This document shows, piece by piece, positions 1-35,896 of a DNA stretch of 35,896 bases. This DNA is from Verrucomicrobiota bacterium. GTDB lineage: Bacteria > Verrucomicrobiota > Verrucomicrobiia > Limisphaerales > AV2. Made by a program: the position numbers and the translations under genes. Numbering within the stretch: the first letter of the stretch is position 1; the number at the start of each line of letters is the position of its first letter. The stretch spans positions 1-35,896 of the forward strand of contig QHNT01000061.1 in the NCBI GenBank assembly GCA_003218515.1, read 5' to 3'. The notes beneath the pieces are model-generated. The model saw only the letters and a list, made by a program, of their open reading frames with translations, ran no database searches and had not been told where the DNA came from.

Positions 1-1903
1 AGGCCTGCAACGGGTCCGGGCTGCCGTCGAAGCCGTTGTTGCTGGCCAGCACTCTGCCGCTCGCGTCGAGCAATGTGAGCACCGCGTCGGCCTTGGAGCC
101 GAGAGTCTTGGCGGCGACATCGAACACCAGAGTCTGGCCCGCCTCCGCGTCGAAGTCGAACTGGTCCACGGCGCCGCTTTTGTCGTGCACGCCCCAGAAG
201 GAGGCAGGCAACGCTTCGACAGCATGAACCCGGTTCGTGCCGGACAGATAAACCTGCGGCAAATCGTCCACGTACAGTTTGATTCGGGCGCTCTCGCCGT
301 TCGGGCTGACCGCCGAAAGCTCGTAAGCGCCGCGGGGCAGATCGTTCGGCGTCGTCACGATGACCCCAATCTCACTGGGTCGGGCTTCAACATCTTTCGC
401 CAATTCCACCTTGACTCTGGTGTCGTGTGATTTTACTTCGGTGACGCCCACAAGATTGGCCCCGAGCAATTTGAGGCGAAACTCCTTGCCGCGCTGGATG
501 CCGCGCGGTTCGGTTCGCGATAGTTCCGGTTTGGCCGGCGTCTGCAATTTACCGTTTTGGACGTCGAAAAACGCAACTGTGCCGTCGAGCCGTCCGACGA
601 CAAGCGCTTGGTTGTCCAACACAAATGCCAGCGCCGGCGACCAGTCCGGCTGCTTTTCCAGCGACAGCTTTTCCTTCAGCTCCACTGCATCCCAAAGTTT
701 GACGGTGCGATCGTCGGCTGAGGAAGCGAGCGTTTTACCGTCGGACGCGAAGGCGAGGTTGAGAATGGCGCCCTCGTGGGCGAAACGCGCTTCGAGGAGC
801 GGGTTGGTCGTCTCTGCCGCAGTCTCGCTGATTTGCCAGACGCGGATTCGATTATCCACGCCGCCGGCAACCAGTCGTTTGCCGTCGGGGCTGAAGGCGA
901 CGGCGTATTGTTCCTTGAGCGGCTGGGCAAGCGTGTCGCGCCGTTCGCCCGTCGCGACGTCCCAGAGTTTCACCGTGCGGTCCGCGCTGGCGCTGGCGAG
1001 AATCTTGCCGTCCGGACGGAAAGACAGACCGAACACGGCGCCATTGTGGCCGGAGAGCGTTTTGAGTTCCTCGCCGGTCTCGACGTTCCACAGTTTGATC
1101 TTCTGGTCATAGCTGCCGGTGGCCAGCGTCTTGCCGTCCGGCGAGACCGCCAGGGAGTAGATCGCGTCTTTGTGGCCTTCGAACACGTAGAACAAATTCC
1201 AGTCGTTAAGGTCCCATTGCCGCACTTCACCGAGCCATCCGGCTTCGCCGCCCGCAGCGTACAGGAATTTGCCATCGGGAGAAAAGGTGACGGCGTTCAC
1301 GTTGCCGCGATGCCCATGGAGCGTGCGCACAATCGCGCGCGTCTCGGCCGAGCGCAATTCGACCTCCCCATAGCGGGCGATGGCGATGAGTTTCCGGGCA
1401 GGCTGGTACGCGATTGCGTTGACCGCTTTGCGCGGTGGAATTTTGGGTTCGATCTTCGGCGTGACCAACTCCCTGATTTTCACTTCCGCCGGCGGTTTGG
1501 CTCCGGCGTCAATCCACGCCTTGATGAGCGCGATCTGTTCCGGTTTGAGTTTTTCGCGCTTTTTTCCCGGCGGCATGATCAGTTTCCTGCCGTCCTTTTC
1601 GACCCGGCCCTCGACCAATTTCACCAACAGGCTTTCGTCGCTTTTGCCGGGAACGATCACTGCGCCGCTTTCGCCGCCTTTCATCAGCAATTCGTGCGAT
1701 TCCATGATCAGCTTTCCTTCCGGCTCCGTCGATCCGTGGCAATCCAGGCAATATTCGGTGAAGATCGCGTCAATGGCGGAATAATCCGGCGGTTCGGCGG
1801 ATCCGGCGGCGGGGCTGGCCAGGAGAATGGCGGCGATCGCGAAGGCGACGCGCGTAGAGCAATGGGTTCTTGCGCTCCCCGGAGTTTTTGCACGACGAAT
1901 CAT
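1..1903 (-). CDS. Cytochrome c (PSCyt1-like) / WD40-repeat protein, C-terminus cut by window edge
   Basis: The ORF track misses this gene because it has no stop inside the window. Reading the minus strand from ATG at 1903 stays open to base 1, giving 634 codons. Residues about 20-36 form a signal peptide. A heme-binding CLDCH follows at C52/C55/H56, in the layout of the Planctomycete cytochrome C domain. About six or seven WD40 blades come next, with repeated 'SPDGK' and 'VKLWD' motifs (about residues 190-440). Then comes a beta-rich IPT/pre-peptidase-like region with 'DQFDFDAEAGQTL'. The family is common in Planctomycetes and Verrucomicrobia and is thought to be periplasmic; its substrate is unknown. 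The start ATG overlaps the stop of the upstream PIG-L gene (ATGA), so the two are probably translationally coupled. The long plus-strand ORF 776-1927 is its antisense shadow. Confidence 0.9.
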   Translation of the reverse strand, partial: MIRRAKTPGSARTHCSTRVAFAIAAILLASPAAGSAEPPDYSAIDAIFTEYCLDCHGSTEPEGKLIMESHELLMKGGESGAVIVPGKSDESLLVKLVEGRVEKDGRKLIMPPGKKREKLKPEQIALIKAWIDAGAKPPAEVKIRELVTPKIEPKIPPRKAVNAIAYQPARKLIAIARYGEVELRSAETRAIVRTLHGHRGNVNAVTFSPDGKFLYAAGGEAGWLGEVRQWDLNDWNLFYVFEGHKDAIYSLAVSPDGKTLATGSYDQKIKLWNVETGEELKTLSGHNGAVFGLSFRPDGKILASASADRTVKLWDVATGERRDTLAQPLKEQYAVAFSPDGKRLVAGGVDNRIRVWQISETAAETTNPLLEARFAHEGAILNLAFASDGKTLASSADDRTVKLWDAVELKEKLSLEKQPDWSPALAFVLDNQALVVGRLDGTVAFFDVQNGKLQTPAKPELSRTEPRGIQRGKEFRLKLLGANLVGVTEVKSHDTRVKVELAKDVEARPSEIGVIVTTPNDLPRGAYELSAVSPNGESARIKLYVDDLPQVYLSGTNRVHAVEALPASFWGVHDKSGAVDQFDFDAEAGQTLVFDVAAKTLGSKADAVLTLLDASGRVLASNNGFDGSPDPLQA

Positions 1904-2679
1904 ACCCCGGGCAGCCTGGTAGTGTGACTGTCGCGGCTCAAGTGGACGAAGGCTTCGGCCGCCCCGACACCGGCCTCGCGCCCGCGCCAGTTTGCAATGA
2001 CCTCGTGATGCTGACGCCAGATGCCTTCGCCGTCCTGGCTGACGTGGGCGAACAGCGCGGCCTTCTTCTTTTCGAGCACGGACGTGATGTCCACGTAGGT
2101 GTTGGGCAGAAAACCCTCCGTCTGGCTGCCGCTGTTGACTTCAAAGAAGTAGAGGCGCGGCTTTCGCAGGGCCATCCAGGCGCGGATCGTCAAAAAGCTG
2201 GCCACCTGATGGTCCATGTGCGTGTCAATGGGCCAGTGCGTGAACACCACGTCGGGATTTTCGGCGGAAAGGAGTTTCGTCATCGTGTCCACGTGCGCCT
2301 TGTTCAACTCGGTGGCGCCATCGATCTGGCCAAAGAAAACCGACTTCGCGCCCATGATTTTGCAAGCGGCTTCGCACTCCGCGGAACGAATCCTGGCGGC
2401 TTCATCCAGCGACTTGCCGGAGATACCGCGTTCGCCGCGGGTGAGATAAATGATCGTCACGGAGTGGCCGAGTTGCGCGTAACGCGTCAGCGTTCCGGCG
2501 CAGCCGGACTCAGGATCGTCTGGATGCCCGCCCACACAAACTACCTTGAGCTTGCGTGCCACGCCGGGCTCGCCTTCGGCTGCGGCGAGCGGTAATGCAT
2601 TTGCGGCGAGCATCGCTGGACCAGCGACGGCCAAGGAATGTTTCACAAAACTGCGGCGTGTGAGGTCTTGATCTCGCAT
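1900..2679 (-). CDS. PIG-L/LmbE-family deacetylase with Tat signal
   Basis: This 259-residue protein starts with a twin-arginine signal ('TRRSFVK', residues 8-14, then a hydrophobic stretch), so export to the periplasm is likely. The metal-binding motif of PIG-L N-acetylglucosaminyl deacetylases appears as 'GGHPDD' at residues 50-55, in the 'HPDDPE' variant. The distal 'HMDHQ' supplies the second zinc-ligand histidine. The family removes acetyl groups from GlcNAc-type or other acylated small molecules; the substrate here cannot be told. The gene follows DUF1549/DUF1553 after a spacer with a large inverted repeat. It overlaps the downstream cytochrome/WD40 gene by 4 nt. Its place among DUF1501/DUF1553/WD40 genes suggests a shared surface or periplasmic catabolic role (inference). 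Confidence 0.9.
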   Translation of the reverse strand: MRDQDLTRRSFVKHSLAVAGPAMLAANALPLAAAEGEPGVARKLKVVCVGGHPDDPESGCAGTLTRYAQLGHSVTIIYLTRGERGISGKSLDEAARIRSAECEAACKIMGAKSVFFGQIDGATELNKAHVDTMTKLLSAENPDVVFTHWPIDTHMDHQVASFLTIRAWMALRKPRLYFFEVNSGSQTEGFLPNTYVDITSVLEKKKAALFAHVSQDGEGIWRQHHEVIANWRGREAGVGAAEAFVHLSRDSHTTRLPGV

Positions 2680-3092
2680 ATCACTTGGTCTGGAAAGTGA
2701 AGTTGAAACTCATTTAGCACCTGCTGCCACGCCTCGTCGGCGGGCCTCCGGCTTGGGCTAAGCCGTAAGTAGGCAGTGGAAATAGACGCTCGCCCTCACC
2801 CCGGCCCTCTCCCCCAGGGAGAGGGAGAAGCGGGCGAGCAGTCCGGAACGACCGACCTTTTAGTGGCCCTTCCCAGCGCGGGGATAGTGAATCCCCTCTC
2901 CTGGGGGAGAGGGTCAGGGTGAGGGCGAGCGTTTTTCTCACCGAATCGCTACGGTCAAGTTGCATCTTTTTTAAGGGGCCAGATACCAATCAATGCCGGA
3001 CAGTTCACAAGATAGTCGGGATAATGATGAGATCGCTGGGCTCTTGTGTTACGGGTTGGAAGGCGAGTAACCGCATATCCGCGTAATCTAAC
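2680..3092. other. Intergenic spacer with a long inverted repeat, no gene
   Basis: This spacer of 413 bases lies between the DUF1549/DUF1553 gene and the PIG-L gene. The only ORF (2714-2989, minus) is made of repeat sequence and reads 'LTLTLSPRRG', a spurious translation typical of an interspersed repeat, so it is not called as a gene. A minor hairpin (CGGCTT/AAGCCG) lies near 2750-2765. No promoter or Rho-independent terminator with a T run is convincing. Confidence 0.6.
2786..2932. repeat. Imperfect inverted repeat (about 40-bp arms) of the 'LTLTLSPRRG' type
   Basis: The left arm, 2786-2826 (begins acgctcgccctcacc), is nearly the reverse complement of the right arm, 2893-2932 (ends gggtgagggcgagcgt). 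There are only two or three differences, and the arms enclose a loop of about 66 bases. Repeats of this composition are scattered through many bacterial genomes between genes and give spurious 'LTLTLSPRRG' proteins. This may be a REP/MITE-like element. It sits inside a probable operon, so the folded RNA could separate expression of the genes on either side (inference). Confidence 0.8.
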
Positions 3093-5384
3093 CTAGTGGT
3101 TAAACAAAAATTCTTTGCTGCTGAGCAGCGCCCAATACATGTCCTCGATCAACGGACGTTGTTCGCCTTCTTTGGCGTCCTCAAGCACGTTAAGAATCTT
3201 TTTCTTCTCCCCTGCCGTTGGGAAACGCGATAAGGAACTCAGGTAGGCTTCCTCGATCATTTTTTCCGGCGGGGTTTTGTCGACGAGAAGTTTGGTGATC
3301 TGATTGTCTTTGGCCATGAGCTTCTCGTTGAGCGTGTCGCCGTTGGCAATGTGGAGCATCTGGGCGACGTTGGGTTCGGCGGCGCGTTCGCATTCGCAGG
3401 TCTTCTCGCGGTCGGGCCGGCCAAAGGTTTTCAGGAAATAGGAAGCGATCTTTGTGTCGGGAAGCTGGATGGCGCGAAAGCCGATCGGATACTTCTCGCC
3501 AAGGCCGCGGTTCTCGTTGCGCAGATCGGTCCGGAACTCGGTCGGCATGCCGGTCACTTGTGAGTAGGCATCGAGCAGCACTTCCGCCATGAGCCGGCGC
3601 GGATAGTAACGGGCGTAGAAGCGCGAGTCCGTCGCGTTCCCCGGCAGCGGCGAACTGCTGCGTTGATAGGTCTCCGACTGGAGAATGGCGCGCATGAGCG
3701 ATTTGAGGTCGAACTTTTGGTCGGCCAGATACTTCGCGGCGGCAGAGAGAAGTTTTTCGTTGCTGGCCGGATTGGTTGCGCGCAGGTCATCCACCGGGTC
3801 CACGATTCCAACGCCGAAAAAATTTGCCCAGATGCGGTTCACGATCGAGCGGCCGAAGTACGCATTATTGGGCGAGGTGAGCCAGTCGGCCAGAGCTTCG
3901 CGACGATCCTGCGGGTCATCGAATGGAAGCGGATTGCCGTCGAGCGGAGCGGGCGGTTGTCGTTTGCCGGTGAGGGGCTGGACGATGTCGCCGCTGTTCG
4001 AAACGAAAATAATGTCATCGCCATCGTTCGCTCCGGTTTTGGCGCGGACGCGGGCGAACAGGTTGGCGAATTTGTAATACTGTTTGTTGGTCCATTTCTC
4101 CATCGGATGGTTGTGGCATTTGGCGCAATTGACGGACATGCCAAGGAACGCCTGGCTCGTCGTCTCGGCCATCAGGCGCGGGTCTTCGTGCAGGACGTAA
4201 AAATTAGCGGCGCCATTTTCGAGCGTGCTGCCCTGGGCGGTCAGGATTTTTCGGACGAAGACATCCCAGGGCGTGTTGGCGGCGACGTTGTTCCGAATCC
4301 AGTTGTAATAGGACCACATCGCCGGCGCTTTCAGCTTTTTGCTTTGAACCAGCAGCAGGTCGGACCATTTGTAGGTCCAGTAATCAACGAACTCGGGCCG
4401 TTGCAGCAGCGATTCGATGAGTTGGTCGCGTTTCTGTAGCCGCCGAGGTGAGGAGGCGGATTCATTGTCCGGTGGTTTGTTCCCCCTCCTTGCGTCGGGG
4501 GCTACGCCCTCGGCCAGGAACGCGCGGACCTCGCCGGCGGTCGGCAACACGCCGAGGGTGTCGAGAAACGCGCGCCGGATAAATTCCTCGTCGCTGCAAC
4601 GCGGGGAAGGCGGCAAATTGAGGCTTTGCAGTTTCTCGATCGCGAGTTCGTCAATGAAGTTCCGTTTCGGCGCTTTGGCGAAAGCCGCGGGCGAGACTTT
4701 GTTCGTGTAAGGAATCGTGACCGATGCAATCGCGATCCGGCTCAGATACCACGCCGTGATCGCGCCTTCACCGTTGCCGACCACTTGCACCTTGCCGTTG
4801 TCGTCGACCTGCGCGACCGACGCATTCGCGGCCGAGTATTTGGCCCAGCGCGTAACGTCCTCGCTGTGGCCGTCGCTGAACCAGGCGTGGACGATGAGTT
4901 GCTGGCCGGCTGCCGGTTTGAGAACTAAATGTTCCGGCAGGATTTCGATCCGCTCAATGCGCGGATCGTCTGAGTTCGGTCCGGGCGCCCCGGCGGCGAT
5001 CCATTCGGCCAGGACGCGATATTCCAGCGAGCCGACGTCGAAACGCTTGCCGCCTTTGTGCGGAAGTGTGGTTGTCGGTTTGAGGAGGAGCAAGCTGCGC
5101 CCGGGATCGGCTGGGATGATCCGGCGTCCGAGTGCGTTGCGTGTCAGCGTGAGGTAATCGCCTTCGTCGTCATAGCCGCGGAGTGAAAGTTTGAATCCGT
5201 TTTGTCCCGCGGCGGCGCCGTGGCACGCTCCGGAACTGCAACCCATTTTGGCGAGCACCGGCTGGACGTGATTGCGGAAGGTGATGTTTGTGATTGTGAG
5301 CGCGGTGGTTGATTCGGTCGTCCTGCCGGGAAGAGCAAGAAGGAGGCTGCCCGCGAAACACGCTAAAGGACGCGAAAAGCTCAT
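3093..5384 (-). CDS. DUF1549/DUF1553 (PSCyt2/PSD1) cytochrome-type protein with Ig-like domain
   Basis: This 763-residue protein has a signal peptide (about residues 1-24). An N-terminal cytochrome-like segment has 'CSSGACHG' (CX4CH, near residue 50). A bacterial Ig-like (BIG2) stretch follows near residues 165-230. The DUF1549 domain has 'FIRRAFLDTLGVLPT' and the heme motif 'NCAKCHNHPMEKW'. The C-terminal DUF1553 domain has 'RSIVNRIWANFFGVG' and ends 'SSKEFLFNH', the usual end of the family. It is a marker family of Planctomycetes and Verrucomicrobia, probably exported; the reaction is unknown. It lies just downstream of the DUF1501 gene, its habitual partner. Residues about 293-316 come from a 70-bp palindromic element and interrupt the usual 'FLA...KR..LI..LL.RPE' stretch, but the frame is kept. 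Confidence 0.93.
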   Translation of the reverse strand: MSFSRPLACFAGSLLLALPGRTTESTTALTITNITFRNHVQPVLAKMGCSSGACHGAAAGQNGFKLSLRGYDDEGDYLTLTRNALGRRIIPADPGRSLLLLKPTTTLPHKGGKRFDVGSLEYRVLAEWIAAGAPGPNSDDPRIERIEILPEHLVLKPAAGQQLIVHAWFSDGHSEDVTRWAKYSAANASVAQVDDNGKVQVVGNGEGAITAWYLSRIAIASVTIPYTNKVSPAAFAKAPKRNFIDELAIEKLQSLNLPPSPRCSDEEFIRRAFLDTLGVLPTAGEVRAFLAEGVAPDARRGNKPPDNESASSPRRLQKRDQLIESLLQRPEFVDYWTYKWSDLLLVQSKKLKAPAMWSYYNWIRNNVAANTPWDVFVRKILTAQGSTLENGAANFYVLHEDPRLMAETTSQAFLGMSVNCAKCHNHPMEKWTNKQYYKFANLFARVRAKTGANDGDDIIFVSNSGDIVQPLTGKRQPPAPLDGNPLPFDDPQDRREALADWLTSPNNAYFGRSIVNRIWANFFGVGIVDPVDDLRATNPASNEKLLSAAAKYLADQKFDLKSLMRAILQSETYQRSSSPLPGNATDSRFYARYYPRRLMAEVLLDAYSQVTGMPTEFRTDLRNENRGLGEKYPIGFRAIQLPDTKIASYFLKTFGRPDREKTCECERAAEPNVAQMLHIANGDTLNEKLMAKDNQITKLLVDKTPPEKMIEEAYLSSLSRFPTAGEKKKILNVLEDAKEGEQRPLIEDMYWALLSSKEFLFNH
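4436..4505. repeat. 70-bp palindromic element inserted in frame in the DUF1549 gene
   Basis: The left end, 4436-4459, begins gtagccgccgaggtgagg. The right end, 4482-4505, finishes tgcgtcgggggctac. The right end is an imperfect reverse complement of the left. In the minus-strand protein the element encodes a hydrophilic, Pro/Ser/Arg-rich run of about 23 residues ('NKPPDNESASSPRRLQ') exactly where the family normally has a short loop. This is the look of a small palindromic repeat tolerated within a coding region, like the Rickettsia palindromic elements in principle; no relation to those is claimed. Confidence 0.7.
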
Positions 5385-5486
5385 AACGTGAAAGAATCGG
5401 GGATCGTGTAGCTCTTTTCTTTGTGGATCAGGTCGGACACATTGGGTCTGAGTTTTTTAGCGTCCTTTAGCGTGATTCGCGGGTCT

Positions 5487-6863
5487 TCAAAACAATTCTT
5501 TGATCGGTTGCGTGCCGTAGTTCACGAGCGGGAAGGGACGTCCGTTCGGGCCAGGCAACTCGGTGGTCAGATCAAGGCCGAGGCTGTGGTAGATGGTTGC
5601 CACCACCTCCGCAGGAGAAACGGGACGCTCGACCGGATAAGCGCCGATCTCATCGCTCTTGCCGACGACACGACCACCTTTCACGCCGCCACCGGCGAAA
5701 TAGACCGTCCAGCATTGCGGCCAATGATCGCGCCCGCCGGCCGGATTGATCTTCGGCGTGCGACCGAACTCGGCGAGGTTGCAGACCAGGGTGTTGTCGA
5801 GCATGCCGCGCTGAGAGAGGTCTTCAATCAACGCGCTGTAACCCGCGTCGTACATCGGCGCGACGATCTCCCTCATGCCCTGGATGGACGTGAACGGTTT
5901 CGAGCCGTGAACGTCCCAGGTGATTTCGTCGAAGACGGTGATGAAGGTGTTGATCGTGACGAAGCGCACGCCGGCTTCAATCAAACGCCGCGCGAGCAGG
6001 CAACATTGTCCAAACCGGGTCAGCCCGTAACGTGCGCGGACTTTCTCCGGCTCCTTCGTCAGGTCGAACGCCTCACGCGCTTTCGCGCTCGTCATCAGCC
6101 GGTACGCCGCGGCAAAACTGGAATCCATCAATTGGGCGTTCGGACTGGCCTCAAAGTTTCTCACTGTTTGATCCACGATGTCTCGCAATTCCTTCCGACG
6201 TTGCAATCGCACCTCGCCGATTTCGCTCGGCGGCAGCAAATCGGGCACCTTGAAATCCTTCTTCGAAGGGTCGGCGTTGAGCACGAACGGGTCAAAACCT
6301 TTGCCGAGGAAACCGGCGTCCTGACCATGCGGGAGGTTGCCGCCGGTTGGTCCCATCGGTTCGGGCAAAACAACGTGGGCGGGCAGTTCGTTGCGCCGGC
6401 CTTTGAGGTACTCGAGCGCACAACCGGCGTGCGGCGTGTTGACTCCGCCCGTAAAGAGCCGTCCGGTTTGCATCATCTGATGACCGGTGTCATGCACCGC
6501 CGCGGCCGTGTGATAACAGGTGCGGACCAGCGAGAACTTGTCCGCAATCTTCGCGTGCAGCGGGAAAATCTCGGAGATCTGGATGTCGGGATTATTGGTC
6601 CTGATCGGTTTGAACGGCCCGCGGATCTCGCGCGCCGCGTCGGGTTTCATGTCCCAGGTGTCCAATTGGCTCGGCGCGCCCAGATTGAAGATCAGAATCA
6701 CCGATTTCCGGTCATTCCCCTGGGCGACTGCGCCTTGGGCCTGAAGCGCGGTGAGGTCGGAGAGCGTGAAGCCGAGGGCGCCCAGCATGCCGACCTGCAG
6801 GAAGTCGCGTCGCGTGATGCCGTCACAGGTGGTAATGGAGCCTTTGCCGGAGACTTTGAGCAT
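5487..6863 (-). CDS. DUF1501 family protein with Tat signal
   Basis: This 458-residue protein has an N-terminal twin-arginine motif ('GITRRDFLQVG', near residues 16-26) and a hydrophobic segment typical of DUF1501 proteins. The core 'LGAPSQLDTWDMKPDA' and 'GRTPKINPAGGRDHWP' are family hallmarks related to the alkaline-phosphatase/sulfatase fold. The C-terminal 'GRPFPLV' fits the usual family end. DUF1501 genes nearly always accompany DUF1549/DUF1553 genes in Planctomycetes and Verrucomicrobia. Here it is the first gene of the minus-strand group, with 102 bases to the next gene. It probably acts in the periplasm; the substrate is unknown. The 540-residue plus-strand ORF opposite it is a shadow. 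Confidence 0.93.
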   Translation of the reverse strand: MLKVSGKGSITTCDGITRRDFLQVGMLGALGFTLSDLTALQAQGAVAQGNDRKSVILIFNLGAPSQLDTWDMKPDAAREIRGPFKPIRTNNPDIQISEIFPLHAKIADKFSLVRTCYHTAAAVHDTGHQMMQTGRLFTGGVNTPHAGCALEYLKGRRNELPAHVVLPEPMGPTGGNLPHGQDAGFLGKGFDPFVLNADPSKKDFKVPDLLPPSEIGEVRLQRRKELRDIVDQTVRNFEASPNAQLMDSSFAAAYRLMTSAKAREAFDLTKEPEKVRARYGLTRFGQCCLLARRLIEAGVRFVTINTFITVFDEITWDVHGSKPFTSIQGMREIVAPMYDAGYSALIEDLSQRGMLDNTLVCNLAEFGRTPKINPAGGRDHWPQCWTVYFAGGGVKGGRVVGKSDEIGAYPVERPVSPAEVVATIYHSLGLDLTTELPGPNGRPFPLVNYGTQPIKELF

Positions 6864-7186
6864 AACCGCAAGACTTTCTATAACACGGGGTCCACGCAGG
6901 CTAAACTAAGTCTTTGCCGAGTCGCCGACAATAGACAAAATCACCCAAAAATGCGACATGGCCCTCTGCGGCGTGCATCTCGAAGATTGGCGGACCGCAC
7001 TGGCCGCTGCCGAAAGGGCGTTAGAAATTCAGCCGACGGCTGAGTCCAACCTGTAGATTGTCCGACTCGCAAAGATCAAATTGAGAGGAGAATAACGATT
7101 AAAATGTTGATGAAGCCAATAGAATCCGTATGCTGCGCTGATCGAAGCCGCGCCGCGAAGGTCTGGGGAACGCCCAAGAGCCGGCG
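6864..7186. other. Divergent intergenic region
   Basis: This stretch of 323 bases separates the minus-strand DUF1501 group from the plus-strand polysaccharide locus, so promoters for both should lie here. I could not identify convincing -35/-10 boxes. A 13-bp perfect palindrome (CAGCCGACGGCTG, 7030-7042) lies near the middle, without a T run. It also holds a TPR-like coding remnant and a short possible leader ORF (7104-7190), whose stop overlaps the ATG at 7187 as ATGA. Its only Shine-Dalgarno-like run (AGGAG) is 13 bases upstream, which is too far. Confidence 0.5.
6910..7056 (+). pseudogene. Possible TPR-domain remnant (C-terminal fragment)
   Basis: The frame is open from 6910 to the TAG at 7054-7056, with an internal ATG at 6958. 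The peptide ends 'DWRTALAAAERALEIQPT', which fits the consensus of a tetratricopeptide helix pair (W..AL..AERALEI.P). No signal, start context or remaining domain is present, so this would be the tail of a lost gene. The match is short and may be chance. Confidence 0.25.
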
Positions 7187-7864
7187 ATGAAAACAATGAA
7201 AATCCATTCAACTGGCATCGCCCTGGCCAAGGAATGCCTGGAAGGAAATACCCGATTGAACTGGCTAAAGCCGCTGGCAAGGCTCTCAGCCCTCGTTTGG
7301 GTTGTGGTCGTTCCACTCTCAGGTTGCCGGACGGAAACGCGCCTTTATGATACAGAGTTGGTTCCTTACAGGTCGGTCAAGCTCAGAGAAGGCGATGTGT
7401 TATCGATCTCTTTTCCGGGTTCACCCAATCTCAACGTAACTGCCCAACCCATTCGTCGCGACGGCACAATTAGTCTGCCGTTGGTCAACGAGGTGGCGGC
7501 AGCGGGGAAAACGCCGGCGGAGTTGGAAACAGAACTGCTCAAGCTCTACGAAAAACAGATTGAGTTGAAACAGATTTCCGTAACAGTGCAATCGTCTGCT
7601 TATCCGGTCTTTGTGACCGGATCTGTGGTGCATCCTGGAAAGATTCAGGTTGATCGGCCCATTACAGATCTCGAGGCGATTATGGAGGCGGGAGGATTCG
7701 ATCCTCTCAAAGCGAATATGCGAAGCGTGGTTATCCTCCGGTACGAAGACGGTCAACTGAAGCACTATATACGGAACCTCAAACGCATACTCGAAGGAAA
7801 AAGCAGCCGGCTTTTGTACCTGAGACCTTCCGACATCGTGTATGTGCCGGAAAAGACGTTCTGA
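7187..7864 (+). CDS. Wza-like polysaccharide export lipoprotein (Poly_export + SLBB)
   Basis: This is a 225-residue outer-membrane export protein. A hydrophobic stretch (residues 32-44) leads to a lipobox 'LSGC' with Cys47. The Poly_export domain follows ('LREGDVLSISFPGSPNLN', 'IRRDGTISLPLV'). Then comes one SLBB-type segment ('VFVTGSVVHPGKIQV', 'EAIMEAGGFD'), ending 'LRPSDIVYVPEKTF'. It lacks the C-terminal helix region of long Wza proteins, as is common outside Proteobacteria. The first ATG puts 46 residues before the lipid cysteine, which is long. A TTG at 7256 with an AAGGA run 9 bases upstream gives a more usual 23-residue signal and may be the true start. It is the first gene of the exopolysaccharide locus. 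Confidence 0.92.
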   Translation: MKTMKIHSTGIALAKECLEGNTRLNWLKPLARLSALVWVVVVPLSGCRTETRLYDTELVPYRSVKLREGDVLSISFPGSPNLNVTAQPIRRDGTISLPLVNEVAAAGKTPAELETELLKLYEKQIELKQISVTVQSSAYPVFVTGSVVHPGKIQVDRPITDLEAIMEAGGFDPLKANMRSVVILRYEDGQLKHYIRNLKRILEGKSSRLLYLRPSDIVYVPEKTF

Positions 7865-8251
7865 GTTCAGCGACGATGCGTTTGGTAGTTCGTTCGGAGT
7901 CGGACCGCAGCTTCATTCGCGACGCAGGCGTTTATTTTTCAGGGAGGGCAATCAACCAACCGAGAGGGCTGCCACAACTATTGGCAAGCGTTATTGTTAT
8001 GAAAAATCTGTCGCTTCCATCCGGGCCACAAACGAACTTTGAAGTGCAAGTGCATTGCATAATCAATTCAAACCAATGCTCAATGAGTCGATGGATGTGA
8101 AAGAGGATCACATTTGTTGCTGAGAATCAAGGGGTTGATAATTTTATTCAGGGCTGGTACGGAAGGAGCTAAATGGGTTTTCATAGTTTTTGCCGAAGAG
8201 CGTTCAAGCATCCTCGTGAAAGACGTTTTGGAATTTGTTTGGGAAGAAAAT
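7865..8251. other. Spacer between export lipoprotein and sugar transferase genes
   Basis: These 387 bases hold no recognisable gene. The ORFs 7842-8042 and 7876-8100 have no family features. The ORF-track start of the next gene at 8114 is a TTG and adds 46 residues with no family match, so this stretch is treated as leader or decayed sequence. No terminator with a T run was seen. Confidence 0.45.
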
Positions 8252-8941
8252 ATGGCCACCGTGCGTTCCCGCGGGATACCGACTTGGAAGCGGGCTTTAG
8301 ACATCGCGTGTCTTTTATTCGCCCTTCCCGTGCTGGTGCCGCTGGTTTTAATCATTGGGCTTTGGATTAAACTTTTATCCCAAGGACCGGTTCTTTTCCG
8401 CCAGGAGCGCGTGGGCTACCACGGGAGGCGTTTCACCTGTTTGAAATTCCGATCCATGAAAGCCGGCGCAGACAGCAACGTTCACAAAAACTATCTCAAA
8501 GAGCTGATTCACTCGGAACAACCCATGACGAAGATTGATGCCAAAGGCGATTCCCGGTTGATCCCACTGGGCGCGCTCCTGCGTTCCAGTGGTCTGGATG
8601 AACTGCCTCAGCTCCTGAACGTTTTGCGTGGGGAGATGAGCATTGTGGGGCCCAGACCGTGCATCCCATACGAATACGAGCATTATCTTCCGTGGCAAAA
8701 GGAGAGGTTGGACACGCTGCCGGGACTCACGGGCTTGTGGCAGGTGAGCGGCAAAAACAAAACAACGTTTAACGAGATGATCAAACTCGACATTGCGTAC
8801 GTGAGGGACAAGTCGTCGTGGCTGGATATCAAGATCATCTTAAAGACGATTCCCGCTCTGATTATGCAAGTTCGTGAAATCCGAGCGAGTCGAAGAACAC
8901 GATTGCTCACTCAACAAGACGGTACTCTCAAGGGCATATGA
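8252..8941 (+). CDS. Undecaprenyl-phosphate sugar phosphotransferase (initiating sugar transferase)
   Basis: The chosen ATG at 8252 has a GGGAAG run 5 bases upstream and starts just before the conserved 'KRALDIAC'; it gives 229 residues. The protein has one N-terminal hydrophobic helix (residues 18-42), 'GPVLFRQERVGYHGR', 'FRSMKAGAD', the catalytic 'LDELPQLLNVLRGEMS' with D116/E117 and 'VGPRP', and the late 'PGLTGLWQVSG'. These are signatures of the short monotopic phosphoglycosyl transferases (the catalytic domain of WbaP/WcaJ). It transfers a sugar-1-phosphate from a UDP-sugar to undecaprenyl phosphate at the inner membrane, starting the repeat unit. Its stop overlaps the next start by 4 nt (ATGA), which indicates co-translation. 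Confidence 0.93.
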   Translation: MATVRSRGIPTWKRALDIACLLFALPVLVPLVLIIGLWIKLLSQGPVLFRQERVGYHGRRFTCLKFRSMKAGADSNVHKNYLKELIHSEQPMTKIDAKGDSRLIPLGALLRSSGLDELPQLLNVLRGEMSIVGPRPCIPYEYEHYLPWQKERLDTLPGLTGLWQVSGKNKTTFNEMIKLDIAYVRDKSSWLDIKIILKTIPALIMQVREIRASRRTRLLTQQDGTLKGI

Positions 8942-10032
8942 AAAATCAAATAAGCGTCGGAGTTGTAGGGTGTGGGTATTGGGGGCCCAATCTAGTCCGG
9001 AATTTTCGTCAACTGCCCGAGTGCAGCCTGAAGTTGATGTGCGACACCAGCGAAGCGCGGCTGGCCCACCTGAAGTCACTGTATCCGGAGGTGGAGGGGC
9101 ACAAGGATTTCGGCCATCTGCTCAACGGGGCGGAACTCGACGCGGTGATCATCGCGACGCCGGTCAGATTCCATTACGCGATGGCGAAGGCCAGTCTGCT
9201 GGCGGGCAAACACACGTTAATTGAAAAGCCAATGGCGTCCTCAGCCGAAGAGTGCGAGGAACTGATCCAAATCGCGCAGGAAAAGGGGCTGGTTTTGATG
9301 GTAGGACACACATTTCTCTATTCGCCCGCTGTCAAAAAGATCAAAGAAATCGTGGATCGCGGTGACATCGGTGATATCCGGTACATCAGTTCGCGCCGTC
9401 TGAACCTGGGACTCTTTCAGAAGGATATCAACGTGGCCTGGGACTTGGCGCCGCACGATATCTCCATCATTCTTCACGTCCTGGAGGAGCTTCCGGTCAG
9501 CGTAAATTGTCGTGGGGAGGCCCATATCACGCCGGGAGTCGAAGACTTGACGAACATTCATTTGACGTTTCGGAAACATCGTTCGGCTCTGATTCAGAGC
9601 AGTTGGCTGGACCCGCGGAAAGTGCGCGAGATGACTATTGTCGGTTCAAAGCGGATGATCGTTTACGACGATGTTGCGCCATTGGAGAAGATTAAAATAT
9701 TCGATGTGCGCGTTGAAGTTCCGCCACACTACGACAGCTTTGCCGAGTTCCAGTATTCGTATCACTACGGCGATTTGTACGTGCCGTACCTCAAGCAGGA
9801 AGAACCGCTTAAGGTGGAATGCCAGCATTTCCTGGACTGTATCCGCAACGGCAAAACGCCCCTGACCAACGGCCGGAGAGGCCTGGAACTGGTGGAGATA
9901 CTGGAAGCGGCGTCCGCGTCTTTGAAACGCAACGGGGCCGCCGTTGAAATCTCCGAGACCCGCAACGGGACTTCTCTCACAAACGCGCCCAGGGAGCGAG
10001 CGGCGCGTAAGTCGGAATTGGTTTGTGCATGA
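8938..10032 (+). CDS. Gfo/Idh/MocA oxidoreductase, WlbA/WbpB-like
   Basis: This is a 364-residue NAD(P)-dependent dehydrogenase. The Rossmann motif 'VVGCGYWGPN' is at residues 9-18. The 'IEKPMA' motif near residue 95 marks the catalytic Lys region, and 'WDLAPHDIS' gives the conserved Asp/His pair. Family members next to a hexapeptide acetyltransferase and a DegT aminotransferase oxidise C3 of UDP-GlcNAc-uronate on the way to 2,3-diacetamido sugars. That order occurs here, so the same reaction is inferred. The substrate-making UDP-GlcNAc 6-dehydrogenase (WbpA-like) is not in the window. It is coupled on both sides by ATGA overlaps. The last 25 residues are a polar tail. A paralogue fused to an acetyltransferase lies at 19208. 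Confidence 0.92.
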   Translation: MKNQISVGVVGCGYWGPNLVRNFRQLPECSLKLMCDTSEARLAHLKSLYPEVEGHKDFGHLLNGAELDAVIIATPVRFHYAMAKASLLAGKHTLIEKPMASSAEECEELIQIAQEKGLVLMVGHTFLYSPAVKKIKEIVDRGDIGDIRYISSRRLNLGLFQKDINVAWDLAPHDISIILHVLEELPVSVNCRGEAHITPGVEDLTNIHLTFRKHRSALIQSSWLDPRKVREMTIVGSKRMIVYDDVAPLEKIKIFDVRVEVPPHYDSFAEFQYSYHYGDLYVPYLKQEEPLKVECQHFLDCIRNGKTPLTNGRRGLELVEILEAASASLKRNGAAVEISETRNGTSLTNAPRERAARKSELVCA

Positions 10033-10538
10033 GGCGGCGCACGAAACCTGTCAGGCAGCTTTTCCAGCGAATCGCAACGGACGTAAAGTTGGGCAAGGGC
10101 GTGCGGCTTTATGGTTTTACCAACCTTTATGGCTGTGAGATCGGCGACGAGGTAAAGATTGGCGCGTTCGTGGAAGTTCAAAAGGGCGCGAAAATCGGGA
10201 GCCGCTGCAAGATTTCCAGCCACAGCTTTATCTGTGAAGGCGTGACACTGGAGGAGGAAGTCTTCATCGGCCATAACGTGACTTTCATTAACGACCTTTA
10301 TCCTCGCTCGACGGATGGGGAGGGGCGGCTGCAGACTGAGTCGGACTGGAAATGCGTTCCGACCCTCGTGAAGAAGGGGGCTTCAATTGGTTCGAGTGCG
10401 ACCTTGCTTTGCGGTATAACGGTGGGAGAATACGCGATCGTCGGAGCCGGTAGTGTAGTGACCAAAGACGTCCCGCCCTACGGCGTAGTGGTTGGCAATC
10501 CTGCGAAGGTATTGAAGATGCTTCCGCGAAAGAAGTAA
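10029..10538 (+). CDS. Left-handed beta-helix N-acetyltransferase, WlbB/WbpD-like
   Basis: ATG at 10029 overlaps the previous stop (ATGA), a better start than the TTG in the track; it gives 169 residues. Imperfect hexapeptide repeats run through most of the chain ('IGDEVKIGAFVEVQKGAKIG', 'VTLEEEVFIGHNVTFIND', 'GEYAIVGAGSVVTKDVPPY', 'VGNPAKVLK'). Proteins of this kind acetylate the 3-amino group of UDP-2-acetamido-3-amino-uronate using acetyl-CoA. The order after a WlbA-like dehydrogenase supports that role. Its 3' end is duplicated downstream of wzc (13390-13575). Just after the stop, an 'atgcag..cccttt' stretch resembles the beginning of the aminotransferase gene now at 13590, as if that gene once followed directly. 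Confidence 0.9.
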   Translation: MRRRTKPVRQLFQRIATDVKLGKGVRLYGFTNLYGCEIGDEVKIGAFVEVQKGAKIGSRCKISSHSFICEGVTLEEEVFIGHNVTFINDLYPRSTDGEGRLQTESDWKCVPTLVKKGASIGSSATLLCGITVGEYAIVGAGSVVTKDVPPYGVVVGNPAKVLKMLPRKK

Positions 10539-10601
10539 TATGCAGCCCTTTGTGTTCAAGTCCGGGTCAATCCTTAACCGCAAGCACTAGGGTCGCGCCA
10601 G

Positions 10602-12914
10602 ATGAATTCCGAACCAAACATCATAAAGGGTGAAGCCGGAGCGGCTCCGCCTGCCGGCCTGGATCTGAGATTCTTTTACTATGTCGTGTTCCGGCATAAA
10701 TGGAAGATAGCGTTTCTTTTCGCGGCGGGCCTGTCGGCTGCGGTGGCTGTGTGCTTAGTCAAGGGGCCGGTGTACCAGTCGGAGGCCAAACTGCTTGTGC
10801 GCTACGTGCTGGAAAACGAGGGGCGATCATTGAGTCCGACGGCCATGGATTCCCAGCTCAAGTCTCCAGATCCGGGGGGCTCCAGCATTATCAATGGGGA
10901 GATGGAAATGCTGGGCAGCTTTGACCTGGCCCAGCAGGTGGCCGACAGCGTGGGTGCGGAAAGGATATTGGGAGAGGCCGGCGGGGAAACGAATCGAATC
11001 CGGGCGGCGCTGGTGATCCAGAGGAATTTACATACCGAAGCGCCCGGCAAGAGCAGCGTTATTCGTGTGGTCTTTCAGCATCCGGATGCCGAGCTGGTTC
11101 AGCCTGTGCTGAGCCAACTGATCACCAATTATCTGGATCGGCACTTTAAACTGCACCTGGCTCCGGGTGTTTTTAATGATTTTCTTTCAAACAGAACCGT
11201 TGCGCTGGGGAACGAGCTGAAAGAAACCGAAGACAGGTTGCGTGAGTTAAAGCAGAGCATCGGAGTGGTGTCGGTGGAGGACACAAAGAAGGCGTATGCG
11301 GAGCGGATGTCGAAGACCGGGGCGGAACTGTTCAGCGCGATGGCGGAACTGGCCGAGCAAAAGGCGATGCTGGAAGAGCCTGGAAAAGTGGCGCCGTTGA
11401 ATACGAACTCCAGTGCTGCCGCGACCGTGGCTGAGGAAAAAGTTCCGCCGCACAAAGTGGATGAGTACAACGCCCTGAGCGCGCGGGTGGAGTCCTTTCT
11501 TAAAAAGGAAAATGACTATCTGACGAGTGGCTACGCCGAGACGAGCGATTTTGTGAAAGGAGTGCGTAAGAGCATCGCTGAGCTGGAACAGAAGAAAAGG
11601 AGACTGGTAGAGGAATACCCGCAACTAACCAGACTCAATTTACCGACGGCCAGCGGCGGCACTCAGGGGGGGCCGGGTGTAGCGATGACGGATCCGCTGC
11701 TCGAAGCCTCCAAGAAGATTAGAGCGCTGGAGGCCAAGATTAAGGTGTTAAATGAGCAATTGGATAAAATGCGCGCCGAAGCCGCCAAGGTGGACGCTGC
11801 CGAGCCCGAAATAACTCAATTGGAAAGGCAGAGGGTTTTGCTGAATACGAACTATCATTATTACCAGGTCAGTTGGGAACAATCGCGAGTGGTGGAGAAC
11901 CTTGGAGCGGGAAGATTTTCCAACATCGGCGTGGTGCAGGAGCCGTCTCCTCCGTTCAGAGAGAACAAAAAGACGCTTAAGTTGGCGGCCGTGGCCCTGG
12001 TCTTCGGAGCCTTTGGCGGCATCGCGCTGGGGTTCATTATCGAGCTGGTTCTCGACCACTCTGTGAGGCGTCCGGAAGAGATCAGGACGAAACTGCGTCT
12101 GCCTCTTTTTCTGACGATCCCGTATTTGTCACGGAACGGACACGCGCCTCGATTGGGGCCTGGGCGGGAGGTTTACCTGCCAGCGGAGAGGGGCTGGCCG
12201 AATCAGCAGAGCGGAGCGGCGCCTGGCGCGGAGCAGACCCGGGCTTCGGGCAAAGCAGGCGGCGGGCAGATCGCGCCTTGGGAGACGCGGCGCGGATTGG
12301 GGGCCTATTACGAAGCGTTGCGGGATCGGCTCGTCACCTATTTTGAGGTCAACAACATGGCCCATAAGCCGAAGCTGGTTGCGGTGACCAGTTGTTCGAG
12401 GGGCGCCGGAGTCACCTCCACAGCGGCCGGTCTGGCGGCGGCACTTTCGGAGACGGGCGCCGGGAATGTTCTTCTGTGCGATATGAACCTGGAGCAAGGA
12501 GCGGCCCATCCGTTCTACAAGGGCAAAGTGGCTTGCGGCCTTTCCGATGCGCTGGAAAGCGGAAAAAGGGACCCTGCCCTGATCGGGCAGAATTTATACC
12601 TGGCATCATTAAACGGAACGACAGAAAAGCTTCCCCGTGTTTTGCCGAAACGATTCACGAATCTGGTACCGAAACTGAAGATGAGCGATTACGACTATAT
12701 CATTTTTGATATGCCCGCCATCAGTCAAACCAGCATCACGCCGAGAGTGGCGGCCTTTATGGACCTGGTCCTGCTGGTGATTGAATCGGAGAAGACAAAT
12801 TGTTACGTGGTCGAACAGGCCGAATCGATGCTGGCGGAATCGCAGGTCAGCGCGAAAGCGGTGTTAAACAAGTACCGACGTTACGTGCCGCAGTGGCTGC
12901 AACAGGAGCTGTGA
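10602..12914 (+). CDS. Wzc-like polysaccharide co-polymerase with degenerate P-loop
   Basis: This is a 770-residue inner-membrane protein. The N-terminal Wzz domain has a first membrane helix (about 30-52). A long periplasmic coiled-coil region (about 200-440) follows, then a Pro-rich segment ('EPSPPFRENKKT') before a second helix (about 458-482). The C-terminal cytoplasmic domain has the BY-kinase/ParA-like fold. Walker A' is 'VLLCDMNLE' and Walker B is 'YDYIIFDMP'. Walker A reads 'SCSRGAGVTS' (597-606), with Val604 where the nucleotide-binding Lys belongs. There is no terminal Tyr cluster apart from 'NKYRRYVP'. It probably controls chain length and couples to the Wza-like protein, but ATP-dependent autophosphorylation is doubtful. 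The gene lies between two copies of the acetyltransferase 3' end. Confidence 0.92.
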   Translation: MNSEPNIIKGEAGAAPPAGLDLRFFYYVVFRHKWKIAFLFAAGLSAAVAVCLVKGPVYQSEAKLLVRYVLENEGRSLSPTAMDSQLKSPDPGGSSIINGEMEMLGSFDLAQQVADSVGAERILGEAGGETNRIRAALVIQRNLHTEAPGKSSVIRVVFQHPDAELVQPVLSQLITNYLDRHFKLHLAPGVFNDFLSNRTVALGNELKETEDRLRELKQSIGVVSVEDTKKAYAERMSKTGAELFSAMAELAEQKAMLEEPGKVAPLNTNSSAAATVAEEKVPPHKVDEYNALSARVESFLKKENDYLTSGYAETSDFVKGVRKSIAELEQKKRRLVEEYPQLTRLNLPTASGGTQGGPGVAMTDPLLEASKKIRALEAKIKVLNEQLDKMRAEAAKVDAAEPEITQLERQRVLLNTNYHYYQVSWEQSRVVENLGAGRFSNIGVVQEPSPPFRENKKTLKLAAVALVFGAFGGIALGFIIELVLDHSVRRPEEIRTKLRLPLFLTIPYLSRNGHAPRLGPGREVYLPAERGWPNQQSGAAPGAEQTRASGKAGGGQIAPWETRRGLGAYYEALRDRLVTYFEVNNMAHKPKLVAVTSCSRGAGVTSTAAGLAAALSETGAGNVLLCDMNLEQGAAHPFYKGKVACGLSDALESGKRDPALIGQNLYLASLNGTTEKLPRVLPKRFTNLVPKLKMSDYDYIIFDMPAISQTSITPRVAAFMDLVLLVIESEKTNCYVVEQAESMLAESQVSAKAVLNKYRRYVPQWLQQEL

Positions 12915-13335
12915 ATAGAAACTCTGCCTTACCACCTCTTTTCTTTGACGGTGGATTTGATTTGGGTGACAGGACTGGACCTGCCTACCACCATGCTCAA
13001 GCCGACTCTGCCCCTATGTATTTTGGAGCTTCATCCGATCGGAGGAAATCTGCCGGCAGTCGCGCGGCAAGGATATCAGAGCGCGCGGCATTGCTTCCAT
13101 GACTATGCCGTCGGACACGCAAAATCAGGCCGGGGCGGATTGTTCGACTGCTCCTGGCCAATGGGTTGCTTGGTGAGGCCGGGGCGCGGTTCCGCGCTTG
13201 CCGGGTCAGCAAAAAATGAAGAGTGACAACTCACTCCCGCACAGATCAATCGCGGCGAGCGCGAATTGACGAGGACGAAGTCCGCCTGCATGCCGGCGGG
13301 TGGCTCATCGAGAGGGCACATCCAAGCGGCGACCC
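12915..13335. other. Spacer downstream of wzc, no recognisable gene
   Basis: These 421 bases lie between the Wzc-like gene and the acetyltransferase remnant. ORFs here (12945-13226 plus, 12997-13212 minus) are GC-rich, have no family motifs and overlap one another. The stretch is best read as decayed or inserted sequence connected with the duplication that produced the remnant downstream. Confidence 0.45.
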
Positions 13336-13575
13336 ATGCTCCACTATGAAACCGATCCTCCCAGACCGCCGGCGGAGGCGGACGGGAAGTGCGTTCCGAC
13401 TCTGGTCAAGAATCGGGATTCGATTGGTTCCAGCGCGAGGTTGCTTTGCGGGATGACGGTGGGAGAATACACGATCGTCGGGGCCGGTAGTGCAGTGACC
13501 AAAGACGTGCCGCCTTACGGCGCAGTGGTTGACAACCCCGCGAAATTACTGACGATGCTTCCGCGAAAGAAATAG
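13336..13575 (+). pseudogene. Truncated duplicate of the WlbB-like acetyltransferase gene
   Basis: From 13390 to the stop, this stretch aligns without gaps to 10353-10538: 186 bases with about 28 differences by my count. The peptide keeps 'VGEYTIVGAGSAVTKDVPPY' and ends 'MLPRKK' as in the full gene. The region upstream of 13390 matches only roughly and has lost about 15-20 bases ('DPPRPPAEADGKCVP' against 'DLYPRSTDGEGRLQTESDWKCVP'). All the N-terminal coils are gone. Changes such as G to D in 'VVGNPAK' suggest relaxed selection. It is unlikely to be functional. It lies just upstream of the DegT gene, where the intact acetyltransferase would be expected. Confidence 0.85.
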
Positions 13576-13589
13576 AAAGAAATAATAAT

Positions 13590-14723
13590 ATGCAGGTACC
13601 CCTTTTGGACTTAAAGGCACATCACGAGCCGATGCGCGAGGAACTGCTCGCGGCCATTCGCGAGGTCATTGACAGCAGCGCGTTTGCCGGCGGTCCTTTC
13701 GTGGCAAAATTTGAGCAGGACTTCGCTGCGTGCTGCGGGGCTTCGTATGCCATTGGGGTCGGCAACGGAACGGATGCGCTTTGGTTGAGCCTGCTGGCAC
13801 TCGGGATCGGCGCCGGGGATGAAGTGATCACCGCTCCGATGACCTTCATGGCTACGGCGGAGGCGATCAGCTTCTGCGGTGCGAAGCCGGTATTTGTCGA
13901 TATTGACGAACGAACCTACACGTTGGACCCGATTCTCCTGGAACGCGCCATCACCCGCCGCACGAAGGCGATTATCCCGGTCCATTTGTTTGGCCAGGCG
14001 GCGGACATGGATCCGATTCTTGAAATTGCGCGACGGCACGGATTACCGGTGATCGAGGACGCATGCCAGGCGCATGGCGCCGAATATAAAGGCCGGAGGG
14101 CGGGCTCGCTTGGGATCTGCGGTTGCTTCAGCTTTTACCCCGGCAAGAATCTGGGCGCCCTCGGGGAAGCCGGCGCGGTTGTCACGAACAGCGAGGAGTT
14201 GACGAATAAGATCCGAATGCTGCGCGATCATGGGCAGGCAAAGAAGTACCATCACGTTTTGATTGGCTGGAATGCCCGGATGGACGGGATTCAAGGAGCG
14301 GTGCTCCGCGTGAAGCTGAGGTATTTGTCGAAGGCAAACGATGCCCGACGCGCCCACGCTCGATCCTACAACCAACAGCTCGCTGACTTTGAAGACTTGA
14401 TCACGCCCGTCGAGGCGGGTTACGCGCGTCACGTTTACCATGTCTATACCGTTCGCTGCCGCACCCGCGACCGAATTTTGCAGGCGATGGCCGGGCGGGG
14501 AATCGCGTGCGGGATCCATTATCCCGTTCCGGTGCATCTTCAGGAGGCATACCGCTTCCTGGGATACACGAAAGGATCGTTTCCGGTTGCTGAACAGTGC
14601 GCGGAGGAGTTTTTATCTCTGCCAATGTTCCCGGAGTTGAGCGCAGATCAAATACAGGCGGTAAGTTCCGGAGTGAAGGCCGAGTTGGAAAAGGACAAAA
14701 TGGCTTATGAACCCGTCGGCTAG
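13590..14723 (+). CDS. DegT/DnrJ/EryC1/StrS aminotransferase, WlbC/WbpE-like
   Basis: This is a full-length 377-residue sugar aminotransferase. It has the usual N-terminus 'VPLLDLKAHHEPM', 'GVGNGTDALWLSLLALGIG', 'PVIEDACQAHGAEYKG' and the PLP-lysine motif 'FYPGKNLGALGEAGA' with Lys186. The C-terminus has 'GIHYPVPVHLQEAY'. These enzymes transfer an amino group from glutamate to a 3- or 4-keto nucleotide sugar. Together with the dehydrogenase and acetyltransferase upstream it would make the 3-amino step of a UDP-2,3-diacetamido-uronate (inference). The ATG is preceded by a purine-rich 'agaaagaaa'. Its end overlaps the FemAB-like gene by 17 bases. It may also serve the second module, whose own aminotransferase is shortened. 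Confidence 0.93.
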   Translation: MQVPLLDLKAHHEPMREELLAAIREVIDSSAFAGGPFVAKFEQDFAACCGASYAIGVGNGTDALWLSLLALGIGAGDEVITAPMTFMATAEAISFCGAKPVFVDIDERTYTLDPILLERAITRRTKAIIPVHLFGQAADMDPILEIARRHGLPVIEDACQAHGAEYKGRRAGSLGICGCFSFYPGKNLGALGEAGAVVTNSEELTNKIRMLRDHGQAKKYHHVLIGWNARMDGIQGAVLRVKLRYLSKANDARRAHARSYNQQLADFEDLITPVEAGYARHVYHVYTVRCRTRDRILQAMAGRGIACGIHYPVPVHLQEAYRFLGYTKGSFPVAEQCAEEFLSLPMFPELSADQIQAVSSGVKAELEKDKMAYEPVG

Positions 14724-15714
14724 GACCAACTTTGAATCCTCGCCGCTGCTCCCGTCGGTGCGAACGGGAGTCAAGCATCGCCCGGACTTTCAGCTATTGA
14801 ACCCGAGCGAGAGAAGCGGCTGGGATCAAATGCTGATGCAGCACGAGGACCATTCGTTTTTCCACGGATCGGGCTGGGCAGGGGTGTTACAGAGCACGTA
14901 CGGCCACGATCCCCGCTATCTTGCCGTTTTGACCGGCTCGCGGCTGGAGGCGTTGGTGCCGATGATGGAAATCAAGACGCTGCTCGTCGGCAAGCGGGGA
15001 GTCTCGCTTCCGTTTTCGGACGACTCTCCCATTCTTTCGTCCCCGAGCCTGCCGGAGTCGGAGGTCATCACGGAGGCCATCGGCTTCGGGCGCAAGCAGG
15101 GTTGGAAGACGCTCGAGCTTCGGGGTGTCAGGCACCTCCCTGCCGGGACGTCGCCCTCAGTTTCTTTCTACGGCCACATGCTGGAGCTGTCGAACCGCGA
15201 GGAACAAATCATGTCTCGCTTTGCCAGCAGCTTGCGACGGGCGGTTAGAAAGGCCGAGGCTGCCAGATTGCGGGTTGAGATCTCGGACGCCATTGAGTCG
15301 GTGCGGATTTTTTACCTGCTCCACTGCAAGACTCGGCAAAAGCATGGATTGCCGCCGCAACCGATTTCGTTTTTCGACAACATTCACCGAAGTGTTTTGT
15401 CCCGGAAGATGGGTTTTGTCGGCGTGGCGTACGACGGGCAAAAGCCCGTCGCCGCTGCGATTTTCTTCCACCTCGGTAAGAGGGCCGTTTTCAAGTTTGG
15501 CGCTTCCGACCCGGCGTTCCTCCACGTGCGCCCCAACAACCTTCTATTATGGGAGGCCATTCGTTGGTATGCCAGGAATGGCTTTGCCTCGCTCCAGTTC
15601 GGTCGGACATCGATGGGGAACGAGGGCCTTCGGCGCTTCAAGCTTGGATTCGGAACCCGGGAATACAGGATCGATTATCTTAAATACGATTTTCGCAGGA
15701 ATGATTTAAGATAA
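14707..15714 (+). CDS. FemAB/BioF2-like GNAT-fold acyltransferase
   Basis: This 335-residue protein resembles the FemAB-related GNAT proteins found in exopolysaccharide loci. Features include 'HSFFHGSGWAGVLQSTYGHDP', a long central 'RFASSLRRAVRKAEAARLRVE', 'HCKTRQKHGLPPQP', 'AAAIFFHLGKRAVFKFGASD' and 'LRRFKLGFGTREY'. The family transfers aminoacyl or acyl groups; the acceptor may be an amino sugar of the polysaccharide (inference). It overlaps the aminotransferase gene upstream. The last codons and the stop are supplied by the right arm of a perfect 34-bp inverted repeat, so the original C-terminus has probably been replaced by 'NDLR'. No secretion signal is seen, so it is probably cytoplasmic. 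Confidence 0.85.
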   Translation: MNPSARTNFESSPLLPSVRTGVKHRPDFQLLNPSERSGWDQMLMQHEDHSFFHGSGWAGVLQSTYGHDPRYLAVLTGSRLEALVPMMEIKTLLVGKRGVSLPFSDDSPILSSPSLPESEVITEAIGFGRKQGWKTLELRGVRHLPAGTSPSVSFYGHMLELSNREEQIMSRFASSLRRAVRKAEAARLRVEISDAIESVRIFYLLHCKTRQKHGLPPQPISFFDNIHRSVLSRKMGFVGVAYDGQKPVAAAIFFHLGKRAVFKFGASDPAFLHVRPNNLLLWEAIRWYARNGFASLQFGRTSMGNEGLRRFKLGFGTREYRIDYLKYDFRRNDLR

Positions 15715-15744
15715 TCGATCCTGTATTCCCGGGTTCCAAACCCA
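15645..15744. repeat. Perfect 34-bp inverted repeat at the end of the FemAB-like gene
   Basis: Arms 15652-15685 and 15704-15737 are exact reverse complements, with an 18-base loop (15686-15703). Pairing continues outward with two mismatches to 15645/15744. Both outer mismatches fall at third codon positions: GGA/GGG and TTC/TTT. The same peptide, 'GFGTREYRIDYLK', can therefore be read from each strand. There is no T run after it, so it is not a standard terminator, although the RNA hairpin would be very stable. The look is that of a fold-back (inverted) duplication of the gene end. Confidence 0.9.
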
Positions 15745-15776
15745 CCAGCCTGGATATCGAAACAGTTGATCACACA

Positions 15777-18071
15777 ATGTTCTTCACTCGAGCCTACTAC
15801 CAAATCAAACCTTTTCTGCCATGGCACTTGCGCATGGCCCTGCGCCGATTTGTGGCGAAAGCAAAACTGAAAAGGTTCGGCGATGTTTGGCCGATCAGTC
15901 AAAGCGCGGCTCCGCCACCGCCGGGTTGGCCAGGTTGGCCGGAGGGAAAGAAATTCGCCCTGGTTCTTACGCATGATGTTGAAGGTCAAAAAGGACTGGA
16001 CAATTGCCGTCAGCTCGCGGAATTGGAAATGCGGTTGGGATTTCAATCCTCGTTTAATTTTATTCCTGAAGGAGAGTATTCGACTCCCAGGGAGTTGCGC
16101 GATTTCCTCACCGCGCACGGATTTGAAGTTGGTGTGCACGATCTGAGGCACGACGGGAAGCTCTACAATTCCCACTCCAATTTTAGCAGGTGCGCCCGGC
16201 GGATTAATCACTATTTGAAGGAATGGAATGCGGTTGGGTTTCGATCAGGGTTAATGCACCATAATCTGGAGTGGCTTCAGGAGCTGGACGTGCTCTACGA
16301 TGCCTCGACGTTCGACACCGACTTTTTCGAGCCTCAACCCGACGGCGTTGACACTATTTTTCCCTTCTGGGTCCCCGCGCCCGACCTGGAACGCGGCGCG
16401 CTGGACGCAGAATCCGGAACCTCGACAAAGCCAGGCTACATCGAATTGCCCTACACACTACCCCAGGATTCGACTCTCTTTCTCCTGTTCAGGGAAAAGA
16501 CTATCGAGACCTGGAAGAAGAAGCTGGACTGGGTCGCCGACCGCGGCGGGATGGCCTTGGTGAATGTGCATCCAGATTACCTTCGCTTTGAAGGTCAACC
16601 AGCGACTGCCCGAAACTTCCCGACGGAATATTATGAGCGATTTCTCCAGTACGCGCGCCAACGATACGGAGCCTCAATCTGGCAAGTGTTGCCGAAAGTA
16701 GTGGCGACGTTTGCACGGAACGCCTTCGACGGCGAGGCCCGGCGCCGTCTTCGAACAGAATCGTCAGTTCTGGAGCCAGAACAGACCTTGTTCGTTTCGA
16801 CCTCCGGGCACCGGGAAGCTATCGACTCACGTGATGAGGACTCGCGGCGTCCGAAAATTGACGCCGGGAGCATCTCACAGCCAGCAACAATGACGGCTGT
16901 GAAGTCTGTCCTGATGATTGGTTACATGGAATATACCGGGGATGCTCGGGTGATCCGGGAAGCGGAGGCGGGTTTAGCTGGCGGATTTGAGGTGGACGTC
17001 ATCGGTCTTCGAGACGCGGTTATTCCAAATATTAAAGAATATCGGGGAGTTCGGCTGGTAAATGTTAATCAATTCCGGTATCAAGGTAGCGGACGATTCA
17101 GATACGTGCTGTCTTATCTGGAGTTTTTCATAAGGTGTTTGTTCAAAACCACCTTTCTTTGTCTTAGGAAGAGATATGTTGCCGTCCATGTGAACAACAT
17201 GCCGGACTTTTTTGTCTTCTGCGCGCTTCTTCCAAAGTTGATGGGCGCAAAAGTGCTGCTGGATATCCATGATCCCATGGCGGAAACGTTCGCCTCAAAG
17301 TTCAAGAGCGGGAAAAAGAGTTTCTTTTATAAGCTGCTGCTTTGGGAGGAACGCTTAAGCGCCGCGTTCGCGGACGGCATCATCACGGTACACGACCCCG
17401 TTAAGGATCATATTCTGGTGAAGCATGGAATGCGGCCTGAATCGATCGAAGTGATCGCGAATTTCGCCGATGAGCAGCTCTTCCGCGTGCAGGAGAATTA
17501 CGTGATTAATGGAGCGTTGCGGATGATCTTTCATGGGTCTGTCATTGAAAGATACGGTCTATCCAATCTGATGCTCGCCCTGTCCAAAGTCCGCAACCGT
17601 GACAGAATCTTCATGAAAATAATTGGCGCCGGTGACTTTAGCGGCAGGTTGAAGGAAATGATCGCCTCGCTCTCCCTGGGGGACATTGTGGAATTCGAGA
17701 ATCGCTGTTACCCCCTGCGCCAGATTCCCCAACAGCTTTCAACCTTCAATCTTGGTTTGGTCCCGATGGAAATCTCGGAGATTACGGAGTACATCCTCCC
17801 GCTGAAGTTGTTGGAATACATCTCCATGGGCATCCCGCCGGTCACGGTGCGCAATACTGCTATTGGCCATTATTTCAAGGAAGGAGATTGTTTCTTTTAT
17901 AAACCTGAACAACCCGAAAGCTTATCAACTCTACTCGATTACCTGGTAGAACATCCGGACGTGTTGAAGACGCACCGGGAGAAGACCCTGGCCCTGAGGC
18001 CCAAATTCCTCTGGAGTACTCAGAAGGAAAAATACATCAGGTACCTGCAGAAATTATTGTGCAGGCCATGA
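15777..18071 (+). CDS. Fusion: NodB-like polysaccharide deacetylase + GT4 glycosyltransferase
   Basis: This is one open frame of 764 residues with two domains. Residues about 60-330 form a polysaccharide-deacetylase-like domain ('VLTHDVEGQKG' near 65 with the metal-binding Asp, 'GVHDLRHDGKL' near 120, 'FRSGLMHHNLEWL', 'VNVHPDYL'). A charged, low-complexity linker (about 330-370) follows. Residues about 372-764 form a GT4 (GT-B) glycosyltransferase ('VLMIGYMEYTGDARVIREAEAG', 'PLKLLEYISMGIPPVTVRN'). An internal ATG at 16890 marks where a free-standing GT4 would begin, so separate translation is possible. No signal peptide or clear membrane anchor is seen, so both activities would act in the cytoplasm, perhaps adding a sugar and deacetylating it. 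A gene-end fusion is inferred. Confidence 0.85.
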   Translation: MFFTRAYYQIKPFLPWHLRMALRRFVAKAKLKRFGDVWPISQSAAPPPPGWPGWPEGKKFALVLTHDVEGQKGLDNCRQLAELEMRLGFQSSFNFIPEGEYSTPRELRDFLTAHGFEVGVHDLRHDGKLYNSHSNFSRCARRINHYLKEWNAVGFRSGLMHHNLEWLQELDVLYDASTFDTDFFEPQPDGVDTIFPFWVPAPDLERGALDAESGTSTKPGYIELPYTLPQDSTLFLLFREKTIETWKKKLDWVADRGGMALVNVHPDYLRFEGQPATARNFPTEYYERFLQYARQRYGASIWQVLPKVVATFARNAFDGEARRRLRTESSVLEPEQTLFVSTSGHREAIDSRDEDSRRPKIDAGSISQPATMTAVKSVLMIGYMEYTGDARVIREAEAGLAGGFEVDVIGLRDAVIPNIKEYRGVRLVNVNQFRYQGSGRFRYVLSYLEFFIRCLFKTTFLCLRKRYVAVHVNNMPDFFVFCALLPKLMGAKVLLDIHDPMAETFASKFKSGKKSFFYKLLLWEERLSAAFADGIITVHDPVKDHILVKHGMRPESIEVIANFADEQLFRVQENYVINGALRMIFHGSVIERYGLSNLMLALSKVRNRDRIFMKIIGAGDFSGRLKEMIASLSLGDIVEFENRCYPLRQIPQQLSTFNLGLVPMEISEITEYILPLKLLEYISMGIPPVTVRNTAIGHYFKEGDCFFYKPEQPESLSTLLDYLVEHPDVLKTHREKTLALRPKFLWSTQKEKYIRYLQKLLCRP

Positions 18072-18208
18072 GCTTTCCGCAAGGAACGCCGTGCGGTGTA
18101 CTCCTGAATTCTGCCGCAATTCGCTCCGCTGCCTCGAAGGTCTGCGCGGAATAGCAGTGTCAAAAAAATTTACTGCGCAAACCGATTCGCCATGACCAAA
18201 GGACTCGC

Positions 18209-19192
18209 ATGGAATTCATAGACCTCAAGGATGTCCGCGTGAAGCACTGTATCACCGTTTCCAGCGGCACGGCGAGCCTTGAGATCGCGCTGCGCGCCTT
18301 GGGTGTAGGTCCGGGGGATGAAGTCATCACAGTTCCTTTTACGTGGATCAGCTCGGCCGAGGTGGTTGGGTTGGTGGGAGCACGGCCTGTCTTTGTGGAT
18401 ATTGAACCTGCCACGTATAACATCAACGTGGATCGGATCGAGGCGGCCATCACGCCTCGCACGAAAGCGCTCCTGCCAATCAGTCTGTTCGGCCAGATGC
18501 CTGATTACAGCCGAATCAACGAGATTGCCGCGAGGCACAACTTGCCCGTTATCGAGGATGCCGCCCAGAGTTTCGGTGCGACGCAAAACGGGAGTTGGAG
18601 TTGCGGCGTCACCGCCATCGGCAGCACGAGTTTCTTCCCTGCGAAGCCGCTCGGCTGCTATGGAGACGGCGGCGCATTGTTCACGAATGATGATAATCTC
18701 GCCGAGAAGATGAAACAGATCCGAACCCACGGTGGGCTCCAGCGCCATCATCATCCCATCCTCGGCACCAACGGGCGGTTCGATACCCTTCAAGCATCGG
18801 TCCTGTTGGCCAAATTGCCGCATTTTGCCTGGGAGGTGCAGGAGCGCGCGCGCATCGGAGCACATTACTCCAGCGCGTTGGGAGCGCGTTGCGTGGTTCC
18901 GTCCGTTGCACCCGGCAGGACACACGTGTATGCCCAGTACACTATCCGGGTTCCTGAGCGCGACAAAGTCGGCGAGCGACTCAAGGCGATGGGCGTGCCT
19001 ACCGGTGTGTATTATCCCAAGTGCCTCCATGAGCAGCCTGTCTTTGCGGGCCTGGGTTATCGATGGGGTGATTTTCCAGAATCCGAAAAAGCTTCACGGG
19101 AGGTCCTTAGCCTTCCGATGCATCCGTTCTTAACCCTGGAAGACCAGGAGAAAGTGATCAAAGCCATGAACAGCGCACAGGACCGAAACTGA
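18209..19192 (+). CDS. DegT/DnrJ/EryC1/StrS aminotransferase with about 40-residue N-terminal deletion
   Basis: At 327 residues it is about 40 shorter than the family. It begins with the normal 'MEFIDLK' but jumps at once to 'VKHCITVSSGTASLEIALRALG', skipping the helix and loop that should lie between. The PLP lysine is K146 ('FFPAKPLGCYGDGG'), against K186 in the paralogue at 13590, a shift of exactly 40. All other family blocks are present ('PVIEDAAQSFGA', 'GVYYPKCLHEQPVF'). The family catalyses PLP-dependent amination of keto nucleotide sugars, as WbpE/WlbC do. The lost part helps form the dimer and substrate pocket, so activity is uncertain. The following gene starts 15 bases downstream. 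Confidence 0.85.
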   Translation: MEFIDLKDVRVKHCITVSSGTASLEIALRALGVGPGDEVITVPFTWISSAEVVGLVGARPVFVDIEPATYNINVDRIEAAITPRTKALLPISLFGQMPDYSRINEIAARHNLPVIEDAAQSFGATQNGSWSCGVTAIGSTSFFPAKPLGCYGDGGALFTNDDNLAEKMKQIRTHGGLQRHHHPILGTNGRFDTLQASVLLAKLPHFAWEVQERARIGAHYSSALGARCVVPSVAPGRTHVYAQYTIRVPERDKVGERLKAMGVPTGVYYPKCLHEQPVFAGLGYRWGDFPESEKASREVLSLPMHPFLTLEDQEKVIKAMNSAQDRN

Positions 19193-19207
19193 AGTTGAAG
19201 GGAAATT

Positions 19208-20905
19208 ATGATGCATCCAAGAATAGCCGTGTTGGGTTGTGGTTACTGGGGCAAGAATCTGGTTCGCAATTTTCATGAGCTGGGCGCCCTCGGGATGGTA
19301 TGCGACCCGGCGGAAGCGGGGCGCGCAGCGGCCAGCCAATTCGCTCCGGGAGTTCGCGTGGGGGAGGATTTCGAAGATGCCCTGGCCGCGGAGGATATCA
19401 CCGCCGTAGCGATCGCAGCCCCGGCAGCCATGCACTATTCGCTGGCCAAGGCAGCTCTGGAGGCAGGCAAAGACGTCTTCGTGGAGAAGCCGCTCTGCCC
19501 CAGCCTGAGTGAGGCGAACGAGCTGGTCGAACTCGCCGATCGGGTAGACCAGATCCTGATGGTGGGCCACCTGCTCCAGTATCATCCCTGCGTGTTGGCT
19601 CTGCGAGAGCGTCTGCTGCGAGGGGATTTGGGCAAGCTCCATTACATTATCTCCAACCGCCTGAACATGGGCAAAATTCGTCGTGAGGAAAACGCGCTTT
19701 GGAGTTTTGCCCCCCATGATATCTCCGTCATCCTTTCCCTGGCGGGCGACCAGCTTCCGGAGCAGGTCCGCTGCACCGGCGGAAGTTACCTGAACTACGA
19801 CGTGGCGGATACCACTCTCACCGCCATGCGCTTCGCCGGTGGAATTCGCGCGCACGTGTTTGTAACCTGGCTTAATCCTTTTAAGGAACAAAAGCTGACT
19901 GTCGTCGGCTCTTCGGGTATCGCGGTCTTTGATGACATGGAGCCCTGGGCGGGGAAACTCGTGATCTATCACCAATACCTTACCTGGGCCAATGGCCAGA
20001 TTCCGACGGCGAATAAAACGCAGGCTGAACCGGTGGTCGTGCCCGAGTCCGAACCGCTGAGGAACGAATGCCAGCACTTCATTGAATGCTGTTCCCAGCG
20101 GCGACGGCCGCGCACGGACGGGCGCGAAGGCCTGCGAGTACTCTCTGTTCTTCAGGCCGCTCAGGGCAGCCTCGACGCCGACGGCGAAGCCGTCGGTCCG
20201 TCTTCCATCGGTGACTCCTCCGGCGAGTTTTACGCGCATCCCACCGCTGCCGTGGACGAGGGCGCTGTTATCGGCAAGGGGACAAAGATCTGGCACTTCT
20301 GCCACATCATGAAAGGGGCCAGAATCGGGGAACGTTGCGTTTTGGGGCAAAACGTGAATGTGGATGGGGAAACAGTCATTGGAAACAACGTCAAAATTCA
20401 GAACAATGTTTCAATTTATTCCGGTCTGTTGATTGAAGATGATGTTTTCCTCGGACCGTCCTGCGTGCTCACCAATGTCACCAACCCGCGCTCGCAAATA
20501 ACCCGGCATCATCTTTACGAGAGAACAGTCATCAAACGCGGCGCCACCATCGGTGCCAATGCAACGATTGTCTGTGGCGTGACCATCGGTCGCTACGCCT
20601 TTGTCGCCGCGGGTGCTGTGGTCACCAAAGACGTGCCCGATTACGCATTGGTTATGGGAAACCCAGCCCGTCAGAAAGGCTGGATCGGCCGGCATGGAAA
20701 TACATTGAAGCCCGGTCGAAAGGGCGTCATGACGTGCGCAGAATCCGGCCTTCGTTACCAGGAGTCTCCCGACGGTCAACTTCGCTGCCTGGACTTGCAT
20801 GAAGATCAGCCCTTGCCGCCCGACTTGAGCAAAGGCATCAGGAGCCATGACGATCTCCGAGGCAATCCTCGGGAAGGTGGCCTACCGCGTCAGCCAGCGA
20901 CGTGA
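19208..20905 (+). CDS. Bifunctional Gfo/Idh/MocA dehydrogenase - hexapeptide N-acetyltransferase (WlbA-WlbB fusion)
   Basis: This is a single 565-residue frame. The N-terminal Rossmann domain has '[10 protein letters not shown]', 'FVEKPLCPS' near residue 95 and 'FAPHDISVI'. After a linker, from about residue 340, a left-handed beta-helix acetyltransferase begins ('[20 protein letters not shown]', 'HIMKGARIG', '[14 protein letters not shown]', '[19 protein letters not shown]', '[11 protein letters not shown]'). The Cys-containing tail ('[10 protein letters not shown]', 'LRCLDL') fits WlbB-type ends. It would carry out oxidation and N-acetylation of the UDP-2,3-diamino-uronate route in one chain, flanked by an aminotransferase and an epimerase. 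The start has two ATGs in a row and a GAAGGG run 5 bases upstream. The C-terminal 25 residues look unrelated and may be extra. Confidence 0.92.
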
Positions 20906-20954
20906 TGAACGGCGCCACCTGTCACGCCGTCTATTATACCAGTCCCTTGCAATC

Positions 20955-22076
20955 ATGAACGCGACAACGAAACTGCTCATGGTCGCAGGAGCGAGGCCGA
21001 ATTTCATGAAAGTGGCCCCCCTCCTCAAAGCTGCCGGGGACTACAATTCCGCCCCTAACAATGGGGCACCAAATTTGGAATGCCGGCTTGTTCATACGGG
21101 ACAGCATTACGACGCCCAAATGTCCTCCGTATTCTTCCGTGAGCTGGGGATTCCAGAGCCGGATATCAACCTCGAGGTGGGGTCGGGAACACATGCCATC
21201 CAGACCGCCAATGTGATGCTCAAATTCGAAACCGTTTGCACTGACTACAAACCGGATTGGGTAGTGGTGGTTGGGGATGTCAACTCCACCATGGCATGTA
21301 CGCTGGTCGCTGCCAAGTGCGGGATCAGGGTGGCGCACGTCGAGGCCGGGTTGCGCAGTTTCGACCGCACCATGCCGGAGGAAATCAACCGGATCGTCAC
21401 CGATGCCGTGGCTGATTTGCTTCTTACTCCGTCATCCGATGCGGATGAAAATCTGAAAAAAGAAGGGATTCCAGCGGGCCGAATACGGTTGGTCGGCAAC
21501 GTTATGGTCGACTCTCTCATCGCCAACCTGCCCAAAGCGCGGGGAAGCAGCATTCTGGGAAAGCTTGGCGTCACCGAGAAGAACTTTGTTTATGTGACGC
21601 TCCACCGACCTTCCAACGTGGACAATCAGGTCAATTTGTCAGCCATCATGGCGGAATTGTGCGACTTGTCCAACACGCTCCCGGTCGTGTTTCCTATGCA
21701 TCCCCGCACCCGGAAAATGCTGACCACGTTTCACATTGATGGGGCCAGCAGCCCCCGATTCCAGATCATCGATCCCGTAGGTTATCACGATTCTCTCTGC
21801 CTGGCTGAGAAGGCCAGGCTGGTTCTGACCGATTCCGGGGGTCTGCAGGAGGAGACCACGTTCTTTCAAACGCCCTGTCTTACGTTGAGGCCGAACACCG
21901 AACGGCCTGTCACCATCACGCTTGGCAGTAATAGATTAACCGATCTAAACCGACTTCATTCCGACTTGGCAGAGGGATTGAATGCGACCTCCCGGAGGGG
22001 CAAGATTCCTCCCTTGTGGGATGGGCGAGCGGGAGAACGGTGCTTGACGGCCATGTTGGAGGCGTCTTCGCGCTAG
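20955..22076 (+). CDS. Non-hydrolysing UDP-N-acetylglucosamine 2-epimerase
   Basis: The start at 20955 gives 'MNATTKLLMVAGARPNFMKVAPLL', the normal family beginning, and 373 residues. The longer start at 20847 overlaps the previous gene and adds residues with no match. Diagnostic blocks are 'HTGQHYDAQMS', 'VVGDVNSTMA', 'VEAGLRSFDRTMPEEINR', 'LHRPSNVD' and 'DSGGLQEETTF'. It inverts C2 of a UDP-GlcNAc-type sugar. Right after the WlbA-WlbB fusion it most likely acts as a WbpI/WlbD-like enzyme making the manno form of a UDP-diacetamido-uronate (inference from context). The alternative is plain UDP-ManNAc formation. Confidence 0.92.
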   Translation: MNATTKLLMVAGARPNFMKVAPLLKAAGDYNSAPNNGAPNLECRLVHTGQHYDAQMSSVFFRELGIPEPDINLEVGSGTHAIQTANVMLKFETVCTDYKPDWVVVVGDVNSTMACTLVAAKCGIRVAHVEAGLRSFDRTMPEEINRIVTDAVADLLLTPSSDADENLKKEGIPAGRIRLVGNVMVDSLIANLPKARGSSILGKLGVTEKNFVYVTLHRPSNVDNQVNLSAIMAELCDLSNTLPVVFPMHPRTRKMLTTFHIDGASSPRFQIIDPVGYHDSLCLAEKARLVLTDSGGLQEETTFFQTPCLTLRPNTERPVTITLGSNRLTDLNRLHSDLAEGLNATSRRGKIPPLWDGRAGERCLTAMLEASSR

Positions 22077-22104
22077 CCTGAAGTGTTCCGAAACCACTCA
22101 GCGA

Positions 22105-22755
22105 ATGGACCACGTGGCCATCCAGTTTAAACCCAGACGTGCTCTGATCCTGGCACCGCACACAGACGACGGTGAATTTGGCTGTGGGGGAAGCATCGCG
22201 CGATTTTTGGAGGACGGGACCGAAGTTTTCTATGTGGCATTCTCGATTTGTGAAGAATCTGTTCCTGAAGGTTTCAAAAAGGACGCGCTGGCCGACGAAG
22301 TGCGGCAGGCGACGAGTACCCTTGGAATTCCGCCAAAGAATCTCATCATCCGGTCCTACCCGGTCCGGCGCTTTCCGGATCACCGCCAGGAAGTCCTGGA
22401 GGACCTCGTTCGCATCCGGGCTGAGGTCAGTCCCGACCTTGTGTTTCTTCCGTGCTCTCATGACATCCATCAAGACCATCAGGTCATAGGTGCGGAGGGG
22501 GTGCGGGCGTTTAAGACGGCGACCCTCCTGGGTTACGAGGTGCCGTGGAATAACCTGACCATGAACTTTTCGGCGTTGGTTGTGATAAACGAGGGCCACC
22601 TTGAGAAAAAGCTTGCAGCTTTGGCGTGCTACAAGACACAAGGACACCGCTACTACGCCAAGGAGGGAATGATCCGTAGTCTGGCGCAAAGCCGCGGACT
22701 GCTGGTCTGGCAAAAGTATGCCGAGGCCTTCCAACTTATCCGTCTGGTCGTTTGA
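22105..22755 (+). CDS. PIG-L/LmbE-family deacetylase (cytoplasmic)
   Basis: This 216-residue protein has no signal peptide. The zinc-binding motif 'APHTDDGEFGCGG' is near residue 18 and the distal His pair is in 'HDIHQDHQVIG'. The family deacetylates GlcNAc linked to inositol, lipid or nucleotide. Lying between an epimerase and a GT2 gene, it may remove an acetyl group from a sugar precursor or a lipid-linked unit (inference). It is not a close copy of the exported PIG-L at 1900, which has a Tat signal and a different 'HPDD' motif. It follows the epimerase by 28 bases. The overlapping minus-strand ORF 21916-22734 is a shadow. Confidence 0.9.
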   Translation: MDHVAIQFKPRRALILAPHTDDGEFGCGGSIARFLEDGTEVFYVAFSICEESVPEGFKKDALADEVRQATSTLGIPPKNLIIRSYPVRRFPDHRQEVLEDLVRIRAEVSPDLVFLPCSHDIHQDHQVIGAEGVRAFKTATLLGYEVPWNNLTMNFSALVVINEGHLEKKLAALACYKTQGHRYYAKEGMIRSLAQSRGLLVWQKYAEAFQLIRLVV

Positions 22756-22848
22756 GTCGAAAAATAGAAGGGCCCGATTCCCCAGGTCAGGCGATAGCGC
22801 CCACGTGGCAGGTTCAGAAATAACAAGAGGAAGGCAAGAGGTGTTCCA

Positions 22849-23763
22849 ATGAAGCTAACCAAATCCATCACGTATGTTGTGGTCACCCCCGTTCGGGATG
22901 AGGCCTCGAACATTCACCATACGATTGAGTCGTTTGCAAACCAGACCATCCTCCCGAAACAATGGGTTGTTATTGATGACGGATCTACGGATGCCACCGG
23001 CCAAATCGCGGATGAGGCAGCCAGGAAGTACCCTTGGATCACCGTCATTCATCGGCGCAATCGGGGCTTCCGCAAAACCGGTGGCGGGGTAATTGAAGCG
23101 TTTTACGACGGATATGAGCTGGTCCGGGATCAATCCTGGGACTTCATTGCCAAGATGGACGCGGACCTCGGCTTTGCGGCCGACTATTTTGAAAGGTGCT
23201 TTGAAATATTTGAAAAGGATCCAAAGCTGGGCTTGGGTGGGGGCCTGGTGTGGGAACACAGGGACGGAAGGCTGGTCGTAGGTTCGGCCGGGGATCCAGC
23301 CTTCCACGTGCGAGGCGCCACAAAGGTGTATCGCCGGGAATGCTGGCAGCAGATCGGCGGTCTCATAAAGGACCTGGGATGGGACACAGTGGACGAACTC
23401 AAGGCTAACATGCTCGGCTGGCGCACCTATACATTCAAGGGTCTAAAGCTGACTCATTACAAACCGACCGGAGCGGCTGATGGAGTTTGGGGCCGCCTTC
23501 TAAAGGCAGGTCGAGCCAATTACGTCACCGGCTACCATCCTCTTTTCATGGTTCTCAAGTGTATCAAACGGCTGACCCGTAGGCCATACTGTGTCGGTTC
23601 GTTAGGCCTCTGGCTCGGTTTCGTTTCCGGCTACCTTAAACGGGCGCCGAAAGTTGCCGATGAACCATTAATCCGATGGGTGCGTGACCAACAACTCCGA
23701 CAGCTATGCCTTAAAAGCAGCCTATGGAGACAAAAATCTGTCCACCACCACCCGACGGCATGA
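22849..23763 (+). CDS. GT2 family glycosyltransferase
   Basis: This 304-residue GT-A enzyme has 'VVTPVRDEASNIHHTIES', 'QWVVIDDGSTDAT' and the metal-binding 'AKMDADLGF' (DxD) near residue 105. The acceptor-side block 'GGLIKDLGWDTVDELKANML' follows. The C-terminal region is basic and moderately hydrophobic, which suggests peripheral membrane contact. It probably adds one sugar of the repeat unit to the undecaprenyl carrier on the cytoplasmic face. An AAGAGG run lies 8 bases upstream of the ATG. No truncation is visible, in contrast to the GT2 at 35 kb. Confidence 0.92.
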   Translation: MKLTKSITYVVVTPVRDEASNIHHTIESFANQTILPKQWVVIDDGSTDATGQIADEAARKYPWITVIHRRNRGFRKTGGGVIEAFYDGYELVRDQSWDFIAKMDADLGFAADYFERCFEIFEKDPKLGLGGGLVWEHRDGRLVVGSAGDPAFHVRGATKVYRRECWQQIGGLIKDLGWDTVDELKANMLGWRTYTFKGLKLTHYKPTGAADGVWGRLLKAGRANYVTGYHPLFMVLKCIKRLTRRPYCVGSLGLWLGFVSGYLKRAPKVADEPLIRWVRDQQLRQLCLKSSLWRQKSVHHHPTA

Positions 23764-23808
23764 GTCGCTTGACGCTTTGATCCGCCATCCCTGAGTCGTC
23801 CTTGTCAG

Positions 23809-25251
23809 ATGCTCCCTCTGCTTTTACTTCTTTCAGTCCCAATCTTGTTTTTGATTGGACGCACAAGGCCCGAGCGCGCGCTTCTACTGTGGCTCTTTTT
23901 AAGTCCCCTGTCTTACGACACGTTGGTCGTTTTCGGGGTAGATCTTCGCGTCGTTACGTTCGATCGTCTGGCGCTCCTGGCGAGCGCACTGGGGTTGCTG
24001 GCTAACGGCCGACTCGGGCAGTTGTTCCCCAGCCGCTTTTCAAAGCTCGAGAAAACCATGGTCGTCTTCATTCTGATTTTTGCGATCGAAGCGGTGGTAA
24101 AGTTCCCTCCCCGGGATGCCTTCTCAAGATGGACGATGGGGTTCGACTCCTTCGTCGTTCCTTTCTATTTGTATCTGCTCCTCAAGTATCTGTTGACTCG
24201 CGAGCAGAGGTACAACGAAGGTTTGGAAAAGCGATTAGGCATGACGCTGGCTCTGGTCGGCTTCTACTGCGCTGCCATGGGCATCTACGAACACATCACT
24301 TTGCTCGACCTGTTTCCTCCGCCCCCCTCCATTCTGGCTGCAAGAGAAATGGAGAGTTCACTCCTGGTCGGAAAGGAGATTCGCGTCAACGGCCCGTTCT
24401 GGGTGGCGGAAATACTCGGGGAATATTTGAGCCTGATCTTGCTCTTTACCCTATACCGTTACCGGGTGGGTCGGGTGGTTAACCCGGCTTCCCGCGCGAT
24501 GGCGAAGGTCATTAAGATGCCCTATGCCCTGCTTCTGTTGGTTGGCATGTATTTCACAATGTACCGCAATGTATGGGGCGGCTTTTTGGGTGGGTATTCG
24601 AGCCGCTATTTCTTTACGCGCAAAGGCAGAAAGTCGTTCCTGCTGGTCCTGACTATCCTGACCCTGGCCGCCGCAACCATCTGGGGAAGCTTCCGCCAAA
24701 CCGAATTCTATTCAGATCGCCTCACCAACACAGACAACATTTACGACCGATTGGGCGCCTGGCTCTACGCGTTCAGAGCCTTCGCCGAGCATCCTTTAAT
24801 GGGCATCGGGTATGGCCGGATCGACCGTTACATCAGGCATGCAAAAGAGGCGGGTGTTGACCTGAGGTTTCAAGAGGACATAGAGGCGACGTATCAACCG
24901 CACAATTCCGTCATCTGCCTGCTCGCCGAAAACGGAATATTTCTGACGGTGCCATTCTTGTTGCTCATCGGGTATTTCATCGGGCACGTGCGCGCGTGCC
25001 TTCGCCTGGCCAAATCACCGGCGGATGTTGAGTTTGGTCTATTCGCGGTGGCAGGAGCTTTTGCCATGTTTGCTCCCCATATGACTGACCGATGTCTCAA
25101 CTGGAATAAATATAATAACTTGTTGTTTGTGCTCTTCGCTCTCGTAGCCGCCCATCATGCGAAGCTGGTGCGTGTTGTGGCCCCGACCGCCGCCAGCGTA
25201 CCCCTGGAGGACACACCTGTGCCGGAAATCGTCAGGGCGTCGCCGCGTTAA
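23809..25251 (+). CDS. Wzy/WaaL-like O-antigen polymerase/ligase
   Basis: This 480-residue membrane protein has about ten to twelve hydrophobic segments. The large periplasmic loop carries the family signature around 'HPLMGIGYGRID' and 'YQPHNSVICLLAENGIF', which is followed by a helix. Such Wzy_C-type proteins either polymerise lipid-linked repeat units or ligate finished chains; in this Wzx/Wzy-type locus polymerisation is more likely. The N-terminus starts directly with a membrane helix, so the ATG at 23809 is plausible. The C-terminal 20 residues are polar and cytoplasmic. Confidence 0.85.
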   Translation: MLPLLLLLSVPILFLIGRTRPERALLLWLFLSPLSYDTLVVFGVDLRVVTFDRLALLASALGLLANGRLGQLFPSRFSKLEKTMVVFILIFAIEAVVKFPPRDAFSRWTMGFDSFVVPFYLYLLLKYLLTREQRYNEGLEKRLGMTLALVGFYCAAMGIYEHITLLDLFPPPPSILAAREMESSLLVGKEIRVNGPFWVAEILGEYLSLILLFTLYRYRVGRVVNPASRAMAKVIKMPYALLLLVGMYFTMYRNVWGGFLGGYSSRYFFTRKGRKSFLLVLTILTLAAATIWGSFRQTEFYSDRLTNTDNIYDRLGAWLYAFRAFAEHPLMGIGYGRIDRYIRHAKEAGVDLRFQEDIEATYQPHNSVICLLAENGIFLTVPFLLLIGYFIGHVRACLRLAKSPADVEFGLFAVAGAFAMFAPHMTDRCLNWNKYNNLLFVLFALVAAHHAKLVRVVAPTAASVPLEDTPVPEIVRASPR

Positions 25252-25317
25252 CCCAAAAAGGATTGCTGCCCCTTCGATCGGCCCTGCACCCTTCCAAGAA
25301 CCCCATTAGCCCGATCC

Positions 25318-26757
25318 ATGTTGTTTAATTCAATCGAGTTTGGTCTGTTCTTCCTCATGGTAACGGCGGCGTATTATGCGCTGCCACACCGTTTTCGGTG
25401 GTTCCTGCTGCTCGGGGCAAGCTGTGTTTTCTACATGGCGTTTGTTCCTGAATATATTCTTATTCTGTTTACGACCATCCTGATTGATTACGTTGCGGCG
25501 ATCTACATTGATAGATCGGCAGGATTAAAAACTCGTTGCCTTCTCATAACCAGCATTATTTCAACCTGCCTGGTCCTGTTTGTTTTTAAATATTTCAATT
25601 TTTTCGCCGCTAACATCGATGCCCTCGCCAGGCTCGTCCACTGGAATTATTCGGTCGCGGCTTTGAAACTCATCCTGCCGATTGGCCTGTCCTTTCACAC
25701 GTTCCAGAGTCTTAGCTACGTCATCGAGGTCTACCGCAAAAGGCAAAAGCCGGAGAAACACTTTGGAATATACGCGCTCTACGTGATGTTCTATCCGCAA
25801 CTCGTGGCTGGACCGATTGAACGTCCGCAGAATTTGCTCCATCAATTCCGCGAAGAGCATCCTTTTGACTATGATCAAGTGAAGCGCGGCCTTTTGCTGA
25901 TGGCTTGGGGGTTCTTCAAGAAGCTGGTCGTGGCTGATCGCCTTGCCCTTTATGTCAACCAGGTGTTCACAAATCTGCATGATTACCACGGCGTGACGCT
26001 CATCGTTGCGCTGATCTTCTTTGCTTACCAGATTTATTGCGATTTTTCGGGGTACTCGGATATCGCCCGGGGTGTGGCGTCGGTTATGGGTTTTCGTCTG
26101 ATCCGCAACTTCGACCGGCCTTATCTTTCCCGCTCCATTTCGGAGTTTTGGAGACGTTGGCACATTTCGCTATCCTCTTGGTTTCGGGATTATGTCTATA
26201 TCCCGCTTGGCGGCGGTCGGACCACCATCGCGAAAACCTGTCGGAATCTGTTGGTTGTGTTCGCGCTAAGCGGACTGTGGCATGGGGCGAACTGGACCTT
26301 TGTTGTGTGGGGTGCCCTGAACGGACTTTATGTCATGCTAGAGGTGATAACCAAGCGCGCGCGAAGTCGAGTTTATCACCACTTGGGAGTACCAGAAAAT
26401 AACTTCATATTGGCGGCGGTACAGATCTGCGTGACCTTCGGCTTAACGCTGATCGCTTGGACATTTTTCCGCGCGGCCACCGTGGGCGACGCCTGGTATA
26501 TCCTCTCGAACATGGGACGGGGCTTATCTCTCCAGTCGGTATCTGATGGTGGTTTCCGACGGGAGGACTACCTTATCGTTCCCTGGGCGCTGCTCATTCT
26601 CGAGGGAGTAGAGTGGGGACAAAGGCGCTTTGATCTTGTCGAAAAATTGGCCTCGCTTTCGATGCCCTGGCGATGGGCAGCGTACCAGGCCGCTGCCTGG
26701 CTGATTCTTGCTTTCGGTGTTTTCAACAAGAATACTTTCATTTATTTTCAATTCTAA
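25318..26757 (+). CDS. MBOAT family O-acyltransferase, AlgI-like
   Basis: This 479-residue polytopic membrane protein begins 'MLFNSIEFGLFFLMV', a typical AlgI-type start. It contains 'YCDFSGYSDIARGVASVMG', 'FWRRWHISLSSWFRDYVYIP' and the catalytic-His motif 'LSGLWHGANW' (His near residue 322). Family members move acetyl groups across the inner membrane for O-acetylation of exopolysaccharides such as alginate. It is followed 9 bases later by an SGNH-type protein, the usual partner that takes the acetyl on the periplasmic side. Together they likely acetylate the polymer made here. No truncation is seen. Confidence 0.94.
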   Translation: MLFNSIEFGLFFLMVTAAYYALPHRFRWFLLLGASCVFYMAFVPEYILILFTTILIDYVAAIYIDRSAGLKTRCLLITSIISTCLVLFVFKYFNFFAANIDALARLVHWNYSVAALKLILPIGLSFHTFQSLSYVIEVYRKRQKPEKHFGIYALYVMFYPQLVAGPIERPQNLLHQFREEHPFDYDQVKRGLLLMAWGFFKKLVVADRLALYVNQVFTNLHDYHGVTLIVALIFFAYQIYCDFSGYSDIARGVASVMGFRLIRNFDRPYLSRSISEFWRRWHISLSSWFRDYVYIPLGGGRTTIAKTCRNLLVVFALSGLWHGANWTFVVWGALNGLYVMLEVITKRARSRVYHHLGVPENNFILAAVQICVTFGLTLIAWTFFRAATVGDAWYILSNMGRGLSLQSVSDGGFRREDYLIVPWALLILEGVEWGQRRFDLVEKLASLSMPWRWAAYQAAAWLILAFGVFNKNTFIYFQF

Positions 26758-26766
26758 ACTTTGTAT

Positions 26767-27771
26767 ATGGCAGGACGTTTTGTGCTTAAGCTCATTTGCT
26801 TCGGTCTTGTTTCTTCAGGAATCGCCTTCGGTTTGCAGGAGATTCTGGTGTTTGGACTCAATCGCTGCAACACCTCAGCGCGCGGAGTGTGGAACAAGGT
26901 CATTCATGGGGAGGTAAACGCCGAGATTCTGGTGTGCGGATCCTCCCGCGCCCTGATCCATTACGATCCCCGCATTATCAGCCGGGAGATCGGTAAATCA
27001 GCTTTCAATACCGGGCGGACTGGAACGTTCCCTGATCTGCAATTGAGCTGGCTTAAAACCTACTTGGTACACAACAGAGCTCCGCATTACATCTTGTTAA
27101 ACGTCGATCGTAACTGTTTCTGCACGACCAAACACCCTTATGAGCCAGAGCAATATATTCCATACCTGGACGAACCCGACCTGTACAGGGAACTTGTTTC
27201 TCGTGAAAGGAGATTTGCCCGAGAACGTAGAATTCCGCTGCTCGGAATAATCGAACACCGACTGGTTCTGACCGCCCTTGGTGGACTTGTTCGGCTCAAC
27301 ACCAGGGAGGATCGTTTCGATGGATTTGAGCCTAAGGACATTCCATGGACAGGCGAGTTCGAGAAGTTCAAAGCCCTGCATCCGACGGGAGAGCTGGCTT
27401 CAGTCGAGAATGACGGGGTCAAAGCGTTTCGGAAGCTCATCGAACGCGGTTTGGAGTGTAAAGCCTCAGTTGTTTTGGTCTATTCTCCGGAATACTGCGA
27501 AGCCCAGCCTCTCACCAGGAACCGGCGGGATATCATCGAACAAGTCGGGGAAATCGCAGCAGAGTATGGAATCGAATTCTGGGATTTCTCGGATGATCCT
27601 ATCTGCCTTGACAAGTCGCTGTTCTACAATTCGCAACACTTGAACCGGCAGGGGGCCAGTCTGTTTTCCAGTAAACTCGGTGAACGGTTAAAAGGCTTTT
27701 GCAGTAATGGCGCTCTCGCAAACACGCGCGTAGCAGATGGCAAATCGAAGGAGACATGTGGCCGACGTTGA
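26767..27771 (+). CDS. SGNH-hydrolase-like protein, probable MBOAT partner
   Basis: The ATG at 26767 is preferred to the TTG at 26761; it gives 334 residues. One N-terminal hydrophobic helix (residues 5-25) would anchor or export it. 'VCGSSRALIHYDP' near residue 57 carries the expected nucleophile serine (GSSR). The C-terminal block reads 'FYNSQHLNRQGA': the catalytic His is present, but the Asp usual three residues earlier is Asn or Ser. The position right after an AlgI-like MBOAT suggests a periplasmic acetyl-transfer step (AlgJ/AlgX-like role). The stop overlaps the flippase gene start by up to 35 bases. Confidence 0.8.
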   Translation: MAGRFVLKLICFGLVSSGIAFGLQEILVFGLNRCNTSARGVWNKVIHGEVNAEILVCGSSRALIHYDPRIISREIGKSAFNTGRTGTFPDLQLSWLKTYLVHNRAPHYILLNVDRNCFCTTKHPYEPEQYIPYLDEPDLYRELVSRERRFARERRIPLLGIIEHRLVLTALGGLVRLNTREDRFDGFEPKDIPWTGEFEKFKALHPTGELASVENDGVKAFRKLIERGLECKASVVLVYSPEYCEAQPLTRNRRDIIEQVGEIAAEYGIEFWDFSDDPICLDKSLFYNSQHLNRQGASLFSSKLGERLKGFCSNGALANTRVADGKSKETCGRR

Positions 27772-29068
27772 TACGAAAAGCACACTGATGGATTCCGTCA
27801 GCACCGGGACGAAAGCCCGTGGCTTTTTGCGCTCGCTCCTGGCGCGTGAGCGAGTGCGCCAGACGCTGTTGTTGTACGGTTCCGACATAGGTCTGATTAT
27901 CCTGACCTTCGGAACTGGCATTCTGAATTCCCGCTTTCTCGGGCCAACTCAGTACGGCGTTTATGCCTTTGTCATCACCGTGGTTGAAGCAGTGATGCTT
28001 TTCGCCGGCTTTGGATTCCCTGCCGCTGGCGCCCGCGTGGTTTCCCTTGCCAAGACCAGGCATGACGAGCAAGCCGTACAGGGCGCCCTGGTCGCTATCG
28101 CACTGGTGATGGGCCTGTGCATGTCGCTGCTGCTGGCGACCGCGAGCCCACTCATTGAATGGGTGTTCCACACCAAAGAGAAAGGCTGGTTTCTGATCGC
28201 CTCCCTTCTGTGCACACTGGCTCCCCTTCAAGCGATGCTAACGCAAGCCTGCCTTGGAGCCAACCGGATCGGGATTCTAGCCACGCTGAATATCCTGCCG
28301 AAAGCGTTGTACCTGCTCGGTGGCCTTGGGATGGTTGTCTGGGCTCATCTGACGGCCAAAACCGCTTTAATGCTCTATTTCGGCGGCTCATTAGCGAGTT
28401 GTCTTCTCGCGCTCATCGCGCTACGCATCCGTTTCGATCAGGTGCGCAGCCTCACGCGGGAGGTTACCGCCGAGGTCAAGCGTTACGGGTTCAAAGCGTA
28501 CCTTGGCGGCATCGCCGACACCAGCACTTACAAACTCAACAACCTTCTCATTGCTGGTTATGTGGACACGAACTGGCTGGGTTTCTACAGCATCGCATCG
28601 ACGATGGTCAGCCCCATGGTGCGCTTCTCTATTGCCCTTTCCAACTCGGCATATCGTTCCTTAGGACAGAAGAAAAGTATCAATAAGAAGTTGTTCATGG
28701 CGAACGGCGCCTTCCTCGTTGCCAGCGCAATCTTGATCGCTGCAGTCGTGCGCCCTTTCATAACGATAGTCCTCACCCGACAGTTCCTCCCGGCAGTAGG
28801 GCTGGTTTACGTCTTGCTTGCGACCGCCTTTTTTCAGGGCATGTATCAGCCCATCAATGCCTTTCTGTGCGCCCATGGCAAAGGCCGCGAGTTGCGCTCG
28901 ATCTCTCTCGTCGTCTGCGCGGTGAATCTAATCATTTCTCTGGCGCTGATCCCGCGTTTGGGCGCCTATGGTGCCGCGATTGGCAGCAGCATGGCCAAAT
29001 GCTGCGAGTTGCTGGGAAACATCCACTACTATCGTAAGATCACTCGACAGTCCTGTTCGTCCTCCTAG
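27758..29068 (+). CDS. Wzx-like polysaccharide flippase (MATE-like fold)
   Basis: This membrane protein has about twelve to fourteen hydrophobic segments, including the family-type opening 'SRFLGPTQYGVYAFVITVVE'. 'YGFKAYLGGIADTSTYKLNN' lies in the middle, and a late 'LGAYGAAIGSSMAKC' matches the end of polysaccharide-synthesis transporters. It would move the undecaprenyl-linked repeat unit to the periplasmic face. The GTG at 27758 is chosen because AAGGAG lies 4 bases upstream. The ATG at 27737 in the track adds seven residues, has no ribosome-binding site and overlaps the previous gene more. Length is 436 residues. Confidence 0.9.
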   Translation: MADVDTKSTLMDSVSTGTKARGFLRSLLARERVRQTLLLYGSDIGLIILTFGTGILNSRFLGPTQYGVYAFVITVVEAVMLFAGFGFPAAGARVVSLAKTRHDEQAVQGALVAIALVMGLCMSLLLATASPLIEWVFHTKEKGWFLIASLLCTLAPLQAMLTQACLGANRIGILATLNILPKALYLLGGLGMVVWAHLTAKTALMLYFGGSLASCLLALIALRIRFDQVRSLTREVTAEVKRYGFKAYLGGIADTSTYKLNNLLIAGYVDTNWLGFYSIASTMVSPMVRFSIALSNSAYRSLGQKKSINKKLFMANGAFLVASAILIAAVVRPFITIVLTRQFLPAVGLVYVLLATAFFQGMYQPINAFLCAHGKGRELRSISLVVCAVNLIISLALIPRLGAYGAAIGSSMAKCCELLGNIHYYRKITRQSCSSS

Positions 29069-29565
29069 CCGGATGGTGACTAAAAGATCCTCATTCTCCC
29101 GGCCGATCAATCAGCACGCGCTTTTGAGCGGACCGCAATGCTCACACACAAAATTCGAGAAAATCCGCTTGGACGCAAATCAGGAGCATGATCGGGAGAT
29201 TCCTTCGAAAACCGGCTTTGTACCGATCAAGGCGGACCGTTCCCGGTTTGAACTGTGAAGCGACACAAGTGCCGAATTCCTGGCCGGCCTTGTCCAACAA
29301 AGTGACAACGTGGGATCGTCGCAGTGGTACGGAACCCCAGTGTACTTCTTCATACGAGCCCGATCGCCAAAAAGGCCGCTGCCTTTGGGCAAAACAGTCT
29401 ACCCGATTATGACAGGCAATATCAAGCGAAGATGACAAAGTATCCTGTATTCTTCACTCTTCCTGCGCGGGCGGATGAGGCAGGCGATTGGGTATTGGCT
29501 GGGCGGCGGAATTTCCGGATCATTGCGCCTTGATTTTGGTATGTTTCGTGCGACAACACACCCCT
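29069..29565. other. Spacer between flippase and beta-helix genes, no recognisable gene
   Basis: These 497 bases contain only short ORFs on both strands (29142-29438 minus, 29188-29412 plus, 29324-29533 plus), and none shows a family motif. The called gene downstream can be extended by 26 codons to 29488, but its signal peptide starts at 29566. The stretch may hold a promoter for the secreted protein or be decayed sequence. No clear terminator was found. Confidence 0.45.
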
Positions 29566-31155
29566 ATGAAGACTACGGTCATTTTTTGCTTACTGTCTTT
29601 GTTGTCCACGGCGTACGTTAGTCAAGGCCAACCCGCGGCGGCGCGAAACCTGCGGATTATTAATAATCCACCAAAAGCGAGGAATCTCACCGACCTTGTT
29701 TTTGCAATATCGCCAGGTCAGGGGACACTCACTAAATCATATAGATTCTACGCAATTGATGTCGATGGGGACGCGATTACCTACAGCGGGAACGGCTTGC
29801 CAAACGGGGCGACAATCGACTCTGCGACGGGAGAGTTGCGCATGCAGGTATCGGAAAGCGATATTGGCAAAACATTTTCCAACATTAGTATTTCGATCAG
29901 CGACGGGAAAGCCACCGTCTCGAGGACCATCTCCATTTCTATACACCAGCCACAGAAGTATTATGTAGCGAAAGCAGGCTCGGATTCAAACCCGGGAACA
30001 GCAAATTTGCCTTGGCTCACAATAAAAAAGTCCACCGGGTATGTACTACCGGGCGACACGGTGTTCATCTCAGCCGGCAATTACCCTGAAAGGGTCGCAA
30101 CAAGATCTACAGCCAACGGTTCCGACTATATTACGTACACAAACAACGCTGATGGAACCGTCGAAATGCGGGGTTTTGACATCAATCAGGATTCCGTGTG
30201 GATCGCCGGTTTGAGCATCACGAATCCCGGGCCCAATATTTCAGGCATCAAGATCGACGGCAACTATCCAAAGATCACGGGCAACTATATCTACAACATC
30301 GGGGGCAACGAAGCCGCTGGGGTTACCGGATACTGGTACGATCGTCCTTTTGGTGCTTATATCGCAAGCAATCACATTTTTAAGTGCCAGTATGGAATCT
30401 GGACGTACGGCTTCAACTGGACCGTCGAGCATAACAACATCGATAGGCCGTGCCAGTGGAACAGCAATTACGATTCTGATTATATTGAGCTGATGGGAGA
30501 GGGACATGTATTTCGTTACAACTACCTTCACGGCGGATTATCGAATGAGCTTGTGAGTGCTCACGTGGACTCCTTCCAGACCTACGATGATGCGAACTCC
30601 AAGTATTGGGCGGCAAACATTCTCATTGAACACAACTTCTGCTCTGATTTTGCTGAAGGCTTCGAGGGAGAGGCAACTTTTCTGCGCCGATCACATGACA
30701 TCGTTTTCAGAAACAACATCTTTTTCAACGGCCTTCCGTTCAAGACGGGCTACCCAAACGGCGTGAGCCCCATCATTGTGCATGACATTCCAAACGTCGT
30801 TGTTACCAACAACACATTCTACAACATCAGGTATGGTCCCCACTGGGACCCTACCACGTGGGGTTTGGCCACCAACGCCATCATCAAAAACAACATCTTT
30901 TACAACCAGTTATATCCGTACATCTACATCAACGGAACAGCGGACTACAACATGGGCTATCAAGTCCAAACGAGCGGCTACGTGCTTGGCCCGCACGATA
31001 TCTATGGCGTCAATCCTCTCTTTGTTAATCCGAGTAATCCCCTGGGGCCGGATGGAATAATGTGGACGGCTGACGACGGTTTCCAATTGCAGTCGGGCTC
31101 GCGCGGAAGAACCGCCGGTGAAAACGGCGTCCAGGTGGGAGCCTACGGGCCTTAG
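29566..31155 (+). CDS. Secreted right-handed beta-helix protein with cadherin/Ig-like N-terminal domain
   Basis: The start at 29566 gives a clear signal peptide ('MKTTVIFCLLSLLSTAYVSQ'), unlike the 26-codon extension. A putative Ig/cadherin-like domain (about 35-125) has 'FYAIDVDGDAITYSGNGLP' and 'GATIDSATGELRM'. The rest is a parallel beta-helix starting 'YYVAKAGSDSNPGT', with repeated 'NNIFYN', 'NHIF' and 'NNTFYN' turns. Such proteins act as polysaccharide lyases, hydrolases or binding surfaces. In this locus a role in trimming or holding the exopolysaccharide is likely (inference). No catalytic residues can be assigned by eye. AT-richer codons than in its neighbours are noticeable at the start. 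Length is 529 residues. Confidence 0.85.
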   Translation: MKTTVIFCLLSLLSTAYVSQGQPAAARNLRIINNPPKARNLTDLVFAISPGQGTLTKSYRFYAIDVDGDAITYSGNGLPNGATIDSATGELRMQVSESDIGKTFSNISISISDGKATVSRTISISIHQPQKYYVAKAGSDSNPGTANLPWLTIKKSTGYVLPGDTVFISAGNYPERVATRSTANGSDYITYTNNADGTVEMRGFDINQDSVWIAGLSITNPGPNISGIKIDGNYPKITGNYIYNIGGNEAAGVTGYWYDRPFGAYIASNHIFKCQYGIWTYGFNWTVEHNNIDRPCQWNSNYDSDYIELMGEGHVFRYNYLHGGLSNELVSAHVDSFQTYDDANSKYWAANILIEHNFCSDFAEGFEGEATFLRRSHDIVFRNNIFFNGLPFKTGYPNGVSPIIVHDIPNVVVTNNTFYNIRYGPHWDPTTWGLATNAIIKNNIFYNQLYPYIYINGTADYNMGYQVQTSGYVLGPHDIYGVNPLFVNPSNPLGPDGIMWTADDGFQLQSGSRGRTAGENGVQVGAYGP

Positions 31156-31391
31156 CATATCCCCGCAAGACCGCGCAACGTGATTTGCAGCCGGGAATGG
31201 GGAGATTTACGGGTTTGAGTAACAGGGAGAGCGCTCGCTCTCATTGAACAGTTCGCCAAGGCAGATTCACTCTGAGTCGGTCGGGATGCCCGGTGCAGGT
31301 CGCCATATGAACAAGTACGTTAGTTACGCCAGAGGAGGCGTCCCGGCGATCGTAGGGCAAATTGACGAACTCAAGAGCAAGTTTCCGCGAA

Positions 31392-32636
31392 ATGGATCAA
31401 GCTATTATGCGCGGCAATGATCCCAAAAAAGTTGTGTGGCTTTATGAGGATGATCACCTCAAACAGCCGTTCATCTGCCTGGCGAAGGAATCGTTGACCG
31501 ACCGTGGTTACGCGGTCACGATCCTCGATTCTGCGAGTAAAGCTTCGTCGCGAGACTTGCAACGTGCAGCGGTCCAGGGCCGCACCATCCCAGCGAGCAA
31601 TGGAGCAGCGGGAGGAAAGTTGGCCGTGAGACTCTTCTGGCGCGTCTGGATGTGGTTCAGCAACGGTTGGCTCCGGTCCGTCCCGGGCGCTCGCTGGGCG
31701 GAAAAGCTCTTTTTTCATTTCGGGATGGCTGCAAAGGCCGTGTCCGAACGACCCGGTGTGATCCTTGCGACAGGGATTCAGGGAGCCGCGATGGGGTGGC
31801 TGGCGAGCGGCATCTCGCGTTCACGGCTGGTCTATTATCCGCTTGAATTGTACGGCGAACAGCACAACCAGCTACGATGGTGGTGGAAACCATTCGAGCG
31901 CGTTTTCATAAAGCATGGAATTGATGCGCTGGTTACACAGAACGAGGAGCGCGCAAAGATTTACGTAAGGGAGAAAGGAGCCAGGCTCACCCCGACCATC
32001 GTTCATAACTACAAACGATGGCAGCACGTCGCACCTACCGGCAGGTTGAGACAACGCCTGGCGCTCCCGGAAAATATTCGAATCGTTCTTTATGAAGGCA
32101 TGCTCGGTCAAGGCCGGTGGCTGAAGAACCTCGTTTTATCAGCGGAGCATTTGCCAGACGACGTTCGATTGGTATTTATGGGCAGAGCCTCTGAATGGTG
32201 GACAAGCAACGTTCACCCGCTTTTGGCGATGCGTGAGATCGCTCAAAAGGTGTTAGTGGCGCCTTGGGTGCAGCATGCTGATTTGCTCGGGTTCGTCGCT
32301 GATGCGGATGTCGGTGTTATCATCTATGACGACAGCGTGCGCAATAATTACTTTTGCGAGCCTGGTAAACTCAGTGACTATGTTATCGCTGGTCTGCCCG
32401 TGGTAGTCCCTGCCTTTCCCACCATTGCGCCCGTCGTACGACGTTATCGGATCGGCGCTGTGTTTGATAATCCCGCCCCCGAGCGAATTGCCGAGGCAAT
32501 AAATGAAGTGCTGGCTACCCCCAAGTCTAACTGGCGAAAGGCGATTGAAGCAGCCCGTAAGGATCTGGTCTGGGAAACTCAATACCCCGCTTTCGAGAAA
32601 GCTGTATTCGGCAACGGCGGTCCTGCTAGTGTTTGA
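31392..32636 (+). CDS. GT4-like glycosyltransferase
   Basis: The protein has 414 residues from the ATG at 31392; the track's TTG at 31362 is less likely, and another ATG lies at 31407. GT-B fold features include 'VVWLYEDDHLKQPF' at the N-terminus. The C-terminal nucleotide-sugar-binding half has 'RIVLYEGMLGQGRWL', 'VAPWVQHADLLGFVADADVG' and 'EPGKLSDYVIAGLPVVVP', the last holding the conserved Glu region. It would add a sugar to the lipid-linked unit. A 37-codon ORF in another frame (31307-31420) overlaps its start. The spacer upstream (31156-31391) shows only a weak GAGAGC/GCTCTC hairpin at 31227-31242. Confidence 0.85.
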   Translation: MDQAIMRGNDPKKVVWLYEDDHLKQPFICLAKESLTDRGYAVTILDSASKASSRDLQRAAVQGRTIPASNGAAGGKLAVRLFWRVWMWFSNGWLRSVPGARWAEKLFFHFGMAAKAVSERPGVILATGIQGAAMGWLASGISRSRLVYYPLELYGEQHNQLRWWWKPFERVFIKHGIDALVTQNEERAKIYVREKGARLTPTIVHNYKRWQHVAPTGRLRQRLALPENIRIVLYEGMLGQGRWLKNLVLSAEHLPDDVRLVFMGRASEWWTSNVHPLLAMREIAQKVLVAPWVQHADLLGFVADADVGVIIYDDSVRNNYFCEPGKLSDYVIAGLPVVVPAFPTIAPVVRRYRIGAVFDNPAPERIAEAINEVLATPKSNWRKAIEAARKDLVWETQYPAFEKAVFGNGGPASV

Positions 32637-32670
32637 GCAACGGCTGACATCAAGAGCAATTACTGAGTGC

Positions 32671-34005
32671 ATGATGCGACCGGCACAAAAGCCAAAGGTT
32701 GTCCTGATTTTCGGCACGCGCCCCGAGGCGATCAAATTGGCGCCGTTGGCGCTGGCCTTGAAAACGGACCAACGCCTGGACTGCCGCGTCTGGGTTACTG
32801 GACAGCACCGGCAAATGTTGGATCAGGTGTTGCAAGTGTTCGGCTTTAGTCCGGACATCGATCTTAATCTGATGCAGCCGAATCAGACTCTGGGCGGCTT
32901 AACCTCGCGGGCTGTTGCTGCTCTGGATCAGTGTTTGGCGACCGAGCATCCCCAATTGATTTTGGTACAGGGCGACACTACGACTGTGTTCTGCGCCGCC
33001 CTGGCTGCTTTCTACCATCAAATCCCCGTCGGGCACGTTGAAGCGGGCTTGCGGACGAACAATCTCAAGTCTCCCTGGCCGGAAGAAGCGAATCGTGTAT
33101 TGACCTCGCGACTGACCTCATTGCATTTTGCGCCGACGGAAACCGCCAAACAAAACCTTATGAGGGAAGGAGTAGATGAAACCAAGATTTTCGTGACCGG
33201 AAATACCGTGATTGACGCGCTCTTTTGGGTGCGCAATAAACTCAACGCCAATCCGGACGCCAGCAAACACATGGTCGATCGACTGCGCGTGCCTGCAACT
33301 TTCGCTGATCGTTTCCTGGTGAACTCGGCGGTTGCTCGAAATCAGGTCGTTAGCGCGGCGGCATGCAGCTCACCAGGAGAGCGAGACTTTTTTAACCGCT
33401 CTCGCCACTCGCCGCTCATTCTCGTAACCGGACACCGTCGTGAATCGTTCGGCCGAGGATTCGAGGATATATGCAGGGCCATCCGAGAGTTGGCGCAGTT
33501 ACATTCCGAAGTGGGCGTCATTTATCCTGTGCACCTGAATCCCCAAGTGCAACATGCTGTTCACACGATTTTGGGGGGACATCCTCGCATCCAGTTGGTG
33601 GAGCCACTTGGTTATGAGGTTTTCGTTTGGCTGATGGATCGCTCCTTTTTCATCCTGAGCGATTCCGGCGGTGTTCAAGAGGAGGCTCCCAGCCTCGGGA
33701 AACCGGTTTTGGTCATGCGGGACACTACCGAACGCCCTGAAGGGATAGCCTCCGGGACCTGCCGGCTCGTCGGCACGAATCCGGAGTTGATTTTGCGCGA
33801 GGCCCGCCTGTTGCTTACCAGCGAATCTGAGTACCGACGGCGCTCAGCCCTTAAGAATCCTTATGGTGATGGACGGGCAACGCACAGGATTGTGGAGGCA
33901 TGCGTCCGATTTCTTTGCGACGGCAAAAAGGGAAAGCGTATTAATGATCTCCGGTGCCCCCCAGATTACGTCAGGAACTTGAAGAAAAACAACAGAATCG
34001 GTTGA
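32671..34005 (+). CDS. wecB: UDP-N-acetylglucosamine 2-epimerase, WecB-like, with in-frame insert
   Basis: The start at 32671 ('MMRPAQKPKVVLIFGTRPEA') gives 444 residues. The track start at 32503 lies inside the previous gene. Strong WecB hallmarks are 'TGQHRQMLDQVL', 'VQGDTTTVF', 'VEAGLRTNNLKSPWPEEANR', 'LVTGHRRESFG', 'YPVHLNP' and 'VLVMRDTTERPE'. It interconverts UDP-GlcNAc and UDP-ManNAc. It is longer than the usual 370-380 residues because of an insert of about 30 residues before 'LVTGHRRE' and a basic tail of about 30 residues ('GKKGKRINDL...'). It differs from the epimerase at 20955, so two C2 epimerases with different substrates are likely. Confidence 0.92.
   Translation: MMRPAQKPKVVLIFGTRPEAIKLAPLALALKTDQRLDCRVWVTGQHRQMLDQVLQVFGFSPDIDLNLMQPNQTLGGLTSRAVAALDQCLATEHPQLILVQGDTTTVFCAALAAFYHQIPVGHVEAGLRTNNLKSPWPEEANRVLTSRLTSLHFAPTETAKQNLMREGVDETKIFVTGNTVIDALFWVRNKLNANPDASKHMVDRLRVPATFADRFLVNSAVARNQVVSAAACSSPGERDFFNRSRHSPLILVTGHRRESFGRGFEDICRAIRELAQLHSEVGVIYPVHLNPQVQHAVHTILGGHPRIQLVEPLGYEVFVWLMDRSFFILSDSGGVQEEAPSLGKPVLVMRDTTERPEGIASGTCRLVGTNPELILREARLLLTSESEYRRRSALKNPYGDGRATHRIVEACVRFLCDGKKGKRINDLRCPPDYVRNLKKNNRIG
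33314..33403. repeat. Possible palindromic insert within the wecB-like gene
   Basis: TCCTGGTGA (33314-33322) is the exact reverse complement of TCACCAGGA (33370-33378). A second stem, GAGAGCG (33377-33383) with CGCTCTC (33397-33403), follows at once. The region encodes the extra residues 'LVNSAVARNQVVSAAACSS' and more that have no place in WecB proteins. A small hairpin-prone element kept in frame is one explanation; chance pairing is another. Confidence 0.35.
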
Positions 34006-34070
34006 CAACAGTACTCCTTGAGTTTGACGATGGCGTGCTCCTTGCTCTACTCATTCCTACCAGTCAATTT

Positions 34071-34967
34071 ATGCAAACGAAGGTGCTCATCACAATCGAC
34101 ACTGAGGTTCGGACCCATGGCCGGCCAGATGCCTTCGATCACGACGTAGCAGGCCGTTCACAAAGCAATTCTCGTGGTGCTTACTGGATTGCGGACCAGC
34201 TTAAGAGTTACGGCTTTGCGGGAGTGTTCTTTCTTGATGTTTACGGCAGCGGCAGGTTTCGGGGAGCGCCTTATCGAGAGCTTTGTGAAGGCCTGTTGGA
34301 AAGGGGCCAAGACATTCAACTCCACACCCATCCCGACCAGATGTATGACTCGAAACGCAGGAACATGCACGAATACTCATTGGCAGAGCAAACCGGGATT
34401 GTACGAGATGGGATGGCCCTGCTCAAGGACTGGACGGGCAAGTCCCCCATAGCACATCGCGCGGGAAGCTATGGAGCCAACGAAGACACATTGAAGGCCC
34501 TGCGCGTTAACGGAATTCTGCTCGACAGTTCGTTCTTTTATGGCCGGGCCAATTGCAAGTTACCCTTTGGCAACTCAAATAGCCCTTTCAAATCACATGA
34601 CGTATGGGAGATACCCGTTACGATCGCTCCTGAGCCGGTTGAGAAGCTTGGTTTTCGTTTCCCGTTTTGGACCCGTCATTTTTGGAAACGCTATATCAAG
34701 CTGGACGTCAATGCCATGTGCCCGATCCAAATCTGCCGTTCGGTTAGACAGCTGCACGGGGCCATTCCCTACATGATCACTTTCCTGCACAGCTTCAGTT
34801 TCATGCGCTGGAAAACAGACGAACCAGATGAACGCGCGATCGCATCCTTCCACTCCTTGTTGCGGCTGCTGGCGGACATGGAAATCCCCGTTGTTACCTT
34901 TGAGCAGATTGCAGCAGAACTCGGAGTGGACAGCCAAGGAGAGCCTCGGCCAGTTATCAGGGCTTGA
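34071..34967 (+). CDS. Polysaccharide deacetylase-like protein (WalW type)
   Basis: The start at 34071 gives 298 residues beginning 'MQTKVLITIDTEVRTHG'. The 39-codon extension in the track overlaps the previous gene and has no match. NodB-like features are 'TIDTEVR' (metal-binding Asp), 'IQLHTHPDQM' (His pair, near residue 84) and 'AHRAGSYGANEDTL'. The protein has no signal peptide or membrane helix. It would deacetylate an N-acetyl sugar in a precursor or lipid-linked unit (inference). It is distinct from the deacetylase half of the 15777 fusion, which has 'THDVEG' and 'VHDLRHDG'. Confidence 0.85.
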   Translation: MQTKVLITIDTEVRTHGRPDAFDHDVAGRSQSNSRGAYWIADQLKSYGFAGVFFLDVYGSGRFRGAPYRELCEGLLERGQDIQLHTHPDQMYDSKRRNMHEYSLAEQTGIVRDGMALLKDWTGKSPIAHRAGSYGANEDTLKALRVNGILLDSSFFYGRANCKLPFGNSNSPFKSHDVWEIPVTIAPEPVEKLGFRFPFWTRHFWKRYIKLDVNAMCPIQICRSVRQLHGAIPYMITFLHSFSFMRWKTDEPDERAIASFHSLLRLLADMEIPVVTFEQIAAELGVDSQGEPRPVIRA

Positions 34968-34998
34968 AGTGCCCTGAATTACAGCCTACTCGTCAACC

Positions 34999-35795
34999 AT
35001 GTCGAAGCCAGCGTCACTGTCGGGGGCCGGAATGAACATCTGCGTTTGCGTCTGCACATACAGGCGGCACGGCCTGTTGCAACGCTTGCTCACAGACCTT
35101 CAAAAACAGGCTACCGATGGGTTGTTCGCTTACTCCGTCGTCGTTGTGGATAATGACGCGGTTCCCTCCGCACGACCCATCGTTGAGGAGATCAGCGAAA
35201 AAGCGAGCGTCAACATAGGTTACTTCCATGAACCACGGCGGAACATTTCGTATTAGGACCTGTCATTCCCCATTTTGCTGTTGAGCCGCCTGGGTGGCTC
35301 GTCAGAAGTAAGCTCTGTGAGCGACCACGTCTTTCGACCGGATCGGTTGTCACGAACGATCGAGATACCCGAACCGGCAACGTACTCCTGGCGAAGGATG
35401 TGTTACGCAGAGAAGACGGTCCGTTCCATCCCCGCTTCGGGACCAGCGGGGGCGGCGACAAGGACTACTTCATGAGGATGGTAGGGATGCGCAAGAAATT
35501 CGTCTGGTGCGACGAAGCATGCGTCTATGAGACAGTAACGCTCGACAGATACGCACGCGCCTATTACATCCGACGTGCTTTAGTGCGTGGGAGTGTGACT
35601 GCTCGAATGGAACCTTTGTTCGGCATTGGGACGGCCAAGTCACTATTGGCCGTGCCGCTTTACGCAGTGGCGTTGCCGTTCTTGCAGTTGATTGGCCACC
35701 ATTTCTTTATGAGGTACCTCATCAAAGAATGCGACCACGTAGGAAAATTGGTGGCGCGTTTAGGCATCAACATTGTGAAAGATCGACCGTACTGA
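34999..35795 (+). pseudogene. GT2 glycosyltransferase gene broken by internal deletion and frameshift
   Basis: The first part (34999 or 35032 to 35256) encodes a normal GT2 start, 'ICVCVCTYRRHGLLQRLL' and 'SVVVVDNDAVPSA', and stops at TAG right after 'EPRRNISY'. From 35256 another frame continues at once as 'GPVIPHFAVEPPGWLVRSK' and 'TGNVLLAKDVLRREDGPFHP', then 'GGGDKDYFMRM', down to the stop at 35795. These are the later blocks of the same family. The roughly 45 residues that should lie between, which normally carry the DDD/DxD metal site, are missing. The product cannot be an active transferase. It may be real decay or an assembly gap. Confidence 0.85.
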
Positions 35796-35896
35796 AGCAG
35801 CACATGAGCGCATCATCGCGGATGCCATGACTCGCCCTTAGACCGTCGTTGCCGCTGATTGACGCGCGACGGTTGTGCAAAGTTCAGGACCGGAGG
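35796..35896. other. Window end, no feature
   Basis: The last 101 bases after the broken GT2 gene show no ORF, repeat or terminator that I can support. Confidence 0.4.

Follow-up and report, generated by a model that had tools for sequence, protein, structure and literature searches.

An in-frame REPIN in a DUF1549/DUF1553 gene of a Verrucomicrobiota genome lies at a codon where related species carry unrelated repeats

Doublets of GTAG-tagged REP sequences (REPINs) have been described by Bertels and Rainey in 2011 (PMC3116915) and by Di Nocera in 2013 (PMC3733652). Small palindromic repeats that move tend to be regarded as extragenic. In Opitutus terrae, a member of the Verrucomicrobia, in-frame REP dimers of 20-30 amino acids occur in housekeeping genes including both uvrA genes, and at approximately one shared position in recB the REPs of two Xanthomonas species differ (PMC3733652). 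The same paper treats the Rickettsia palindromic elements (RPEs), which bear a CGTC tag. REPs that lie in frame within genes have been reported before, also for Verrucomicrobia, and the case presented here belongs to that kind; the papers covered, mostly from outside the subscription literature, give no description of same-codon replacement by unrelated repeats at the extent reported below.

The window, that is the whole stretch of 35,896 nucleotides that was analysed, corresponds to contig C164 of G000, a soil Verrucomicrobia genome (5.89 Mb, 87% complete, 490 contigs), and contains the following features.

3093..5384, minus strand: host gene for a Big_2 + DUF1549 (PSCyt2) + DUF1553 (PSD1) protein of 763 amino acids (open reading frame and domains)
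4434..4435, plus strand: CT dinucleotide just before GTAG (enrichment across copies; PMC8266576)
4436..4505, no strand: REPIN of 70 bp (inverted repeat, motif matches, genome copies and folding)
4436..4459, plus strand: REP arm 1, GTAGCCGCCGAGGTGAGGAGGCGG, in which the unpaired GTAG is followed by a short hairpin, CCGCC/GGCGG (motif and fold)
4460..4481, no strand: spacer of 22 bp between both REPs (element comparison)
4482..4505, minus strand: REP arm 2, GTAGCCCCCGACGCAAGGAGGGGG (motif match)

The 70-bp element was identified as a REPIN, composed of two inverted GTAG-tagged REPs with their GTAG ends facing outward. As in other GTAG REPs, a palindrome within the range of 20-40 nucleotides is bordered on one side by an unpaired GTAG. 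The REP motif was matched twice in the window as compared to 0.05 matches expected, and single-strand folding of the element was far more stable than that of shuffled sequences (z -5.8, 0 of 200). The original prediction of a palindrome inserted in frame in a DUF1549 gene was confirmed, as the arms at 4436-4460 and 4481-4505 are 80% complementary and the open reading frame continues through the element without a stop. The parallel it had drawn with Rickettsia RPEs applies to the mode of insertion, palindromes being held in frame in many protein genes in both cases, but not to identity, since the window element carries GTAG instead of CGTC and, as a REP doublet, works alike without being a member; nor does it extend to novelty, given the precedent of Opitutus terrae (PMC3733652). 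The described REPINs and GTAG REPs, on the other hand, share with the present family the GTAG tag, the hairpin palindrome, a high copy number, a length of about 70 bp, inverted doublets with a variable spacer, the presence of RAYT genes in the same genome and a mostly extragenic location.

The host open reading frame matches PF07583 and PF07587, and the REPIN reads in its frame as VAPDARRGNKPPDNESASSPRRLQ, starting at about residue 294; GNKPPDNESASSPR is an example of a predicted REPIN-encoded peptide segment. The FLxx-to-KRD distance is approximately 4 residues in orthologues versus 25 in the window protein, which agrees with the short loop that had been claimed for this point, although the gain is a net 21 residues (63 nucleotides) and not about 23. 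The 70 bp of the REPIN are not divisible by three, and about 7 nucleotides of target are absent as compared to the usual loop. The relatives that share the gene comprise the Verrucomicrobia MAGs AV2, AV4 and AV5 and, further out, Pedosphaera/Limisphaerales bins, and alignment of DUF1549 homologues found the segment to be absent from orthologues outside the genus, about 100 in all (overlapping sets of 29 and 80). A conserved domain was rejected on this ground. Internal inserts of at least 8 residues were present at this loop only, in the set of 29 and then in that of 80, and these overlapping sets included three unrelated inserts at the loop across five genomes; the insert at the same loop in G041 was not clearly a dispersed repeat in that genome. 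A predicted structure, poor overall (mean pLDDT 54) and usable for loop placement only, positions the insert as a low-confidence loop between two helices.

The 24-bp REP unit is present in 120 copies in G000 (at most 2 mismatches) as compared to none for a reversed-pattern control, so a single-copy chance palindrome was rejected and the element belongs to a high-copy family. None of the other copies in G000 matches the whole window REPIN at more than 83%. A census of 74 stretches of G000 (572 kb) returned 93 REP clusters, comprising 48 outward doublets, mostly of 55-90 bp with variable spacers, and 43 single units. As judged by a codon-usage score on both flanks of each cluster, 27 of the 93 are in frame within coding sequence (25 of 71 strong clusters), at most about 3 appear out of frame, and some two thirds lie outside any open coding frame, indicating that inside genes survival in frame is the rule. 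Of the in-frame outward doublets, 9 use one phase and 8 another, while the remaining phase, which would place TAG in frame, was never found among them. Unlike in the described REPINs and GTAG REPs, about a third of the clusters in this genome reside in frame within genes. Their hosts include essential enzymes, and among them are UvrA, sulphite/nitrite reductase, alanyl-tRNA synthetase (AlaRS), leucyl-tRNA synthetase (LeuRS), LpxB, ArgJ and an M20 peptidase; as with the intragenic REPs of Opitutus terrae, these are in-frame REP doublets in a verrucomicrobial genome with uvrA among the hosts. The uvrA gene at locus L059 (positions 1-2865) has an in-frame REPIN, as do both Opitutus terrae uvrA genes (PMC3733652). 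At positions 2938-3085 of L080, the final part of a REP (AAGGAGGCGGACGGT) recurs about six times in tandem. Another repeat family lies within 150 bp of 13 of 71 REP clusters versus 6.4% at random places, a threefold excess (P 5e-4).

Comparison of the window site with congeners established that an identical REPIN is common to G000 and G004 (100% over 70 bp), whereas the flanks are only about 90% identical, and it is therefore probable that the REPIN allele moved recently. G002 has neither repeat at the site but a typical short loop, and carries no copies of the REP family of the window. The less expected part is that G001 and G003, despite about 97% identity of G000 and G001 around the site, have an unrelated palindrome at the REPIN codon, CCCTCACCCCGTCCCTCTCCCC...GGGGAGAGGG...GGGGTGAGGGG (L123, L125). 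This palindrome, too, belongs to a dispersed family, of which G000 has 190 near-exact half-sites, and its divergence between G001 and G003 is similar to that of its flanks. An insert is thus found in four of the five congeners, as would be anticipated if diverse repeats had been recruited as a linker for the protein, but the unrelated sequences at the site, the roughly 100 orthologues that do without an insert and its placement by the poor model in a low-confidence loop render a selected function very improbable; the extra residues are probably of no use to the protein.

The distribution of alleles could also reflect homologous recombination between congeners, with repeats that rarely move themselves. 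Informative sites in the flanks pair G000 with G001 (176, versus 28 and 17 for the alternatives), in conflict with the repeats, and the identity of the G000 and G004 REPINs set against this grouping requires transfer or conversion beyond simple turnover. The REPIN in LpxB is likewise 100% identical in G000 and G004. Some 150-750 bp upstream of the REPIN in the coding direction (about 4655-5255 of the window) lies a mosaic tract, with a similarity of about 92% between G003 and G004 but of about 75% between G000 and G004, which points to recombination between the species. However, no more than 5 bp from the right end of the element G004 already differs from G000, so that an exchanged tract would have had to stop almost exactly at the element, and allele exchange cannot create unrelated elements in the first place, so that as the principal cause it is a possible but doubtful explanation.

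Repeat swapping was also evident at other sites. Thirteen other in-frame REPIN sites of G000 were compared with congeners; AlaRS, where G002 alone aligned, and poorly, was left out, and the window site was added, giving 13 informative sites. A different repeat family occupies the site in some congener at 8 of these (the window gene, SiR, LpxB, a phosphodiesterase, ArgJ, LeuRS, a class-III aminotransferase and a DUF7133 protein), the replacing repeats being another REP family, a GGTGGGGCGAGC palindrome, TTCAACNN octamers (matched 106 times in G000 and not at all in G002) or heptamers, while the insert is absent from a congener at UvrA, PNP and one DUF1592/1588 gene. A second set, chosen independently of the REPIN, consisted of eleven in-frame sites of the dispersed palindrome that G001 and G003 carry at the window site (the C-palindrome), which is in frame in 21 of 67 sampled copies and on whose sequence a literature search retrieved nothing relevant. 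A different or additional repeat was observed in a congener at 7 of the 11 (NuoM, an A2M protein, an MFS protein, MnmE, PheS, HemL and TrpE). Both sets together yield different repeats at the same site in 15 of 24 compared sites, as distinguished by eye on alignments, with a few calls, of octamer or heptamer runs and degenerate palindromes, being less certain than the REP calls. In contrast to the single shared recB site (PMC3733652), the sites here are numerous and are common to REPs and to unrelated, non-REP repeats. Every genome involved is a fragmented metagenome assembly, and misassembly or misbinning might be suspected of producing such differences, but MAGs that were assembled separately and derive from different samples show identical alleles, the reading frames are intact and the two sets of sites, although ascertained independently, agree in behaviour, so we give hardly any credence to an artefact.

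A more specific process is hinted at by two paralogues of the window protein, on contigs C307 and C106 (L203, L205), which are just 38-41% identical to it and in which a REP nevertheless ends at the same codon, as if sequence-specific targeting operated beyond tolerance. In the C106 paralogue the elements are stacked in the order C-palindrome, heptamer repeat and REP. The junction, CTAC|AG AAA CGC or equivalent, falls at the same nucleotide in three DUF1549 genes. On a further contig, C55 (L200/L207), the match to a DUF1549 gene is broken by a TAG. If the machinery preferred an existing palindrome or a specific target, repeats would swap at the same base, in keeping with this shared junction, with the clean, remnant-free swaps at most of the 15 of 24 sites and with the enrichment of CT directly before GTAG (18 of 107 units versus 4.8% background; also before the window element). 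Nevertheless, REPs, C-palindromes and octamer and heptamer tandem repeats share sites and no single enzyme is expected to act on all of them, whereas a single insert-accepting loop in the host protein is enough for reuse, and targeted replacement is accordingly judged improbable. The broader proposal, that bacterial proteins have few docking loops where an active and targeted process exchanges unrelated mobile repeats for one another at the same codon, leaving species with different interchangeable peptide cassettes in essential enzymes, appears unlikely to us.

We favour, with a probability of roughly 85%, the explanation that REPINs are mobilised, survive in rare permissive loops, and are later reused and overwritten. 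As a non-autonomous mobile pair of GTAG REPs, the REPIN would have been spread, probably by a transposase of the RAYT (Y1) type that acts on hairpins in single-stranded DNA, and would have landed in the one DUF1549/1553 loop that tolerates long inserts, where it may owe its retention to a junction that by chance left the reading frame intact. Once the loop held a dispensable segment, other families could land and older ones be lost, and homologous exchange between related species may further have reshuffled the alleles; loop reuse and allele exchange together would leave different repeats at one codon in different species. The simplest account of reuse is that few loops accept a long insert, and the stacked elements and the threefold excess of other repeats near REPs are consistent with a relay, each insert opening a place for another. 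Repeats that are usually called extragenic are here repeatedly inside essential genes, and their exchange for unrelated ones between close species represents a natural experiment on the loops that accept new peptide segments, for which congeners with empty sites provide a means to date and order insertions.

With regard to mobilisation, the TnpAREP transposase is reported to cleave at a CT dinucleotide (PMC8266576). Unlike in the described systems, the cognate RAYT was not located, as none flanked by the REP family of the window was found in five congener assemblies (75-95% complete). G000 contains eleven Y1 transposase matches, other GTAG REP families flank several of the RAYTs in the genus, and in G004 a REP of a sister subfamily adjoins a RAYT. 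At L226 of G002, the same species that is without the REP family of the window, a RAYT-like gene is located amid eleven GTAG hairpins of another REP family. Finally, the intergenic DNA close to the 3′ end of the host gene contains a copy of the C-palindrome (CCCTCACCCCGGCCCTCTCCCC), at 2793-2814 of the window.
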